A DNA stretch of 64,000 nt from Halanaeroarchaeum sulfurireducens (GTDB taxonomy: Archaea > Halobacteriota > Halobacteria > Halobacteriales > Halobacteriaceae), in contig NZ_CP008874.1 in NCBI RefSeq assembly GCF_001011115.1, positions 620,001 through 684,000 on the forward strand, written 5' to 3'. The notes beneath the pieces were generated by a model. It had not been told where the DNA came from and did no database searches. It worked only from the letters and a program-made list of their open reading frames with translations. Of this stretch, positions 1-64,000 are shown one piece after another. Numbering within the stretch: the first letter of the stretch is position 1; the number at the start of each line of letters is the position of its first letter. The position numbers were made by a program, and so were the translations under genes.

Positions 1-133
1 GATCACCGGGATTCGTGGCGAGAAAGTGGGTTGCGGCCTCGCGAGCCGCGGGGTGGGGCTCGGTACACATCGAAGAGAGGACACGCTCGAATGACTGGGG
101 CTCGGGGCGTGCGGCCGATCCGAGAGCGGTCAT
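1..133 (-). CDS. mfnA: N-terminal part of a probable L-tyrosine/L-aspartate decarboxylase (MfnA), cut by the window edge
   Basis: Reading leftward from the ATG at 133 gives 44 open codons to the window edge. The protein starts [12 protein letters not shown] and continues with [20 protein letters not shown] and FLATNPGD. From memory this resembles the start of haloarchaeal MfnA-type PLP decarboxylases, which make tyramine or beta-alanine for cofactor synthesis. The PLP lysine and catalytic core lie outside the window, so function rests on the N-terminus only. It lies 45 bases downstream of ppsA on the same strand, so the two may be co-transcribed. Coding status is fairly secure; the family name is less so. 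Confidence 0.5.
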
Positions 134-178
134 GTCGGAAAATTCGGTTCCGGTGGTTTAGCGGTTGTGTTTGGCCGA

Positions 179-2431
179 TCACTCGCGGAGCGCGTCGAGC
201 ATGAGCCGCTGTTCGACGCGCTTGACCTCGTGCTGGACGTCGCGAACGGCGTCGATGTTGGCGGAGATGGAGGAGACCCCCTCTTCGACCAAAAATCGGG
301 CCATCTCTGGCTTCGAGCCGGCCTGTCCACAGATACTCGTGTCGATGTCGTGTTCCCGACAGGCTCTGATCGTTTGTCCGATCAGCCGGAGGACCGACGG
401 GTGTAACTCGTCGAACCGGTCGGAGACGTTGCCGTTGTTCCGGTCGACCGCGAGTGTGTACTGGGTGAGATCGTTCGTGCCGAAGGAGGCGAAGTCGATG
501 CCCTCCTCGGCCATTTCGTCGATCATCATGGCGCTCGCCGGCGTCTCGATCATCACGCCCCAGGAGCGCCGCTCGGGATCGATGCCGACCTCGGTCATCA
601 GTTCGCGGGCCGCGGCCACGTCCCGGTGGTCGTTGACGAGCGGGAACATGATCTCCACGTTGTCGTAGCCCATCTCGTAGAGCCGCGCGAACGCCTCGAG
701 TTCGTGTTTGAACAGTTCGGGCTCGTTCAGGGACCGTCGGATGCCGCGGTACCCCATCATCGGGTTGTGCTCGTGGGGTTCGTCCTCGCCACCTTCGAGT
801 TGCCTGAACTCGTCCGTCGGAGCGTCGAGCGTCCGCACACGAACGGGCCGGGGATAGAACTCGTCCGCGACGCCGCGCACGCCGTCCACGATCTCGTCGA
901 TGTAGGCTCGCTTGCCGTGGTCGTCGATGTATCGCTCGGGGGTCTTGTTCGTCGAGAGGATCATGTGCTCCAGGCGGAGTAGGCCGACGCCGTCCGCTCC
1001 GGTCGCCGCGGCACGTTCTGCGGCTTCCGGGATCGAGACGTTCACCTTGACCTCGGTCGCGGTCATCGGCTTGACCGGCGTCTTCGGGCGCGCCTCCTCG
1101 ATCGGCTCGCGCTCCGCTGCCGACTCGGGGCGCCCTTCTGTGATCGTCCCGCGGTCCCCGTCGATGGTGACGATCTGGTCGTCACGGAGGACGTCCGTGG
1201 CGTTTCCGCTGCCGACCACCGCGGGGACGCCGAGTTCTCTCGAGACGATGGCGGCGTGGCTCGTCATCCCGCCCTCGTCGGTGACGATGCCGGCCGCCCG
1301 CTTCATCGCCGGGACCATGTCCGGCGTCGTCATTTCGGTGACGATGATGTCCCCTTCGCCGACCTTGTCGAGCTGGTCCAGTTTCCCGACGGTGCGGACG
1401 GCCCCCGCCGCGATGCCGGGACTCGCACCGAGTCCAGAGACGAGTTCCTCGCCGTTGTCGCCGTTTTGGGTAGCTTCCATTGTTTCCTCGGAGATCGTCG
1501 TGATGGGCCGTGACTGCAGCATGTACACCGAGTCTCCGACGATGGCCCATTCCACGTCCTGTGGTGTCCCGTAGTGTTCTTCGACTTGCTCGCCCAGGGC
1601 GACGAGATCAAACAGCTCGTCGTTGGTGAGAACGCGCGCGGTTCGTTTCTCCTCCGAAACCTCGCGTTCGATCGTTTCGCCGGTTTCGGGGTCTCGTTCC
1701 ATCGTGACCTTCTTGTTGGCGATCGTCACGTCCTCGACATCGCCGGACTCGCGGTCGACCACGTAGTTGTCGGGTGAGACGGAGCCGGAAACGACGGCCT
1801 CGCCGAGCCCCCACGCCCCTTCGATGATCACCTTCGGCGCGCCCGTCGATGGGTGACTCGTGAACATGACGCCGCTCTTTTCGGCGTCCACCATCTGCTG
1901 GACGACGACCGCGATGTTCACGACGTCGTGATCGAATCCCTTCTGTTGGCGGTAGTAGATGGCCCGCTGGGTGAACAGCGATGCCCAGCAGCGTTTCACC
2001 CGGTCGACGAGATCATCGCGCTCGATGTTGAGATACGTCTCCTGCTGACCGGCGAAACTCGCGTCCGGGAGATCTTCGGCGGTCGCCGACGAGCGGACGG
2101 CCACGAACGGATCGTCGTCATCGAGGGCGTCGTAGGCGGCCTCGATCTCCTCGTGGAGTTCCTCGGGCATCGGCGTGTCGAGGATGAGACTCTTGGCCGT
2201 CGATTCAGCTTCGGCGAGCGCCGTCGAGTCCTCCGTATCGACGTCCACCGCCTCGAACAGTTCTTCGTCGATCCCGGTCCCCTCGATGAAGTCGCGATAC
2301 GTCCCTGCGGTCACGACGAACCCCGGCGGTACGGGGAGGCCCGCGTCCGTCATCTCCCCGAGGGAGGCCCCTTTACCGCCGACGAGGTCGATGTCGTCGG
2401 CTCGAATATCTTCCAGCCAGCGTACAGCCAT
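179..2431 (-). CDS. ppsA: phosphoenolpyruvate synthase
   Basis: This 750-residue enzyme converts pyruvate, ATP and water to PEP, AMP and phosphate, the entry step of gluconeogenesis in the cytoplasm. The N-terminal ATP-grasp-like PEP/pyruvate-binding domain spans about residues 5-310, with LVGGKGASLGEM near 17 and VAVRSSATAEDLPDASFAGQ near 110. The swivelling phosphohistidine domain follows, with the catalytic His at about 392 in GGMTSHAAIV. The C-terminal PEP-utilising barrel runs to the end and contains SICGQAGS near residue 700. Length is normal for the family. The ATG at 2431 begins the conserved N-terminus. A tandem repeat array lies 70-180 bases upstream. Confidence 0.96.
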   Translation of the reverse strand: MAVRWLEDIRADDIDLVGGKGASLGEMTDAGLPVPPGFVVTAGTYRDFIEGTGIDEELFEAVDVDTEDSTALAEAESTAKSLILDTPMPEELHEEIEAAYDALDDDDPFVAVRSSATAEDLPDASFAGQQETYLNIERDDLVDRVKRCWASLFTQRAIYYRQQKGFDHDVVNIAVVVQQMVDAEKSGVMFTSHPSTGAPKVIIEGAWGLGEAVVSGSVSPDNYVVDRESGDVEDVTIANKKVTMERDPETGETIEREVSEEKRTARVLTNDELFDLVALGEQVEEHYGTPQDVEWAIVGDSVYMLQSRPITTISEETMEATQNGDNGEELVSGLGASPGIAAGAVRTVGKLDQLDKVGEGDIIVTEMTTPDMVPAMKRAAGIVTDEGGMTSHAAIVSRELGVPAVVGSGNATDVLRDDQIVTIDGDRGTITEGRPESAAEREPIEEARPKTPVKPMTATEVKVNVSIPEAAERAAATGADGVGLLRLEHMILSTNKTPERYIDDHGKRAYIDEIVDGVRGVADEFYPRPVRVRTLDAPTDEFRQLEGGEDEPHEHNPMMGYRGIRRSLNEPELFKHELEAFARLYEMGYDNVEIMFPLVNDHRDVAAARELMTEVGIDPERRSWGVMIETPASAMMIDEMAEEGIDFASFGTNDLTQYTLAVDRNNGNVSDRFDELHPSVLRLIGQTIRACREHDIDTSICGQAGSKPEMARFLVEEGVSSISANIDAVRDVQHEVKRVEQRLMLDALRE

Positions 2432-2500
2432 GTGGCAATCTATAAGACCACAATGGGAGTAAAGAAGGTTGCGAACGTCGCCCGCCAGATGACGCTCCGT

Positions 2501-2611
2501 CCGTGGACCTGTGACGGACGTTCAATCCGTCTGTGGACCCGTGACGGACGTTCAATCCGTCTGTGGACCCGTGACGGACGTTCAATCCGTCGTGGACCTG
2601 TGACGGATGTT
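2501..2611. repeat. 30-bp tandem repeat, about 3.7 copies, upstream of ppsA
   Basis: Units of about 30 bp follow one another without spacers. Two copies, 2527-2556 and 2557-2586, are identical. The flanking copies at 2501-2526 and 2587-2611 have small indels or substitutions. Each unit contains the inverted repeat GACGGA-N7-TCCGTC. The array lies between ppsA (minus, start 2431) and the membrane-protein gene (plus, start 2640), so it could serve either promoter. Confidence 0.85.
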
Positions 2612-2639
2612 TTTTGTGACCGCCCGTCCATCCACCGCT

Positions 2640-3059
2640 ATGGAATCACGACGCGCACTCGCGTGGTCCGCCCGCTACTTTCTGATCACCGCGGCCTTCG
2701 CGCTCGTCGGCGTCGCCCTCGTGGGCGTCGGGCTGGGCTATGGCGGTCTGCAGGCGTGGGAGCTCTTTCAGCAGACGGGGGACGCGCTCGCCGCTGCCCG
2801 GGCCGTTGGGCCGTACCTGGTCCTCGGCGTCCTGGGGATTTTCGTGTGGCGATTCGGGAAGGCGTTCGCACTGTACATGACACTGACCGGCGCGATGGAC
2901 GAGCAACTCGCGGACAGCTTCGACACCGAACACGTCAAAAGCGACATCGTGGCGATCCTCGACGACCGCCTCGCCGACATGCAACAGGACCTCCAATCGG
3001 TCAACCGGCAACTCCGGGACGCGAACAGCGACACGGAGTTCGAGTTCGACGGGGAGTAG
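2640..3059 (+). CDS. small two-helix membrane protein with charged C-terminal tail
   Basis: The 139-residue protein is not assigned to a named family. Two hydrophobic helices are visible, at about residues 9-33 (SARYFLITAAFALVGVALVG) and 56-78 (VGPYLVLGVLGIFVWRFGKA). A cytoplasmic-type tail of about 60 residues follows, acidic and helical (VKSDIVAILDDRLADMQQDL). The ATG at 2640 was chosen because upstream codons run through a repeat array and a T-run that may be promoter. The gene converges on the PhzF gene with one base between the two stop codons. Confidence 0.7.
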   Translation: MESRRALAWSARYFLITAAFALVGVALVGVGLGYGGLQAWELFQQTGDALAAARAVGPYLVLGVLGIFVWRFGKAFALYMTLTGAMDEQLADSFDTEHVKSDIVAILDDRLADMQQDLQSVNRQLRDANSDTEFEFDGE

Positions 3060-3060
3060 G

Positions 3061-4008
3061 TCAGTCCGCTTCGAGGATATCGTCGTCGTCCGTCCGTGGC
3101 ACCGCGAGTTCCCCGTCGAGCGCCCGCGCGGCCGTCCCACCGACCCGAACCCGCTCCCCGACGCGGACCCTGACGCGGCCGGGTCTGTCGACGAAGTCGC
3201 CCTGCTCGAAGCGCAGTTCGTCGGGGGCCCCTTCCGCCACGCTCACGTCGCTCGTTCCCGGTGCCGACCCGCCGCCGTCGAACGCTCCGACGTGGTGGAG
3301 ATACGCGCCCGTCGCGCCACTCGCCGTTCCGGTAACGGGGTCCTCCGAAACGCCGGCGCCCGGGACGAACGCCCGCCCGTGGACCGTGGACTGGGATTCG
3401 AGCGTGTCGAACGTGAACGCGTAGATGCCAACGGCGTCGAACTCCGATGCGAGCGCGTCGACCGCCGCGTCGTCCGGCGCGGCCCGCCCCAGTTCGGAGA
3501 GGAAGTCGATCGGCACCACGAGAAACGGCAGTCCCGTACTGGCCACCGCGAGTGGGAGGTCCTGGCGAACCTCGTCGATAGCGCTCGGGTCGACACCGAG
3601 TGCTCCGGCGACGCGTTCGGTATCAGGACTCACCGTTCGAACGGTCGGCGACGACTGGGTCATCCACGCGGTCCCGTCGGCGTCGACGGCGACGTCGAGC
3701 ACGCCCACGTTCGTTTTTATCGTGAACTCGTCGGCGGTGATCGCGCCGGCGTCGGCGAGATGCACGATACTTGCGATGGTCGCATGCCCGCAGAGATCCA
3801 CCTCTGTCGTCGGGGTGAAATAGCGGAGGCGTCTGTCGGCATCCGAAGCGGACCTCAAAAAGGCCGTCTCGCTCGCGCCGAGTTCGGCCGCGATTGCCTG
3901 CATCTGGGCGTCGTCGAGCCCGTCAGCGTCCGGCACCACGCCCGCCGGATTGCCACTGTACGGCTCGTCGGTGAACGCGTCGACGAGCAGTCCCCGGATC
4001 GATTTCAT
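3061..4008 (-). CDS. PhzF family epimerase/isomerase-like protein
   Basis: The protein has 315 residues, near the usual length for PhzF/YddE proteins (diaminopimelate-epimerase fold, two similar halves). The start contains VDAFTDEPYSGNPAGVV, the family signature. The catalytic glutamate is E47 in LGASETAFL. RYFTPTTEVDLCGHATIAS near residue 85 and DPVTGTASGATGAYL in the second half match the two active-site halves. The substrate cannot be told: PhzF itself acts in phenazine synthesis, but most archaeal members are uncharacterised. The ATG at 4008 begins the conserved region. Confidence 0.9.
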   Translation of the reverse strand: MKSIRGLLVDAFTDEPYSGNPAGVVPDADGLDDAQMQAIAAELGASETAFLRSASDADRRLRYFTPTTEVDLCGHATIASIVHLADAGAITADEFTIKTNVGVLDVAVDADGTAWMTQSSPTVRTVSPDTERVAGALGVDPSAIDEVRQDLPLAVASTGLPFLVVPIDFLSELGRAAPDDAAVDALASEFDAVGIYAFTFDTLESQSTVHGRAFVPGAGVSEDPVTGTASGATGAYLHHVGAFDGGGSAPGTSDVSVAEGAPDELRFEQGDFVDRPGRVRVRVGERVRVGGTAARALDGELAVPRTDDDDILEAD

Positions 4009-4379
4009 GGCCAGTCTGTACGCCGGGACCGTGATGAACCCATCGCCACGCCACCTTCACAACTCTGCACATGGTTGTATACTTATGCACATTATGGCAC
4101 AATACTGTGGGCAACGCGTTCGAGAAAACAACAATACCTAAGTAAATCCAATAGACTGACTTACATGGGTGTCAGAGGCACGGTACGGCCGGATCCCCTC
4201 CCCTCCCCTCCCACCGCACTCCCCCATCGTTCCGGCTACCCGTCCAACGCACCCCTTTTCGTATTCCCCCGTCTCCCCCCTTTTTCGCTCACCCATTCGA
4301 CAGACGCGTGTCCGGGGCGTCGAACGACATACTAGCTGTTATGCGTGATGGCTGTGTTGGTCGTGGGTGGTGACCGAGT
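4009..4379. other. 371-bp intergenic region with AT-rich promoter core and C-rich tract
   Basis: No convincing gene is seen here. Bases 4055-4165 are AT-rich and contain TATA-like strings on both strands (around 4077-4087 and 4130-4160), fitting divergent promoters for the PhzF gene and the phosphoribosyltransferase. The next 120 bases are pyrimidine-rich on the plus strand and include four C-tracts at 4195-4212, which form a four-tract G-quadruplex motif on the minus strand. Confidence 0.6.
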
Positions 4380-5075
4380 GTGTCTGATCTCCCGAACGAG
4401 TTCTCATGTACCGTCACGAACTGGGAGTACATCTACGGCCTCACGCGCGAAGTGAGCGACCAGGTGCGGGCCGCCGACTTCGAGCCGGACGTCATCGTGG
4501 CGCTGGCCCGGGGCGGCTGGTTCGCGGGACGGGTCCTCTGTGATTTTCTCGGCCTCGACGACCTGACGAGCCTCAAGATGGAACACTACGTCGGGACCGC
4601 AGAACAGAGCGGGTCGCCCGAGATCAGGTATCCGATGCCCGAGGGGTCCGTGGCGGGCAAGGACGTCCTCGTCGTCGACGACATCGCCGACACGGGCGGT
4701 TCCATCGAGCGGGCCTACGAGTACGTGACCGATCGGGACGCCAACGAGGTCAGGACCGCGACCCTCCAGTTGCTCCAGACCAGCGCGTTCGAGCCTGACT
4801 TCGTCGGGGAGCGACTGGAGGAGTGGACCTGGATCGTCTATCCCTGGAACTTCATCGAGGACATGATCGACCTCATCTCGGGGGTCATAACGACGGACGA
4901 CGATGGCCCGTACACGAAAGCGGAGATTCGCCACCTGCTCGCACGATATCACGACATCGAGCGCATCGAGATGGAGATCGCTCAGCCCGATCGTCTCGAC
5001 GAGGTGCTCGCGGAGATGGAGCGTCGAGACGTCGTCGAGCGCGTCGGCGACGAGTGGGTGGCGGTCGAGGGGTGA
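4380..5075 (+). CDS. phosphoribosyltransferase family protein
   Basis: The 231-residue protein has a type I phosphoribosyltransferase fold. The PRPP-binding motif VLVVDDIADTGGS lies near residues 97-109. The upstream VIVALARGGWFAGRVL near 40-55 is the usual beta-strand/glycine loop. After the PRTase domain (about 1-160), a C-terminal tail of about 70 residues (AEIRHLLARYHDIERIEMEI and on) may be a small helical or winged-helix domain. The base specificity (hypoxanthine, xanthine or other) cannot be read from the sequence. A GTG start at 4380 is used because it opens the conserved N-terminus and no ATG is available there. It converges on scpA. Confidence 0.85.
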   Translation: MSDLPNEFSCTVTNWEYIYGLTREVSDQVRAADFEPDVIVALARGGWFAGRVLCDFLGLDDLTSLKMEHYVGTAEQSGSPEIRYPMPEGSVAGKDVLVVDDIADTGGSIERAYEYVTDRDANEVRTATLQLLQTSAFEPDFVGERLEEWTWIVYPWNFIEDMIDLISGVITTDDDGPYTKAEIRHLLARYHDIERIEMEIAQPDRLDEVLAEMERRDVVERVGDEWVAVEG

Positions 5076-5078
5076 CCG

Positions 5079-5939
5079 TCACTGCGGTTCGTCGTCGGTC
5101 TCTTCCGGTGACGAGTCGGGGTCGACGATCCAGAGGTCGCCGAAGAGTTCGTCCTGTTCCTGGACGACTCGCCCCCGATGGGACAGGAACAGGAGCGCGA
5201 GAAACGACTCGACGCGAGAGCCAGCCGCGTCCTCGACCTCCGCGAAGAGGACCTCCGTTCGACCGCGCGAATACGCCAGTTCGAGTTCCGCCCAGAGCGA
5301 TTCGATGAGTGCGTCGATGTCTTCCTGGTGGGTCGCGCCGGTCACCGCGTCAGCGTCCGGTTCACCCTCCGCCCGCATGTCGTCGCCGGAGCGGTAATCC
5401 AGGGTCTGGACGCCGCGATCGAACCCGCTCGGCGACTCGCTCGTGTCGTAGGTCCGAGACTCCTTCCACCACGAGTCGCGTTCGGCCGAGCGGAGGTCCC
5501 TGACAAGTTCGTCGAGGGTCATCGGGGTGCCCCGGGCGGTCTTCCGTTCGAGCCGACGTTCCATCTCGCTCTCGAGTGCCGCGATGGGGTCTCCGGCGGG
5601 GGCGTCCTCCGCTTGGTCTCCCCATCCCTCCTCCCAGGGTGGTGCCGGCTCCATCGGTTCGTCGTCCGTCTCCGCCGCGCTGTCGTCAGACAGCATCACG
5701 TCGCTTTTCATGCGGAGGAGGACGCTCGCGTAGAACAGCGCCCGCCCGGAGGTACGCAGGTCCCCGTCGTCCAGGGCGGCGAGAAACTCGTCCGTCACCG
5801 TGACGATATCGACGTCCCATGGATCGATGTCGCCCTGCTTCGCCAGTTGCACCAGGAGCTCGACCGGCTCGACGTCTCCGTTTTCTTCTTCGGTGGGATC
5901 CGGGTCCGGCGGGCGCGCCACGTCGACGCCGTCAGTCAT
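5079..5939 (-). CDS. scpA: segregation and condensation protein A (kleisin-like)
   Basis: ScpA bridges the SMC heads in the condensin-like complex that organises the chromosome. The conserved N-terminal ScpA signature is present (PVELLVQLAKQGDIDPWDVD, then VTVTDEFLAAL and SGRALFYASVLLRMKS), and the tail ends in a winged-helix-like segment. ATG 5939 overlaps the smc stop by 8 bases, so the pair is translationally coupled. An ATG at 5951 would add four residues. The middle is acidic and low-complexity, as usual in haloarchaea. Confidence 0.9.
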   Translation of the reverse strand: MTDGVDVARPPDPDPTEEENGDVEPVELLVQLAKQGDIDPWDVDIVTVTDEFLAALDDGDLRTSGRALFYASVLLRMKSDVMLSDDSAAETDDEPMEPAPPWEEGWGDQAEDAPAGDPIAALESEMERRLERKTARGTPMTLDELVRDLRSAERDSWWKESRTYDTSESPSGFDRGVQTLDYRSGDDMRAEGEPDADAVTGATHQEDIDALIESLWAELELAYSRGRTEVLFAEVEDAAGSRVESFLALLFLSHRGRVVQEQDELFGDLWIVDPDSSPEETDDEPQ

Positions 5940-8900
5940 CCGCACTCGCACCTCGCTGGCCGGCCAGGTCGATCCCGGTGACCGCGCTCACGTTGTCCTC
6001 CCGCATCGTGACGCCGATGGCACGCTCGGAGCGATCGAGCATGGCAGATCGGTGGGTGACGACGACGAACTGGGCCTCGCTCGCGAGTTCGTCGACCATC
6101 TCTCCGACGCGCTCGGCGTTGGCCGCGTCGAGGAACGCGTCGACCTCGTCGAGCGCGTAGAAGGGTGCGGGGTTGTATCGCTGGATGGCGAAGATGAGTG
6201 CGAGCGCGGTCAGCGACTTCTCGCCGCCCGACATCGCGTCCAGGCGCTGGATGGGTTTGTCTCCCGGTTGGGCCCGCATGGTGAGCCCACCGTCGAACGG
6301 GTCGGCCGGGTTTTCGAGCACGAGTTCGCCGGTGCCGTTCGAGAGGCGCTGGAAGATCTGCTCGAACTGTTCGTTGATCGCCTCGTAGGCCTCCATGAAC
6401 GTCTCCTTTTTCAGCTGATCGTAGGTCTCGATACGTTCCTCGATGGCGTCGCGCTCTTCGGTGAGTTCGTCTCTGCGCTCCTCCAGGTCGTTGAGGGTCG
6501 TCTCGACCCGGTTGTACTCCTCGATGGCCTTCATGTTCACCGGCTCCAGGGCGGCCATCTGCTCGTCGAGTCGTTCGATGTTCTCCTCGACCTCGTCGAG
6601 GTCCGGTATCTCCTCGGGGTCGTACTCCTCGACCGTCTCCGAGAGCTCCTCGATCTCCGCCCGAAGGCGCTCGGCGGCCCGTCGCAGGCTCTCGAGGCGG
6701 TTCGAGACGCGCTCGACCTCCTGCTTTTTTTCGTCGCGGTGCGACGAGGCCTCGTCGAGTTCGTCTTTGAGCTCCTCGCGTTCGGCTTTGAGGTCCGACA
6801 GCTCGGATTCGAGTTCGGCGACGGCCTCGCGTTTCTCCTCGAGGAGTGCCTCCTTCTCGTCGATCTCATCGCGCAGATCGTCGATGCGCTCCTGCTGGGC
6901 GGCCTTCTTGTTCTGGGCGGATTCCACCTCGTCGTGGAGGTCGTCGACGGCCTCCTCGGCGTACTGTTTTTCGAGTTCGAGGCTGTTGCGTTCGCCGTCG
7001 AGATCGTCCATCCGATCCTCGATGGTCCCGATCTCCGACTGGATCTCCTCGCGTTTCGCGGCGAGTTCCGGGATCCGCGAATCCGCGAGCTCCGCCTCGA
7101 TCGCCTCGATGTCGGACTGGATCGCCTCGATCTCCTCGGTTTTCTCCTGGATGTCCGCGTCGAGTTCCTGCATGCGCTCGTCCACGTCCTCCCGTTCGGC
7201 TTCCAGGCTCTCGATGCGGGATTCCATCGATTCGATGCGCTGCTCGGTCTCCTCGCGCTCGCCCGCAACCCGGTCGATCTCTGCCTCCAGATCGCGAACC
7301 TGGTCTGCAGCCGCGGCGCGCTTCTCCCGGGCGTCCTCCAGTCGACTCTCGATGGACCGGACGTCCTCGCGGATGTCCGCCCGTTTGTCTTCGAGGCGCT
7401 GGATGCGCTCGGCGACCCGCTCGAGTTGCCCCTTCCCGGTCTTCGCGAAGGAGTACCGCGAACCGGATCGGCTGCCACCGGTCATCGCCCCACTCGTCTC
7501 GATGAGGTCGCCATCGAGCGTGACGAGTCGCCGATCCCCCATGCGATCCCGGGCGGTCTCGAGGTCCTCGACCACGAGCGTGTCCCCGAGGACGTACGAG
7601 AAGACGCCGGCATATCGCTCGTCGAAGTCCACGAGGTTGTACGCGAAGTCGATGACGCCTGGCTCGTTCGGGGCGGTCGGAAGCGATCGCTCGTACATCT
7701 CGGTTAGCGGCAGGAAGGTCGCGCGACCGGCATTGCGCGATTTGAGGTAGTCGATACCGCGCTGGCCGACCCCGTCGTCGTCGACGACCACGTTCGCCAT
7801 TCGCCCCCCGGCGGCCGTCTCGCAGGCGGTCGCAAAGCGCTCTTCGACCCCGCCGAGCTGGGCGACGGTCCCGTGGACCCCGTCGATGTCGGCGTCGAGG
7901 ATCGTCGTCACGGCTCGGCCGTACGAACTGTCGCCGTTCTCGTCGGCCTGTGCTTCGAGGCGAGCGTACTCCTCGCGGGCCGCGCCCAGATCGTCTTCCA
8001 CGTCGTCGAGGTCGTCCTGCCGCTCGGCCTTCTCCCGTTTCAGGTCCTCGACGACCTCGGCGATCTGCTCTTCGTTCTTGGTCGCCTTCTCGAGCTCGGT
8101 CTCGAGGTCTTCGATCCGAGCGTCGAGTTCCTCGATCGTCTCCGTTGCCGCCGTGACGTTGTCCCGCGCCTCGTCGATGTCGTTCGAGCGTCGACGGGCC
8201 TCGTCCAGCAGCCGGTCCTTCTCGCGTTGAAGGTCGTTCCTCGCACTTTTCGCCGTCTCGAGGGCGTCTTTGTTCTCCTCGAGGGCCTCTTTGCGTTCCT
8301 CGTACTCGGTGTCGATGTCGTCGATCTCCTGTTGGACCGACGCCAGTTCCGATTCCTTCTCACGTTTGTCGGCCGCGAGCGAGGACTTCTCGACTTTGAT
8401 CTCTCGGATCTCCGCTTCGATCTCCTCGATCTTCTCCTGTTTGCGATCGATCTGGACGAACGCCTGTCGGCGCGCCTGCTCGGCCTCCTCGATGCGCTCC
8501 TCGGCGGTCGCTATCCCGTCTTCCAGCCGGGAGATCTCGCCTTTGACCTCCTCGATCTCCCGTTTGATCGCGAGCTGTTCGTCTTCGCCTTTTCTCTCGA
8601 TCTCGGCGTTGAGGTCCTCGAGGTCCTCTTCGAGGCGAAGGACCGTCCCTCGCCGCTCGTCGAGTTCCGCCTGGAGGTCTTCGAGTTCCGCGGCCCGATC
8701 CTCGATGTCGCTTTCCGTCGCCGCCAGATCCTCGCGTTTCTCTTCGAGTTCCGCCGCGTCGAGAAAGCTCTCGTACTCCCCTTTCTCGTCCCGGAGTCCC
8801 TGGTACTCGAGGGCGGTCTCGCGCTCCTCCTCGAGGGTATCGAGGCGGTTGCGTTTCTCCTCGATGCGTAACTCGGCCTCGCCGATGCGGTCCTCGACGA

Positions 8901-9504
8901 CGTCGAGTTCCTCGAATGCGTCGGCCTTTTTCTGGTCGAACTCGGCGACCCCGGCGATTTCGTCGACGATCTCGCGTCGCTCGTGTGGGGTCATCTGGAT
9001 GATACCCGTCACGTCGCCCTGCATCACGACGTTGTATCCCTCGGGTGTCACCCCTGCCTGCGCGAGCAGATCGGTGATGTCCGAGAGGTTGACCGAGCGA
9101 CCGTTGAGATAGTAATACGAGTAGTAGTTGTCCTCGGTCCGTTTTACCCGGCGCTTGACCCGGATCCGATCGACGTCTCCGACGTCCTCGGACCCGGCCG
9201 CGTTGACGACCTGCGATCGGGACAGCGTCCCGTCTTCGTTGTTCAAAATGACCTCGACGTTGGCCTCGTCGGGACCGGCGCCATCGCCGTCCTCGTGGCT
9301 GGGATTGTAGATCAGGTCTGTTAGCTTCTCGGCGCGCATCCCGCGGGTCCGCGCCAGACCAAGCGCGAACAGGATGGCGTCGATTATGTTGGACTTCCCC
9401 GAGCCGTTCGGGCCACTGATGGTCGTGAAATCCTGATAGAACGGGATCCTCGTGGTCCTCCCGAAGCTCTTGAAATTGTCGAGGACGATCTCGTCGATGT
9501 ACAT
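5932..9504 (-). CDS. smc: chromosome segregation ATPase SMC
   Basis: The protein has 1190 residues with the complete SMC architecture. The N-terminal head has Walker A GPNGSGKS at 31-38. Two very long coiled coils flank a hinge (about 510-670, with GTVAQLGGVEERFATACETA). The C-terminal head has the ABC signature MSGGEKSLTALALIF and Walker B FYALDEVDAFLD. It dimerises at the hinge and works with ScpA, which follows directly with overlapping ORFs. Length and motifs are normal; no frameshift is seen. Confidence 0.97.
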   Translation of the reverse strand: MYIDEIVLDNFKSFGRTTRIPFYQDFTTISGPNGSGKSNIIDAILFALGLARTRGMRAEKLTDLIYNPSHEDGDGAGPDEANVEVILNNEDGTLSRSQVVNAAGSEDVGDVDRIRVKRRVKRTEDNYYSYYYLNGRSVNLSDITDLLAQAGVTPEGYNVVMQGDVTGIIQMTPHERREIVDEIAGVAEFDQKKADAFEELDVVEDRIGEAELRIEEKRNRLDTLEEERETALEYQGLRDEKGEYESFLDAAELEEKREDLAATESDIEDRAAELEDLQAELDERRGTVLRLEEDLEDLNAEIERKGEDEQLAIKREIEEVKGEISRLEDGIATAEERIEEAEQARRQAFVQIDRKQEKIEEIEAEIREIKVEKSSLAADKREKESELASVQQEIDDIDTEYEERKEALEENKDALETAKSARNDLQREKDRLLDEARRRSNDIDEARDNVTAATETIEELDARIEDLETELEKATKNEEQIAEVVEDLKREKAERQDDLDDVEDDLGAAREEYARLEAQADENGDSSYGRAVTTILDADIDGVHGTVAQLGGVEERFATACETAAGGRMANVVVDDDGVGQRGIDYLKSRNAGRATFLPLTEMYERSLPTAPNEPGVIDFAYNLVDFDERYAGVFSYVLGDTLVVEDLETARDRMGDRRLVTLDGDLIETSGAMTGGSRSGSRYSFAKTGKGQLERVAERIQRLEDKRADIREDVRSIESRLEDAREKRAAAADQVRDLEAEIDRVAGEREETEQRIESMESRIESLEAEREDVDERMQELDADIQEKTEEIEAIQSDIEAIEAELADSRIPELAAKREEIQSEIGTIEDRMDDLDGERNSLELEKQYAEEAVDDLHDEVESAQNKKAAQQERIDDLRDEIDEKEALLEEKREAVAELESELSDLKAEREELKDELDEASSHRDEKKQEVERVSNRLESLRRAAERLRAEIEELSETVEEYDPEEIPDLDEVEENIERLDEQMAALEPVNMKAIEEYNRVETTLNDLEERRDELTEERDAIEERIETYDQLKKETFMEAYEAINEQFEQIFQRLSNGTGELVLENPADPFDGGLTMRAQPGDKPIQRLDAMSGGEKSLTALALIFAIQRYNPAPFYALDEVDAFLDAANAERVGEMVDELASEAQFVVVTHRSAMLDRSERAIGVTMREDNVSAVTGIDLAGQRGASADD

Positions 9505-9522
9505 GGGGGTGGGTGGGCCCGA

Positions 9523-9813
9523 TTACGCGACGATGATGTCGTCCCGGTCACTGGCTGATTTTTCGTCGGGTGCGTCCGACGACGCCGCGTCGTCCTCGCC
9601 GTCGACGTCCTCGGTGGCGGGGACCCAGGCGTCGCTGGCAGCCTCCTCGTCGGGCGCGGCCGTCGCGTCGGCTGTGTCCTCGGCGTCGAGGGCCGCCTCG
9701 AGTTCACGGATGCGTTCGGTCGTATCGACGAGTTCGGACGTCAGCGTCTCGACCGTCGCTTCCAGTTCTCGGACGCGCCCCTCGAGTTCGCGCTGCTCCC
9801 GTTCGTCGTTCAT
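9523..9813 (-). CDS. small acidic coiled-coil protein next to smc
   Basis: This 96-residue protein begins MNDEREQRELEGRVRELEAT, a heptad-patterned helix over about residues 1-45, followed by an acidic, Ala/Asp/Glu-rich disordered tail ending DRDDIIVA. It lies 18 bases upstream of smc on the same strand and is probably in one operon with smc and scpA. It may be a partner or expression-linked protein, but no known domain is recognised. ATG 9813 is preferred over an upstream in-frame ATG because the heptads begin there. Confidence 0.7.
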   Translation of the reverse strand: MNDEREQRELEGRVRELEATVETLTSELVDTTERIRELEAALDAEDTADATAAPDEEAASDAWVPATEDVDGEDDAASSDAPDEKSASDRDDIIVA

Positions 9814-9923
9814 GGTCCTACCAGCCGCCGCGAACACCTTAAAGGGAGCGTCAGTCACGCGTCAGACACACCCGTCTGGGGGCTTCGTTACTCCTAAGCG
9901 TGCCCGCGCCGAACCCGGGGACA

Positions 9924-11411
9924 ATGAGTGCGCAGGCCGCCACGCAGGAGGACCTCGCGGTCGTCATCGGCCTCGAGGTCCACGTGCAACTGGAGACGGA
10001 CACCAAGATCTTCTGTGGGTGTTCGACGGACACCGCCGGCGCCGAACCCAATACACACACGTGCCCGGTGTGCCTCGGCCTTCCGGGCGCGCTGCCGGTG
10101 CTCAACGAGGCCGCCGTCGAGTCAGCCGTCAAACTCGGGAAGGCGATCGACGCCGAGGTCCCCGAGCGCACCCGGTTCCACCGGAAGAACTACTTCTACC
10201 CCGACCTGCCGAAGGGCTTTCAGATCACCCAGTACGACGCGCCCATCTGCCAGGACGGCTCGCTCGAGATCAGCCACGAGGGCGAGAAACGGACCATCGG
10301 CATCGAGCGCGCCCACCTGGAGGAGGACCCGGGCAGCCTCCAGCACGTGGGCGGGAGCATCGATACCGCCGACCACGTTCTCGTGGATTACAACCGTGCG
10401 GGGGTCCCGCTGATGGAGATCGTCACCGAACCGGATTTCCGCGGACCCGGCGAGGGCCGGGCGTTCCTCGCCAAACTGGAGGAGGTGCTCGAATACCTGG
10501 GCATCTATGACAGCCAGCGCGACGGCAGTCTCCGGATCGACGCCAACATCTCGATGGTGGACGCTGAGGAGGTCGGCCCCGGCGGTGCCATCGACGACCG
10601 AGTGCTCGCCGACGCGAACCGGACGGAGGTCAAGAACATCTCGAGCCACAAGGGCGCCGAGAAGGCCCTGGCCTACGAGGTCACCCGCCAGCGCAACGCC
10701 ATCCAGCGCGGCCGCGAGGTCGAACAGGAGACCCGCCACTGGGACGAGTCCCGGGGCATCACCGTCTCCATGCGGTCCAAGGAGGAAGAAAAGGACTACC
10801 GGTACTTCCGCGAGGCCGACCTCCCGCCCCTTGAGGTTTCGGACTGGAAGGAATCCATCCCCATCCCCGAACTCCCCGACGCCCGCCGGGACCGCTTCCA
10901 GGCGGAATACGGTCTGGGCGAGGAGGCCGCGGACAAACTCACCTCGACGAAGCAGGTCGCGGACTTCTTCGAGGACGTCGCCGAACGATTCGACCCGGAC
11001 CTGGCCGCGACCTGGGTCGCCGACGACCTCCTGGGTGAGCTCAACTACCGCGACATGGCAGTCACCGACGTGGCCGATCGCCTCGACGAGTTCGCCCGCC
11101 TCGTCGAGATGGTCGCCGAGGAAGAAATCACCGAGAAGAACGCCCGTGAGGTGGTCCTCAGGACGATGCTCGACGAGGGCGCAGACCCCGACGACGTTCG
11201 CGAGGCCGAGGGACTGGGCAAGACCAGCGGCGACGAGGTGGCCCGCGCCGTCGAGGCGGCAATCGAGGAGAATCCCGACGCCGTCGATGACTACCACGCC
11301 GGCGATGGCGGCGCCATCAACTTCCTGGTCGGGCAGGTCATGCAAAAGACGGGCGGCAGCGCAGACCCGGCCGACGTCAACAAACTTCTCCGGGAACGGC
11401 TGGAAACGTAA
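9924..11411 (+). CDS. gatB: Asp-tRNA(Asn)/Glu-tRNA(Gln) amidotransferase subunit B
   Basis: GatB is the kinase-like tRNA-binding subunit of GatCAB, which converts misacylated Glu-tRNA(Gln) or Asp-tRNA(Asn). The 495-residue protein opens with VVIGLEVHVQLETDTKIFCG. It has the zinc-type cysteines C-G-C and CPVCLGLPGALPVLN, then the kinase domain and the C-terminal YqeY-like tail (GGAINFLVGQVMQKTGG). ATG 9924 is supported by a TATA-like ACTCCTAAG about 30 bases upstream, giving a leaderless mRNA. An in-frame GTG at 9900 would add eight residues. Confidence 0.96.
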   Translation: MSAQAATQEDLAVVIGLEVHVQLETDTKIFCGCSTDTAGAEPNTHTCPVCLGLPGALPVLNEAAVESAVKLGKAIDAEVPERTRFHRKNYFYPDLPKGFQITQYDAPICQDGSLEISHEGEKRTIGIERAHLEEDPGSLQHVGGSIDTADHVLVDYNRAGVPLMEIVTEPDFRGPGEGRAFLAKLEEVLEYLGIYDSQRDGSLRIDANISMVDAEEVGPGGAIDDRVLADANRTEVKNISSHKGAEKALAYEVTRQRNAIQRGREVEQETRHWDESRGITVSMRSKEEEKDYRYFREADLPPLEVSDWKESIPIPELPDARRDRFQAEYGLGEEAADKLTSTKQVADFFEDVAERFDPDLAATWVADDLLGELNYRDMAVTDVADRLDEFARLVEMVAEEEITEKNAREVVLRTMLDEGADPDDVREAEGLGKTSGDEVARAVEAAIEENPDAVDDYHAGDGGAINFLVGQVMQKTGGSADPADVNKLLRERLET

Positions 11412-11468
11412 TCCGGCTCACACGAGCGACACCCTCATATGTAGTGATTTCCTACGCAGGTTTGTCTG

Positions 11469-11693
11469 ATGGCCACGAAATGGCACGATTCCCTCCCGAC
11501 GGACTGGGACGACGCGCCCAGCGACCCGCCCGAAACCGACACTGACCCCGTCATCGAACCGCACGGTGACGGCGTGATGATGCGACCTCGCCAGGCAGCA
11601 GTCGACGATCGGAAGACCGCCGCCCACGTCTACTCCGCGTACGTCGTCTGTGACGAGCGAGCACTCACCGCTCTCGGCGAGGAAGCGGTCTGA
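11469..11693 (+). CDS. small acidic haloarchaeal protein of unknown function
   Basis: A 74-residue ORF beginning MATKWHDSLPTDWDDAPSDP and ending VYSAYVVCDERALTALGEEA. The composition is acidic and coding-like, and the ending suggests a short structured C-terminal segment. A TATA-like stretch (CTCATATGTAG, about 11430-11443) lies 27-40 bases upstream. No family is recognised. It sits alone between gatB and topA, with the same orientation as both. Confidence 0.6.
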   Translation: MATKWHDSLPTDWDDAPSDPPETDTDPVIEPHGDGVMMRPRQAAVDDRKTAAHVYSAYVVCDERALTALGEEAV

Positions 11694-11810
11694 GATCCGT
11701 CGTATTTTCATTTCGGCGATATTCGACTCGATTCGAGCGACGAAATCCTTACAAGCCGGTCCGGCCTACCGCCGAGCAGCAACCGGCCCGGTGCCGGGGG
11801 TGAGAGACAC

Positions 11811-14294
11811 GTGGAGCTCATCGTAACCGAGAAACACAACGCGGCACGTCGCATCGCCGACATTCTCAGCGACGGATCCGCGACGACCGAACGCGTCGGC
11901 AGCGTCGACGTGTATCGCTGGGGAACGCATCGGGTCATCGGCCTGTCGGGCCACGTCGTCGGGGTGGACTTCCCCGAGGAGTACGCCGAGTGGCGCGACG
12001 TCGAACCGGCCGAGCTGGTTCACGCGCCGGTACAGAAGCGACCGACCCAGGACGACATCGTCCGGGCGGTGAAGCGACTGGCCCGCAAGGCCGACGAGGT
12101 CGTCATCGCGACCGACTACGATCGCGAGGGAGAACTCATCGGCAAGGAGGCCTACGAACTCGTGCGGGAGGAAAACGACGACGCGCCCGTCCACAGGGTC
12201 CGGTTTTCCTCCATCACCGAAAACGAGGTCAAAGACGCCTTCGCGAATCCCGACGATCTGGATTTCGATCTCGCCGCGGCGGGCGAGGCCCGCCAGATCG
12301 TCGACCTGATCTGGGGTGCCGCGCTCACGCGCTTTCTGTCCCTGTCGGCACAACAGCGGGGTGAGGACTTCATCAGCGTCGGCCGGGTCCAGACTCCCAC
12401 ACTCCGGCTCATCGTCGAGAAGGAACGGGAAATCGACGCCTTCGACCCCGAGGACTACTGGGAACTGTTCGCGGACCTGGCGAAAAACGGCGACGCCTTC
12501 GAGGCGCAGTATTTCTACCGCGACGAGGACGACACCGAGGCCGAGCGAATCTGGGACGAGGCGGACGCCAAGACGGCGACCGACATCCTCGAGGACGAAT
12601 CGCAGGCCGTCGTCGAGTCCGTCTCGCGGCGAACCCGCACCGACGACCCCCCGGCACCGTTCAACACCACCCAGTTCATCCGTGCCGCCGGGTCGCTCGG
12701 ATTCGCGGCCGGTCGCGCGATGAGCATCGCCGAGGACCTCTATACTGCGGGGTACATCACCTATCCACGGACCGACAATACGGTCTATCCGGACGACCTC
12801 GACCCCGAGGAACTCCTCGAGACGTTCGCCGAGACGAGCGCGTTCGGTTCCGACGCCTCATCGCTGCTCGAGGCCGATTCCATCGAGCCGACACGGGGCG
12901 ACACCGAGACGACCGACCACCCCCCGATCCATCCCACGCCGGATCAGCCCGACCGGGGGGACCTCACCGAGGACGAGTGGCAGGTCTACGAGCTCGTCGT
13001 CCGGCGGTTTTTCGCGACCGTCGCCGAGCCCGCCGTGTGGGAGCACCTGCGTGTCGTGGCCGAGACGGCCGGCCTCCGGCTGAAGGCCAACGGGAAGCGC
13101 CTGCGCGAGCCGGGCTACCACCAGGTCTATCCGTACTTCAGTACCGACGAGAACTACGTCCCCGACGTTTCCGAGGGCGAGACGCTCTCGATCGAGGACG
13201 TCCGACTCGAGGACAAGGAGACCCAGCCGCCCCGGCGATACGGCCAGTCGCGGCTCATCGAGACGATGGAGGACCTGGGCATCGGGACGAAGAGCACGCG
13301 ACACAATACGCTCGAGAAGCTCTACGATCGTGGCTACATCGAGGAGGACCCGCCCCGCCCGACCCGCCTCGCACGCGCCGTGGTCGAGGCGGCCGAGGAG
13401 TTCGCCGACCTCATCGTCAGCGAGGAGATGACCGGCGAACTCGAGGCGGAGATGACGGCCATCGCCAACGGCGAGAAGACCTTAGAGGAGGTCACCGAGG
13501 ACTCCCGGGACGCCCTGGACCGCATTTTCGCGGAACTGGCCGAGTCACGCGAGGAGATCGGCGAACACCTCCAGGAGTCGCTCAAGGCGGACAAGACGCT
13601 GGGTCCCTGCCCGGAGTGTGGCGAGGACCTGCTCGTCCGCCAGAGCCGGCAGGGGTCATACTTCGTCGGGTGCGACGGCTACCCCGACTGCCGGTTCACG
13701 CTCCCGCTCCCGAACACCGGGGAACCGGTGGTGCTGGACGAGACCTGCGAGGAGCACGGCCTCCGGGAAGTCAAGATGCTCGCCGGCCGCAACACCTTCG
13801 TCCACGGCTGTCCGCTGTGCAAGGCCGAGGAGGCCGACGACGAGGAGGACCGGATCATCGGCCCGTGTCCGGAGTGCCACGACGAACACGGTGGCGAACT
13901 CGCGATCAAGCGGCTCCGCAACGGGAATCGCCTCGTGGGCTGTACGCGCTATCCCGACTGCGAGTACTCCCTGCCCCTCCCGCGGCGGGGCGAGATCGAA
14001 ATCACCGACGAATACTGCGAGGAACACGACCTCCCCGAACTCGTGGTCCACGACGGCGACGAGCCGTGGGAACTCGGCTGTCCCATCTGTAACTACGAGG
14101 AGTACGCCGCCGAACGGGAGTCCGCGGACCTCGAATCGCTGGATGGTGTGGGGCCGACGACCGCCGAACGACTCCGTGACGCGGGCGTCGACACGGTGGG
14201 CGACGTCGCCGACGTGGACCCGGACGACCTGGCCGACCAGGTAAAGGGGGTCTCGGCCGACACCGTCCGCGAGTGGCAGGCGGACGCCGACTGA
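11811..14294 (+). CDS. topA: DNA topoisomerase I (type IA)
   Basis: The enzyme (827 aa) relaxes negative supercoils by single-strand passage. A TOPRIM domain at the N-terminus has E7 and the acidic motif TDYDREGE near 101-108. The active-site tyrosine is Y318 in GYITYPRTDN. Two C-terminal zinc-binding repeats follow, the first at about 599-630 (CPECGEDLL ... CDGYPDCRF). A helix-hairpin-helix (LDGVGPTTAERLRDAGVDTV) ends the protein. The start is GTG 11811, preceded by GGGGGTGAG, which can act as a Shine-Dalgarno. A frameshifted echo of the last hairpin lies past the stop. Confidence 0.97.
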   Translation: MELIVTEKHNAARRIADILSDGSATTERVGSVDVYRWGTHRVIGLSGHVVGVDFPEEYAEWRDVEPAELVHAPVQKRPTQDDIVRAVKRLARKADEVVIATDYDREGELIGKEAYELVREENDDAPVHRVRFSSITENEVKDAFANPDDLDFDLAAAGEARQIVDLIWGAALTRFLSLSAQQRGEDFISVGRVQTPTLRLIVEKEREIDAFDPEDYWELFADLAKNGDAFEAQYFYRDEDDTEAERIWDEADAKTATDILEDESQAVVESVSRRTRTDDPPAPFNTTQFIRAAGSLGFAAGRAMSIAEDLYTAGYITYPRTDNTVYPDDLDPEELLETFAETSAFGSDASSLLEADSIEPTRGDTETTDHPPIHPTPDQPDRGDLTEDEWQVYELVVRRFFATVAEPAVWEHLRVVAETAGLRLKANGKRLREPGYHQVYPYFSTDENYVPDVSEGETLSIEDVRLEDKETQPPRRYGQSRLIETMEDLGIGTKSTRHNTLEKLYDRGYIEEDPPRPTRLARAVVEAAEEFADLIVSEEMTGELEAEMTAIANGEKTLEEVTEDSRDALDRIFAELAESREEIGEHLQESLKADKTLGPCPECGEDLLVRQSRQGSYFVGCDGYPDCRFTLPLPNTGEPVVLDETCEEHGLREVKMLAGRNTFVHGCPLCKAEEADDEEDRIIGPCPECHDEHGGELAIKRLRNGNRLVGCTRYPDCEYSLPLPRRGEIEITDEYCEEHDLPELVVHDGDEPWELGCPICNYEEYAAERESADLESLDGVGPTTAERLRDAGVDTVGDVADVDPDDLADQVKGVSADTVREWQADAD

Positions 14295-14319
14295 ACGGGG
14301 CTCGGCGGTGATCCAACGT

Positions 14320-14365
14320 GTGGGACCGAGGACCGCCGACCGGCTCCGGGACGCGGGCGCCGGAG
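14320..14365 (+). pseudogene. vestigial copy of the topA helix-hairpin-helix sequence
   Basis: Starting with TGTGGGACCGAGGACCGCCG, this stretch closely matches the DNA at about 14147-14190 that encodes the last hairpin of topA. Translated, the echo reads VGPRTADRLRDAGA against VGPTTAERLRDAGV in the gene. It lies after the topA stop and in another frame, so it is not translated as part of topA. It looks like the remnant of an extra C-terminal hairpin lost by frameshift, or of a partial duplication. Confidence 0.6.
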
Positions 14366-14398
14366 GGCCTTTTACGACCGCGCTCGTAGCCTGAATCG

Positions 14399-15706
14399 AT
14401 GCGCCTCGACGAGTACATCGAGGAACTCGAGCCGGACGAGGCCGCCGAGAGGCGCCGTCTCGCCGACGAGAAGTCCTACGAGATTCTCGATTACGTCGAG
14501 GGACTGGAGTCGCGATTCGAATCGGCCGTCACCGGCGACTCGATGGTCGGGAGCACCGCGCCGTCGGTGTTCGTCGGTCGGTCGTCCTATCCGAACGTCA
14601 ACGCCGGTATCCTCGCGCCGGTCGGGCGAGAGGAGCACGCCGAGGAGTTCGCCACGTCGGGGAACTGGTACGCTCAGGGCCTCGACATAGACAACGTCTT
14701 ACAGTACCGGACGGGGCTGTTGAACTCCCGCCGATCGGCGAAAGTCGCGGTGGACGACGTCTGGGACGGTTTCGTGGGTATCCAGCGTGAGGTGGCCATC
14801 GCCGATCGACCTGTCGATATCGAGATTGGGCTGTCCGAAACGCCGTCCTTCGATGCGGAGCGCTACGCGACGCCGCAGGCGAATGCCCCTGCGGGACCCA
14901 ACGCGACCGCGGAGTCTGCAGACCTTCGCGAGAATCCCCACGTTCCCCGGGCCGTCGAGAAGACCCTCGAGGACGACGACTGGCGGGCCGAGGGGGCGAT
15001 GACGTACCTCTATCGGCGCGGGTTCGACGTCTACGAGATCAACCGGATCCTCTCCGTGGGTGCGCTTGGCCAGGGAGAGAACCGTCGGCTCGTTCCCACA
15101 CGGTGGTCGATTACGGCCGTGGACGACACGATCGGACAGTTCCTTCGCGGATCGATCCGATCCAATCGGAGCGTCGACCAGGTGCGGGTGTTCGAAAACG
15201 AGTACATGGGCAACCGCTACTGGGTCGTCCTGGCGCCGGGGCAGTGGGAGTTCGAGCTGGTCGAGATGAAATCGCCCGGGAGCATCTGGAACCCCGACCC
15301 CGCCGGTGACGTCTATCTCGCCAGCGCCTCGGAGGGGTACGAGGGCCGGACGGGCTACGTGGACGAGACGGCGGGTGCGTACTACGCCGCCAGGCTGGGC
15401 GTCCTCGAGTATCTGGACCGGATCGGTCGGCAGGGCAAGGCGCTCGTCCTGCGGGAGGTCTCCGACGACTACTGGGCCCCGGTCGGCGTCTGGCAGGTGC
15501 GCGAGAGCGTGCGAAACGCCTTCGACGATGCACCGACGGGCCGGCGGGACGGCCGCGACGCGCTTGCGGGTGAGTCCGGGGTCGCCGAGACGTTTCACAC
15601 CGCCGTCCGGCAGATCATCCCCCACCTCCCGATATCGATGGCCACGCTGAGACGCAAGTCCGACCTGGTCGCCGGTCTCCAGACCGACCTCTCGGCCTTC
15701 GGGTGA
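14399..15706 (+). CDS. nreA: DNA repair protein NreA (archaeal Nre family)
   Basis: The protein has 435 residues, typical for archaeal Nre proteins, which interact with PCNA and are linked to tolerance of DNA damage. Family-like segments are GSTAPSVFVGRSSYPNVNAG near 50-69, VAIADRPVDIEIGL, and the C-terminal half with KSPGSIWNPDP. The last residues, QTDLSAFG, resemble a C-terminal PIP box (Q-x2-L-x2-F), which would bind the sliding clamp. No N-terminal zinc finger is visible. It follows topA by about 100 bases and may share transcripts with it. Confidence 0.88.
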   Translation: MRLDEYIEELEPDEAAERRRLADEKSYEILDYVEGLESRFESAVTGDSMVGSTAPSVFVGRSSYPNVNAGILAPVGREEHAEEFATSGNWYAQGLDIDNVLQYRTGLLNSRRSAKVAVDDVWDGFVGIQREVAIADRPVDIEIGLSETPSFDAERYATPQANAPAGPNATAESADLRENPHVPRAVEKTLEDDDWRAEGAMTYLYRRGFDVYEINRILSVGALGQGENRRLVPTRWSITAVDDTIGQFLRGSIRSNRSVDQVRVFENEYMGNRYWVVLAPGQWEFELVEMKSPGSIWNPDPAGDVYLASASEGYEGRTGYVDETAGAYYAARLGVLEYLDRIGRQGKALVLREVSDDYWAPVGVWQVRESVRNAFDDAPTGRRDGRDALAGESGVAETFHTAVRQIIPHLPISMATLRRKSDLVAGLQTDLSAFG

Positions 15707-15745
15707 CACCGAAGGGTTATCGGTTTTCGACCCGCAGATGGCACC

Positions 15746-15970
15746 ATGGTCGCCCTCCCCGCCGTCGTCGGCGTGCCCGGCGGCGTCGAACTCCTGATCA
15801 TCCTGTTCGTCTTCGTCCTCCTGTTCGGCGTTCCCCTCACCATTCTGCTGGTGTTGGGCTATCGACTGACGGGAGAGACGGACGACGGGACGGTCTCCGA
15901 CGAGCGGATCGAGGAACTCGAAGCCGAGGTGGCGGCGCTCAACGAACGGCTGGAGGATGAGGATCGATGA
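15746..15970 (+). CDS. small single-pass membrane protein with coiled-coil tail
   Basis: This 74-residue protein has one hydrophobic helix at about residues 16-42 (ELLIILFVFVLLFGVPLTIL) and a short charged coiled coil (RIEELEAEVAALNERLEDED). The layout superficially resembles TatA, but the TatA hallmark F-G after the helix and the amphipathic helix are not clear, so no export role is claimed. Its stop overlaps the start of the CPBP protease gene (4 bases), indicating translational coupling. ATG 15746 is the first start after the nreA stop in this frame. Confidence 0.7.
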   Translation: MVALPAVVGVPGGVELLIILFVFVLLFGVPLTILLVLGYRLTGETDDGTVSDERIEELEAEVAALNERLEDEDR

Positions 15971-16743
15971 CCGGACCGTCGCGTGTCGATGGGGCGCAGG
16001 ACCGTCCGCTGTACGCCGTCCTGGAGGCGATCCTCGTCGCAATCGGCGGCATGGTGGGGGCAATCGTCGCGAGCGGGGTCGTGTATCTCGGACTCACCGT
16101 CACCGACGCCGCGCTCCCGATGGTCGCGTCGTTCGGTCTATCGTTCGTCGCCGGTGCCGTCGGATTCGTCGCGGTGGCCGTCATCTACCTGCGGTATCGG
16201 GGGCTCGATCCGGTCCAGTACGTGGGCGTCCACTGGCCCACGGGCCGGGACCTCGGCTGGGTCGTTGGCGGGTACGTCGCCGCGTTGGCGCTCGTGATCG
16301 CCAGCGGGATCGTCCTGACGGCCCTCCAGGTAAACCCGGAGACGACCAATCGCGCGGCCGAGGCGGGCCTCGAACAACCGGCATTGTTGCTGTGGCTCGT
16401 GCCGCTCTCGTTTCTGGTCATCGCGCCCGGCGAGGAGTTCCTGTTCAGGGGCACGATTCAGAGCCGACTTCGCGAGACGTTCTCGCCCACCGTCGCCATC
16501 CCACTGACCGCGGCGCTGTTCGCCGTGTTGCACTTCTTCTCGCTGACCGGCGGGGCGGGCGGCCGGTTCGTGGCGATCTCGATACTGTTCCTCCCGAGTC
16601 TGGTTTTCGGTGTCGTCTACGAGTACACCGACAACCTCGTCGTGTCCACGCTGCTCCACGGTGCCTACAACTCGACGCTCGTGCTCCTGGTGTACCTGAC
16701 GCTCACCCGACTGCCGACGGAAGAACTGACGATGCTGGCGTAG
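15967..16743 (+). CDS. CPBP family intramembrane metalloprotease
   Basis: The 258-residue polytopic protein belongs to the CPBP/Abi (Rce1-like) family. Motif 1, PGEEFLFRG, has the two catalytic glutamates at about 156-157 and Arg at 161. Motif 2 is the histidine in FAVLHFFSL at about 189. Motif 3 is LLHGAYN near residue 230. About seven hydrophobic helices are visible. Substrates are unknown; prokaryotic members have roles from protein processing to bacteriocin immunity. The ATG start overlaps the preceding small membrane protein gene. Confidence 0.9.
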   Translation: MTGPSRVDGAQDRPLYAVLEAILVAIGGMVGAIVASGVVYLGLTVTDAALPMVASFGLSFVAGAVGFVAVAVIYLRYRGLDPVQYVGVHWPTGRDLGWVVGGYVAALALVIASGIVLTALQVNPETTNRAAEAGLEQPALLLWLVPLSFLVIAPGEEFLFRGTIQSRLRETFSPTVAIPLTAALFAVLHFFSLTGGAGGRFVAISILFLPSLVFGVVYEYTDNLVVSTLLHGAYNSTLVLLVYLTLTRLPTEELTMLA

Positions 16744-16747
16744 GGTC

Positions 16748-17044
16748 CTACTCGCCGCTCGCTTCGCCGGTGGGCACCGGCCCCGTTCCGATTACCTCGC
16801 GGACGGCGTCCTCGAACGCCCGCCGTGTGTCGAAGTACGTTTCGTCGACGTCGCCGAGGATGTCCGAAAGCTCACGTGGGCCATCGGGCGTGCGGACCAG
16901 GGTCTCGCCTTCCTTGCGGTCGATTTCGCTCTTTTGAATCGCCCAACTCAGACGGGCGGAGACCCGCGCGATCGGTGCGCCCTCGACCGGTTCGCCCTCG
17001 CCGAGTTCGACGGCGGGGCCCGCTTCGTCGCTTTCGTCACTCAT
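16748..17044 (-). CDS. small haloarchaeal protein (DUF5789-like), function unknown
   Basis: A 98-residue acidic protein starting MSDESDEAGPAVELGEGEPV, with a structured core RLSWAIQKSEIDRKEGETLV and RELSDILGDVDETYFDTRRA, ending GTGPVPTGEASGE. From memory the core resembles a small haloarchaeal family (possibly DUF5789) with no assigned role. ATG 17044 opens the acidic N-terminus; codons upstream belong to the divergent promoter region. The convergent CPBP gene stops four bases away. Confidence 0.7.
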   Translation of the reverse strand: MSDESDEAGPAVELGEGEPVEGAPIARVSARLSWAIQKSEIDRKEGETLVRTPDGPRELSDILGDVDETYFDTRRAFEDAVREVIGTGPVPTGEASGE

Positions 17045-17121
17045 GGGACTGACTTCTGCGTGGCGGTGATTCAAGCTTACGATGCTGTGATGGGCGGGTC
17101 GGACGACGTGCGTCTGACGCA

Positions 17122-17130
17122 GGATTAATG
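17122..17130 (+). promoter_or_regulatory. TATA box for the gene at 17154
   Basis: GATTAATG lies centred about 27 bases upstream of ATG 17154, the spacing expected for a leaderless archaeal transcript. Confidence 0.5.
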
Positions 17131-17153
17131 GGGTTGGTCCCGTAGCCACGGAT

Positions 17154-18053
17154 ATGCCGAGCCTCGGGGACGCGTACGAGCGGCGGGCCGGGACCGCGAG
17201 TCGCAAACAGGTGGTCCTGGGAACGGGGCTCTTCGCGACGGGGGCGCTACTCGTCGTTGCCGGCATCCTCGCCGGTGCGACGGGTCTACTGATCGAGAAC
17301 GGCTTTTCCGTTTTCCAGAGCAGAGAGGTCGGCGCCTCGCTCGCGGGCCTCGGTCTGCCGGCGGTGTTCGTCGGCATCACGATCGTCTTGCCCGCGACGC
17401 GCGTTCACCGGGCCGCGACCGTGTTCGGGTCGGGAATGGCTCTTCTGGGCGTTTTGCTCTTCCGCTACGCCTACCCGTATCGATGGTACGCCGGCGCCGG
17501 CGTTCCGTCGACGGTGACCCTCGGGGCGGTGCTCGTCTACTCGATCGGTGTCATCGTCACGTTCTGGGCGCTGTTCACGGCGGTGGCGACGTTCAAGACG
17601 CGCAACGATCCGGGCGGAACCGTCTCGGTGTCGGTGACGAGCGGCGGTGCCGCTGCGACCGTCGAGGCTGCCCGGGAGGACTTCCACGCGGCCAAATCGG
17701 CGCTGGGCGGTGCCGTCGGCGTCTTCGGCGGCGTCGAGGATCCCGACCCGCTCTATCGGGATTCGGGGAGCGGTGCGGATACGTCGGCCTCCGACGGGGG
17801 CACGGCAACCGACGCCGACATCACCTCCCCGATGGACGACCAGCGCACCGAGTCCCGCCCCGACGAGGGCGTCGAAGTCGTCAAAGGGGCGCGTCGCGAC
17901 GACGTTGAGCCGGATCGGTACTGTGGCAACTGCACACACTTCGACTACGACCGCGACGGGGGATCGATGCGTCCCTACTGCACGCTCTACGAGGAACCAA
18001 TGGACGATATGGCGGCCTGCGAGTGGTGGGAGACGAACAGCGGCTCACAGTGA
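17154..18053 (+). CDS. membrane protein with C-terminal cysteine-rich (zinc-ribbon-like) domain
   Basis: The protein (299 aa) has a hydrophobic N-terminal half with about four helices (VLGTGLFATGALLVVAGILA, SLAGLGLPAVFVGITIVLPA, FGSGMALLGVLLFRYAYP, TLGAVLVYSIGVIVTFWALF). An acidic linker follows, then a C-terminal domain with four cysteines (YCGNCTHFDYD, RPYCTLYEEPMDDMAACEWW) that could bind zinc or an Fe-S cluster. The domain order resembles an uncharacterised haloarchaeal family. Its last nine bases overlap the convergent Mut7-C gene. Confidence 0.75.
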   Translation: MPSLGDAYERRAGTASRKQVVLGTGLFATGALLVVAGILAGATGLLIENGFSVFQSREVGASLAGLGLPAVFVGITIVLPATRVHRAATVFGSGMALLGVLLFRYAYPYRWYAGAGVPSTVTLGAVLVYSIGVIVTFWALFTAVATFKTRNDPGGTVSVSVTSGGAAATVEAAREDFHAAKSALGGAVGVFGGVEDPDPLYRDSGSGADTSASDGGTATDADITSPMDDQRTESRPDEGVEVVKGARRDDVEPDRYCGNCTHFDYDRDGGSMRPYCTLYEEPMDDMAACEWWETNSGSQ

Positions 18054-18503
18054 TTTGAGGCGGGCGGCGACGTCGTCCCAGTGACTGCCCCGCCAGTACA
18101 CCTGTCCGCAATCCCGACAGCGCCAGCACCGTCGGTCCGCGGGGTCGGGAGCGTATTCGGGCGTCGAATCGTCGGACGAGAGTTCCGCGACCGGACCGTT
18201 GCAGACCGAACAGCGCCGTGGCTCGGTGAGCTCCAACTCGAAACCGGCCGCTGCGAGTTCGGCCAGTTGCTCGTCCGTGTCCGTCGTCCGGAGGAGGACG
18301 GCGTTCTCCGTCGACTCTGCCAGGGAGGCGTCGCGCGTACACAGCACTCGCCCCTCGGACTCCGCGAGCGCACGGATCTCGTCGTCGGCCTCGATGCCCC
18401 GTTCCAGCGCGTAGGCGGTGTCGTAGCCGACCATGCGGAGAATCGTGCGGAGACCGCCGCACATCACGTCGAGCACGATGGCGGTTTCCTCGGGGCTCGC
18501 CAT
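18045..18503 (-). CDS. Mut7-C RNase domain protein with zinc ribbon
   Basis: This 152-residue protein has a PIN-like Mut7-C domain at the N-terminus (VLDVMCGGLRTILRMVGYDT and LCTRDASLAE, which supply the acidic catalytic residues). A C-terminal zinc ribbon follows, with paired cysteines CSVC and CWRCRDCGQVYW. Family members are predicted nucleases, probably acting on RNA. Start ATG 18503 overlaps the polX stop by one base (TGATG), so the two are translated from one message. Confidence 0.88.
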   Translation of the reverse strand: MASPEETAIVLDVMCGGLRTILRMVGYDTAYALERGIEADDEIRALAESEGRVLCTRDASLAESTENAVLLRTTDTDEQLAELAAAGFELELTEPRRCSVCNGPVAELSSDDSTPEYAPDPADRRCWRCRDCGQVYWRGSHWDDVAARLKSL

Positions 18504-20251
18504 CAGTGCAAAAACGAGCGGACGCCCGCCGCGTCTCGTGTGTTGAGCACGTCGTCCGCGCTTGCCCACCCTCGGCGCGCCGTGTGGACGCCGTAGCGGA
18601 GGAACGCGAACTCTCGCGGGTCGTGAGCGTCCGTGTCGATCACGATGGTCGCGCCGGCGTCGATGGCGGTCTGGACGGCGCTCCCCCAGAGGTCGAGTCG
18701 GCGGGGGTTGGCGTTGATCTCGAGTGCGACGTCGTTTGTGGCGGCCGCCGCGCCAAGTTCCTCGGGGTCGAATTCCATCGCGGGCCGTTCGTTGATGAGC
18801 CGGCCGCTCGGGTGACCGAGCACGTCGACGGCTGGATGTTCGATCGCCGCGACGAGCCGGTCCGTCTGGTCGTCGTCTCCGCCGAGACCGCTGTGTGGCG
18901 AGGCGATCACCAGATCGAGGGCGTCGAGCGTCGCGTCCTCGAGGTCGCCCACGGCCCCGTCGGCGTCGACGTTGGCCTCGATACCGGTGAACACCTCGAT
19001 GGACGCCTCCTCGGCGGCCTCGCGGATCACGTCGATCTGCTCGCGAACGTCCTCGTCGTCCAGTCCCGAATCGCCGAACACACCAGGTCCGACCGCGTGG
19101 TCGGAGAGACACAGGTAGTCGAATCCGGCGTCTGCCGCACCCTCGATCATCTCCTCGACAGTGGCCCTCCCGTCCGACCAATCGGTATGGGTGTGGAGGT
19201 CACCGCGGAGGTCCTCGCGACGTATCAGGTCGGGCAACTCGTCGGCGAGAGCCGCCTCGATCTCGCCCCGGTCCTCGCGCATCTCCGGCGGCATCGGCGG
19301 AATGCCCAGCGCCTCGTAGACGTCCGCCTCGGTCTCGCTCGCGAGTCGCTCACCCACGCGCTGGCCGGACTCGGGATCGTCCACGTCGGAGACGTCGAAG
19401 ACGCCGTACTCGTTGACTTTTAGCCCCGAGTCGATGGCGTGGTTGCGCAGGTGGATGTTGTGGTCCTTGCTGCCGGTGAAGTACTGCAACGCGCTTCCGA
19501 AATCCTCGGGGGTGACGACCCGCAGGTCCACCCGCATACTGCCCACTCTGGCGCTGGTCTTCGTCGGTCCGGTCTCGATGATCTCGTCCACCCGGTCCCA
19601 GTCGGCCACCGCGTCGGCGACCGTTTCGGGCTCGTCGCTGCCGACGAGCACGTCGACGTCGCCGATGGTCGCTCGCCACCGCCGGATCGACCCGGCGACT
19701 TCCCGCCGTTCGACCCCGTCCACGATCGCCAGAAATTCGAGCACGTCGTCCGCGACGGGTCGGGCGTCACCGAGCAACTTGCGCTCCTGGGATTCGCGGG
19801 CGAACTCGATGTGATCGAGGATGTTCGACTCGGTCTTTTCGCCGAAGCCGGAAACCGACCGGATTTCCTCATCCTGCGCGGCGGCCTCCAGCTCGTCGAG
19901 GGTCGTAATTTCTAGTGCGTCGTACAGCTTCGCGACGGTCTTCGGGCCGACCCCTTCGACCCGCGTGAGCGCCGCCATGTCGACCGGAAGCCGCTCGCGT
20001 TCGTCCTCCAGTTCCTCGATCGACCCGGTCTCGACGTATTCGACGATCTTCTCGCCGATCCCCTCGCCGACTCCCTCGATGGCCGTAACGGCATCGAGAC
20101 CCTCCGCGGCCAGCTCCTCGATCGGCTCGGGGTGGTCGGCGATGGTATCGGCGGCCTCCCGATAGGCGCGGGGCTTGAAGTCCACGTCGCGGGCCTCGAG
20201 CAGATCGGCGAATTCGTTCAGCCGCGCCGCCACCTCACCGTTCATGCTCAT
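18503..20251 (-). CDS. polX: family X DNA polymerase with PHP phosphoesterase domain
   Basis: The protein has 582 residues. The N-terminal helix-hairpin-helix region includes IEGVGEGIGEKIVEYVETG and VEGVGPKTVAKLYDAL. The nucleotidyltransferase palm follows (REVAGSIRRWRATIGDVDVL, with the DxD pair in GDVDV). The C-terminal PHP domain starts with DLHTHTDWSDG and has SPHSGLGG and DTDAHDP metal-binding motifs. It fills gaps in base-excision-type repair; the PHP domain gives 3'-5' exonuclease or phosphoesterase activity in relatives. ATG 20251 overlaps the upstream gene by 4 bases (ATGA). The long upstream extension of this frame is not used. Confidence 0.95.
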   Translation of the reverse strand: MSMNGEVAARLNEFADLLEARDVDFKPRAYREAADTIADHPEPIEELAAEGLDAVTAIEGVGEGIGEKIVEYVETGSIEELEDERERLPVDMAALTRVEGVGPKTVAKLYDALEITTLDELEAAAQDEEIRSVSGFGEKTESNILDHIEFARESQERKLLGDARPVADDVLEFLAIVDGVERREVAGSIRRWRATIGDVDVLVGSDEPETVADAVADWDRVDEIIETGPTKTSARVGSMRVDLRVVTPEDFGSALQYFTGSKDHNIHLRNHAIDSGLKVNEYGVFDVSDVDDPESGQRVGERLASETEADVYEALGIPPMPPEMREDRGEIEAALADELPDLIRREDLRGDLHTHTDWSDGRATVEEMIEGAADAGFDYLCLSDHAVGPGVFGDSGLDDEDVREQIDVIREAAEEASIEVFTGIEANVDADGAVGDLEDATLDALDLVIASPHSGLGGDDDQTDRLVAAIEHPAVDVLGHPSGRLINERPAMEFDPEELGAAAATNDVALEINANPRRLDLWGSAVQTAIDAGATIVIDTDAHDPREFAFLRYGVHTARRGWASADDVLNTRDAAGVRSFLH

Positions 20252-20694
20252 CGGACCTGCGCCCCCGGCCCGCTGTCGTCGGCGTCGTGGCCCAGCGCCT
20301 TTTTGAGGAACGTGATCCACCGTTTCTGGTCCGCGGTCTCTGCGGCCTGGGCCTCCCCCGAGAGGTCGGTCGTTCCGAGGGACTCGAGGGCGTTCAGTGC
20401 GCGATCGATCCCCACGATGGTATTCGCGAGTCGCTCGCCCGCTTCCCGGTCGATATCGTCGTGTTCCAGGCGATGGCGCCGCTCCTGGCGTTCCGCACGA
20501 AGTCGCTTTTTGACGGCCTCGACCCGTTCGAGCTGGTCGGGTGGAATCTCCTCCTGCCGTTTGGTCTCGAAGACGAACGACGAGAGTTCGAAAACCTCTC
20601 CCTGGAGGTCGATGGTCTCGGGAATGCTCGCGCCCACGGTCGCGCCGTCGCGACCGATACGCTCGAGCAACTGTTTGCGCTCGTACTCCTTCAC
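20248..20694 (-). CDS. DUF5788 family protein
   Basis: The 148-residue protein begins VKEYERKQLLERIGRDGATV (GTG start), then FELSSFVFETKRQEEIPP and IVGIDRALNALESLGTTDLS, ending with KKALGHDADDSG. I recognise it as a haloarchaeal family of unknown function, DUF5788 from memory. GTG 20694 is chosen because a TATA-like GCTATTATG (20717-20726) lies 27 bases upstream, giving a leaderless mRNA, and upstream residues look non-homologous. It heads an operon with polX and the Mut7-C gene, which suggests a link to nucleic-acid repair or processing. Confidence 0.75.
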   Translation of the reverse strand: MKEYERKQLLERIGRDGATVGASIPETIDLQGEVFELSSFVFETKRQEEIPPDQLERVEAVKKRLRAERQERRHRLEHDDIDREAGERLANTIVGIDRALNALESLGTTDLSGEAQAAETADQKRWITFLKKALGHDADDSGPGAQVR

Positions 20695-20716
20695 GGTCGA
20701 GCATTGTCGCGCCGAC

Positions 20717-20726
20717 ACATAATAGC
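20717..20726 (-). promoter_or_regulatory. TATA box of the DUF5788-polX-Mut7C operon
   Basis: The minus strand reads GCTATTATGTG. Its centre is about 27 bases from GTG 20694, so transcription should start at or next to the start codon. Confidence 0.5.
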
Positions 20727-20801
20727 TGTCCGTCGATCGACGGCCAGCAGCGGGGTTCGGCATCGGAACTACTATCCCCGATTCGGTCCAACGTGGCCGC
20801 A

Positions 20802-21725
20802 ATGGCGACGTGCGACGTGTGTGGGCGCGAGGTTGGCATGCCCTACCAGTGTCGATTCTGTGGCGGGACGTTCTGTGCGGACCACCGTCTCCCCGAGTCC
20901 CACGACTGCCCGGGTCTCGAGGAGTGGAACGACCCCGACGGTGTCTTCGATTCGGGGTTCGACGACACGACGGGAACGGACCGGTCGTCGTCCAGTTCGG
21001 TGACCGACGCGATACCCGTCGACACGGGTCCGGGCGGTCTCTTCGCGTACTTCAAGGACAATGTGACCTACCTGTTTCTGGCCGCCATGTGGGTCGTGTT
21101 CCTTCTCGAGGCCATCGTCCTGTTCGTCCTTGGGGACCTCGCCCTCTTTAGAGCGCTCTTTACGCTCTCCTCGGAGAACGTGACGTACGTCTGGACCTGG
21201 GTGACGTCGGTATTCGCCCACGATCCGGGCGGGTTCTTCCACATTTTCTTCAACAGCATCGTGCTGTACTTCTTCGGCCCCGTCGTGGAGCGTCGCATCG
21301 GCTCGAAGAAGTTCGCCGTGCTGTTCCTGATCAGCGGCGTGGTCGCCGGCCTCGCACAGGTGTTGGCGGCGATTGCCGTGGGTGGGTCCACCTCCGTCCT
21401 CGGGGCCAGCGGCGCCATCGCTGCCCTCCTGGGTGTGCTGACGATTCTCAATCCGAACCTGCGCATCTACCTGTACTTCGTGATCCCGATGCCGCTGTGG
21501 GTCGCGACGGCCCTGTTCGCCGCGTACTCCATCCTCGTGAGTACGGCGGGCGGCATCGGCTTCGGCGGCGTGGCGCAACTGGCCCACCTCGCGGGGCTGG
21601 GAATCGGTCTCCTGTACGGTCTGATCCTGAAACGACAGGGGGCCCGAGCACCGCAGCAGCTCCGGTTCGGCGGTGGCGGAGGCGGCGGTGCCGGCGGGCG
21701 TCGGCGGGGCCCCGGTCGATTCTGA
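20802..21725 (+). CDS. rhomboid family intramembrane serine protease with AN1-type zinc finger
   Basis: The protein (307 aa) begins with a cysteine/histidine zinc finger of AN1 type (CDVCGREVGMPYQCRFCGGT, then CADHRLPESHDC). A linker leads to a six-helix rhomboid core. The catalytic serine sits in VLGASGAIAALLG and the histidine in LAHLAGLGIGLLYG. The N-side loop HIFFNSIVLYFFGPVVERR is the conserved helix-2 region. A glycine- and arginine-rich tail ends the protein. ATG 20802 begins the zinc finger. endonuclease V follows one base after the stop. Confidence 0.92.
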   Translation: MATCDVCGREVGMPYQCRFCGGTFCADHRLPESHDCPGLEEWNDPDGVFDSGFDDTTGTDRSSSSSVTDAIPVDTGPGGLFAYFKDNVTYLFLAAMWVVFLLEAIVLFVLGDLALFRALFTLSSENVTYVWTWVTSVFAHDPGGFFHIFFNSIVLYFFGPVVERRIGSKKFAVLFLISGVVAGLAQVLAAIAVGGSTSVLGASGAIAALLGVLTILNPNLRIYLYFVIPMPLWVATALFAAYSILVSTAGGIGFGGVAQLAHLAGLGIGLLYGLILKRQGARAPQQLRFGGGGGGGAGGRRRGPGRF

Positions 21726-21726
21726 G

Positions 21727-22518
21727 ATGGACGTCGTTCGCACCGAGTACCTGCCCGACCCCTCGCTGGATCAAGCGGAAATGAAGGCCCAGCAGCGCGA
21801 CATCGCCGCCGACGCGACGTTCGAGGACGACGGGGCCGTCGATCCAGCAGCCCTGCGGCTCGACGAACCGATCGAACTTCCGGACGGGGACCCACCGCGT
21901 TCGGGCGCCGCCGACGCCCCCATCGTGGTCGGCGTGGATCAGGCGTTCACGGACGGGACGGCGATCAGCGCGGCCATCGCCGTCCAGTCGGGAAGCGTCG
22001 TGGGCCGCTCGATCGGGCGGGCACCCCTCGAGATCCCGTACATTCCTGGCCTGCTCGCCTACCGCGAAGCGGGCGCGATCGTCGATGCTCTCGAAAGCCT
22101 CACCGTGGACCCTTCGCTGCTGATGCTCGACGGGAGCGGTCGCATCCACTACCGACAGGCCGGTATCGCGACCCACGTCGGCGTCCTGTTCGACGTTCCA
22201 GCCGTCGGCGTGGCGAAGTCGTTGCTCTGTGGCCGCCCTGCCCGATCGCTCGAGAACCCGCTGCCCGACGGGACCCGCGTTCCGATACTCGCCGACGGGA
22301 GCGTCGAGGCGCCCGATGGCACCGTCATCGGACACGCCTATCAGTCCCGACAGTTCCCCACCCCCGCCCGGCGACACGTCAATCCCCTCATCGTCAGTCC
22401 CGGTCACCGGGTGAGCGCCACGACGACCGTCGAGACCGTCGCCGCCCTCGCAGCCGGCTACAAACTCCCCGAACCCACGCGGCTGGCCGATCGGGCGGTC
22501 GACGTGGCAGAGGTTTAA
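21727..22518 (+). CDS. nfi: endonuclease V (deoxyinosine 3'-endonuclease)
   Basis: Endonuclease V nicks DNA near deaminated adenine (inosine). This 263-residue protein has the family order: VVGVDQAFTDG with the first catalytic Asp near residue 74; PLEIPYIPGLLAYREAGAIV with the conserved PYxPG and Glu; LLMLDGSGRIHYRQAGIATH with the second Asp and the glycine/histidine loop; and the downstream GVAKSLLCGR. The N-terminal 50 residues are less conserved. It starts one base after the rhomboid stop, so the two are co-transcribed. Confidence 0.92.
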   Translation: MDVVRTEYLPDPSLDQAEMKAQQRDIAADATFEDDGAVDPAALRLDEPIELPDGDPPRSGAADAPIVVGVDQAFTDGTAISAAIAVQSGSVVGRSIGRAPLEIPYIPGLLAYREAGAIVDALESLTVDPSLLMLDGSGRIHYRQAGIATHVGVLFDVPAVGVAKSLLCGRPARSLENPLPDGTRVPILADGSVEAPDGTVIGHAYQSRQFPTPARRHVNPLIVSPGHRVSATTTVETVAALAAGYKLPEPTRLADRAVDVAEV

Positions 22519-22542
22519 CTACCGGTCGCCCGACGGTACGGT

Positions 22543-23355
22543 ATGGAACGGACGGTACTCATCACCGGCTGTGCGTCCGGCGTCGGCCGGGCGACGGCCC
22601 ACGCATACCTGTCCGAGGGGTGGACGGTGTACGCGACGGCGAGAAACGCCGAGGACATCGACGATCTGGCATCGGCAGGTGCCCAGACCAGGGAACTCGA
22701 CGTGACGCGCCCGGCACAGTGTCGAGACGTCGTCGAGGAGGTCGTTGACACGGAGGGCCGTCTCGACGTGCTCGCGAACACCGCGGGATACGCCCAGTTC
22801 GGGCCGCTCGAGGACGTCCCGACGCGCGAGTTGCACCGGCAGTTCGACGTGAACGTTTATGGCCCGCACCGGCTGATCCGCGCCGCGTTGCCCCACATGC
22901 GCGAGGCCGAGGACGGTACCATCATCACCGTCTCTAGCGTGGCGGGTCGGCTCGCCACACCCGGGCTGGGGGCGTACGCCGGTTCGAAGTTCGCCGTCGA
23001 GGCCATGAGCGACGCGCTCAGGGGCGAGGTCGCTCAGTTCGGGGTGGACGTGGTCGTCGTCGAACCCGGACCGGTGGAACGCGAGGCCGCCGTCGGGATG
23101 CGAAAAACGAGCCAGCGGGCCGATTCGAGCGGCGCCTACGACACCCTGTACGACCTCTACGAGGACTACGCGACCGCGAGCGTGGGCTCCGTCTCGGCAG
23201 CCGACGTGGCCGACGTGATCCTCGAAGCCGGCGTCTCCACCGATCCGGAGCCGCGATACGCCGTCGGGCCGGTCGCCGAGTACGGTCTGCTCGGGCGGTT
23301 CGTGCCCGATCGCTGGCGCGACGCGGCATTTTCCTTCCTCCAGCGACTGCCATGA
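22543..23355 (+). CDS. short-chain dehydrogenase/reductase (SDR)
   Basis: The 270-residue protein has the classical SDR layout: the N-terminal Rossmann motif TGCASGVGRATA (TGxxxGxG) near residues 8-19, ANTAGYAQFG in the NAG position, catalytic serine in VSSVAGR, and YAGSK (YxxxK) for the tyrosine and lysine. This group resembles 'classical' SDRs that act on hydroxyacyl or sterol-like substrates, but the substrate cannot be read. It overlaps the glycerate kinase gene by four bases (ATGA), so they form an operon. Confidence 0.9.
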   Translation: MERTVLITGCASGVGRATAHAYLSEGWTVYATARNAEDIDDLASAGAQTRELDVTRPAQCRDVVEEVVDTEGRLDVLANTAGYAQFGPLEDVPTRELHRQFDVNVYGPHRLIRAALPHMREAEDGTIITVSSVAGRLATPGLGAYAGSKFAVEAMSDALRGEVAQFGVDVVVVEPGPVEREAAVGMRKTSQRADSSGAYDTLYDLYEDYATASVGSVSAADVADVILEAGVSTDPEPRYAVGPVAEYGLLGRFVPDRWRDAAFSFLQRLP

Positions 23356-24731
23356 CGGACGTGGAGGGGCGGGACGCCCTCGCCACCGACCCCGCGCGTG
23401 AAGTGGCGCTCTCCTGTCTCGAGGCGGGGATCGACGCCGCACGGCCCGACCGCGTCGTCGCGGACGCCGTCGACCTTTCTGACGACCGGCTCCGCGTCGG
23501 GGACGCCACCTACGACCTCGACCCCTTCAGCCGGATCGTGGTACTGGGCGGCGGGAAAGCCGCCGCACACGTCGCGGCGGCGGTCGAGCGGGTCCTCGGC
23601 GAGCGCCTGGATGACGGCGTGGTCGTCACCGACGATCCGGTGTCCCTCGAGACGGCCACTGTGCTCCCCGGCGACCATCCGGTCCCGAGCCAGCGGGGCG
23701 TCGAATCGACGAGACGGCTGGTCGAGACGGCCCACTCGCTCGACGAGGCTACCCTCGTTATCGGCGTGATTACCGGGGGTGGGAGTTCCCTCCTGGCCGC
23801 CCCCGCCGAAGGAATTTCGCTTTCCGACCTTCAGGAGACGACGGAGGCGCTGCTCCGGAGCGGCGCGACCATCCACGAGATCAACGCGATCCGAAAACAC
23901 TGCTCGGCCGTCAAGGGCGGGCAACTGGCCGAGGCCGTCGCGCCCGCGACGGTCGTCTCGCTGGTCATCTCCGACGTCGTCGGCAACGATCTCGACGTGA
24001 TCGCGAGCGGACCGCTGGTCCCCGACGGCTCGACGTTCCAGGACGCCATTGCGGTCCTCGACGACCACGACGTCACCGTGCCCGAGTCCGTCCGTGACCA
24101 CCTCGACGCCGGGGCCGCAGGACGTATTCCCGAGACGCCTGCGGCGACCGACCCGACGTTCGACCGGGTCCACTCCCACGTGATCGCTGACGGGTTCACC
24201 GCCGCCGCTGCGGCCGCCGAGGCCGCCGTCGACGCCGGGTACGAGCCGTCGATACTCTCCTCTCTGATCGAGGGGGAGGCCCGCGACGTGGGGGAGTTCC
24301 ACGCCGCGATCGTCGACGAGGTGGCCGCGACGGGCAATCCCGTCGAACCGCCCGCTGTGGTGCTTTCGGGTGGCGAGACGACCGTCACCGTCACGGGAGA
24401 CGGACGCGGCGGGCCCAATCAGGAGTTCGCACTCTCGGCTGCCCTCGCGACGGACGCCGCGGCGGCGATCGCGGCCGTCGACACCGACGGCGTCGACGGG
24501 AATTCCGCGGCCGCCGGCGCGATCCTCGCCAGCGACGATATCGACGACCCGGACCGCGCCCGGGCGGTTCTCGACGATCATGACGTCACCCCGTATCTTG
24601 ACGAACTGGACGCGCTCGTCGCTACCGGTCCCACGGGAACGAACGTCAACGACTTGCGCGCGGTGGTCGTCACCGACCATAGGGATGGACAGGATCAGTC
24701 AAACTTCCCGTCTCGTCAGAAATTGGACTGA
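23352..24731 (+). CDS. glycerate 2-kinase (type II, MOFRL family)
   Basis: The protein (459 aa) has the DUF4147 N-terminal domain (FSRIVVLGGGKAAAHVAAAV, PGDHPVPSQRG, VITGGGSSLLAAPAEGI) and the MOFRL C-terminal domain (PAVVLSGGETTVTVTGDGRG, DGVDGNSAAAGA, GPTGTNVNDLR). It phosphorylates glycerate to 2-phosphoglycerate, feeding lower glycolysis. The tail after NDLRAVVVTDH is unusual: about 15 extra residues ending NFPSRQKLD, encoded as the DNA becomes AT-rich, so an insertion may have replaced the native end. It starts inside the SDR stop. Confidence 0.9.
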   Translation: MTDVEGRDALATDPAREVALSCLEAGIDAARPDRVVADAVDLSDDRLRVGDATYDLDPFSRIVVLGGGKAAAHVAAAVERVLGERLDDGVVVTDDPVSLETATVLPGDHPVPSQRGVESTRRLVETAHSLDEATLVIGVITGGGSSLLAAPAEGISLSDLQETTEALLRSGATIHEINAIRKHCSAVKGGQLAEAVAPATVVSLVISDVVGNDLDVIASGPLVPDGSTFQDAIAVLDDHDVTVPESVRDHLDAGAAGRIPETPAATDPTFDRVHSHVIADGFTAAAAAAEAAVDAGYEPSILSSLIEGEARDVGEFHAAIVDEVAATGNPVEPPAVVLSGGETTVTVTGDGRGGPNQEFALSAALATDAAAAIAAVDTDGVDGNSAAAGAILASDDIDDPDRARAVLDDHDVTPYLDELDALVATGPTGTNVNDLRAVVVTDHRDGQDQSNFPSRQKLD

Positions 24732-24813
24732 ACTTAGCGTTCGCGTTCAACAAGAGTCGGAGGAGTTCCTGAATGATGTATAAAAATCAGTTGCATGAAA
24801 TTGACATCCATCT
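24732..24813. other. AT-rich intergenic segment at the end of the glycerate kinase gene
   Basis: This segment is clearly richer in A+T than the flanks. No gene is seen. Base composition shifts around 24710 and returns to the usual high GC near 25380, covering the hypothetical gene at 24814-25233. Confidence 0.5.
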
Positions 24814-25233
24814 CTAATCCTCATCCATCTCTTCGATCTTGACGAGGCCGACACGATATGTATAGACCTGCTTTTCTTCGGTTACGTCTTGCATCATGCC
24901 GTCATGCATGCGTAACTCGGATAATTCGTCCCACCTGTCCGTTGAGGACGCCTGGACTGATTCGATATACACCTTGCCCGAGTACACGTCATGTCGAAGC
25001 GTGAGCGCCTTTCCTTTGTAGTCTTGTAGGACCGAAATATCATCGGCATAGGCTTCGCCCCGTAAGGCGAATAGCTCGGCTTCCTCCCCGAATTGAAGTG
25101 ATTCTACTGTATCAACGGGCCCTGCGATATCCTCGGGCTCTTTGGTACCTTTCCGTTCGAGTTCCAGATCTTGATACCGACCAGGCGGTGTCCATGCACC
25201 TAACCCCACATCCACCGTTTCGTCATTGGACAT
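24814..25233 (-). CDS. protein of unknown function in an AT-rich patch
   Basis: This 139-residue protein starts MSNDETVDVGLGAWTPPGRY and ends VGLVKIEEMDED. It lacks signal peptide, membrane segments and recognised motifs. The predicted pattern is beta-rich (ALTLRHDVYSGKVYIESVQA, QVYTYRVGLVKIEE). Such compact beta proteins occur in virus tail or baseplate modules, but nothing proves that here. Lower GC than its neighbours, isolation between two housekeeping genes and strand switch suggest acquisition by transfer. Confidence 0.65.
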   Translation of the reverse strand: MSNDETVDVGLGAWTPPGRYQDLELERKGTKEPEDIAGPVDTVESLQFGEEAELFALRGEAYADDISVLQDYKGKALTLRHDVYSGKVYIESVQASSTDRWDELSELRMHDGMMQDVTEEKQVYTYRVGLVKIEEMDED

Positions 25234-25380
25234 TATAAATCACGTTCCACAGTCTCACACACATGACCATGGTACAATTATCTCACTATTCCGTTCCGAA
25301 GCAGCGTAGCCGTTGCTCGCCAGTGAAAAATCGGGAATCTGACCTTCTAGACAGTCAATTACCACTGTCTTCCACTTCCG

Positions 25381-26412
25381 TCACTCGAGGCAGGCCGCGA
25401 CCACGCAAACCATCCGGTCGCCGGCCACTTCCTCGGCGAACAACGGGACCCGCTGGACGGCGTGGCCGCGGAACAGGTCTTGGGCTGCCTGCAGAGCGTC
25501 CTGCTGGACCTCCCACCGTCGCTTGCAGAACTCGCAGTCGGTCAGGTTCGGGGAGACGAACGTCTCCGACGGCACCTCGTCGGTGACGGAGGAGAGCGGC
25601 TCCATCACCCGGTTGACGACCACGGTCCCGACGGGAATGCCGAACGTGTCGAGCCGTTCGCGGAGCCTGAGCGACTCCTCGACGGCCATCTCTTCCGGGA
25701 CGGTCACGATGCGGAAGTCCGTCCGCGCAGGATCGCTGAGGACGGCCCGGAGGCGCTCCACGCGGTCGGCCAGCTCGTCGAGGTCGTCCATCCCATCTTC
25801 GTCTGTGGGCTCCGAATCGTCGAACATGCCTTTCATCCCCTCCATCAGGCCCCCCAGGCGCTCGCGCATGTTCACGAGCCGTCCGACCATCGAATCCAGC
25901 AGTTCCGGGAGTTCGAGCAACCGAAGGGTGTGGCCCGTTGGCGCCGTGTCCACGACGACACGCTCGAAGCGCTCGTCGTCGAGATAGGTGATGAGTAACT
26001 GCATCGCGGCCGCCTCGTCCGCACCGGGCATCTGCCCGCCCATCATCGGGTCGAGTCCCTCCTCACCGAGCAGGTCACCGACCGGTCCCATGGGGGAGCC
26101 GTCCGCCCCGAATATGGGCGTCTCCTGCATGGCCCGGTCGGGGTCGATCTCCACGCCGTAGAGCGGGACGTCCTCGCGCAACCGCGTCGGTTCGGACGGC
26201 ACGTCGACCTCGAGGGTGTCCGAGAGCGAGTGGGCGGGGTCCGTCGATACCACGAGTGTCGACGTGTCGTCGGTCGCGCTCGCGAGCGCCGTGGCCGCCG
26301 CCATGGTCGTCTTGCCGACGCCGCCCTTGCCGCCGTAGAGCACGTACTCGGCGGTGTCGGCATCCAGTTCCGGTTCGAGGGAGTCGACGGCCTCGACCGT
26401 CAGTTCGTCCAT
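25381..26412 (-). CDS. ArsA/Get3 (TRC40) family ATPase
   Basis: The 343-residue protein has the deviant Walker A GGKGGVGKTTMAAATA near residues 28-43, switch I DPAHSLSD, switch II DTAPTGHTLRLLELP, and the late CxxC motif CEFCKRR. The CxxC motif is shared by Get3-like tail-anchored protein targeting factors. Length is normal for single-domain members. In archaea it may insert tail-anchored membrane proteins; arsenite pumping (ArsA) is possible but the arsenic cluster is 35 kb away. ATG 26412 begins the N-terminal acidic extension. Confidence 0.92.
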   Translation of the reverse strand: MDELTVEAVDSLEPELDADTAEYVLYGGKGGVGKTTMAAATALASATDDTSTLVVSTDPAHSLSDTLEVDVPSEPTRLREDVPLYGVEIDPDRAMQETPIFGADGSPMGPVGDLLGEEGLDPMMGGQMPGADEAAAMQLLITYLDDERFERVVVDTAPTGHTLRLLELPELLDSMVGRLVNMRERLGGLMEGMKGMFDDSEPTDEDGMDDLDELADRVERLRAVLSDPARTDFRIVTVPEEMAVEESLRLRERLDTFGIPVGTVVVNRVMEPLSSVTDEVPSETFVSPNLTDCEFCKRRWEVQQDALQAAQDLFRGHAVQRVPLFAEEVAGDRMVCVVAACLE

Positions 26413-26457
26413 GTCGGCGCTGGGCGGCGAAGGCGTGAGTATCCGTCGGTCTCCCGA

Positions 26458-27558
26458 TCAGCCGAAGTAGTCCCCGAGCCGGCTCGCGGCCTCGTCGACG
26501 CGGGGGGTCACCAGTGCGAACCGGAACCAGTCGTCGAAGGCCTCGCCGAAGCTCGCCCCGGGCATGCCGGCCACCCCGCCCTCGTCGATGAGGGTGAACG
26601 TGTTCTCGAGGGTTCCTGCCATGCCGGGGAAGCGGGCCATCACGTAGAAGGCGCCGTCGGGTCGCGTGTAGTCCGCGCCGGCACGGTCCAGCCCACGCGT
26701 GAACGTCTCGATGCGATCCTCGACCAGTTCGCGGTTGGCCTGGTGGTAGGCCGGGTCAGTGGACTCGAGGGCGTGCAGGACGGCGTGCTGGGCGGGTCGC
26801 GAGCTGGTGACGTTCGTGAGCATGTGTCGGGTTCGGACGGCGTCGACGTGTTCGTCGGGGACGACGGCGTAGCCGACGCGAAACCCGGTGATGGCGTAGG
26901 TCTTCGAGAAGGATTTGGTGACGATGCGATGTGAGGAGTCGACGGAGAGCGCACTCGCAAACGTCCCCGAGTAATCGAAGTGATCGTACACCTCGTCGCT
27001 CACGAGGATGGCGTCGTTTCGTTCCGCGATATCGACCAGCCGTTGCATGGTCTCGGCCGGATAGACCGCTCCGGTGGGGTTGTTGGGTGTGTTGACCACG
27101 ATACAGGCCGTCTCGTCCGAGGCGGCCGCGGCGACCCGTTCCGGGTCGAGCTGGCCGTCCTCGTCCGCCGGGACGAAGACCTGTTCCCCGCCGAGCATCG
27201 TGGTCTTCCCCGGATAGTAGGGGTAGACGGGGTCCGTGAGGATGACCTCCGAGCCGGCATCCCGCGACAGCGCACGAGCCATCCCCAGGTAGTTGGCCTC
27301 GCCGCCACCGCCCGTGATCACGACGTTTTCGATCGGAACGTCCTCACGTTCCGCGATGGCTTCCCGGAGTCGCGTGAGTCCCACGCTCGGGGGATACTGG
27401 AAGGTCTCTCCACCCGTTTCCGCGTAGTCGTGCAGGCCCGCAGCGATCCCGGATGGTGCTCCCCAGTCAGGATTCCCGCTGACCATGTCGATGACGTCGT
27501 GGTCGGCGTCGGCCGCGTAGGAGACGACGCGGAAGAACAACGGCTCATCGTACTCCAT
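26458..27558 (-). CDS. class I/II (fold type I) PLP-dependent aminotransferase
   Basis: The 366-residue enzyme has the expected order: AxxxxxxGxP-type N-terminal VSGNPDWGAPSGI, PNNPTGAVY near residue 150, DEVYDHF, and the PLP lysine in TKSFSKTYAITGFRVGYA, followed by an arginine-bearing C-terminal segment. Related haloarchaeal proteins are annotated as aspartate or alanine/aromatic aminotransferases, so the substrate is not certain. It is transcribed divergently from cinA; ATG 27558 begins the conserved N-terminal region. Confidence 0.92.
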   Translation of the reverse strand: MEYDEPLFFRVVSYAADADHDVIDMVSGNPDWGAPSGIAAGLHDYAETGGETFQYPPSVGLTRLREAIAEREDVPIENVVITGGGGEANYLGMARALSRDAGSEVILTDPVYPYYPGKTTMLGGEQVFVPADEDGQLDPERVAAAASDETACIVVNTPNNPTGAVYPAETMQRLVDIAERNDAILVSDEVYDHFDYSGTFASALSVDSSHRIVTKSFSKTYAITGFRVGYAVVPDEHVDAVRTRHMLTNVTSSRPAQHAVLHALESTDPAYHQANRELVEDRIETFTRGLDRAGADYTRPDGAFYVMARFPGMAGTLENTFTLIDEGGVAGMPGASFGEAFDDWFRFALVTPRVDEAASRLGDYFG

Positions 27559-27639
27559 ACCTCCTCGTTCATTCGCAGATACGTGTGTGTTTCGCCCGGC
27601 GAGCGAACCTTTGTAGTGAGGGCAGCCGTCGTATCGGTC

Positions 27640-28158
27640 ATGAGCGACGAGACGCCCGTCGAGGAACGGATCGGCACGGCGCTTTCGGCGACCGATCAGA
27701 CCCTGGCGACGGCGGAATCTTGTACCGGCGGACTCATCGGATCGCTCCTGACCGACGTACCCGGTTCGAGCGACTATTTCGACCGTGCGTACGTCACCTA
27801 TTCGTACGATGCGAAACTCGATCTGGGGGTCGCCCGGGAGACACTCGACGAATACGGCGCGGTCAGCGAACCGGTCGCGGCGGCGATGGCGCGTGGCAGT
27901 CGCGACCGTGCGGGGACGACGTGGGGTGTCGCCACCACCGGGGTCGCCGGGCCGACCGGCGGCACCGACGAGAAGCCTGTCGGGACGGTGTACGTCGGGA
28001 TCGCGTACGCGGGCCCCTGGGGAACGGGGAATTCCTACACCACGGTCGAACGGCGGGAGTTCGCCGGCACTCGGACGGAGATCAAAACGAAAATCGCCAG
28101 ATGGGCCCTCGAACTGCTCGAACGGGAGATCGATCCGTCGTCGGTCAGTACACGCTGA
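27640..28158 (+). CDS. CinA-family nicotinamide-nucleotide amidohydrolase
   Basis: The protein (172 aa) is the C-terminal CinA/PncC domain alone, the common archaeal form. Family motifs are LATAESCTGGLIGSLLTDVP near residues 22-41, GAVSEPVAAAMARGSR, and TTGVAGPTGGTDEKPVGTVY. PncC enzymes recycle nicotinamide mononucleotide to nicotinate mononucleotide in NAD metabolism. The start ATG 27640 opens the compact domain. Its 3' end overlaps the convergent PHP gene by 14 bases. Confidence 0.92.
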   Translation: MSDETPVEERIGTALSATDQTLATAESCTGGLIGSLLTDVPGSSDYFDRAYVTYSYDAKLDLGVARETLDEYGAVSEPVAAAMARGSRDRAGTTWGVATTGVAGPTGGTDEKPVGTVYVGIAYAGPWGTGNSYTTVERREFAGTRTEIKTKIARWALELLEREIDPSSVSTR

Positions 28159-28897
28159 CGTCGTCGAACGCGCCGTCGTACGCGATGTGGTCTGGGTGGG
28201 TGGGCTCCAGCCCCGAGAGCAGAAGTCTGTCGATTTTTTTCCAGGTGTTCTCGTACCCGAGGTGCCCCTTCTCGAGCGCGCAGCGTGTCCGATGGCCCAG
28301 GCCCGTCCGTCGCTCGACCCTGCGGTCGGCTTCCGAAACGATCGCGTCGAGTAGCTCCTCGGTCGACGAGATAGTCCGGTCGAACTCCGTCCAGACCTCC
28401 CCGACCGTTCGTTCCAGGTGGGCGTACGACGAGCCGAAGGCGGGAATCCCGATCTCGTCGACGAGCTGGCGCGCGACGTCGTTGTGCCGGGACAGGTGTT
28501 TGGGGTTGTACACCTCGAGGGCGTCGACGATCCCGTCGTAGCGTTTCAGGTCATCCTCGTCGAGGCTCACCGTCAGGAAGTCGGGATGTGGGACGAGCGT
28601 CGCGCCGGCGCTTCTCTCGAGGGCGTCCATCGCACCGGAGAGGGAGATGAAATCCGGGATGGGCTCCGTGAGGCCGATTCCGAGGACGTGTTTGCGATTG
28701 CGCCAGGTACCCGTGAAAATCTCCCGCGCCGGGACGACCAGCAGGTCGTCGTCCGAGTACCGTTTCGCTCGTGCCTCGATGGTCGTCACCCTGGTGAAGT
28801 GAGGGGCGTAGACGAGGACGTCGATCCCGCGGGCCTTCGCCAGCCGGACGACGCGGTCGTTCAGGACCTTCACGTGGAAGTCGACGCGGGTCGCCAC
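28145..28897 (-). CDS. PHP-domain-associated protein
   Basis: The 250-residue protein begins VDFHVKVLNDRVVRLAKARG. It has PHP-family features (ARGIDVLVYAPHFT, VVPAREIFTG, ATLVPHPDFLTVS, AFGSSYAHLE) that match metal-dependent phosphoesterases. The classical HxH start is not intact: the first motif reads DFHVKV, so one metal ligand may be missing. Activity is uncertain. GTG 28897 is used as the start because it opens the core and no ATG lies nearby. It converges with cinA. Confidence 0.82.
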   Translation of the reverse strand: MATRVDFHVKVLNDRVVRLAKARGIDVLVYAPHFTRVTTIEARAKRYSDDDLLVVPAREIFTGTWRNRKHVLGIGLTEPIPDFISLSGAMDALERSAGATLVPHPDFLTVSLDEDDLKRYDGIVDALEVYNPKHLSRHNDVARQLVDEIGIPAFGSSYAHLERTVGEVWTEFDRTISSTEELLDAIVSEADRRVERRTGLGHRTRCALEKGHLGYENTWKKIDRLLLSGLEPTHPDHIAYDGAFDDVSVY

Positions 28898-28969
28898 GCG
28901 TATCCCTTGTCCGCTGGGTACTTTGCTGGTTACGGTTCTCTCCTGCTGGCTCCGAAATGACGGAAACTC

Positions 28970-28976
28970 TTATTTA
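28970..28976 (+). promoter_or_regulatory. TATA box of the zinc-finger gene
   Basis: TTATTTA is centred 27 bases upstream of ATG 29000, giving a leaderless transcript. Confidence 0.55.
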
Positions 28977-28999
28977 GGTGTTTCGACTACTGTGTACTG

Positions 29000-29326
29000 A
29001 TGGATTCCTGGACCTGTGCAATCGGCGACTGTGCGGCGTCGTTCGACGATCTCGAAGCGCTCGTCGCCCACCAGGTCACCACCCACGAACCGCATCGATG
29101 TCGGATCTGCGATGAGATCGTCCCGGAAGGGTTTTTCGCGATCCGACACGCCGTCGAGGAACACTCCCGGGCGGAGTACGTTCGTCACTACGATGCCGAC
29201 TCTGATGCCATCCGACTTCGAGAATCGGTCGTCGAACGGGTATCCGACGCGATCGACGTCGAGGCCCTGCAACGCCGGCTGGACGCCGCGGAACCGGACC
29301 GACCACGCGCCGAAGTGATCGAATGA
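29000..29326 (+). CDS. C2H2-type zinc-finger protein
   Basis: This 108-residue protein has two Cys2-His2-like fingers. The first is CAIGDCAASFDDLEALVAHQ followed by VTTHE (C-x4-C ... H-x4-H). The second is CRICDEIVPEGFFAIRHAVEEH. A charged helical tail follows. Haloarchaea hold many such small fingers that are thought to bind DNA or proteins. No partner is evident from context. A structured non-coding segment follows its stop. Confidence 0.85.
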   Translation: MDSWTCAIGDCAASFDDLEALVAHQVTTHEPHRCRICDEIVPEGFFAIRHAVEEHSRAEYVRHYDADSDAIRLRESVVERVSDAIDVEALQRRLDAAEPDRPRAEVIE

Positions 29327-29339
29327 TCGGAGGAACTCA

Positions 29340-29460
29340 GCAGTTTCAAGGCGGAGCCCCTGGCCTCAAGTTGTGAGGGATCGGAGATCCCTCTGACCAT
29401 CCGAACGGGCCTATGGCCCGTGAGGAGAGAGCGAGGACTTCTGACGGCCAGTCGGAGGCA
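29340..29460 (+). ncRNA. candidate structured RNA or solo element with several hairpins
   Basis: This stretch lies between two convergent genes and has no gene of its own. It contains CCTCA (29364-29368) that can pair with TGAGG (29374-29378); GAGGGATC (29375-29382) that can pair with GATCCCTC (29386-29393); and ACGGGCC-TAT-GGCCCGT (29405-29421). The first two stems exclude each other. Possible readings are a 3' UTR terminator, a stand-alone RNA, or the scar of a small element such as an IS200/IS605-type end. Strand is assigned as plus only because the upstream gene is plus. Confidence 0.4.
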
Positions 29461-29483
29461 CGACGCGAGTAGGCCGGGGTTGG

Positions 29484-29921
29484 TTACCGTTCGTCGCTGT
29501 CCAGTACCCGGATCTGGTCGCCACGGACGGTGACCGGTATCGGGACGGTCGCCTCGTAGAGTTCCACCGTCACCTGGTCTTTGCCCTCGTCGATGCGCTG
29601 GACCTGTGCCTTCTCTCCTTTGAACGGGCCGGCGATGAGTTCGACGATGTCTCCCTCTGCGATACCCTCGACGTCCGGTTTCGGCGAGAGGAAGTGTTCC
29701 ACCTCGCCGATACCGCTCTCGCCGGGAACGACCGACCGGGCGTGGGGAATGTCGTCGAGAACACGTTCGAGAACGGCGGTCCCCTCGGCCTCCGCCATGA
29801 CGTAACTCGTCAGGGATTCCGGGGCGATCACCGCGTGAACCTCGTCTTCCTCGCGGTTGGCGATCATGCTGGCCACTGTCTGTTCCTGGCTCGCCGTGGT
29901 TTTGACGGCGTATATCGGCAC
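29484..29921 (-). CDS. spt5: transcription elongation factor Spt5 (NusG homologue)
   Basis: The protein (145 aa) has the NGN domain (VPIYAVKTTASQEQTVASMI, PHARSVVPGESGIGEVEHFL), followed by a KOW domain (GDIVELIAGPFKGEKAQVQR). Spt5 clamps RNA polymerase with Spt4 to raise processivity. The GTG start at 29921 follows the secE stop by two bases. An upstream extension of the same frame overlaps secE and is not used. The secE-spt5 order is the usual archaeal pair. Confidence 0.94.
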   Translation of the reverse strand: MPIYAVKTTASQEQTVASMIANREEDEVHAVIAPESLTSYVMAEAEGTAVLERVLDDIPHARSVVPGESGIGEVEHFLSPKPDVEGIAEGDIVELIAGPFKGEKAQVQRIDEGKDQVTVELYEATVPIPVTVRGDQIRVLDSDER

Positions 29922-29923
29922 GG

Positions 29924-30094
29924 TCAGGCCCCCGGGAGGACGCTCATGATGAGGAAGATGATGAATCCCATCAGGCCGATTAGCAGTATGCCCGCCCCCG
30001 CAATCAGGGAAACCTGGGAAAATTCTCCCCATCCCGGCGTGCTGGCGAGCTTGAGCACGCGCGTATACGCAGAGAGCTCGTACGGTACTTCCAT
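29924..30094 (-). CDS. secE: protein translocase subunit SecE (Sec61 gamma)
   Basis: A 56-residue single-pass membrane protein: MEVPYELSAYTRVLKLASTP, then GWGEFSQVSLIAGAG and the membrane helix ILLIGLMGFIIFLIMSV. This is the size and shape of archaeal SecE, which clamps the SecY pore in the membrane. It is followed two bases later by spt5 (GTG 29921), the classical neighbour. Upstream the minus strand has a TATA-like TAGATAGAAAA around 30118-30130, overlapping the transducer stop codon, so it probably has its own promoter. Confidence 0.92.
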   Translation of the reverse strand: MEVPYELSAYTRVLKLASTPGWGEFSQVSLIAGAGILLIGLMGFIIFLIMSVLPGA

Positions 30095-30125
30095 GATATC
30101 GAGTTCGCGACCCGGGCTTTTCTAT

Positions 30126-31766
30126 CTATTGATGACCGCCCGACCCCTCGGCGAGTTCCTCGATGGACTCATCGATATCCGCGACCTGCTGGGTTTGCTC
30201 TTCCGTCGCGGCGGCGACCTCCGAAACCTCCTCGGAGACGGTCTGGGCCTTTTCCTGTGCACCGTCGACCATCGCTGCGATCTCCTCTGCGCTCGCCGCC
30301 TGGTCGTCGGTCACGTCCGATACCTCCTCGATGCCCTCGACGGCCTCCTCGACGGCGTCGGCGATCTCGTCGAGGGTCTCCATCGCCGCGTCGACTTCCT
30401 CGACGCCGCTCTCGATGCGGGTTTCCGTCTCTTCTAGGCTTTCGACGGTCTGTTCGGTCCCGGTCTGTACCTCGTCGATGAGCGACTCGATCTCGCCGGC
30501 CTGCGTTTTCGACTCCTCAGCGAGATCCTTGATCTCGTTGGCGACGACCGCGAAGCCGTCGCCGCCCTCGTCGGCACGGGCCGCCTCGATGTTCGCGTTG
30601 AGTGCAAGGAGGTTCGTCTGGTCGGCGATGTCGTCGATGACTTCGATGACTTCGTCGATCTGCTCGACGGTCGTACGCAACGTGTCGAAATCCGAGCGGA
30701 CCGACGTACTCGCCTCGCTCACTTCTTCCATTACCGATCCGATCTCGCCGGCGAGTTCGCGTCCGTCCTCGGCCCGATTGCGGGCGCGCTGGCTCGTCTC
30801 TGCGACGTTGTCGGCACTCGAGGCCACCTCCTCGATCGTGGCGGAGAGATTCGACACCTCCCCTGCGACCTCGGCGGTACTCTCGGACTGTTCGTTCGCG
30901 AGTCGGTCTATCTCTCGAGCGCTCTCCGCGACCGACTCGGTCGCGTCGTGAAGTTCGCCCGTCCGGTTCGAGACGTCCCCGACGAGCGTCTGGAGTTGTT
31001 CGCCCATCTTATTGAGTTCGGCGACGACGCCCGCCAGATCGGCGTCGATGTTCTCGTCACCCTGGAAGGTGGCACGGGCCCCCAGATTCCCGTTTTTCAT
31101 CTGTTTCATCGTCGCTTCGACCTCCTCGACGAGGGCGATGATCCCCTGGTTTCGCAGTACCTCTTCCGTCCGATCCTGGACCATCTCCACGACGCCGACC
31201 AGTTCGCCGTCCCGGTAGAGTGGCGAGGCGCTGAACGAAATGTGCCGTTCCTCCCCGTGCGCGTCGAGCATCGTGCTCGTGTCCCGATAGAGGGTGTAAT
31301 CCAGCTCGACGACTCGCGGTACCCCGAACTCCTCGTCTGCGTTCTCCGGTGCCTCGAGGACCTTGTCGGCGAGCGTCTGCGCGCGCCGGCCGTCGTGGTA
31401 GAACGACTCCGACGCCTGATCGTTGGCCTTTGCTTCGGCTTCGGTATCTCCCGTCAATTCGGCCAACGCTTCGTTCCAGTGGACGACGTCGCCATCCGCG
31501 TCGAGAACGAATATCGGCGTCCCGATGCGACCGAGGATCGCGCGGAAACCGAGCGGGAACCCCTCATCAACACGGTCTGGGGGTGCGTCGTCATCGTCCG
31601 CAGCGGTCACGTCGGCATCGCCCGCTTCCATCATCGTCGGTTGTTGTACCTGCCCGCCGTCGCTCCGTGCGACGTCCGGCGATTCGTTCGAGCGTGTCTG
31701 TGTCGCCTGGTCGTCACCATCCGTCTGCCCCTGGCCGAAGAGGAGTCGTTTGAGCCTATGTATCAT
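30126..31766 (-). CDS. soluble methyl-accepting chemotaxis transducer with PAS domain
   Basis: The protein (546 aa) has no membrane helix. A PAS domain near residues 72-195 ([20 protein letters not shown]) precedes a HAMP-like linker and a long coiled-coil signalling domain. The tip is [20 protein letters not shown]. It should signal to CheA/CheW in the cytoplasm, like soluble haloarchaeal transducers; the ligand of the PAS domain is not evident. The gene lies between ftsZ and secE, which are adjacent in many haloarchaea. ATG 31766 begins the protein. Confidence 0.92.
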
Positions 31767-31877
31767 GGTATCCGGTTCCCACGGTGGGTCTCTATTGGGA
31801 CCATCGGGTCCGGCATAATGAATGATTCGACGAAACTATCACGGATAATAATCGGACGGCGACGGGAGACGAAACGG

Positions 31878-33011
31878 CTACTCGACGAAGTCGATGTCTT
31901 CCATATCCTGGGCCGCGGCCGTCTGATCCTCGGCGCGGCCGTAGATCTGGGGCGACCTGACGCCCGTGACGACGACCATCGTGCGCATACGCTCGTCCAG
32001 TTCGTCGTCGATGGAGGTGCCCCAGATGATGCGAGCGTCCGGGTCGATCCGATCGTAGATCTCCTCGACGACGCCCTCGGCCTCCTCGATCGACATATCG
32101 GGACCGCCGGTCACGTTGACGAGTGCGGAGTTCGCCCCCGAGATATCGACGTCCAGGAGTGGCGATCGGAGGGCCTCGCGAACCGATTCGGTGGCCTTAC
32201 TGTCCGTCTCGGACTCGCCGAGTCCGATCATCGCGACGCCCCCCTTCTCCATGACGGTGCGAACGTCGGCGAAGTCGAGGTTGACAAGTCCTGGCTTCGT
32301 GATGAGTTCTGTAATTCCCTTTACAGATCGCATCAGGATCTCGTCGGAGATCTTGAACGCCTTCCGGACGGGAAGTTTGCCGACGGAATCCAGGAGGCGA
32401 TCGTTCGGAACCACGATGACGGTGTCGGCCACGTCCCGGAGTCGTTCGAGACCGGCCTCCGCGTTCGTCCGCCGGACCTCGCCCTCGGCGGTGAACGGGG
32501 TCGTTACGACCGCGATTGTGAGCGCGCCCTGTTCTTTCGCAGCTTTCGCGACCACCGGTGCGGAACCGGTGCCCGTGCCGCCTCCTAGTCCTGCCGTGAC
32601 GAACACCATGTCCGAGCCCGTGATCGACTCGCGGATCTCGTCCTGACTTTCGAGGGCGGCCTCTTCGCCCACCTGGGGGAGCGACCCGGCACCGCGGCCC
32701 TGGGTCTTCTCCTTGCCCATGAGTATCTTGCTGTCGGCCTCGATGTCCACAAGGTGCTGGACGTCGGTGTTCGTGGCGACGAGGGACGCCCCGTGGATCC
32801 CCTCGTCGAACATTCGGTCGATGGTGTTGCTCCCCGCACCGCCACAGCCGACGACCGTGATCTCGGTCTGGAGGCTCTCGAGAACGTCTTTGAGCTCCTC
32901 GTCGGTCGTGGTCTCGGTCCGCGTGTCGTCCTGGGCGGGCGGCGCACCATCCCCCGAAGCCGGCGATTCCGCTTCGGCTTCGTCGATTGCGTCCTCGACA
33001 ATCGAATCCAT
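31878..33011 (-). CDS. ftsZ: cell division protein FtsZ (FtsZ1-type)
   Basis: The protein (377 aa) has the tubulin-like GTPase features: N-terminal [13 protein letters not shown], the tubulin signature [16 protein letters not shown], and a T7 loop with [15 protein letters not shown]. The extra acidic N-terminal 45 residues and the short C-terminal tail (MEDIDFVE) resemble haloarchaeal FtsZ1. FtsZ polymerises at mid-cell to drive division. Haloarchaea usually have two FtsZ genes, and the number here is not certain from this locus alone, although the downstream secE-spt5 context points to FtsZ1. Confidence 0.95.
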
Positions 33012-33071
33012 CTTTGATACACCGATACCGGACCGAGGTTCATTACCTTTCCCCTCCGCGTCTGCCCCGCG

Positions 33072-34364
33072 TCAGACGGTGAAGCGTCGCGTTTCTCGCG
33101 TTTGGACCCGTTCGGGCGAGATCCGTTCGCCGTCGACCTCGACCGGCTGACCGGCTGCGAGCTGGCCGAATTTCGGCCCCTCGGGGACGCCAGCTGCTTG
33201 CGCGGCCTCTGGGTCGAAGGCCGTCCGCTCCGCGACCACCACGCTTTCTTCCCGTTTGACGGCGTCGTACTCGGTCTGTAGCACCTCGATGAGATCGTCG
33301 ACGAGGTGTTCGCGGTCTCGCTGTGCGACGAACGCTGCCGATCCCTCGATCCGATTCCCGTTCTCCGCTGTCTCGTAGGCGACGGTCCAGGCTTCGACGA
33401 TCTCTCGAGTCCGTTCGGCGTCGATGGTCTCACATTCCCCGAGCAGGTCGTCGGGGAGCGATCGAACCACGACGGCGGAGGGGTCGGTGCGACGCGCGCC
33501 GAATCTGAGTCCGGACGCCACGTCGTCGAGTCGCCGCTCCACGGCGTCCACGAGGTCTCCGGGGATCCCAGTAGTCTCCCGTAGCCACCGTTCGCTGACG
33601 ACCCGGTAGCCGAGATCCTCGACGACCGATTCGACCTCTGGATAGTCCCCGTCGAAGACCGCCATCGACGCCCCACTCTCCGCGAACATTCGCTCGATCA
33701 GGTCCCGGTTTTCGTCTGGTGCCCCCAGTTCGTCGAGACTCCAGTCGGCGGCCACGTGGCCGACGGCGACGTCCGTCTCCAGCAGTAGTCTCGTCGGCCG
33801 GGGTGCGTAGTGGCTTCCACCGAACCCCACGACCGTTCGGTCGGGCTCACTCCCGTCCGTATCGAGGGACAGGATGCTCCGAGCGACTGCAGCCGCCCCC
33901 TCGGGGTCTTGCCACCCCGCTTCGTCGCTCCCGAGCTCGACGTACATCGCGGGCGCCCCGATGTCGGTCGGTCCGTGGTGGGTACACTCCATCGCGACGT
34001 CCCAGCCGTCGGGTGCGTTCGCCGCAAGCGACCGGACGGCCTGCCGGTGGGTTCCGGGACACGGCGTCGAGAGATCGCGATTCGCGCCGCCGTACTCCGC
34101 CTGGCCGAAGTTACCCGTGTAATGGGCGCTGAGGAGCCGTCCGGTCTCACCGGAGTGTCGCGATGCGAACACCACACAGTCGGGATCGTCGAAGGCCTCG
34201 GCGACGCGGTCGAGGTGGAGGTGAAAGTCCTCGAACTCGCGGAGTTCGAAGCCGTCGGTTCTGTATACGCCCGGTTCGCGTTCCTCCCAATCCGCGAGGT
34301 CGAACAGGTGCTCCGCGACGTGCGCCGAGGCGTCGTCGGCGGTGCTGACGACGATTCCGATCAC
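33072..34364 (-). CDS. dtdA: D-aminoacyl-tRNA deacylase (DtdA type)
   Basis: The protein (430 aa) removes D-amino acids from mischarged tRNA. DtdA features are IGIVVSTADDASAHVAEHLF, VVFASRHSGETGRLLSAHYT, DVAMECTHHGPTDIGAPAMY and VVGFGGSHYAPRPTRLLL, the last with the conserved metal-binding histidine motif. About 130 C-terminal residues extend past the core, as in other haloarchaeal members. It starts at GTG 34364. Confidence 0.93.
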   Translation of the reverse strand: MIGIVVSTADDASAHVAEHLFDLADWEEREPGVYRTDGFELREFEDFHLHLDRVAEAFDDPDCVVFASRHSGETGRLLSAHYTGNFGQAEYGGANRDLSTPCPGTHRQAVRSLAANAPDGWDVAMECTHHGPTDIGAPAMYVELGSDEAGWQDPEGAAAVARSILSLDTDGSEPDRTVVGFGGSHYAPRPTRLLLETDVAVGHVAADWSLDELGAPDENRDLIERMFAESGASMAVFDGDYPEVESVVEDLGYRVVSERWLRETTGIPGDLVDAVERRLDDVASGLRFGARRTDPSAVVVRSLPDDLLGECETIDAERTREIVEAWTVAYETAENGNRIEGSAAFVAQRDREHLVDDLIEVLQTEYDAVKREESVVVAERTAFDPEAAQAAGVPEGPKFGQLAAGQPVEVDGERISPERVQTRETRRFTV

Positions 34365-34426
34365 GAACCCGGGTAGGGCGACCGGTCAAAAAACTCCCCC
34401 GGTCTCCGGACGGGGCGACGCGCCGG

Positions 34427-35788
34427 TCACCCGATGTAGTACCGTACCGCCCGGCGAAGTGCCGATCGCGAGTCCGCAACGACGTCACGGATCGCCGCAC
34501 GCCGCTGTGCGAACAGGGCGAGCCCGAGGACGACGTACAGGGCCGCGTAGGCGTCGAGCATGGTGACGCTGAGCGCCTCCGCGCGTGCCGCCGGCAGGAG
34601 CTGGATGAGCGCGAACTCGGCGGCGACCTGGGAGACGAACAGGCCGAGCAAGAGGACGGCCTCGCGCCCGCTGATGGTGAAGTTGACGAGCACCGCGATG
34701 GCGAAGAAACTCTGGGCCGCCGTGATCCAGATCTCGGCCGCCTGCTTGGGTTCGAACGGGAGGGTCCCGAACTGCCCCAGGCCGAGACTGTACACGATGG
34801 CGAGGGTCCCGATGAGCAGCGTCCACTGATTGAGCTTCGAGGAGATGAGCGCATTGAACCCCGCGGTCGTTCGCGCCTTGTTGACGAGGTAGACGACCAC
34901 GATGAGTTCGGGGCTCTCGCTTGCGAGCGGCGCGATCCACTGGATCATGAAAAACGGCGGGAGGCCGAGGTTCTGACCGAGTACCTCGAGACCGTGGGCG
35001 AAGGGATGAACGGCCAGGTAAATGAGAACGCCTGAGTACAGGAACAGTACGATTGCTGTCGGAACCCGAACCGATCGGGGTCGCGCGTGGAAGTACGCCG
35101 GGACGCCGACCTGCTCGCCGACCTCCTCGACCTCGCCGGAGATGGCGATGGCGATGTACACGACGTACAGACCGACGAGCACGATGGTGTCGACGAGACC
35201 GATGCCGCCATCCAGCGGGACGAAGAAGGCGACGATCGTCGCCGCGAGAAGGAAGCCGATCTCGACGGAGATGTTGCGGTCGAGGTGGACGACGTCGGCG
35301 AGGACGCCGGAGCGATGCTCGATGGACTCGTCGGTGTGAGCCACCGAGCGATAGATACTGAACAGTGCGATCCCGGCCCACCCGATCCCGATGAGAATAC
35401 GGTTTGCACCCGTCATGTTCGCGACGGCGAGGTTGGCGTCGTGACACGCCCGGGCGATCCCCGAGGTCGCGGCGGTGGCACAGGCCTCCGTGGTCGCACC
35501 GCCCGTCCCCGCCTGCCAGGCGTAGAGCGCGTCGACGGCGTACTCGGGGGCGACGGCAAGCACTGCCAGGACGGCGATGGCGAAGGCCCGCGGCACGTCC
35601 TTTTCCGCGATTTCGGCCCCCCACGCGAGCAGGAACGAGGCACCCAGGATGGCGAGCCCCGCGACGGCGACGGTTGGGAGGGGGGACAGCGTCGAGGGGG
35701 GCCCGGTCCACCACACGACCATCCAGGGGATGGTCAGCCCGGCCGCCGCGGCGAGGACGAAAAGTGGGTGGCGTGCCCGCGAGAGCAT
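34427..35788 (-). CDS. Na+/Ca2+-exchanger-like cation antiporter
   Basis: The protein has about eleven hydrophobic helices. The conserved alpha-repeat motif of the exchanger family is seen in [20 protein letters not shown], with a second acidic repeat near [14 protein letters not shown]. CaCA members exchange Ca2+ (or H+) for Na+; the ion is not certain. ATG 35788 fits a TATA-like GATAAAG (about 35817-35823, minus strand) that gives a short leader. A GTG at 35812 would add eight residues and is an equally possible start. It is divergent from aroE. Confidence 0.88.
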
Positions 35789-35888
35789 TACGAGCGGATT
35801 TTCCGAGGCCACGACTCTTTATCTGTCGATCCGGTCGTGGTGGGGTACCGACCGTCGGTTTTACCTCGCACGGGCCGTGACTCGACCC

Positions 35889-36704
35889 ATGCAGGTCTTC
35901 GGACTCGTGGGAAATCCCGTCGGGCACTCGGTCTCGCCCGTGATGCACGAGGCAGCCTACGCCGAACGCGACATGGATGCTCGATACGTGACCTTCGAAC
36001 CGGACCCCGCGGCGCTCGCCGACGCCATCGCGGGCGCACGAGCACTGGGCATCGCGGGTCTCAACGTCACGATCCCGTTCAAGCAGGACGTTCTGGATCT
36101 GGTCGAACCGGACGATCTCGCCGCCCGCATCGGTTCGGTCAACACCATCGATTTCTCGGGCGACAGACCCACCGGGCACAACACGGACGCCGCCGGGGCG
36201 CGTCGGGCGCTGGCTCATCACGACGTGTCCCTCACGGATCGGACGGTACTCGTCGTCGGGGCGGGCGGGGCGGGGCGGGCGATCGCGTTCATGGCGGCCG
36301 ACGCTGATGCCGTCGTGCACGTCGCGAATCGGACGAAACGGACGGCGGTCGACCTCGCGGACGAGGTCGGTGGTACCGGTCACGGCCTCGACGCGTTGCC
36401 AGCGGTGGTTCCCGAGGCGGACGTCCTGATCAACGCCACGAGCGTCGGTATGGAGTCCACGGAGTCGCCCGTCCCCGCCGAAACGCTGCACGCAGACCTG
36501 ACCGTGATGGACGCCGTCTACACACCGCTCGAAACGAGATTGCTGCGGGATGCGGCCGCGGCGGGGGCGAGGACCATCGACGGGGCCTGGATGCTCCTCT
36601 TCCAGGGCGTTGAAGCCTTCGAGCGGTGGACGGGACGGTTGGCACCGGTGGACGCGATGAACCGCGCGGTCCGCGCGGCACTGGCGGACGACGCTGCGGT
36701 CTGA
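35889..36704 (+). CDS. aroE: shikimate 5-dehydrogenase
   Basis: This 271-residue enzyme reduces 3-dehydroshikimate with NADPH in aromatic amino-acid synthesis. It has [20 protein letters not shown] at the start (substrate loop with serines), [14 protein letters not shown] with the catalytic Lys, [11 protein letters not shown] with Asp, and the NADP fold [18 protein letters not shown] 35889 begins the conserved N-terminus. It is transcribed divergently from the antiporter gene, with a TATA-like TTTATC near 35818. Confidence 0.95.
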
Positions 36705-36713
36705 GACGACGAT

Positions 36714-36720
36714 CTATTTA
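36714..36720 (+). promoter_or_regulatory. TATA box of the gene at 36748
   Basis: CTATTTA is centred about 30 bases upstream of ATG 36748. Confidence 0.45.
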
Positions 36721-36747
36721 CCCTCGGTCCCGATAGTTCACCGTACA

Positions 36748-37497
36748 ATGGGATGGATGGATACGATTCTGTCGCTCTTGGGGCTCAATTCGAAGGGCAA
36801 CCGAGGGACGTCTGCCGATCAGATCACGGTCGAACGCGAACCCGAGGCAAAGGCGGAGCGGGCCGTGAAAGAGCCGGTCGGGGCAGAGTCCGAGGAGGGT
36901 GACGACGATCTCGCCGAGACCGAAGTGACCGACTCCGAAAACAACGACGTGGCTGAGATCATCGAGGACGCCGTAGCAGCGGAGACCGACTCCGAAGCGG
37001 TCGACACACCCCACGGCGATGACGACGATACCGAACGCGTCGAAGACGACACCGCCGAAGTCGACAGCGACGAAGACGACACCGCCGAAGTCGACAGCGA
37101 CGAAGACGACACCGCCGAAGTCGACAGCGACGAAGACGACACCGCCGAGATTGACGGCGACGAAGACGACACCGCCGAGGTCGACGCGGGGGAGCCATCC
37201 GGGACCGACGACGCCGAGACAGACGTCACCGCGGACCCGGACACAGGAGTATCCGACGACGAGACGGCTGCGACGGACGATCGAGAATTGACGACGGAGG
37301 ACGCTTCGGCCGGCTCCGTGGAGGAAGGCGAACCGCTGACCGACATCAAGGGGATCGGGCCAGCCTATGCCGATCGCCTCACCGATGCCGGCGTCGACGA
37401 CGTCGCGACGCTCGTGTCGGCGGATCCCGACGCACTCTCCGAGGACATCGACGTCTCTCCGAAACGAATCCAACGCTGGATCGACCGGGCGCAGTAA
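36748..37497 (+). CDS. acidic repeat protein with C-terminal helix-hairpin-helix
   Basis: The 249-residue protein has three parts: a short basic/hydrophobic N-terminus (MGWMDTILSLLGLNSKGNRG), a long acidic disordered middle, and a C-terminal helix-hairpin-helix (LTDIKGIGPAYADRLTDAGV) near residues 197-240. The middle has five 10-residue units, DDTAEVDSDE or close variants, encoded by a 30-bp tandem repeat at 37045-37187. The hairpin suggests binding to DNA or to a DNA-bound protein. No homologue is recognised beyond the hairpin. Confidence 0.78.
   Translation: MGWMDTILSLLGLNSKGNRGTSADQITVEREPEAKAERAVKEPVGAESEEGDDDLAETEVTDSENNDVAEIIEDAVAAETDSEAVDTPHGDDDDTERVEDDTAEVDSDEDDTAEVDSDEDDTAEVDSDEDDTAEIDGDEDDTAEVDAGEPSGTDDAETDVTADPDTGVSDDETAATDDRELTTEDASAGSVEEGEPLTDIKGIGPAYADRLTDAGVDDVATLVSADPDALSEDIDVSPKRIQRWIDRAQ
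37045..37187 (+). repeat. 30-bp coding tandem repeat
   Basis: Three nearly identical units start at 37045, 37075 and 37105, with variant units at 37135 and 37165. They encode five copies of a 10-residue acidic unit. Confidence 0.9.
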
Positions 37498-37520
37498 GAC
37501 TGACCCGTCTCGGTGCGTTC

Positions 37521-37808
37521 TCACTCGATGGTGAATGCGGGGGGTTCTATCGCCTCGCTCTTGCATTCCGGGCAGCGGGAGGGGAGATTGAGCGGTTCGT
37601 CGAAGTCGTCGAACCCACAGTCACGACAGGTCGGCGGCCGGACGAGAAACTCCTCGTCCGTTCCGTCGACGCTCCGGGCCACGTGTCGCACGTGACGCAT
37701 GGCCGAGTCGATCGAGATGGCGTGGCGCTCGGCCAGCGACGCCGCCGTCTCCGCCCCGTCGCGGAGCGACGCCGCGATCTTTTCCCTGGTGGTGCGGGCG
37801 TTTTCCAT
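37521..37808 (-). CDS. winged-helix transcriptional regulator with zinc ribbon
   Basis: This 95-residue protein has an N-terminal helix-turn-helix (REKIAASLRDGAETAASLAE, then SIDSAMRHVRHVARSV) and a C-terminal zinc ribbon (CRDCGFDDFD ... CPECKSEAI). The arrangement matches predicted archaeal HTH/Zn-ribbon regulators. Targets are unknown. It is convergent with the acidic repeat gene and divergent from the nucleotidyltransferase gene, so it may regulate the latter, but no operator is seen. Confidence 0.82.
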   Translation of the reverse strand: MENARTTREKIAASLRDGAETAASLAERHAISIDSAMRHVRHVARSVDGTDEEFLVRPPTCRDCGFDDFDEPLNLPSRCPECKSEAIEPPAFTIE

Positions 37809-37929
37809 ACCGTCTTGGACGGGACCGTGGACTTTGTATCCGCCGGCTCCTCGATCGATCCCCGGTCCCTCTTCGGCCGTCGCCCGGACATGAAAAAGGA
37901 CTTAGGGGGCCTATGAGAACCTGAAAACT

Positions 37930-38898
37930 ATGGACGCTGTCGTTCTTGCCGGGGGATACGCGACGCGGTTGTGGCCGATCACGAAACATCGTCCGAAGAT
38001 GTTCCTCCCCGTGGGGGAGTCGACCGTCATCGACCGGATCTTCACGGAACTCGAGGCGGACGCCCGCATCGACACCGTGTACGTCAGTACGAACGAGCGG
38101 TTCGCCCCCGATTTCAGGGCGTTTCTCGCGGACGCGCCGTACGAGAAACCGCAATTGTCCGTCGAGGAGACCGTCGCCGAATCGGAGAAGTTCGGCGTCG
38201 TCGGCGCCCTCGCACAGCTCGTCGATCGGGAGGGGATCGTGGACGACCTCCTCGTCGTCGCCGGCGACAATCTCCTCGGCTTCGATATCGGCGATTTCAT
38301 CGACTTCTTCGAGGCGAAGGACGAACCGACCATCGCAGCGTACGACGTCGGCTCGCTCGAACGCGCGAAGTCATACGGCCTCGTCCAGCTCGCGGGAGCG
38401 GAGGTCGTCGACTTTCAGGAAAAGCCCGACGATCCGGAGAGTACGCTCGTCTCCATCGCGACCTACGGGTTCCCGGCCGAGACGTTGCCGTTGCTCGAAA
38501 CCTACCTCGACGAGGATCAGAACCCCGACGAACCCGGCTGGTTCATCGAGTGGCTCCAGTCGCGCGAATCGGTGTACGCCTACACCTTCGACGAAGCGTG
38601 GTTCGACATCGGGACACCGGAGAGCTACCTCGACGCCGTCCGGTGGGCACTCGACGGGGAGAACGTGATCGCGGAGAGCGCGACGCTCGAGAACGTGACC
38701 CTCGGTGAGAACGTCCACGTCATGGCCGACGCCGAGATCGTCGACTCCAACCTCGACTCGACCGTCGTCTTCGAGGGTGCCGAACTCCACGACTGTTCGG
38801 TTCGCGACTCCATCATCGACGAACAGACCTATCTCGAAGGTATCGACTTCTCCGGGGCGCTCATCGGCGCTCACACGACTATCTCCAACGGAGACTGA
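37930..38898 (+). CDS. sugar-phosphate nucleotidyltransferase
   Basis: The protein (322 aa) has the N-terminal nucleotidyltransferase signature VVLAGGYATRLWPITKHRPK followed by MFLPVGESTVIDRI, VVAGDNLLGFD and FQEKPDD; a C-terminal part with isoleucine-patch left-handed-helix repeats (ATLENVTLGENVHVMADAEI) follows. It should make an NDP-sugar, for example for glycans or S-layer glycosylation; the sugar is not determined. The stop codon lies in the first unit of a 31-bp tandem repeat (38878-39000). Confidence 0.88.
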   Translation: MDAVVLAGGYATRLWPITKHRPKMFLPVGESTVIDRIFTELEADARIDTVYVSTNERFAPDFRAFLADAPYEKPQLSVEETVAESEKFGVVGALAQLVDREGIVDDLLVVAGDNLLGFDIGDFIDFFEAKDEPTIAAYDVGSLERAKSYGLVQLAGAEVVDFQEKPDDPESTLVSIATYGFPAETLPLLETYLDEDQNPDEPGWFIEWLQSRESVYAYTFDEAWFDIGTPESYLDAVRWALDGENVIAESATLENVTLGENVHVMADAEIVDSNLDSTVVFEGAELHDCSVRDSIIDEQTYLEGIDFSGALIGAHTTISNGD

Positions 38899-39000
38899 GT
38901 CGAATCGAACTATCTCAAACGGCGACCGATTCGGATCGAATCATCTCGAACGGCGACTGAGCCGGACTGAACTACCGTGAACGGTGACTGATCCGAGCGG
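38878..39000. repeat. 31-bp degenerate tandem repeat spanning a stop codon
   Basis: Four units of 30-31 bp: 38878-38908, 38909-38939, 38940-38970 and 38971-39000. Unit 1 holds the last codons and stop (TGA 38896-38898) of the nucleotidyltransferase gene. The shared core is ACTATCTC-AACGGCGAC-GA with substitutions. It probably arose by local duplication of the gene end. Confidence 0.8.
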
Positions 39001-39015
39001 GAGTGGTCGATCCAC

Positions 39016-39729
39016 TCAGGCATCGCCGAGCCAGGCGTCACTGATCGCCAGGTGGCCCCGAGTCCCGTCCCAGACCGTCTCGCCTTCAAATTCTATCGGT
39101 CGATGCATATGGGGGGCGTCTGTCACGAGCGTCTCGAACTCGCCGCCCTCACCCAGGACGTGGACGCCGTACTCCTCGTTGAGCGCCTGTAATTCCGTGA
39201 ACGTGTCGGCGTCGAGACGGCGGCCGACCCAGGACTCGTCGAGGCCACGGGCGGCGACCTGGACGATGTACATCTCGAATCCGGCGTCGAGCATCGCGGT
39301 GCCGAGGGCGAGCGGATCCTCCTGCCAGAGCGGCGCGTACAGGTCGCTGTCGAGGCGGTCTGCCATCGCCGCGATGCGATCGGTCTGGAACTCACTCTCG
39401 ACCGCACCCGCTATCACGCCACGGACGCCACCGATATCGGGTGCAAGCTCGCGCAGTGCGGCTTCGAGGGTCGCCGTCTCTGCGTCCCCGCGATCGCTCG
39501 AATTGCGTTCTTCGAGCGCGGGCTGGGTAACCTCGACGAGCGGTATCCCGAGACTCTTGGCGGCCAGGCTCGCCAGATCGGTCGCCGGAACGTGGTACAT
39601 GTACGAATCGCCCTCCGGATGGACCGTGAGGAGGCGTCCCACGTCCAGCCCCTCCTCCAGCGCCCGGTAGAGCGCCCACGAGGAGTCCTTCCCGCCCGAG
39701 AACAGGCTCACCCATCGCCCTCGCGTCAT
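39016..39729 (-). CDS. dph6: diphthine-ammonia ligase
   Basis: This 237-residue ATP-PPase (DUF71 domain) amidates diphthine on elongation factor 2, the last step of diphthamide synthesis in archaea. The N-terminus has the PP-loop VSLFSGGKDSSWALYRA, then HVPATDLASLAAKSLGIPL and SDLYAPLWQEDPLAL. The last is a typical DUF71 motif. ATG 39729 begins the protein. It has no operon partner on its strand except the DUF373 gene 39 bases upstream. Confidence 0.92.
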   Translation of the reverse strand: MTRGRWVSLFSGGKDSSWALYRALEEGLDVGRLLTVHPEGDSYMYHVPATDLASLAAKSLGIPLVEVTQPALEERNSSDRGDAETATLEAALRELAPDIGGVRGVIAGAVESEFQTDRIAAMADRLDSDLYAPLWQEDPLALGTAMLDAGFEMYIVQVAARGLDESWVGRRLDADTFTELQALNEEYGVHVLGEGGEFETLVTDAPHMHRPIEFEGETVWDGTRGHLAISDAWLGDA

Positions 39730-39768
39730 GACCGATTTACGGGGTGGGGCCCTAAATGGGCCTCGGAC

Positions 39769-40908
39769 TCAGGCGACCTCACCGGATTCCTCGAACTCCC
39801 CAGCGAGATACGACGTGAGTCGGATGCCGGCGAGACTGACGAGGACGCCGAAGACCACGAAGACGGCGAGGTGCTCCTCGGGCGTGAGCGTGAACCCACG
39901 AATCGTCGCCGCGCCGATCTGCATCGGGGGGATCGACAGGCCGTCCACGTATCCGGCGCGTTCGATGAAGTATCCGGAGAATCCCCGTATCACGAGGCCG
40001 ACCGCGAGAACGCCGAAGGGGAGGTTCAGATACGAGTTCCGGACGCGTTCGTTTTGAATGACCTCGTCGAGGAGCCTGCCGGTGCTCGCCGCCAGCGCGC
40101 CCAGGGTCACCCAGGGGACGCTGTAGAAGGTAAAGGCCATTACCGTCACGAGCTGGATTTCGCGGAGGCCGTGCTCCGAGATACCAAGCACGCCCGCGAA
40201 GATACCGACCAGCGCGAGGCCGGCCGCGACGACGTAGGTGACGATGGAGACGCGCCCGGAGTACATGGCCTCGCGGGCCTGCGTCGAGAGATCGGACAGG
40301 TGGTCGTCCACAGAGAGGCCCTTGTAGAGCAAGAACAGGCCGATGACCGCGGCGATGGACCCGATCGCGACGGCGAGGCTGCTCAACATCAGGATGGCGG
40401 GGAAGACGAGGAGAACGATACCGATGGGAACGAGGACGGTCGTGCGGAGCTCTTCGTCCGCGAGGAACTGCTTGAGAAGGTAGTACGTGGATTCGAGGTC
40501 CCGCGCCTGGCGGACGACCACGCGGTCGACGGAGTCGACCTGAAGGCGGCTCTCGACGATCGGTAACAAGCGTTCGTCCTCCGTGCTGTCGATGACGACG
40601 ATCGCCGCGTCCGGGTCGTACCGCTCGATGAGCTCGTCCACCTCGCGGGCGATGGCCTGGTCGGCTCCGACCACGCCGTCGGTGTCGCCCGACACGACGG
40701 CGACGATCGCCTCTTCGTTTTCGTCGCGCAGGCTCCGCGTCACGTTCAGACCCTCGAGGAGGCAGTTGACCGTGGAGTCTTCCGGGTCGGCGATGCCCAG
40801 GTCGACGACCAACGACTGAATGGCCTCCCATCCAGCGATGGGCGTCGCCAGCCCGGTTTTCCGGGGCACGTCTCCCGCGCGGTCGATCACCACCACGAGC
40901 GTTCGCAT
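39769..40908 (-). CDS. DUF373 family membrane protein
   Basis: This 379-residue protein has a cytosolic N-terminal half (TLVVVIDRAGDVPRKTGLAT, AIVVIDSTEDERLLPIVESR) followed by about six membrane helices (TTVLVPIGIVLLVFPAILML, VAIGSIAAVIGLFLLYKGL and others). DUF373 is widespread in archaea; its function is unknown. The N-terminal part looks like a nucleotide-binding Rossmann-like domain. Gene spacing suggests co-transcription with dph6 downstream. Confidence 0.9.
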   Translation of the reverse strand: MRTLVVVIDRAGDVPRKTGLATPIAGWEAIQSLVVDLGIADPEDSTVNCLLEGLNVTRSLRDENEEAIVAVVSGDTDGVVGADQAIAREVDELIERYDPDAAIVVIDSTEDERLLPIVESRLQVDSVDRVVVRQARDLESTYYLLKQFLADEELRTTVLVPIGIVLLVFPAILMLSSLAVAIGSIAAVIGLFLLYKGLSVDDHLSDLSTQAREAMYSGRVSIVTYVVAAGLALVGIFAGVLGISEHGLREIQLVTVMAFTFYSVPWVTLGALAASTGRLLDEVIQNERVRNSYLNLPFGVLAVGLVIRGFSGYFIERAGYVDGLSIPPMQIGAATIRGFTLTPEEHLAVFVVFGVLVSLAGIRLTSYLAGEFEESGEVA

Positions 40909-40987
40909 TCTCTACCCGTTTTCTCTCCCCGATGGAATAAAAACCCTCGCTGTCGGTGTGCGGGGCCGCGGTATCCCCGGGCCGCCG

Positions 40988-41989
40988 TCAGCGAAATTCG
41001 AAGCTCGACGCGGTGTCGTCGTCGGCCAGCGTGCTCGCGAGGCCAGCGCCAAGCGCGAAGGTGACCCGTTCTGCACCCATCCGGAGTCGTTCCGACAGAC
41101 CGAGTTTGGGCTCGAAGTCCCGTATCTCCACGGCGTCGCCGATTTCGTCCGATACCCAGGCCTCGACCGCGTCGTCGGCGCCGAGTTCGTCGACCAGCCC
41201 TCGTTCGAGTGCTTCCTGCCCGAGAAAGACCTGTGCCTTCGTCTCCCGTACCGCCTCTTCGTCCAGGTCCCGTCCCGCCGTGACCCGGTCGACGAACGTC
41301 TCGTAGTAGTCGTCGACGATACCCTGTAGGTACTCCCGCTCCGCGTCGTTCATGTCCCGGAGGGGAATGCCGGCGTCCTTGTATTCCCCCGCGACGAGTC
41401 GCTCGTAGGTCAATCCCAGGCTGTCGAGCAATCCCTCGCCGGTGACGCGGGAGGCGATGACGCCGATGCTCCCCACGAGGCTCCCCTCCCGAGCGACCAC
41501 GTGGTCGGAGCCGCTCGCAATCCAGTACCCGCCGCTGGCACAGGTTCCAGTCGCGTAGGCGACTGTCGGGCCGTCGAAGTCCTCGACCGCCCGCCGAATA
41601 TCGTCACTCGGGACGATCTCGCCGCCGGGGGTGTCGAGTGAAACGACCAGCGCCCGAACGTGGGAGTCGGCGTCGGCCGTTTCGATCTGCTCGACGACGT
41701 CACGGGCCGTCACGGCCACCGGTTTCGTGGGCAGTCCGCCGGGCCGGTTCGCGATTGGTCCCTCGACCGAGACGCGGGCCACGTTGTAGCGGGCGACGAG
41801 GGCATCCGCGTACTCCCGACCGAGTCGCAGACCCAGGATCGCAGTGCTCAAAGCGAGGACGACCCCGAACAGCCTCGCCACGTTCCCGTCGGGGACGGTC
41901 ACGAAGACGACGAACCCGGCGACTGCGGCGAACACCGCACCCCCACCGATAATCGCCGTCTGAGCGAGTCGGGATCCTGTGGATGTCAT
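40988..41989 (-). CDS. sppA: signal peptide peptidase SppA (S49 family serine protease)
   Basis: The protein (333 aa) has two N-terminal membrane helices (about 12-31 and 38-57) and an S49 protease domain. The catalytic dyad appears as S152 in GTCASGGYWIAS and K204 in GEYKDAGIP. SVEGPIANRPG and SLDTPGGEIVPSDDI are family segments. SppA-type enzymes degrade cleaved signal peptides in the membrane. Its length is that of the short archaeal form. Confidence 0.93.
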   Translation of the reverse strand: MTSTGSRLAQTAIIGGGAVFAAVAGFVVFVTVPDGNVARLFGVVLALSTAILGLRLGREYADALVARYNVARVSVEGPIANRPGGLPTKPVAVTARDVVEQIETADADSHVRALVVSLDTPGGEIVPSDDIRRAVEDFDGPTVAYATGTCASGGYWIASGSDHVVAREGSLVGSIGVIASRVTGEGLLDSLGLTYERLVAGEYKDAGIPLRDMNDAEREYLQGIVDDYYETFVDRVTAGRDLDEEAVRETKAQVFLGQEALERGLVDELGADDAVEAWVSDEIGDAVEIRDFEPKLGLSERLRMGAERVTFALGAGLASTLADDDTASSFEFR

Positions 41990-42092
41990 AGGTGGGGTCT
42001 CGCCTCGAACGGGGATAAATGTTGACCGATCGATCGTTCTCGTCGCAACTCCTCCGCTTCCGAGAGAAATCCGTCAGCAGATCAAACCGTCG

Positions 42093-42992
42093 TTAGAGGT
42101 GACCGCTCTTCTGGAGTTTGCGAAGGTCCTCGGTGTCGAGGGTCTCGCCGTCCTTGAAGCGCTCGTAGATCTCTTCGGCCTCTTCGCGTGCCTCCTCGCG
42201 TTTCTCTGCGCGCTCGTCCTTGCGGTCTTCTTCCTCCTTTTTGTCCAGTTCGCGCAGACGCTTCTGGACGCGGACGAATGCCTCGTGATGGGCGTCGGCG
42301 GACTCCTGGGCCTCGACGAAATCCTCGTGCATTTCGTCGGCCTCGTCCCTGATGTCGTCGGCCTCGCGATAGGCCTCGATCATCTGGTTGTGATGTTTCT
42401 GGGCCCGGTCGGCGAGTTCCGTGACCTTGTCGTGGTGCTTGGAGGCTTCGGCCCGGACCTCCTCTGCCTCGTCGACGTACTCCTCGAGATCGTTGTTCTC
42501 GTCGAGTTTCTCCTTTTTGTCCTGGTACTCGTCGCGCTTGTCCTCGATCTTCTCGATGAGTTCGCGCTCGTCGTCCGCGGAGAGAACCTCCGTCTGCTGT
42601 TTGAACTCGAGTTCCTCGATCTCCTCTTTGAGCTGTTCGAGGTCCTTGCCCTCGTCGAGTTCAAGGTCTGATTTGAGATTCTCGACCTTCTCGAAGAGTT
42701 CGTTCGCCTTCGCGTTGAGCTCGTTACGCACCGACTTGTGCTCTTGGACCCGTTCGTTGAGCGTGTCGCGCTTTTCGCGGTGGTCCTGGGCCTCGTCGAC
42801 TCTCTCGCGTGTCTTCGCGTTCAGATCGTCGCGCTTGGAGGCCCGTTTGCTCGCGATCTGATTGAGTTCGTTCCGGCGGTCGCGGAACTGGCCGGCATTT
42901 TTGATGAGCTGGCCTTTCGATTTGTCCTGAAGCTGTTCGTCCGTGATGAGTTCGTCTGCGCTCGATACGCTGATTTCGATTTCCTCAGCCAT
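42093..42992 (-). CDS. archaeal coiled-coil protein of unknown function
   Basis: The 299-residue protein is almost wholly coiled coil, rich in Glu, Lys and Arg (SKGQLIKNAGQFRDRRNELN, VEEYDEAEEVRAEASK-like heptads). This matches a family of long archaeal coiled-coil proteins that has been misannotated as phosphoserine phosphatase. No enzymatic motif is visible. ATG 42992 starts the conserved AEEIEIS segment; the 13 extra upstream residues are not used. Confidence 0.8.
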   Translation of the reverse strand: MAEEIEISVSSADELITDEQLQDKSKGQLIKNAGQFRDRRNELNQIASKRASKRDDLNAKTRERVDEAQDHREKRDTLNERVQEHKSVRNELNAKANELFEKVENLKSDLELDEGKDLEQLKEEIEELEFKQQTEVLSADDERELIEKIEDKRDEYQDKKEKLDENNDLEEYVDEAEEVRAEASKHHDKVTELADRAQKHHNQMIEAYREADDIRDEADEMHEDFVEAQESADAHHEAFVRVQKRLRELDKKEEEDRKDERAEKREEAREEAEEIYERFKDGETLDTEDLRKLQKSGHL

Positions 42993-43301
42993 TGTTCGTA
43001 CCTCGATGCCATGCAGCTCGGGCGGAGACACACGCCTGCGGCTCGTCGGTTACATACCTGCGTCGATTGAGAGAACATCCGGTCATTCTCGCGCTGTGCT
43101 TTCCGAACGCCCGAAGCGTTCTGGTGATCCGTTCTACATGACCGCGCGGTTTAAATGTTGTGTTCGAGAAGGTGGTGAAAACCGCTAGCAGGACTCTTTC
43201 TGTGGCGGTCCGCCGTGCTCCGAGGTCCACGACCTGGGTCACTTTCACTTTCACTCCGCTCTAGGCTCGCTTTGAACTTGGTCCATGCCGTCGGTAGAAT
43301 C
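42993..43301. other. 309-bp intergenic region
   Basis: No convincing gene is found; short ORFs here look like chance. A TTTAAA box at 43150-43155 (self-complementary, so usable by either strand) and GGTATGTAA (minus strand, about 43050) may be promoters. GC falls around 43130-43190. Confidence 0.5.
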
Positions 43302-43460
43302 ATGCTCGCCGATCTCGCCTGCACCTGTGAACGGTGTGACGCGCCCCTCGACGACGACCACCTCCGTCTCACGATGGAGTCGGCCGGTGGCGTTCGCCAC
43401 GCCTACGAGTGCGATTGCGGCGCAGTTACCATCGCCGTTTCGGAGCCGGGCACGATTTGA
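43302..43460 (+). CDS. small cysteine-rich zinc-binding protein
   Basis: This 52-residue protein starts MLADLACTCERCDAPLDDDH and ends YECDCGAVTIAVSEPGTI. The paired cysteines CTCERC and CDCG are likely zinc ligands, in the style of short haloarchaeal zinc ribbons. ATG 43302 is chosen because the cysteine motif begins directly after it. A DUF371 gene follows 46 bases later on the same strand. Confidence 0.65.
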   Translation: MLADLACTCERCDAPLDDDHLRLTMESAGGVRHAYECDCGAVTIAVSEPGTI

Positions 43461-43506
43461 GCGCTCGGATGGCGGTTCTCAAGTGGCTCCGCCGCCGATC
43501 GTGGAT

Positions 43507-43926
43507 ATGTCCAGAAGCGAGTTCGTTCGTGCCGTCGGCCACGAACACGTTTCCGCAGACCACGAGAGCACCTTCGAGTTGACGACCGACGACTACCTCA
43601 CGCCCGCGGGCGATTGTATACTCGGCATCGAGGCCGACCGCTCCCCGGCAGATTTTTCTGCATCGTTCGTCGAGGCCTGTCGGGACGCAGACGCCGCGAT
43701 AACGGCGACCATCGAGGTGGCGGACCGCACGGTCACGATCACCGGTCGTGGGGACCCCGAGCTCACGTTCGAGAACGATCGCAGCATGGTCGGTCGAACG
43801 AGCACGTACGTGGACGACCGGACGATCATGGTCGAGGCGGACGCGGCCGCCGCCGATATCGACGATGACATCGTCGACGCCCTGGCCGACGGGGGATCCG
43901 TAACCATGGAGCTACGGGTGGAGTGA
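43507..43926 (+). CDS. DUF371 family protein
   Basis: This 139-residue protein starts with SEFVRAVGHEHVSADHESTF, then TTDDYLTPAGDCILGIEADR, which matches the conserved N-terminal segment of DUF371, an archaeal family of unknown function. The rest has beta-rich repeats (TIEVADRTVTITGRGDPELT) and an acidic end. Start ATG 43507 opens the motif. endonuclease III follows. Confidence 0.88.
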   Translation: MSRSEFVRAVGHEHVSADHESTFELTTDDYLTPAGDCILGIEADRSPADFSASFVEACRDADAAITATIEVADRTVTITGRGDPELTFENDRSMVGRTSTYVDDRTIMVEADAAAADIDDDIVDALADGGSVTMELRVE

Positions 43927-43974
43927 TCGACACCGAACGCCAGACTTGAGACGCCGCCGCACGGAGGCACGACC

Positions 43975-44790
43975 ATGAGCGACGACCCCGAGCCGAGCCG
44001 GAACATCTCCGGTGGCCACGACGGCGGTGGGGCGGCCGTCGAATTCGATCGCGGATCCGCCGAGACACGAGCGGAGGAAGTCGTCGACCGCCTGGGGGAG
44101 CTGTACTGGCAGAAGTCCTACGGCGGCCAGCACGCGTTCGTCTCCCTCGTCCGGACGATCCTCTCACAGAACACGAGCGATGCCGCGAGTCAGCCGGCCC
44201 ACGACCGACTGATGGACCAGTTCGACGACCAGGTGGACCTGGCCGCTGCACTCGCCGACGCGCCGACGGACGGTATCGTCAAGGCGATCCGCTCTGCCGG
44301 GCTCTACAACCAGAAGGCCGCCGTCATTCAGCGAGTTGCGGCACACGTGCGCGATGAGTACGGGGGCGCCGACGCCTTCGACCGGTACGTTCGAACGGAG
44401 GACGCCCATCAGGTCCGGGATACGCTCCTCCAGTTGAAAGGTGTCGGCCCGAAGACCGCAGATTGCGTCCTCCTGTTTGCCGGCGGCCGCGACGGAGTGT
44501 TTCCCGTGGACACACACGTCCATCGCATCTACCGGCGGCTTGGGATCGCACCGCCCGATGCCGACCACGAGGAGGTTCGCGAGGTGTTGGAGGCCCGTAT
44601 GCCCCCGGAGAAGTGCGGGTTCGGCCACACGGCGAGCATCCAGTTCGGCCGGGAGTACTGCACCGCTCGCGATCCGGCATGTCTCGGCGGTCCCGAAGCG
44701 TGTCCGCTCTACGACCTCTGTGACCGGGTGGGGGTCGACGTGGAAACTGGTACCACCGTGGATCCGGCCGACTCGACGGCTTCGCCGTAG
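43975..44790 (+). CDS. nth: endonuclease III
   Basis: The 271-residue base-excision glycosylase/AP lyase has the family layout. The catalytic lysine lies in LLQLKGVGPKTADCVLLFAG (helix-hairpin-helix) and the aspartate in VFPVDTHVHRIYRRLG. Four cysteines for the [4Fe-4S] cluster are in CTARDPACLGGPEACPLYDL and the C that follows. It removes oxidised pyrimidines. The first 45 residues are acidic and not conserved; ATG 43975 is the first start after DUF371. Confidence 0.94.
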   Translation: MSDDPEPSRNISGGHDGGGAAVEFDRGSAETRAEEVVDRLGELYWQKSYGGQHAFVSLVRTILSQNTSDAASQPAHDRLMDQFDDQVDLAAALADAPTDGIVKAIRSAGLYNQKAAVIQRVAAHVRDEYGGADAFDRYVRTEDAHQVRDTLLQLKGVGPKTADCVLLFAGGRDGVFPVDTHVHRIYRRLGIAPPDADHEEVREVLEARMPPEKCGFGHTASIQFGREYCTARDPACLGGPEACPLYDLCDRVGVDVETGTTVDPADSTASP

Positions 44791-44893
44791 TGTCCCGGAG
44801 TTAGAAAGTCTAAAAAATATTATACTGGGGCCAGGGAGCGCACGATGGGAGTCAGACGCGCGGCGTCCCATTCTTGATATGTGCTTCGAATGA

Positions 44894-44899
44894 TTTATC
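44894..44899 (+). promoter_or_regulatory. TATA box of the membrane protein at 44924
   Basis: TTTATC is centred about 27 bases upstream of ATG 44924, predicting a leaderless mRNA. The 5' flank of the site (44790-44890) is AT-rich near 44815 and has no gene. Confidence 0.5.
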
Positions 44900-44923
44900 C
44901 CTCTCGTCGACAGATTGACAACC

Positions 44924-45268
44924 ATGGTCGTTGGAACCATCGTCTCGTTCGTCGTCGCACTGCTCGTCGGTGGACTGGCGATTTACGTGGGGGCGCGCGT
45001 GGTCGCCGACGTGGACGATTACGGACACGCGGTCGTCACGGCGTTCGTCGGCGCGGTGGCCTGGGCGATCACCTCGTGGATTCCGCTGATCGGGACGCTC
45101 GTGGCGCTGGTCGCCTGGATCTGGGTCATCAACTGGCGGTACCCCGGCGGCTGGAAGAACGCCGCCATCATCGGCGTGATCGCCTGGCTGGCGGCGCTGG
45201 TTATTCTCATCGTTCTGAACGGTCTTTTCAATCTGGGAATCAGCGCGTTCGGTGTCCCTGGCGCCTGA
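44924..45268 (+). CDS. small integral membrane protein
   Basis: The 114-residue protein has four hydrophobic helices: VGTIVSFVVALLVGGLAIYV, HAVVTAFVGAVAWAITSWIP, GTLVALVAWIWVINWRYPGG and AAIIGVIAWLAALVILIVLN. No catalytic motif or family is recognised. It stands alone, convergent with the aCPSF1 gene. Confidence 0.78.
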   Translation: MVVGTIVSFVVALLVGGLAIYVGARVVADVDDYGHAVVTAFVGAVAWAITSWIPLIGTLVALVAWIWVINWRYPGGWKNAAIIGVIAWLAALVILIVLNGLFNLGISAFGVPGA

Positions 45269-45283
45269 GACGCGAACGACCCT

Positions 45284-47200
45284 TCAGATCAGCCGGAACG
45301 TCTCGAGGTTCTTCGGCGCGAACGTGCGGATGTTGTACTCGTGGTAGAGCGCCGAGGAGAGTTCCTGGGTGGAGCGCTCGTCGCCGTGGACACAGAGTAC
45401 CTTCTCCGGCCGGGGGTTCATCGTCTCCACGAAGTCCATGAGTCCCTGGCGGTCGGCGTGACCGGAGAACCCGTCGACGGTCTCGACGTCGACCTTGAGC
45501 GTGAGTCGGTCGGCCCGACCCCCGTCGTTCGAGATGGGGATCTCGTCCCAGCCGTTCTGGATCCGACGCCCGAGCGTCCCCTGGGCCTGGTATCCGACGA
45601 AGACCATCGTGCTCTTCGGGTCCGGGCCGATGTGTTCGAGCCAGGACATGATGGGGCCACCGGTGACCATCCCCGACGTCGAGAGGATGATGGACTGCTC
45701 GTCCTCGGCGACGTCCATGCGCTCGTCCTCGCCCCCGTCGATCTGGTTGAACGCGTCCGCGAGGAACGGGTTGGCGTCCTCGTGGAAAATCTGATCGCGA
45801 AGGTCGTCTCGGAGGTACTCGGGATAGGTCGTGTGAATGGCCGTCGCCTCGAGGATCATGCCGTCGAGGTGAACGGGCATCTCGGGGATTTTACCCTCGC
45901 GCATCGCCTTCTCGAGGACGAGCATGATCTCCTGGGAACGCCCGACGGCGAACGCCGGTATGAGGATCTTCCCTCCCCTCTCGTAGGTTTCGTTGATGAC
46001 GTCGATGAGCTGTTTCTCGGCGTCCTCCTGATCGGTCTGGTAGTCGTTTCGGCCGCCGTACGTGGATTCCAGAACCAGGGTCTCGACGCGCGGGAAGTCG
46101 TTGACTGCACCGTTGAACAGGCGCGTGTCGTCGTAGTGGATGTCGCCGGAGAACGCGACGTTGTACAGTCCGTCCCCGATGTGGAAGTGTGAGACGGCCG
46201 ATCCGAGGATGTGTCCCGCGTTGTGGAGCGTGAGTTTGACGTCGGGGGCGATGTCGGTCACGTCGCCGTACTCGAGGGGGATGGTGTGTTTGATTGCTTC
46301 CCGGACCATCTCCGAACCGTAGGGCGGTGTCCGTCCCTCCTTCGAGGCGACGTCGAGATAATCGAGGGTCAACAGCCCCATTAGATCCCTCGTGGGCTCG
46401 GTCGTGTAAATCGGTCCGTCGTAGCCATATTTGAACAGGAGCGGGATCAGCGCGGAGTGGTCGAGGTGTGCGTGTGTCAGGACGACCGCGTCGATGGTGG
46501 CCGCGCCAGCGCCCAGGGCTTCCGGGACCTGGAGATAGGGCACCTCGTCCGAGCCGGGTTTGTCCCCGGTGTCGATAAGGATCCGCGTCTCGGGCGTCGA
46601 GAGGAGGAACGCCGCACGCCCGACCTCCCGGCAACAGCCGAGGGTCGTGATACGAACCCACTCGTCGTCGGACATCTCTTCGCGGTGAATCTGTCGTCCG
46701 ACCCGCTCCAGGATATCACGCCGCTCGTCGCGTTCCTGTTTCAGGAAGTTGCGGACGTTGCTCACGGTCGCAGATTCGAGCGGCGGCGTTCGCAGCACCT
46801 CCGGGGTCCATCCCGACTCCTGGGTGATGTCGCGCAACGTGGAGCCGTGGCGGCCGATGACCATCCCGGGTTTCGAGGCCTCGATGACGACTTCGCCGGT
46901 GTCCTCGTGGAAGTCCAGATCCGTGACTCCCGCGTCGTCCGGGATCACGTCCATGATCTGCTCGCGTGCCGTGTCGGGACGCGTGAGGACGGCCGGGTCG
47001 GGGCGAACGGTGATCCGTTTGCGGAGCTGACTCGCGAGCCGCCGGATGAGATCGCCGTTCCGCGCGAATTTCTTCGGGTCCCTGGTGTAGACGACCAGTT
47101 CCGGCCCCTCGTATTTCACCTCCGTTACCGAGATGTCGGGCGGTACTTCGCTCTCTATCGTCGCTTGAATGTCTTCGAGTTGCTGATCTACCGCACTCAT
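45284..47200 (-). CDS. fttA: transcription termination factor aCPSF1/FttA (beta-CASP ribonuclease)
   Basis: The protein (638 aa) has N-terminal KH domains (ERKH-like region with GMVIGRHGSTLRDITQ), a metallo-beta-lactamase domain with VVLTHAHLDHSALIP, and a beta-CASP domain. The C-terminal region has PHVSGHADRQGL-like GFSGHADRQG and VLCVHGDERSTQELSSAL. FttA cleaves nascent RNA 3' ends and terminates transcription in archaea. Length and motif order are normal. ATG 47200 is used. Confidence 0.96.
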   Translation of the reverse strand: MSAVDQQLEDIQATIESEVPPDISVTEVKYEGPELVVYTRDPKKFARNGDLIRRLASQLRKRITVRPDPAVLTRPDTAREQIMDVIPDDAGVTDLDFHEDTGEVVIEASKPGMVIGRHGSTLRDITQESGWTPEVLRTPPLESATVSNVRNFLKQERDERRDILERVGRQIHREEMSDDEWVRITTLGCCREVGRAAFLLSTPETRILIDTGDKPGSDEVPYLQVPEALGAGAATIDAVVLTHAHLDHSALIPLLFKYGYDGPIYTTEPTRDLMGLLTLDYLDVASKEGRTPPYGSEMVREAIKHTIPLEYGDVTDIAPDVKLTLHNAGHILGSAVSHFHIGDGLYNVAFSGDIHYDDTRLFNGAVNDFPRVETLVLESTYGGRNDYQTDQEDAEKQLIDVINETYERGGKILIPAFAVGRSQEIMLVLEKAMREGKIPEMPVHLDGMILEATAIHTTYPEYLRDDLRDQIFHEDANPFLADAFNQIDGGEDERMDVAEDEQSIILSTSGMVTGGPIMSWLEHIGPDPKSTMVFVGYQAQGTLGRRIQNGWDEIPISNDGGRADRLTLKVDVETVDGFSGHADRQGLMDFVETMNPRPEKVLCVHGDERSTQELSSALYHEYNIRTFAPKNLETFRLI

Positions 47201-47413
47201 AGTGCAAAGGTTCGGGATTCGGGATCGAGTGTCGCGTTTCGAGGATCAACGCCGCTGCTCGCCCACCAATCGCCGGACGGCAATCGGCGGACCTCGTCTG
47301 TCATCACAGCACGCAGTATTCCAACAGTCATCGCTCGTAGCGGTGCGCCCTTCGCTGGGCTCCGCGGGAATGTTCCGGGGAAAACCCGCTTGATTTGTGT
47401 TTTACTCGTGCCA

Positions 47414-47421
47414 TTATAAAA
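47414..47421 (+). promoter_or_regulatory. TATA box of the gene at 47463
   Basis: TTATAAAA lies about 45 bases upstream of ATG 47463, giving an expected leader of about 18 bases. The 47201-47413 stretch holds no gene and probably the fttA promoter on the minus strand. Confidence 0.55.
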
Positions 47422-47462
47422 GCCTTCGCAAAGTTGGTAGGCGTCCCCGTCCCAGTGGGGGT

Positions 47463-47936
47463 ATGCAGGTCACGAAAGCGGTCGTCGAACGGGAACACGA
47501 GTGGACGCGCGAACGAGCACAGACCGTCGTCCCGGTGGCGAACGAGGCCCGCGATCGGCTCGGTGACGCGTTCGGGGTCGACGTCGCGCCCGTGACCGAG
47601 GCGCAGTACGAGGCGGTCGTCGACGAGACGTACGCCGACGGCGACCGGGCGGTGAACGTGGCAGCGATGACGGCACTCCTCCGGGATCTCGACGTCGAGG
47701 CGGACTATCCCGGGTTCATCGTGGACGAACTCCTCGGTCGGGAACTCGCCGGGATGATCGCCCGCGAGCAGCCCTTACGGATGCTCGCAGAGGCGACGTT
47801 TCACTACGCCGACGTCTACACCCACGTCGACGGTCCGGCCGGCGTCGACGACCTGGACGCGGCGCTCGCGGCGGGTGTGCAGACTCGCCTTCCGGGCTGG
47901 GACTGGGTGGACGATGACCCCTTTGCGATCCACTGA
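47463..47936 (+). CDS. uncharacterised haloarchaeal protein
   Basis: The protein (157 aa) starts MQVTKAVVEREHEWTRERAQ and ends GWDWVDDDPFAIH. It is acidic, probably helical, with no transmembrane segment. A conserved-looking core LLGRELAGMIAREQPLRMLA suggests a structured domain. No function can be assigned. ATG 47463 follows a TATA box by about 45 bases. It faces a small minus-strand gene 25 bases downstream. Confidence 0.65.
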   Translation: MQVTKAVVEREHEWTRERAQTVVPVANEARDRLGDAFGVDVAPVTEAQYEAVVDETYADGDRAVNVAAMTALLRDLDVEADYPGFIVDELLGRELAGMIAREQPLRMLAEATFHYADVYTHVDGPAGVDDLDAALAAGVQTRLPGWDWVDDDPFAIH

Positions 47937-47961
47937 CGAAGCCAAAAACAGACCGGGGGAA

Positions 47962-48108
47962 TTACTCCTCGCTGGCGATATCTATTTCCTCTTCCTCTGC
48001 TTCGGGCATCTCCTCGTCCGCTTCGAGCGTCCGCTTGACCTCCTCGCGGCGGAGTTGTTCTTCTTTGACCTTCCCCTTCCGCTCGCGACCACGTTTCGTG
48101 TCGCCCAT
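47962..48108 (-). CDS. small highly charged protein
   Basis: A 48-residue protein: MGDTKRGRERKGKVKEEQLR, then REEVKRTLEADEEMPEAEEE and a short end IDIASEE. The N-terminal half is basic and the C-terminal half acidic, probably a helix with charge segregation. The clean start, stop and position between divergent genes support a real gene. No family is named; such proteins sometimes accompany ribosomal or nucleic-acid functions in haloarchaea. Confidence 0.6.
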   Translation of the reverse strand: MGDTKRGRERKGKVKEEQLRREEVKRTLEADEEMPEAEEEEIDIASEE

Positions 48109-48180
48109 GGCGTGGAAGTTGTTCGCATGGACCATAAGTCTTCACGCCGGTACCGCGGCGCGACATCGGGGAGAAAGTAT

Positions 48181-48669
48181 ATGGTCGACCTGTACCCGGG
48201 GTGGATCGTGCAGGAGGCGACCATCACGTATCCCGTCACCGACGGATCGGTACTCCTGATCGAGAAGAAACGCGGCGTCGGCGCGGGACTGTACAACGGA
48301 CCAGGCGGCAAAGTCGAGGCGGGCGAATCGCCACGGGAAGCCGCCCGTCGAGAGGTCCGCGAGGAGATCCGGGTCCGCGTCCCGGCCCTGTCGAAATTCG
48401 GGGAACTCGAATTCGTCTTCGGTGGCGATCACTTCATGACGGTCCATGTCTACCGCGCTCCGGGCGTCCTGGGTGATCCCGAGGAGACGGTGGAAGCGAA
48501 GCCTCGCTGGGTGGCCCTGGACGCCGTGCCCTACGATCGAATGTGGGAGGACGACCGGTACTGGCTGCCGCTTCTCCTCGCGGGCCGAACGTTCCGTGGC
48601 TGGTTTCGGTTCGACGGGGCTGGGGAGACCCTCCGGGGCCGATTCGTCGAGCCCGACGTCACGGTGTAG
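48181..48669 (+). CDS. Nudix hydrolase (MutT/MTH1-like)
   Basis: The 162-residue protein has the Nudix box GPGGKVEAGESPREAARREV followed by REEIRV (G-x5-E-x7-RE-x-x-E-E pattern), near residues 41-65. The C-terminal half includes WVALDAVPYDRMWEDDRYWL and GWFRFDGAGETLRG, typical of 8-oxo-dGTP diphosphatase-like members. It may cleanse oxidised nucleotides. ATG 48181 begins the core. An in-frame ATG at 48130 would add 17 basic residues, less likely as it overlaps the upstream promoter region. Confidence 0.9.
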   Translation: MVDLYPGWIVQEATITYPVTDGSVLLIEKKRGVGAGLYNGPGGKVEAGESPREAARREVREEIRVRVPALSKFGELEFVFGGDHFMTVHVYRAPGVLGDPEETVEAKPRWVALDAVPYDRMWEDDRYWLPLLLAGRTFRGWFRFDGAGETLRGRFVEPDVTV

Positions 48670-48687
48670 GACGGGCGTGGTTCAGGG

Positions 48688-48695
48688 GATTTAAG
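48688..48695 (+). promoter_or_regulatory. TATA box of proS
   Basis: GATTTAAG lies about 29 bases upstream of ATG 48721. Confidence 0.5.
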
Positions 48696-48720
48696 CCACT
48701 CTCCGCTCAGATGTGGTGTA

Positions 48721-50175
48721 ATGAGTGGCGAACAGGAACTCGGCATTACCGAGTCGAAGGAGCACAACCCCGGCGACTGGTACGCCGAGGTTGTCCAGAA
48801 GGCAAAACTCGCGGACTACGCGCCGATGGGCGGGTTCATCGTCACCCGTCCCCGCGGGTATGCCCTCTGGGAGGCCATCAAGGACAACCTCGACGGCTGG
48901 TTCAAAGAGACGGGTGCGCAGAACGCCTACTTCCCGATGTTCATCCCCGAGGGGTATCTCGAACGGGAGAAGGACATCGTGGAGGGTTTCGATCCCGAGG
49001 TCGCCTGGGTCACCCACGGCGGGTACGACGAACTCGAGGAACGACTCGCGGTCCGACCGACCAGCGAGAGCATTATCGCACCGTTCATGGCGAAGTGGGT
49101 GCGAAGTTACCGGGACCTTCCGCTCCGTCTCAATCAGTGGAACTCGGTCGTCCGATGGGAGGCAACGGAGACAAAGCCGTTCTTCCGGACGAAAGAGTTC
49201 CTCTGGCAGGAGGGCCATACCGCCCACGCCAGCGAGTCGGGGGCCTGGGAGGAGATGACGCTCCGACTCGACCAGTATCAACGGCTCTACGAGGACGTCC
49301 TCGCGATCCCGGTCCTTCGCGGTCGCAAGCCCGAACACGACAAGTTCCCGGGCGCCGACACCACGACGACGGTCGAGGCCCTCATGCCGGACGGCAAGAC
49401 CGTCCAGGGTGGGACCAGTCACTACCTCGGACAGAGCTTCGCCGACGCCTTCGATATCTCCTTCGTGGACGAAGACGAGGACGAACGAATCGCCCATACG
49501 ACGTCCTGGGGGCTGTCGTGGCGGTCCATCGGTGCCCTCATCATGACACACTCGGACGATCAGGGGCTGGTCCTTCCCCCGACCGTGGCCCAGGAACAGG
49601 TCGTTATCGTTCCCATCTGGCAGGAGGACACGAAGGAGACCGTCCTTCAGTACGCGAGCGAGATCGCGGCGGAACTACAGGACGCGGGCATTCGCGTGAA
49701 ACTGGACGACCGGGACGAACGCAACCCCGGGTTCAAGTTCAACGAGTGGGAGCTCAAGGGCGTCCCGGTGCGTCTGGAGATCGGACCGAACGAAGTCGAC
49801 GACGAGGAAGTCACCGTCGTTCATCGGCCGGACGGCGAGACGATCACCGACGACCGAGGGGACATCGTCGAGAGCCTCCGGGACCACCTCGATGAGGTCT
49901 ACGCGAAACTCTACGCCGCTGCCGAGGAGAATCTAGAGGAAAACATTCGGGAGGCGTCGTCCCGGAACGAGATTCTCGGTACGATCGGACAGCATGGCGG
50001 ATACGTGAAGGCACCGTGGTGTGGCGACGAAGCCTGTGAAACTGAAGTGAAAGAGCAGATCCACGCCGAGGTCGTCATGGTGCCATTCGACGAGGACGAG
50101 GAACCGATCGGCGAGACCTGTGCCGTCTGCGGCGACGAGGCCGAGACGACGGCGTACTTCGCGAAGTCGTACTGA
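48721..50175 (+). CDS. proS: prolyl-tRNA synthetase
   Basis: This class II aminoacyl-tRNA synthetase (484 aa, archaeal/eukaryal type with no editing insertion) has motif 2 in RWEATETKPFFRTKEFLWQE, motif 3 in SWGLSWRSIGALIMTHSDDQ, an anticodon-binding domain (VVIVPIWQEDTKETVLQYA), and a C-terminal zinc-type domain with four cysteines (WCGDEACETEV ... ETCAVCGDEAETT). It charges tRNA(Pro). ATG 48721 begins the conserved N-terminus. Confidence 0.97.
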   Translation: MSGEQELGITESKEHNPGDWYAEVVQKAKLADYAPMGGFIVTRPRGYALWEAIKDNLDGWFKETGAQNAYFPMFIPEGYLEREKDIVEGFDPEVAWVTHGGYDELEERLAVRPTSESIIAPFMAKWVRSYRDLPLRLNQWNSVVRWEATETKPFFRTKEFLWQEGHTAHASESGAWEEMTLRLDQYQRLYEDVLAIPVLRGRKPEHDKFPGADTTTTVEALMPDGKTVQGGTSHYLGQSFADAFDISFVDEDEDERIAHTTSWGLSWRSIGALIMTHSDDQGLVLPPTVAQEQVVIVPIWQEDTKETVLQYASEIAAELQDAGIRVKLDDRDERNPGFKFNEWELKGVPVRLEIGPNEVDDEEVTVVHRPDGETITDDRGDIVESLRDHLDEVYAKLYAAAEENLEENIREASSRNEILGTIGQHGGYVKAPWCGDEACETEVKEQIHAEVVMVPFDEDEEPIGETCAVCGDEAETTAYFAKSY

Positions 50176-50234
50176 AAACCCCCGTACTGCATGGGGGCAA
50201 CGGCTGTTTTCGAACGCTGCGAAATTCCGTTCAA

Positions 50235-50255
50235 TTTATATATTACTGGACAGTA
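50235..50255 (+). promoter_or_regulatory. TATA box with adjoining inverted repeat upstream of the HTH-10 gene
   Basis: TTTATATATT (50235-50244) is followed by TACTG-GA-CAGTA (50244-50255), a perfect 5-bp inverted repeat. The gene starts at 50312, leaving a leader of about 45 bases. The palindrome overlaps the TATA edge, where a repressor or the HTH-10 protein itself could act. Confidence 0.45.
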
Positions 50256-50311
50256 TTTTCATCAGAACGGTCGTTCGGATCGACCACCGTCCAAACGGAG
50301 TAGTTGCCAGT

Positions 50312-50947
50312 ATGTCCCAACAATCCGTCGAGAAATCGCACGGTATACACGAGCGTGAGGTTCAGGTGGTCTTCGAGATCGCCCCGAAAGGCCCCTGTTT
50401 CCTGGACGACATGGACGGCGAAATCTCCCACGTCGAACTCTACTTCCCGGGGGGTGAGTGCCACTCGGACGTCACGATCTGCCGGAACAACGGGTCGGAT
50501 CAGGACGTCGAGGTCATGAACTACACGGGCGACATCTGCACCAACTGCCCGGGCGTCGTGTTCGGGGAACACGACCTGGTCCCTCGGTACAAAAAACGGG
50601 ACGATGATGGATTCGTCGTCCAGGTCCACCTGCCCTCCAGCAACGAACTCTCGGACGTCGTTTCAGACCTCCGTCGCGTCTCCGAGTACGTGCGAATCCT
50701 TCGTATCGTCGACGTCAGCGATCAACAGGTCGATGACGTCGTGGGCGAAGTGGACTACACGCAACTGACGGACAAGCAACGCGTGGCCCTCGAAGGTGCC
50801 GTCACCGCGGGTTACTACGACCTCTCGAAGGAGGTTCCTCTGGCGGAACTGGCCGCGGAGTTCGGCATTTCGACCTCGGCGCTCTCACAGCGTCTCGCTC
50901 GCGCCGAACAGAACGTCATGGGCCAACTGTTTCGCGACCGCGGCTGA
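50312..50947 (+). CDS. bacterio-opsin-activator-type HTH-10 regulator (DmsR-like)
   Basis: The protein (211 aa) has an N-terminal sensor-like half with cysteines C-R-N-N and CTNCPGVVFGEHDL, and a C-terminal HTH-10 domain (LTDKQRVALEGAVTAGYYDL and ELAAEFGISTSALSQRLARA). HTH-10 proteins activate DMSO reductase operons in haloarchaea (DmsR). It precedes the rhodanese and psr genes, so it is the likely regulator. The start ATG 50312 is followed by SQQSVEK. A second HTH-10 gene lies at 57396. Confidence 0.88.
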   Translation: MSQQSVEKSHGIHEREVQVVFEIAPKGPCFLDDMDGEISHVELYFPGGECHSDVTICRNNGSDQDVEVMNYTGDICTNCPGVVFGEHDLVPRYKKRDDDGFVVQVHLPSSNELSDVVSDLRRVSEYVRILRIVDVSDQQVDDVVGEVDYTQLTDKQRVALEGAVTAGYYDLSKEVPLAELAAEFGISTSALSQRLARAEQNVMGQLFRDRG

Positions 50948-51008
50948 GTCGTGTTGCTCGACGCGGTTTCCTTCTGCCGAAGGGAGCTCGGAAATATACC
51001 TCTTTCCT

Positions 51009-51050
51009 TATAAAACCTGAACCACTCCCGAGTTACGGTCATCACCGTTC
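51009..51050 (+). promoter_or_regulatory. conserved promoter element P1 (rhodanese gene)
   Basis: TATAAAACCTGAACCACTCC and the following CGAGTTACGG...CCGTTC match the element at 52445-52486 in 33 of 42 positions with no gap. Distance from TATA to ATG 51070 is 61 bases. This suggests a shared operator next to the TATA box, probably used by one of the HTH-10 proteins. Confidence 0.75.
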
Positions 51051-51069
51051 TTCGCATTGGAAGAGGTGT

Positions 51070-52350
51070 ATGGGAGAGAAGCTTGACCGCCGACGGTTCA
51101 TTCAGTTGACCGGTGCTACTGGTATGGCAGCCATCGCTGGCTGTTCTGGAGACAACGGAGACCAGCAGACCACCGAACCCGCGACAGAGGAACCGACCGA
51201 AGAACCGACAGAGGAACCGACCGAAGAACCGACAGAGGAGGGACCCGATTACACCAACCCCTCGGAAACGGAGAATGCGCTCATTGAGCCACAGACGCTG
51301 AACGAGTGGGTCGAAGCCGGACTCGTCAATAGCGACGACGTGTACGCAGACCCGCGGGTTGCAGTCATCAGATCCGACGCGGGCGGGTATGCTTCAGGCC
51401 ACGTGCCTGGTGCCGTGCCACTTGAGGTCGGTGATGCCGCTGGCGGTGCGTTGCTGAAGGCGACGCGCCTCGATGGCCTCGCCAAAACGAAGGCACTCGT
51501 CCCGACTGGCGAAACAGTCGATCAGCTCATTCAGAACGCCGGGGTCGGGCCGAACACCACCATCGTGATCTCGGGACCGGGCGAAGGTGCTTCGATGTAT
51601 TACGGCACCCGACTCTACTGGACCCTTCGGTTCTGGGGCTTCCCCCGCGAGCGGCTAAAACTCCTCAACGGCGGTACCGCCGCATACGGTGAAGAGTACG
51701 AATTGAGTTTCGAGAATGTTGAGACTCCCGAGACCGGCTACAACCTCGAGGCCTTTGACGAGCCGAACTACGGCCTCCGGAAGGGTCTGAACGAGATGCT
51801 CCAGCTGGTCGACGACGTCAACGCTGGCGAGAGTTCCGCATCGGTCATCGACCAGCGTGGAAGCTGGGATGCGAAGATCGCGAATAGCCACGTCGAATCG
51901 GCAGCGAACTACGTGGAAGGCGAGAGCTTCACGCAACCGGCCAAATGGAAGTCCGCCGACGAGATCGAGGAACACGTCTTCAGCTACGACGGCGTCGAAG
52001 ACGGCGACGAAATCGTAACGATGTGCCACAGCGGATTCAAGGGCACCCTTGCCTTCTTCGCCCTCGACGGGATCGTCGGATACGATAACGCCGCGCTGTT
52101 CGACGGCTCCTGGAAGTTCACCTGGAAGCAGTACAACGGCGAGCAAGACCCGACGCCGAATGACGCCTGGCGGACTGACATGCACGGTCGAACTGAAGGT
52201 GAAATAACGGCCACCGATCAGCTCAGCATCGATCCGGATCTCAACGAGCAGCTGACCGACCTGGCGACGCTCGATGCCAACCAGGTCAAAAAAGACGCCA
52301 TCGAATACATCGTTGGCGACACGAGTGGCGGCTTCGGCTGCGGCTCCTAG
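51070..52350 (+). CDS. Tat-exported lipoprotein with two rhodanese domains (sulfurtransferase)
   Basis: The protein (426 aa) has a Tat motif RRRFIQ and lipobox AGC with Cys25 as anchor. A Thr/Glu/Pro linker (repeats of EEPTEEPTEE, residues 40-57) precedes two rhodanese domains. The first (about 70-225) lacks a catalytic cysteine: the loop reads VVISGPGEGASM-like ISGPGEG. The second has C319 in VTMCHSGFKGTL. It should transfer sulfane sulfur outside the cell membrane, perhaps handing it to the adjacent PsrA. The tail GFGCGS adds a third exposed cysteine. Its promoter matches that of psrA. Confidence 0.85.
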   Translation: MGEKLDRRRFIQLTGATGMAAIAGCSGDNGDQQTTEPATEEPTEEPTEEPTEEPTEEGPDYTNPSETENALIEPQTLNEWVEAGLVNSDDVYADPRVAVIRSDAGGYASGHVPGAVPLEVGDAAGGALLKATRLDGLAKTKALVPTGETVDQLIQNAGVGPNTTIVISGPGEGASMYYGTRLYWTLRFWGFPRERLKLLNGGTAAYGEEYELSFENVETPETGYNLEAFDEPNYGLRKGLNEMLQLVDDVNAGESSASVIDQRGSWDAKIANSHVESAANYVEGESFTQPAKWKSADEIEEHVFSYDGVEDGDEIVTMCHSGFKGTLAFFALDGIVGYDNAALFDGSWKFTWKQYNGEQDPTPNDAWRTDMHGRTEGEITATDQLSIDPDLNEQLTDLATLDANQVKKDAIEYIVGDTSGGFGCGS

Positions 52351-52444
52351 ATCGTCGCACTGCTCGATCCGCACGAAATCGACATACACGCCCTTTCTTT
52401 CGCGCGCTATCGGACGAATAGCGATTCGTAACTAACTCCCTTCA

Positions 52445-52486
52445 TATAAAACCTTAACCGGTCCCGAGTATGGGCTATCTCCGTTC
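52445..52486 (+). promoter_or_regulatory. conserved promoter element P2 (psrA operon)
   Basis: TATAAAACCTTAACCGGTCC then CGAGTATGGG...CCGTTC. It is the second copy of the 42-base promoter element. The first start codon after it is ATG 52515 of a small ORF, 70 bases downstream of the TATA start, then ATG 52621 of psrA. Confidence 0.75.
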
Positions 52487-52514
52487 GTGGTCTGGTAGTA
52501 ATCGTTGAACAGTC

Positions 52515-52628
52515 ATGACGCTAATCGAAGATCATACGCCGGACCGCACGGTCGGGCGGCTCGACATCGAAGCGGGACAGCGGGCACGACAGCCCACGAC
52601 GGCATCGAGGTGTGTAGACGATGAGTAA
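52515..52628 (+). CDS. small leader ORF overlapping psrA
   Basis: The ORF encodes 37 residues: MTLIEDHTPDRTVGRLDIEA, then GQRARQPTTASRCVDDE. Its last codons GATGAGTAA overlap the psrA start (ATGAGTAA) by 8 bases. The layout suits translational coupling or an upstream regulatory ORF. It is the first ATG after promoter P2. It has no homologue that I recognise. Whether it makes a stable protein is not known. Confidence 0.4.
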   Translation: MTLIEDHTPDRTVGRLDIEAGQRARQPTTASRCVDDE

Positions 52629-54942
52629 GGGCCTTCGGGACCGCGCCTCGCTCACTCGACGGACATTGCTGAAAGCCGGGGGAGCGGCGGCGGGCGCGGC
52701 TGCTCTCGGTGGCTGTCTCTCCTCGTCCGAGGACGGGGAAGATCAGGTCAGCGGAGAGGTTTTGACCGCATTCGGGAACTGCTGGATGTGTTCGCACAAC
52801 TGCGGACAGAAAGCCTACGTCAGGGAGGATTCCTCGGGAAAGAAGACCGTGGTCAACCTCACGGGCGTGGACGGCCACCCGCGGGGCAGTGCCGGCGAGG
52901 GTACCGAGGGAACCCTCTGCCCGAAGGGGTTGGGACAACTCGACAAGACCCACGACCCCAAACGCATCCAGGAACCGCACATCCGCAAGAACGGCGAACT
53001 GCAGAAGGTGGAGTGGGAGGAGGCGTTCCAGTACACCGCCGAACGTCTCGCGACGTTCAAAGAGGAAAACGGGTCCGAGACGTTCCTCGATGCCACGAGC
53101 TGGGCCGAGACGTCGATCTTCTCGACGGTCTGGCGTGAGCTCTACGGGACTCCCGAACGGATCAGTCGTGGTATCCACGTCTGTGCGGGTCCGACGTTCG
53201 TTTCCGGCGGCATGATGGGCGTGGGGTCCAACAACCGTGTCCCCGACTATCAGAACTCGGAGTATATCATCGCCTGGGGCCGGAACCAGCTCAACTCCTT
53301 CGCCGGTCAGTTCGAGGCCAAGGGAACGCTGGAGGCCATCGAGAAGAACGGCGCGACGCTGGTGACCATCGACCCGCAGCACACGATCACCGCCGAGAAG
53401 TCGGACAAATGGCTTCCGATCAAGCCCCGAACCGACGGCGCGCTGGCGCTGGCGATGGCCAACGTCATCATCGAGGAGGACCGCTACGACGAGGACTTCG
53501 TCGAGAACTACACGCACGGATTCGACGCCTACGCGGAGGCCGCAGCGGATATGCCGCCCGAGCGGGCGGCGGACATCACGGGCCTCGACGCCGAGGACAT
53601 CCGCAAGGTGGCCCGAGGATTCGCCGAGGCCGCCCCGCAAGCCGGCATCTCCGTCTGGACCGGCACCGCACAGGTGGGCAACGGCTGGAAGGCGACCCAG
53701 AACATCACCGCCCTCAACGGGCTCGTGGGCAACATCGATCGTCCTGGCGGACTCCGTCTCTGGAAGTACGCCTCCACCGCGTCGTTCGGCGAGGTCTGCG
53801 AGCAGGACTACACGAACCGGGCGGAGTTCAAAGAACCCGCCATCAACAAGTACGACGAGTACTCGGACTACCCGGTCCGGCACATCACCGGTATCGCACA
53901 CAACCTCGTGCCGGAGATGGTCGAAAACGGACACATCAACGGCATCGTCGTTCACCACGACGACCCCCTCAAGGACGGCAACGCCGACGCGTGGGTCGAG
54001 GCTCTCGACGCGATGGATCTCGTTCTCTCGATCGACGCCTACTGGAACGGCGTCTCCCGGAACGCCGACATCGTTCTCCCCGAAGCGACCCAGCTCGAGA
54101 AGGACACCCTCGGGACCGGTAACTGGAGCGCGTATCCCAAGCACACGTGGGTCACCGGCTCGAAGGCCGCCGTCGACCCGCAGTGGAACACCAAACCGGA
54201 CTTCGACATCCTCGTCGGTATCGCCGACGCGATGGCCGAGGAGACCGGCAACGACGACTGGACGGTCTTCGAGCAGTGGGACACCCACGAGGACTTCATC
54301 GACGACGAACTCTCGGCCATCGATTTGACCCTCGAGGACATCGACAGCGGCGAGGTCAATTACGAACTCGTCGACGAGTTCGAGTACGAGAGTTGGGAGG
54401 GCGACGACCACTACACGTTCAATTTCGATCTGGACCAGGTCCCGCCCTTCGCGCAAGCGGCAGAGGAGGCTGACATGGACACGGCGCCCGAGTGGATTCC
54501 GCCGGGTACCTACGGCGACGAACTTAGCGAGGACTACCCGCTCGAGTTCTACGACGTCCGTTCGGTCTTCTTCTCGCACGCCAGCAATCAGCCCCAGGAG
54601 CGCTTGCGCGACCAGTTCGCGAAGCGAAACGAACTCGCCGACGAGGACTATCGGGGCAACTACCTCCACATCAACCCGGAGGACGCCGACAAGCGCGGCA
54701 TCTCCTCGGGCGATATGGTGACCGTCGAATCAGAGACCGGCAGCGGTGAACTCATGGCGGTCGTCTCCGAGCGCGCCCGACCCGGTTTCGTCACCGCCGA
54801 GTACGGCTTCGGCGAGACCTCGGCGACGCCCGACGGAGAGGGCATGAACACGATGACACTTCATCACAAACAGATGGATCCGATCACGGGACAGGTGGAC
54901 AGGCACATCGCCGTCGAAGTAACGTCGTCGGGGGGTGACTGA
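52621..54942 (+). CDS. psrA: molybdopterin oxidoreductase catalytic subunit, Psr/Phs (polysulfide/thiosulfate reductase) type
   Basis: The protein (773 aa) is in the DMSO reductase superfamily. A Tat signal (LTRRTLLKAG near residues 11-20) and lipobox-like LGGC at 32 indicate export. The [4Fe-4S] ligands are C54, C57, C61 and C100, in CWMCSHNCGQKAYV and CPKGLGQLD. The molybdenum ligand is likely C188 in HVCAGPTFVSGG. Further MGD-binding segments are GRNQLNSFAGQF and TVESETGSGELMAVVSERAR near the end. The substrate is probably polysulfide, sulfur or thiosulfate, inferred from the neighbouring rhodanese. Arsenate or tetrathionate reductase types remain possible. Confidence 0.85.
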   Translation: MSKGLRDRASLTRRTLLKAGGAAAGAAALGGCLSSSEDGEDQVSGEVLTAFGNCWMCSHNCGQKAYVREDSSGKKTVVNLTGVDGHPRGSAGEGTEGTLCPKGLGQLDKTHDPKRIQEPHIRKNGELQKVEWEEAFQYTAERLATFKEENGSETFLDATSWAETSIFSTVWRELYGTPERISRGIHVCAGPTFVSGGMMGVGSNNRVPDYQNSEYIIAWGRNQLNSFAGQFEAKGTLEAIEKNGATLVTIDPQHTITAEKSDKWLPIKPRTDGALALAMANVIIEEDRYDEDFVENYTHGFDAYAEAAADMPPERAADITGLDAEDIRKVARGFAEAAPQAGISVWTGTAQVGNGWKATQNITALNGLVGNIDRPGGLRLWKYASTASFGEVCEQDYTNRAEFKEPAINKYDEYSDYPVRHITGIAHNLVPEMVENGHINGIVVHHDDPLKDGNADAWVEALDAMDLVLSIDAYWNGVSRNADIVLPEATQLEKDTLGTGNWSAYPKHTWVTGSKAAVDPQWNTKPDFDILVGIADAMAEETGNDDWTVFEQWDTHEDFIDDELSAIDLTLEDIDSGEVNYELVDEFEYESWEGDDHYTFNFDLDQVPPFAQAAEEADMDTAPEWIPPGTYGDELSEDYPLEFYDVRSVFFSHASNQPQERLRDQFAKRNELADEDYRGNYLHINPEDADKRGISSGDMVTVESETGSGELMAVVSERARPGFVTAEYGFGETSATPDGEGMNTMTLHHKQMDPITGQVDRHIAVEVTSSGGD

Positions 54943-54944
54943 CG

Positions 54945-55601
54945 ATGGCCGCCGACACCGACCACTGGGTCTTCTACTTCGACCCGAACCGATGTATCGG
55001 CTGTCACGCGTGTACGGTCTCGTGCAAACAGTATCACGGCCGTGGCTCGGACGCCGACGACTGGCGGACTGTGACCCACCACGAGGAAGGGACATACCCG
55101 GACGTCAACGACGTCCCCATCTCGATGTCCTGCATGCACTGTCACGACGCACCGTGTGAGAAGGTGTGTCCGACCAACGCGATCGAGAAGCGCGAGTCGG
55201 ACGGCATCGTGACGATCGATCGCGAGAAATGTATCGGCTGCAAGTACTGCGGCTGGGCCTGTCCGTTCGGGGCACCGACCTACGGCGACGAGGGGCTCAT
55301 GTCGAAGTGTAACATGTGTCTCGGGCAAGGGCCTGGCGCCGGTGCCGACGCGGACTCGACGGCGAAACACAAACAGGACGGACAGGCGGCCGTCCAGCCG
55401 AACTGCGTCTCCGACTGTGTCGGAGGGGCCATCAAGGCCGGGCCACAGAGCGAGGTCATCCGTGAGGCGTCGGAGGCCGCTGCCAACCGCTTCAAGTCCG
55501 ACAACGGTCGCGTCATCGTCGAACCGTTCGCCGAGGGCAGTGCTGCCGTCGATAGCACTGGCTCGAGCGACATCATCACGCCGTTCAACGCAGGGGACTG
55601 A
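54945..55601 (+). CDS. psrB: electron-transfer iron-sulfur subunit (PsrB/DmsB type)
   Basis: This 218-residue protein has four cysteine clusters: CIGCHACTVSCKQYHG, CMHCHDAPCEKVCPTNAI, CIGCKYCGWACPFGAP, and CNMCLGQ with a later cysteine in NCVSDCVGG. These can bind four [4Fe-4S] clusters passing electrons from the membrane subunit to PsrA. No signal is present; such subunits ride out with PsrA. It starts two bases after the psrA stop and ends two bases before psrC. Confidence 0.94.
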   Translation: MAADTDHWVFYFDPNRCIGCHACTVSCKQYHGRGSDADDWRTVTHHEEGTYPDVNDVPISMSCMHCHDAPCEKVCPTNAIEKRESDGIVTIDREKCIGCKYCGWACPFGAPTYGDEGLMSKCNMCLGQGPGAGADADSTAKHKQDGQAAVQPNCVSDCVGGAIKAGPQSEVIREASEAAANRFKSDNGRVIVEPFAEGSAAVDSTGSSDIITPFNAGD

Positions 55602-55603
55602 GA

Positions 55604-56749
55604 ATGAGTGTGACAGGTGGTGCAGCAGGGTGGCTGTGGCTGGACTCCCCGCACTGGGCGGAGTTCATCGCCACGTACCTGTTCCTGGGTGGCGTGAGCG
55701 GCGGCGCGTACCTCACGTCGACGTGGGCGAGCCTGATGAAGCACCTGATGGACGAGCAGAACTGGCTGAGTCGGGTGCTGTTGGCCCGTTCGGACGATCC
55801 CGAGCACCGGTTTTCGTGTTCGGAGACGGCCCGCTGGGGGTCGCTGATAGCGGTGTTGGGCATCGCGGTCGGTGGGTTAGCGTTGCTCTCACACCTGGGT
55901 GCGCCGATACGCGCGTTGACGTTCCCGGTGTTGTTCACGAACTTCGGCTCGTGGCTGGTGATCGGGACGTGGGTAATCGTGCTGTTCTCGGTGTGGGCAG
56001 TCCTGGAGACCTTGTGGTTGCACTTCGGCGCGGACCTGCAGGGAACGTCGGGGCTTAGTCTGTTCCCGCGGAAGATCCTGTCCTGGATCGACGGCGTGAT
56101 GCCGTGGCGGACGGATCGGGGCATCACGTGGTTGATCGACACGATCGCGGACGCGACGCGGCCGCCGAGTCGGCTGTGGGGCGGCCTTCGAATCATCGGC
56201 GGGGTGCTGTCGGTAACGCTGGTGGTGTACACGGCGATGCTGCTGAGCGACGTGACGGTGGTACAGTTCTGGACGCGGCCGTACCTGCCCTTTATCTTCC
56301 TGATGAGCGGCGTGTCGACGGGAATTTCGGCGGCGCTGCTGGGAACGGTGCTGAGCGGCGGCGCGCTCACCCGCACCAACCATCGGTTCTGCCTGACCGA
56401 CGACGCGATAATCGTGGTGGAGCTGGTGGGGATCGGGCTGCTGTTATCCTTCCTTTCGAGTTCGCCGAACATGGGCGCGCAGGCGAGCCTGACGGCGCTG
56501 TTCGACACCTACCAGTTGCTGTTCGTGGGCGGGGTGCTGGCGTTCGGGACGATAATCCCGGTAATCCTGTCGCTGACGATAACGGTCCTCCACGAGTTCA
56601 CGCACTTCGAGGAGAATCCGATGGGTGCTCGCCTGCTGACGGGCGGGTACGCGACGAAGTACGTGCTGGTGTTGATCGGCGGATTCCTGCTACGCTACGT
56701 GGTGTTGATGGCTGCGGTAAAGAGTCCGCTCGCGGTTCCGGGGCTGTAA
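55604..56749 (+). CDS. psrC: NrfD/PsrC-type membrane anchor subunit
   Basis: The protein (381 aa) has eight or more membrane helices and the NrfD family start (AEFIATYLFLGGVSGGAYLT). SHLGAPIRALTFPVLFTNFGS and WLVIGTWVIVLFSVWA match the quinone-binding region of relatives. It should oxidise menaquinol and pass electrons to PsrB. The DNA is rich in CTG and GTG codons, with no obvious sign of foreign composition. Confidence 0.93.
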   Translation: MSVTGGAAGWLWLDSPHWAEFIATYLFLGGVSGGAYLTSTWASLMKHLMDEQNWLSRVLLARSDDPEHRFSCSETARWGSLIAVLGIAVGGLALLSHLGAPIRALTFPVLFTNFGSWLVIGTWVIVLFSVWAVLETLWLHFGADLQGTSGLSLFPRKILSWIDGVMPWRTDRGITWLIDTIADATRPPSRLWGGLRIIGGVLSVTLVVYTAMLLSDVTVVQFWTRPYLPFIFLMSGVSTGISAALLGTVLSGGALTRTNHRFCLTDDAIIVVELVGIGLLLSFLSSSPNMGAQASLTALFDTYQLLFVGGVLAFGTIIPVILSLTITVLHEFTHFEENPMGARLLTGGYATKYVLVLIGGFLLRYVVLMAAVKSPLAVPGL

Positions 56750-56752
56750 GAC

Positions 56753-57388
56753 ATGGACGATCAATCCCGATCGGCGTGGTCCGAGGCGCTGATCGTGCTC
56801 TCGAACTGCCTCCGCCAGCCCGATTCGGGAATGCGGGATGCGATCGTTTCGGGGCGGGGACGGGAGACGATAGTCGAGACCCTCGAACGGGTCGGCGTCG
56901 ACGTCCCGACGCCCCCATCGGTGACGGAGTGTGATCTGACGGAGGCCTACGAGGCGCTGTTCGGTGCCTTCGTGACCCCGTTCGCTCCGCCGGCCGCCTC
57001 CCCGTACAAGGAGTGGTACGAGGGTAGAGAGGGATTGATGGGCGGACCGCCCGCGTCGGCGATGGAGCGGCGGTACGATGCTCTAGACGTCGACATTCCG
57101 CCGTCGTATCCGCCGGATCACGTGGCGCTCGAACTGGAGTACGCCAGCCTCCTGCTGGAGGCGGGCGAACTGGACGAGGCGGCGGCGTTCGTCGAGGAGG
57201 AACTGGACTGGATCGACGCGTTCGCGGAACTGGTCGACGAGGCGTCGGCCGATGCCCCGTTCCACCGGTGGTGTGTGGACGTGCTGACGAGAACCGTCGC
57301 GGATCTCAGAGGGGAGCTGGACGTGCCGGCACCGTCCCAGGAACGCATCGATCGAATGGCAGAACGCGGGAGACAGAACGCGGAGTAA
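56753..57388 (+). CDS. TorD/DmsD family chaperone for the molybdoenzyme
   Basis: The 211-residue protein resembles TorD/DmsD-type chaperones in size and helical pattern. EAYEALFGAFVTPFAPPAAS, PPDHVALELEYASLLLEAGE and FAELVDEASADAPFHRWCVD match the P-P-D-H/L-E-Y-segment of this family. It probably binds PsrA before cofactor insertion and Tat export. It is the fourth gene of the psr operon, starting three bases after psrC. Confidence 0.85.
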   Translation: MDDQSRSAWSEALIVLSNCLRQPDSGMRDAIVSGRGRETIVETLERVGVDVPTPPSVTECDLTEAYEALFGAFVTPFAPPAASPYKEWYEGREGLMGGPPASAMERRYDALDVDIPPSYPPDHVALELEYASLLLEAGELDEAAAFVEEELDWIDAFAELVDEASADAPFHRWCVDVLTRTVADLRGELDVPAPSQERIDRMAERGRQNAE

Positions 57389-57395
57389 TCTGCAA

Positions 57396-58001
57396 ATGGG
57401 GGAGGACAGGGAGGACGTCCGGTTCGACCGATGGGGGTACCGACTGGAGTACCGTGTGCAGGCCCCCGAGGCGTGTCCGGTCCGTCGGCTGGACGCCGAG
57501 GTGACGGACGTGACGGTGTTCTGGGGCGACGGGACGGTGAACTGCGATTTCGTGACGCGATCGGACGACGGCGAGATATCGGTACGACACTACTGTCATT
57601 CGAACGGCGAGGAGTGTCCCTGTTCTGCCGTCTTCGAGAACGGGGCGATCCCCCGCGTCAGTCCGGTGAGAGACGAATCGGCGGACGAGCTATTGATCAC
57701 GACCTACGTGGGAACACCTACCACGGCAGAGTCGATAACGGCGTCGTTACACGAGGTGTCGTCGTCCGTCGAGGTCGTGGACTATCGGGAGATCGGGCCG
57801 GATGCCGAGTGGTCTGCGCGCGTCGATCTCTCGGCGCTGACGGACAAACAGCGCGAGGCGATTCGCACGGCGATGTACGAGGGCTACTACGAGACGCCCA
57901 GCGAGACGACCATCGAGTCGCTGGCGTCGCTCGTGGGGATCTCCAGTTCCGCGTTCGCGACGCGTCTCAGGAACGCCAGTACTCGGCTGAGTGGTTATTG
58001 A
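57396..58001 (+). CDS. second HTH-10 (bacterio-opsin-activator-like) regulator
   Basis: The 201-residue protein has an N-terminal domain with cysteines (HYCHSNGEECPCSAVFENG) and a C-terminal HTH-10 domain (LTDKQREAIRTAMYEGYYET and SLASLVGISSSAFATRLRNA). It is the last gene of the psr operon, eight bases after the chaperone gene, and may provide feedback. Its 3' end overlaps the convergent Cdc48 N-domain gene by 35 bases, so the island joins exactly at its end. Confidence 0.88.
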   Translation: MGEDREDVRFDRWGYRLEYRVQAPEACPVRRLDAEVTDVTVFWGDGTVNCDFVTRSDDGEISVRHYCHSNGEECPCSAVFENGAIPRVSPVRDESADELLITTYVGTPTTAESITASLHEVSSSVEVVDYREIGPDAEWSARVDLSALTDKQREAIRTAMYEGYYETPSETTIESLASLVGISSSAFATRLRNASTRLSGY

Positions 58002-58482
58002 ACTGGATGTATGTTGCGTCAGTTACCACAACATGGCTTTCGGGTCTTGTTTTAACAACGTGTATAGGGAACGCTTGTCCCGTTTCTAAGTTGGTGTCCA
58101 CAAACACAGTTTTTCCTGATTCCACAGCCTGACCCGCTAAATTGGATCGGAAATACTCATCAGCATTTCCACGAAAGTTAAGATTCTCCGAAATGGCAAT
58201 AGTGATTGATTCTGCTGGTTGGATGTTAGCAGTGAAGATCTCTACCTTTTCATCAATTGATGAATTTAGAGACTTTCGTGTTTGGCCATCTATTCTAATG
58301 ATATTCCGATCTTTGTCCTCCGGATATCCCGGCCAGACCCTCAAGACATCGCTATCATGATTACTTTCAAGAGAAATATAATTTCCATCATCTAAGTTTA
58401 ATTCATCCATCACAGATGTGTCAATAGCAGCGATCCCATTATTAGCGTATTTTTGATTTAATGGCTTGACAGTTAGTTCCAT
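57967..58482 (-). CDS. stand-alone Cdc48/VAT N-terminal domain protein
   Basis: The protein (171 aa) aligns by eye with the N-terminal part of archaeal Cdc48/VAT: MELTVKPLNQKYANNGIAAI, RVWPGYPEDKDRNIIRIDGQ and FRGNADEYFRSNLAGQAVES, ending near the typical VVVTDATYIQF segment. It contains the double-psi barrel and second N subdomain (substrate/cofactor binding) but no AAA+ ATPase domains. It ends where the ATPase would begin. It could be an adaptor or competitor of Cdc48, or a truncation. DNA is AT-rich. It follows the 277-residue gene by 42 bases on the same strand. Confidence 0.8.
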   Translation of the reverse strand: MELTVKPLNQKYANNGIAAIDTSVMDELNLDDGNYISLESNHDSDVLRVWPGYPEDKDRNIIRIDGQTRKSLNSSIDEKVEIFTANIQPAESITIAISENLNFRGNADEYFRSNLAGQAVESGKTVFVDTNLETGQAFPIHVVKTRPESHVVVTDATYIQFNNHSAEYWRS

Positions 58483-58524
58483 ATGAGTTTGTATGTATTT
58501 TCGACTTCGTCAGTGAGAACTGTG

Positions 58525-59358
58525 CTACGCTAAGCTCTTGATCTCGTTAACGATCTTCATTACCTCCTTATCATCCTTATCGCTGATGTCAAGACCGATG
58601 TTGAGCGTGAGATCATTTGATCGCAGTTCTGCTATGATCTGAGCGGTTCCATCGTTGGCAACTTTGCCGCCACTGTCTACCTTGGATTCTGCGCCACTGT
58701 CTATGGTAACACTGTCACCAGTAACATTGTCCGGGTGACCTTCGCTGGAAACCTTCGATTCTGGCGCAATAGACGTTTTTTCCGGCAATTCATATTTGCT
58801 CGCCAGTTTCTTCGCGAAGTCATCATAATCGTCAGAAACAACGAGTCTTGTGGGGTAATTATGCCTACCAACCTTTCTATTTCCCAGTCCAGCGGCCTGT
58901 GCAGTCTTCAATAGAAGGTTGATTTCTCTGCTCTCAGGATCTCCCTCGAGATACGTATTTACGCCTTCTATCATCTCGTCGATGCTGATTGCACGCTCAC
59001 CGTTAATGTCCACAATACGATCTTCGAGATGGGCTGAAAGAAGGCCGATTCTGTACGGTTCGTATGACTCAATTGCTCGTCGGAATGTATTCTTGACGCC
59101 CGGTTCCTCTATTGAATCGGCCTGCCAAAGCGGGAATCCATAATCCGACAAGGAGACGCGTGGGGTTTTGGAGTTTCCTTCTTCCAGTTCAAGGAAACCA
59201 AGTGTCGAACCGAAATCAGTGGCAGCCGATATCTGACGTCGGTCTAACTCCATCTCATCGTATAGTTGGCTCCTTTTGACGGTTCGACTGTTCAACTGCG
59301 TACACACGGCGTACAGGTCCTCGGGTTTCGCTCTACTCGGAAGTTGGACTTCGGTCAT
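58525..59358 (-). CDS. uncharacterised 277-residue protein, partner gene of the Cdc48 N-domain protein
   Basis: The protein starts MTEVQLPSRAKPEDLYAVCT. The N-terminal 60 residues look like a winged-helix domain (LYDEMELDRRQISAATDFGS). A helical middle segment (KNTFRRAIESYEPYRIGLLS) and a poorly conserved polar linker (about 190-235) follow. The end, AELRSNDLTLNIGLDISDKD and MKIVNEIKSL, resembles the last part of DUF5343-like proteins seen in many accessory loci. No enzyme motif is evident. An AT-rich promoter lies upstream (59401-59412, minus strand). Confidence 0.7.
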   Translation of the reverse strand: MTEVQLPSRAKPEDLYAVCTQLNSRTVKRSQLYDEMELDRRQISAATDFGSTLGFLELEEGNSKTPRVSLSDYGFPLWQADSIEEPGVKNTFRRAIESYEPYRIGLLSAHLEDRIVDINGERAISIDEMIEGVNTYLEGDPESREINLLLKTAQAAGLGNRKVGRHNYPTRLVVSDDYDDFAKKLASKYELPEKTSIAPESKVSSEGHPDNVTGDSVTIDSGAESKVDSGGKVANDGTAQIIAELRSNDLTLNIGLDISDKDDKEVMKIVNEIKSLA

Positions 59359-59517
59359 GCTAACACAATGAGTGGGGTGTCACAAAAAACTTGCGCGCCA
59401 AAGAATTTATTTCATTGATTGGAAAACAAAATAATATGTGCTACCACGGAATGTGCGCCAAGTATGGGAATAGTGTCCCGGAAAACAGTCGAGAACGCCG
59501 TTCGGTGTGTTCTTTTC

Positions 59518-59562
59518 TAAAGGTTGTTTGGAAACCCTTTAGACGGAACTTTTAGGTCCGTA
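59518..59562. repeat. pair of inverted repeats
   Basis: CTAAAGG ... CCTTTAG (59518-59524 with 59537-59543) and ACGGA ... TCCGT (59544-59548 with 59558-59562), almost back to back. They may be a terminator or the ends of a lost element. They do not flank an open gene. Confidence 0.5.
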
Positions 59563-59604
59563 TTAGGCGTTAGTGATATCTCGCTCCAGTCCCTAACCAC
59601 CTCT

Positions 59605-59814
59605 TCAGTCAAAGTCGATGGTTCCCATTCGCTCTGACTCTGTCCGGACCGGGACCGTTCGCAGTGGTATTTGCCGGTCGTCGTTAAGGATCATACCGAT
59701 TCCAGCACGTTTCACATTTACTTTCCATGTTCCACGTCCCCGGGCACGAGACTTTTGCCAGGTCTTGACAGACCCATCCGCAGCACCAACGTCAGGGATC
59801 GGAGAACACCATTC
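59605..59814 (-). pseudogene. start-less ORF fragment (possible gene remnant)
   Basis: The minus strand is open for 69 codons and ends with a stop at 59605-59607. No start codon is placed at its beginning, which follows an in-frame TAA. The translation has protein-like character (EWCSPIPDVGAADGSVKTWQ, GTWKVNVKRAGIGMILNDDR, TESERMGTIDFD). It may be the 3' end of a gene cut by rearrangement. No family is recognised. Confidence 0.3.
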
Positions 59815-59820
59815 TTAATC
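59812..59820 (+). promoter_or_regulatory. TATA box of egsA
   Basis: TTCTTAATC lies about 45 bases upstream of ATG 59862. Confidence 0.45.
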
Positions 59821-59861
59821 GTTGGGCAACACCTATCAGTGTCCTCTAGAAACCCACGTGC

Positions 59862-60920
59862 ATGTTCGAGAAATCGACGTGGATCCGCCTGCCGCGAAAC
59901 GTCGTGATGGGCCACGACGTCCTCGCGGACGTGGGTGCGGTGATTGCGGACACCCACCTCACGGGGCGCCCGCTCATCGTCACGAGCCCGACGCCGAAGT
60001 CGGTCGCCGGCGAACCGATCGTCGACCAGCTGGAGGCGGACGGTCTCGACCCCCTGTTGACCATCGTCGAGACGGCGAATTTCCAGGCTGTCGAACGGGT
60101 CATCGAGACGGCCCGCTCGGCGGACGTCTCGTATCTATTGGGCGTGGGCGGCGGCAAGGCCATCGACATCGCGAAGATGGCCGCCGACGACCTCGGCGTG
60201 GACTTCATCTCCGTTCCCACCGCCGCGAGCCACGACGGGATCGTGAGCGGGCGGGGCTCGGTCCCGGATGGCGACACCCGTCACAGCGTTGCCGCCGCCC
60301 CACCCATTGCCGTCATCGCCGATACGAACGTCATCGCTGAGGCTCCCTGGGAGTTGACCACGGCCGGCTGTGCGGACATCATCAGCAACTACACCGCCGT
60401 GAAGGACTGGCAACTCGCGAATCGGCTGCAGAACGTGGAGTACTCCGAGTACGCCGGCGCGCTCTCGCAGATGACCGCGGAGATGCTCGTCGACAGAGCC
60501 GATTCCATCAAACCGGGCCTCGAGGAGTCCGCGTGGCTCGTGGTCAAGGCGTTGGTCTCCTCGGGAGTCGCGATGAGCATCGCCGGCTCTTCGCGACCGG
60601 CCAGCGGGGCCGAACATCTCTTCAGTCATCAGCTCGATCGCATCGCCCCTGGGGCGGCCCTCCACGGCCACCAGGTCGGCGTGGGGGCCATCATGATCGA
60701 GTACCTCCACAGCGGCGAAAAGGGGGCGTGGCACGACGTCCGGGACGCCCTCGAACGTATCGACGCTCCCACCACAGCCGACGAACTCGGCGTTTCTGCG
60801 GAGGACGTCGTCGACGCGCTCACCTCGGCACACGAGATTCGGGACCGGTACACCATCCTCGGCGGTGGTATTAGCGAGGAAGCCGCCATCCAGGTGGCGA
60901 CCACGACCGGCGTCATCTGA
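59862..60920 (+). CDS. egsA: sn-glycerol-1-phosphate dehydrogenase
   Basis: The 352-residue enzyme makes the archaeal glycerol-1-phosphate backbone of membrane lipids from DHAP, using NAD(P)H. It has LLGVGGGKAIDIAKMAADDL in the Rossmann part and ISVPTAASHDGIVSGRGSVP. The metal-binding segments are ELTTAGCADIISNYTAVKDW and SGAEHLFSHQLDRIAPGAAL with HGHQVGVGA. Length is standard. ATG 59862 begins the protein. Its presence alone marks the organism as archaeal. Confidence 0.96.
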   Translation: MFEKSTWIRLPRNVVMGHDVLADVGAVIADTHLTGRPLIVTSPTPKSVAGEPIVDQLEADGLDPLLTIVETANFQAVERVIETARSADVSYLLGVGGGKAIDIAKMAADDLGVDFISVPTAASHDGIVSGRGSVPDGDTRHSVAAAPPIAVIADTNVIAEAPWELTTAGCADIISNYTAVKDWQLANRLQNVEYSEYAGALSQMTAEMLVDRADSIKPGLEESAWLVVKALVSSGVAMSIAGSSRPASGAEHLFSHQLDRIAPGAALHGHQVGVGAIMIEYLHSGEKGAWHDVRDALERIDAPTTADELGVSAEDVVDALTSAHEIRDRYTILGGGISEEAAIQVATTTGVI

Positions 60921-60975
60921 GACCGACCAACGTCGGCGGACCGCCAACCGGGCGTGGTCGGCACAGGAGACCGTC

Positions 60976-61302
60976 TCAGCCACCGAACGCCTGATAGAAC
61001 AGGACGATCGCGATCCCGAAGAGGACCACGCCGAAGAGCTTCTTTATCGTCCTGGATTCGAGTCGAGCCGCCATCAGGTTCGATCCGACCTGACTCCCCG
61101 CGAGGACCGCGACGGCACTCCCGACCCAGAGCGTCCACAGTGGCGTGGTTTCAAGCGCGAGGTGGGAGACGACGCTCGATAGCCCCGCACCGGTGATCAC
61201 GAGTGCGGAGGTCGCGGCGGCCACCTTCGCCTCGATGCCTAGCATGTAGTGGTGGGGCCCGACGAGCACGTTGTTTGTCCGATCTGTGGGATCGGATGAC
61301 AC
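60976..61302 (-). pseudogene. truncated TauE/SafE-type permease (C-terminal half only)
   Basis: The 108-codon ORF matches the C-terminal half of TauE/SafE (sulfite exporter-like, COG0730) permeases: KVAAATSALVITGAGLSSVV, LWTLWVGSAVAVLAGSQVGS and RTIKKLFGVVLFGIAIVLFY form about three helices. A full member has about 250-300 residues and eight helices. Only GTG 61302 opens the frame and a TAA lies 12 bases before it. The N-terminal half is missing, so the gene is probably decayed or cut by arrival of the ars cluster. A functional half-size protein cannot be excluded. Confidence 0.6.
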
Positions 61303-61306
61303 CAGA

Positions 61307-61331
61307 ATATATTAATTGAAGAACTGTTCAA
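61307..61331 (+). promoter_or_regulatory. promoter and putative ArsR operator upstream of arsR
   Basis: ATATATTAA (61307-61315) is the TATA box, centred 28 bases from ATG 61340. Next to it is TTGAA-N6-TTCAA (61316-61331), an inverted repeat of the size used by ArsR/SmtB dimers. Binding there would block transcription in the absence of metalloid. Confidence 0.55.
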
Positions 61332-61339
61332 ATGATGGT

Positions 61340-61738
61340 ATGGGCCTCCGATCTGAGCGAGTGGAACGGCACCTCGAGGACGAACTCGACGAGTGCCGGA
61401 TGGAGGACGTGGAGACACGCCTCTCGGAACTGGACATGCTCCAGTCGACGGCCAGGAGCGACCGGGTCGAATCCGACCTCGCAGTGCTCTCACCGCTGGG
61501 CAACGAGACACGCTATCGCCTGGCGCGCGTGCTCGTCGAGGCCGACGACGAACTCTGTGTCTGCGAACTCAACGCGGTCGTCGACGTGAGCGAGAGTGCC
61601 ATCAGCCACGCGCTCTCGGACCTGCGCGACGCTGGTCTCGTTACCCGGCGCAAGGACGGACGGTGGCGCATGTACGAGGCGACGCCGGTCGCGTTCGCGA
61701 TCATCGACGCCCTCGATGAGGTGCACGACGATGAGTGA
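61340..61738 (+). CDS. arsR: ArsR-family transcriptional repressor
   Basis: This 132-residue winged-helix protein has LSPLGNETRYRLARVLVEAD, ELCVCELNAVVDVSESAISH and ALSDLRDAGLVTRRKDGRWR, the DNA-recognition region. The metalloid-binding cysteine pair lies in ELCVCEL, the normal ArsR site. ATG 61340 fits the TATA box. It overlaps acr3 by 8 bases (ATGAGTGA), so repressor and pump are coupled. Confidence 0.92.
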   Translation: MGLRSERVERHLEDELDECRMEDVETRLSELDMLQSTARSDRVESDLAVLSPLGNETRYRLARVLVEADDELCVCELNAVVDVSESAISHALSDLRDAGLVTRRKDGRWRMYEATPVAFAIIDALDEVHDDE

Positions 61739-62888
61739 CGCGGGAAACGATTCGGACTGTGACGCCCCGGATTGTGCGGATTCGGGGTCGATGGACTTCC
61801 TCGATAAGTACCTCACCGTCTGGATCCTCGGCGCGATGGTGGCGGGCGTCGGTCTGGGCTACATCGCTCCCTCGGTTACGGGACCCATTCAGCGGTATCA
61901 CCTCGTGGAGATCGGGCTGATCTTGATGATGTACCCGCCGCTGGCGAAGGTCAACTACGGTCAGTTGCCGACGGTGTTCCGGAATTACAAGGTGCTCGGG
62001 CTGAGCCTCGTCCAGAACTGGCTGATCGGGCCGACGGTCATGTTCGCGCTGGCCCTGGTCTTCTTCAGCGGACTGGTGCCGGGTCTCCCTGCGCGGCCGG
62101 AGTTCTTCCTCGGACTCGTGTTCATCGGGATGGCGCGATGTATCGCTATGGTGCTCGTCTGGAATGACCTCGCGGAGGGCTCGGCGGAGTACGCCGCCGG
62201 TCTCGTGGCGTTCAACAGCGTCTTCCAGATCTTCACCTACGGCGTCTACATCTGGTTCTTTGCCCTCTTCATGCCAGGTCTGCTCGGACTCGAGGGGCTC
62301 GCCGCGGGCATCGAGGCGTTCGGTATCACGCCGATGCAGGTCTTCCAGGCCATCGCCGTCTTCCTGGGTATCCCATTTGCGGCCGGCATCCTCTCGCGGG
62401 TGGTCGGCACCCGCCGGAAGGGCGTCGAGTGGTACGAGGAGACGTTCGTGCCGACCATCAGCCCGGTGACGCTGATCGCGCTCCTCTTCACCGTCATCGT
62501 GATGTTCGCGATGCAGGGCGAGCGCATCGTCGGCACGCCGAGTGACGTCCTCCTCATCGCCGTGCCGCTGACCATCTACTTCGTCGTGATGTTCTTCGTC
62601 AGCTTCGGAATGGGCCGGGAGATCGGCGCCGACTATTCGACGACCACGGCCATCGGATTCACGGCCGCCTCGAACAACTTCGAACTCGCCATCGCCGTCG
62701 CGGTGGCCGTCTTCGGGGTCGGCTCCGGCGTGGCGTTCACGACGGTCGTCGGCCCCCTCATCGAGGTGCCGGTCCTCCTCGCGCTGGTCAACGTGGCGCT
62801 GTACCTCCAGCGGAAATTCGACTGGCGCGGGTACACGACCGGGTCTCTCGAAGAGCCGACGGGACAACCGACGGAGGGGGGTAACTGA
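61731..62888 (+). CDS. acr3: arsenite efflux transporter Acr3
   Basis: The protein (385 aa) has about ten membrane helices of the BASS/Acr3 type. The conserved cysteine used in arsenite transport is C137 in GMARCIAMVLVW. TVWILGAMVAGVGLGYIAPS and QNWLIGPTVMFALALVFF are family-like helices. A short N-terminal cysteine segment (C10 and C15, CDAPDC) is unusual and may bind metalloid. It expels arsenite (III) from the cell. Start ATG 61731 overlaps arsR. Confidence 0.95.
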   Translation: MSDAGNDSDCDAPDCADSGSMDFLDKYLTVWILGAMVAGVGLGYIAPSVTGPIQRYHLVEIGLILMMYPPLAKVNYGQLPTVFRNYKVLGLSLVQNWLIGPTVMFALALVFFSGLVPGLPARPEFFLGLVFIGMARCIAMVLVWNDLAEGSAEYAAGLVAFNSVFQIFTYGVYIWFFALFMPGLLGLEGLAAGIEAFGITPMQVFQAIAVFLGIPFAAGILSRVVGTRRKGVEWYEETFVPTISPVTLIALLFTVIVMFAMQGERIVGTPSDVLLIAVPLTIYFVVMFFVSFGMGREIGADYSTTTAIGFTAASNNFELAIAVAVAVFGVGSGVAFTTVVGPLIEVPVLLALVNVALYLQRKFDWRGYTTGSLEEPTGQPTEGGN

Positions 62889-63313
62889 TGGGGGCGACGA
62901 CGGTCGCTTTCGTCTGCGTGCAGAACGCCGGCCGATCTCAGATGGCGTACGCGTTCGCCAAGCGGGAGGTCGCCGACCGTGGTCTCGGTGCGGACCTCAA
63001 ACTCCTCACGGGTGGAACCCGTCCGGCGGACCACGTCCACGCGAACGTCGTCGACGCGATGGCCGAGGTGGGCTTGGACATCGTCGACCGAACGCCACGC
63101 GAGATAACCTTCGAGGAGACCCGCGACAGCGACTACGTCATCACGATGGGCTGTTCGACCGAGGACGTCTGCCCGGCCGGCTGGGCCGGAGAGAACCGTG
63201 ACTGGGACCTCGAGGATCCTGACGAGAAGTCGCCCGAACAGGTGGCCAAGATTCGCGACGATATCGAGTTTCGCGTCACGGCGCTCTTCGACGAACTCGA
63301 GGTCTCACCGTAG
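62888..63313 (+). CDS. arsC: arsenate reductase ArsC (low-molecular-weight phosphatase fold)
   Basis: The 141-residue protein has the P-loop VCVQNAGRSQMAYAF with nucleophile C10 and two partner cysteines C89 and C95 in MGCSTEDVCP. This is the thioredoxin-coupled ArsC type. It reduces arsenate to arsenite for Acr3. The start overlaps the acr3 stop by one base, making arsR-acr3-arsC a single operon. Confidence 0.93.
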   Translation: MGATTVAFVCVQNAGRSQMAYAFAKREVADRGLGADLKLLTGGTRPADHVHANVVDAMAEVGLDIVDRTPREITFEETRDSDYVITMGCSTEDVCPAGWAGENRDWDLEDPDEKSPEQVAKIRDDIEFRVTALFDELEVSP

Positions 63314-63360
63314 CGGCTCTCGATTTTCGGTGCCCGTGCTTCTCGGGCCCCTGGAGCCGT

Positions 63361-63381
63361 CGATACTATTAAGTCGTATCG
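63361..63381 (+). promoter_or_regulatory. promoter with inverted repeat before the second ars unit
   Basis: CGATAC-N9-GTATCG (63361-63366 and 63376-63381) encloses the TATA-like TATTAAG (63367-63373). A repressor on this inverted repeat would block the TATA box. ATG 63398 follows about 27 bases after the box. Confidence 0.55.
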
Positions 63382-63397
63382 AGGATTACCGATATGT

Positions 63398-63505
63398 ATG
63401 TCGCTACTCGACAGACTCCTCGGCCGTGAATCGGACCAGAACAGTGCGGACAGTTGCTGCGGTGGCATGGAAATCGAGGAAGTGGACGCCGACGAAACAG
63501 ATTGA
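63398..63505 (+). CDS. 35-residue Cys-Cys protein of the arsenic cluster
   Basis: The peptide is MSLLDRLLGRESDQNSADSC, then CGGMEIEEVDADETD. The adjacent cysteines (residues 20 and 21) followed by Gly-Gly resemble a metal or metalloid site. It lies between arsC and the second arsR, two bases before the latter, so it is likely translated with it. Possible roles are metallochaperone or sensor; no family is named. Confidence 0.6.
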   Translation: MSLLDRLLGRESDQNSADSCCGGMEIEEVDADETD

Positions 63506-63507
63506 AT

Positions 63508-63906
63508 ATGTCCGATTCGAACGGCCCGGGTTTGGCCGGGGACACCGAGTCAGTCAGCGGAACGTTGCGCAGAGTCACCGGCGAGTCGTGCTGTGAGGCG
63601 TCGTTCCCGGAGAACCGCCGGGTAGACGAAAAAGCGGTCGGGGGCACCGTCTCGGTCTTCAAGGCGCTGGCGAACGAAAAGCGCGTCCGGATCGTTGAGG
63701 CGCTCCGCGGGGGCGAGCTGTGCGCCTGCGAACTGGAAACCATACTCGACGCCCCGCAGTCCACGGTCGCATCGCACCTGTCCGAACTCCGTGACGCCGG
63801 CATCGTCAACACCCGGAAGGACGGAAAGTGGACGTACTACCGGATCGCGGACACGGCGAGTCTCCAGTTGCTCGACCTGGCCGCGGCCCTCGGGGAGGAC
63901 GAATGA
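63508..63906 (+). CDS. second ArsR-family transcriptional regulator
   Basis: The 132-residue protein has VSVFKALANEKRVRIVEALR, ELCACELETILDAPQSTVAS and HLSELRDAGIVNTRKDGKWT. The metalloid site ELCACEL contains two cysteines, and an N-terminal pair SCCEAS may add a third ligand. ATG 63508 is used. It overlaps the next gene (ATGA at 63903-63906), consistent with a second ars operon. Confidence 0.92.
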   Translation: MSDSNGPGLAGDTESVSGTLRRVTGESCCEASFPENRRVDEKAVGGTVSVFKALANEKRVRIVEALRGGELCACELETILDAPQSTVASHLSELRDAGIVNTRKDGKWTYYRIADTASLQLLDLAAALGEDE

Positions 63907-64000
63907 TCCCGGCGGGCACCGAGACCGCGCTGCTCGACTCCTGGGACTACTTCGTCCACCTGGCGATGGTCCTCACGCCGCTGTTCATCGGGGCGTCGTT
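63903..64000 (+). CDS. N-terminal part of a permease (ArsP/DUF318-like), cut by the window end
   Basis: Only 32 codons are in the window: MIPAGTETALLDSWDYFVHL, then AMVLTPLFIGAS. The hydrophobic start after a tryptophan/aspartate-bearing segment suggests the N-terminus of a DUF318/ArsP-type permease, consistent with its place after an ArsR gene. The family name is an inference from context and about 30 residues. Confidence 0.5.
   Translation, partial: MIPAGTETALLDSWDYFVHLAMVLTPLFIGAS

Follow-up and report, generated by a model that had tools for sequence, protein, structure and literature searches.

A Cdc48 N domain without its ATPase at the edge of an AT-rich island in Halanaeroarchaeum sulfurireducens: a probable remnant of a mobile two-gene cassette

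Introduction

Is a gene that encodes the Cdc48 N-terminal domain and nothing of the AAA+ motor a functional gene in its own right, or the remainder of a longer one? The question is raised by a 171-codon open reading frame in a 64,000-nucleotide stretch of the Halanaeroarchaeum sulfurireducens genome (contig NZ_CP008874.1, positions 620,001 to 684,000), hereafter called the window. The frame lies with a second gene in a short AT-rich island between native genes, and its end overlaps the end of a convergent regulator gene. The features of the locus are collected in Table 1.

Table 1. Features at and around the N-domain frame (positions counted from the first letter of the window)
Feature	Position	Strand	Remarks
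DMSO-reductase-type operon	52621-58001		complete: catalytic, FeS and membrane subunits, TorD-like chaperone, dmsR
dmsR-like regulator of the DMSO-reductase operon	57396-58001	+	HTH_10, DmsR_N; C-terminus altered
Lone Cdc48 N-domain frame	57967-58482	-	ATG start, 171 aa, both subdomains, AAA+ absent
Last 8 codons (HSAEYWRS) and stop of the N-domain frame	57967-57995	-	antisense to dmsR, homologous to dmsR of the same genus
Left junction of host DNA and island (inferred)	57995-57996		no host homology beyond about 57995; G+C of 0.60-0.66 gives way to 0.46 or less
Partner gene	58525-59358	-	277 aa, upstream of the N-domain frame, same direction, 42-base gap
Remainder of the island	59359-59861		AT-rich, non-coding, ends at the native G1PDH gene
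Arsenic-type resistance cluster	61316-63313		ArsR-like regulator, ACR3-like transporter, ArsC-like phosphatase (by eye from the reading frames)

The Encoded Protein Is a Complete Cdc48 N Domain

Two Pfam families were matched in the 171-residue protein above their cut-offs: CDC48_N (PF02359) at residues 3-85 (67.9 bits against 35.1, E 9e-19) and CDC48_2 (PF02933) at residues 103-161 (32.5 bits against 22.4, E 6.7e-8), which represent the double-psi barrel and the C-terminal subdomain, respectively. With the NCBIfam profile of CDC48 (TIGR01243) residues 3-165 are aligned to profile positions 4-163 of 733, and the family level is missed (80 bits against a cut-off of 802.65), the D1 and D2 AAA+ modules being absent. 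The search of PDB sequences returned VAT and VAT-derived barrels. The AlphaFold model, built on an alignment of 20 sequences (pLDDT 88.2, pTM 0.77), places the last β-strand of the domain at residues 158-161, and its best Foldseek matches are p97-N and VAT-N (TM 0.68-0.79, E about 1e-11). Thus it is confirmed by Pfam, NCBIfam and the predicted structure, with similarity far above chance, that the protein is a complete Cdc48 N domain without the AAA+ part, as had been stated in a preliminary description of the locus, where the likeness to the VAT N domain was also anticipated.

Compared with the N domain of archaeal Cdc48/VAT (VAT-N, PDB 1cz4) the protein has the same subdomains, order, and fold, but the linker, D1, and D2 are absent and substitutions occur at 19 of the 62 positions with at least 98% invariance in the family, including K9, D12, G14, R15, and R22 near the first psi loop. 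About five residues are absent from the loop near residue 132. The best identity to a full-length Cdc48 is about 50% over 171 residues (Haloarcula), or 52% by a second measure, while the haloarchaeal orthologues are mutually close (79% mean column identity in the 20-sequence alignment). In the tree of the N domain the protein forms a long branch whose placement is not settled.

The substitutions are not scattered evenly. When conservation classes were taken from 95 orthologues, the protein was found to retain 69% of the residues in the class of at least 98% invariance, 54% in the 90-98% class, and 11-30% where the family is more variable, so that its substitutions track family conservation (Spearman 0.45, p about 1e-9). 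The 770-residue paralogue of the same genome behaves similarly, with 66% of the invariant residues kept. Since invariant residues were retained, the lineage of the domain has been under constraint, without drift, for most of its time. The pattern points to purifying selection, which may date from the time when the ATPase was still present or from the time after it was lost.

The genome (2.21 Mb, 99.9% complete) contains five further genes with CDC48_N, each of full length (747-822 aa). With the D1/D2 part of Cdc48 as query the same five were found together with three shorter frames of 406-435 aa, which are PAN-like as judged by size, and no orphan Cdc48 ATPase fragment was detected in the whole genome. 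This result shows that the part missing from the lone N-domain gene is not located elsewhere in the genome and rules out a split or relocated Cdc48.

The Frame Ends in the Backward Sequence of dmsR

The N-domain frame and the convergent dmsR 3′ end share 35 bases (57967-58001), and the codons of the terminal residues HSAEYWRS (57970-57993) as well as the stop codon (57967-57969) are antisense within dmsR. The window dmsR product terminates with ASTRLSGY (end given as RLRNASTRLSGY), and the conserved native end is gone: the corresponding end is AEREIFSQLLEYV (also given as RLRKAEREIFSQLLEYV) in a genome of the same genus (G001), AEREILSQISASR (also given as RLREAEREILSQISASR) in G003, and AEQAIADQLLDAI (also given as RLRNAEQAIADQLLDAI) in the dmsR paralogue of the host genome. 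Sequence related to the DMSO-reductase operon was also observed near C1:55300 and C1:1238000 of this genome. Relative to G001, the window dmsR is without 28 bases past 57977 and then matches the dmsR 3′ end (AGTA--CGTCTGAGTGGT) until 57995; an equally good score arose in 2 of 2000 shuffles and in not one of 5000 genomic segments.

By this alignment host DNA is shown to extend to about 57995, and the frame's final eight codons and its stop are, at the level of sequence, dmsR read backwards. Because host homology reaches so far, the frame ends at the junction of foreign and host DNA and not at a stop of its own evolution. The donor-derived part accordingly stops at about residue 162-163, right after the last strand of the domain, and both convergent genes, dmsR and the N-domain gene, appear to have lost their 3′ ends at the junction. 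A shared “AE” near the end of the frame was considered as a sign of donor homology up to 57982; it is probably a chance likeness, because the dmsR match to 57995 is better. In the preliminary description the end at a structural border had been taken to argue for an independent function over truncation. With the stop and the HSAEYWRS codons antisense in dmsR this argument loses much of its force, and the junction also makes an evolved stand-alone decoy less likely.

In base composition the island differs clearly from its surroundings: the G+C content is 43% between 58001 and 59000 and 52% between 59001 and 60000, while the surrounding sequence has about 64%, in agreement with the AT-rich character first described. 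At third codon positions (GC3) the N-domain gene reaches 0.38 and the partner 0.51, whereas the flanking host genes lie at 0.81-0.86. The native G1PDH gene begins at 59862, which places the right island junction near 59860, and in G001 the island is absent and other genes stand between dmsR and G1PDH. Composition and comparison together show the AT-rich segment as a foreign two-gene island. One ORF-like stretch of its intergenic part (minus frame, “EWCSPIPDVG...TIDFD”) was compared with plasmids and gave no match.

Searches for Other Lone N Domains

Among the matches listed for 98 related genomes no other lone Cdc48-N gene was found, a result that applies to matches of this range, since very divergent lone domains could lie outside it. 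All these matches are in long frames with three exceptions, of which two (G026 and G064) are short because the contig ends there and the third (G015) is frame-disrupted. In a scan of GTDB contigs each of the best 80 loci belonged to a long frame, and one of these frames runs off its contig. Among the collections searched the frame is thus carried by one genome only. No locus with an intact version of the second gene was found, so that the truncation is deduced from the junction by itself. Likewise, no fusion of a Cdc48 N domain to a non-AAA+ domain was observed in any collection searched; the other Cdc48-N frames examined continue into AAA+ domains, run to the end of a contig, or are frame-disrupted. 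In the literature no paper on lone Cdc48-N proteins of haloarchaea was found.

Several sources of the domain were considered and rejected. A viral source gave no phage, haloviral, or IMG/VR match, and the viral structure library contained no haloviral match to the N domain at E ≤ 0.001. Plasmids yielded only annotated AAA ATPases or unannotated Cdc48 copies with at most 43% identity, and the search for a plasmid donor at the DNA level gave no match. Two of these plasmid Cdc48 copies were read and both are frame-disrupted: an unannotated copy on megaplasmid 2 of Halobacterium sp. GN101 (L151) carries frameshifts, and another on pNVE500 of Natrinema versiforme (L150) has one internal stop. Each adjoins an Hsp20 gene.

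The Partner Gene Heads a Recurring Gene Pair

The product of the partner gene comprises winged-helix-like regions, an acidic linker, and a β-β-α C-terminus. It has no confident match in Pfam, NCBIfam, PADLOC, PHROGs, or PDB sequences, in accordance with its initial description as an unknown partner, and no anti-phage defence model of PADLOC matches either gene of the island. Its structural model is of low confidence (pLDDT 55) and the winged-helix matches are weak (E 0.013), which weakly suggests that the protein contains winged-helix units.

Six of 97 relatives contain a homologue of the partner, and others were found in the tailed viruses HRTV-5 and HCTV-7/9/11 and on a Natrinema plasmid; profile searches in three overlapping genome sets (392, 392, and 146) added a few further close members. 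The proposed test of recurrence had a divided outcome: the pair with the N domain is absent from the 98 relatives and no N-domain gene was found beside any partner homologue, an outcome that the preliminary description had named in advance as weakening a functional role, while the partner itself recurs with other second genes. In the well-resolved close members the second gene is always compact and co-directional and begins at -4 to +17 bases from the partner (42 in the window). In G063 the partner homologue is followed by an HSDR_N-type nuclease with a 4-base overlap, and in G370, with the same overlap, by a 191-aa protein that has no Pfam match and contains a VDVK motif, reminiscent by eye of PD-(D/E)XK nucleases. 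In G013 and G004 a 163-aa protein follows after 1 base, while in HRTV-5 (gp39) and on the Natrinema plasmid a 175-176-aa protein with a hydrophobic N-terminus follows after 17 bases. Apart from this last pair the second proteins are mutually unrelated; they are 70-358 aa long and none is AAA+. A clear second gene was not identified behind the partner homologue in G386 and G262. By gene content and order the partner family, which has no Pfam entry, seems to mark a modular gene pair not recorded before, in which the second gene is exchanged, and this cassette family is a more transferable result than the lone N domain.

The genomic neighbourhood of the family resembles two types of known systems. 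As in type I and IIG restriction-modification (RM) loci, the partner family adjoins an RM gene or precedes a nuclease: in HRTV-5 the restriction-methylase gene gp42 is located just upstream of the cassette, with an integrase and a tRNA nearby, in G386 a type IIG RM gene is divergent from the partner homologue, and in G063 the HSDR_N nuclease comes second. Methyltransferase genes in the neighbourhood of the cassette region have also been described for the HF1-group viruses (PMC7230728). However, the window island has neither methylase nor nuclease, and the partner is not a known RM subunit. With toxin-antitoxin pairs the cassette has in common a first gene of DNA-binding type, a compact swappable second gene, and a location in mobile DNA, a likeness of gene layout alone, and no toxin or antitoxin family is matched in the island. 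The HRTV-5 unit gp40-gp39 (L146:8001-9313, KC292022.1), which adjoins the methylase gene gp42, is a candidate counter-defence or superinfection cassette.

Origin and Possible Role of the Lone N Domain

According to these data the island is probably the remnant of a mobile two-gene cassette whose second gene, bearing the N domain, was truncated at its 3′ end against dmsR. The cassette would have been acquired horizontally, with the winged-helix-like partner as the first gene and a second gene whose product originally carried a complete, though divergent, Cdc48 N domain at its N-terminus; the 3′ part of the latter would have been lost where the island met the 3′ end of dmsR, which supplied the stop codon. 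This account is favoured by the host-derived end, the foreign composition, the occurrence of the partner with other second genes, and the retained fold. Against it stands the position of the break: if the donor was a full Cdc48 of some 750 residues, a break at random would hit the segment separating the N domain from D1 in only about 4% of cases (29/750, simple arithmetic), and for this reason a donor gene that was short from the beginning stays a serious rival. The account is also opposed by the constraint on the domain for most of its history and by the 28-base loss in dmsR relative to G001, which is an additional event outside it. As the other second genes are short and non-AAA+, a full Cdc48 donor becomes less likely.

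In the truncated cassette the partner may be the regulatory or sensing part and the second protein the interchangeable acting part, and the N domain would bind N-domain ligands, namely, substrates, ubiquitin-like SAMP conjugates, or cofactors of the host Cdc48. The Haloferax protein Cdc48a is associated with SAMP1 and with nucleases and has a role in recovery from DNA damage (PMC10470531), and in the Ufd1 UT3 domain the Cdc48-N architecture occurs without an ATPase and binds ubiquitin (PMC4192671). From these two precedents a lone N domain could hold such ligands or compete for them, and since the motor part is missing the 171-residue product could at most do this, in analogy with an ATPase-less Ufd1-type domain.

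An unlikely alternative, which shares the truncation with the cassette account but leaves no role for the product, is a decaying functionless fragment of a diverged Cdc48 or Cdc48-N fusion that stayed open by chance after the deletion. The single occurrence and the missing 3′ ends of both convergent genes agree with decay, and the disrupted plasmid copies in Halobacterium GN101 and Natrinema versiforme illustrate that haloarchaeal plasmid Cdc48 can take this course. Nevertheless, 171 codons are open, the complete fold is predicted with high confidence, the substitutions follow family conservation, and the partner gene is intact.

A real lone N-domain protein is held to be rather unlikely. Here the donor never had an ATPase, integration exchanged the last codons, and the product serves as a Ufd1-like adaptor or as a decoy that competes with the host Cdc48 for cofactors or tagged substrates. 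A role of this kind is possible because the domain was constrained and a cut exactly at its border, directly behind the last β-strand, is improbable by chance. The conservation is that of a functional divergent paralogue, the second genes of other cassettes are small and without AAA+, and Ufd1 UT3 offers a precedent, with Ufd1-like proteins of giant viruses among the fold matches of the model in the viral structure library. By Pfam and predicted structure the protein indeed has the Cdc48-N fold without an ATPase that is typical of Ufd1. On the other hand, the protein has no match to the UFD1 Pfam family at E up to 1, the C-terminal Cdc48-binding tail of Ufd1 is absent, Ufd1 is eukaryotic, and the likeness is one of fold alone; moreover, the stop codon is host-derived and the single genome has no counterpart in the 98 genomes, the best 80 GTDB loci, phages, plasmids, or IMG/VR.

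A Cdc48 N domain fused to a different, since lost, non-AAA+ effector domain would suit the varied domains of cassette second genes, including the HSDR_N-type nuclease, and the missing 3′ end, but it is distinctly improbable, as the collections searched contain no example of it.

In the broadest form of these ideas, which is regarded as improbable, the ATPase-less N domain is one interchangeable acting part of a winged-helix-headed mobile conflict cassette of haloarchaea and their viruses that interferes with or redirects Cdc48/SAMP protein handling. If the lone domain were functional, an archaeon would be using the Cdc48 N domain in the manner of Ufd1 or as a decoy, in the context of virus-host conflict, and mobile elements would be connected with the archaeal SAMP/Cdc48 pathway. 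The partner family, which occurs in haloarchaea and in the HRTV-5 and HCTV-7 viruses near RM genes, is in itself a tractable defence or counter-defence candidate.

Distant Relatives of the Partner Family

Distant relatives of the partner (about 315-320 aa) were observed in six compact operons (L161, L162, L165, L172, L112, and L113) with a small gene of about 140 aa upstream and, where the locus is long enough, a HerA/DUF87-type ATPase downstream; those of the middle and small genes that were scanned belong to no Pfam family. In two other loci (L169 and L170) the relative is followed by a conserved protein of about 320 aa with the motif YSTGSGI..GGAHGDDAE and no family assigned, and in L111:1039-2001 a partner-like N-terminal region is fused with Hypoth_ymh (PF09509). 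In G370 the partner cassette (L180, 5876-9974) adjoins a XerC/D-like integrase, and on the opposite strand of this locus a 251-aa gene is by eye similar to nucleotide-sensing TIR/deoxyribosyltransferase-like proteins.
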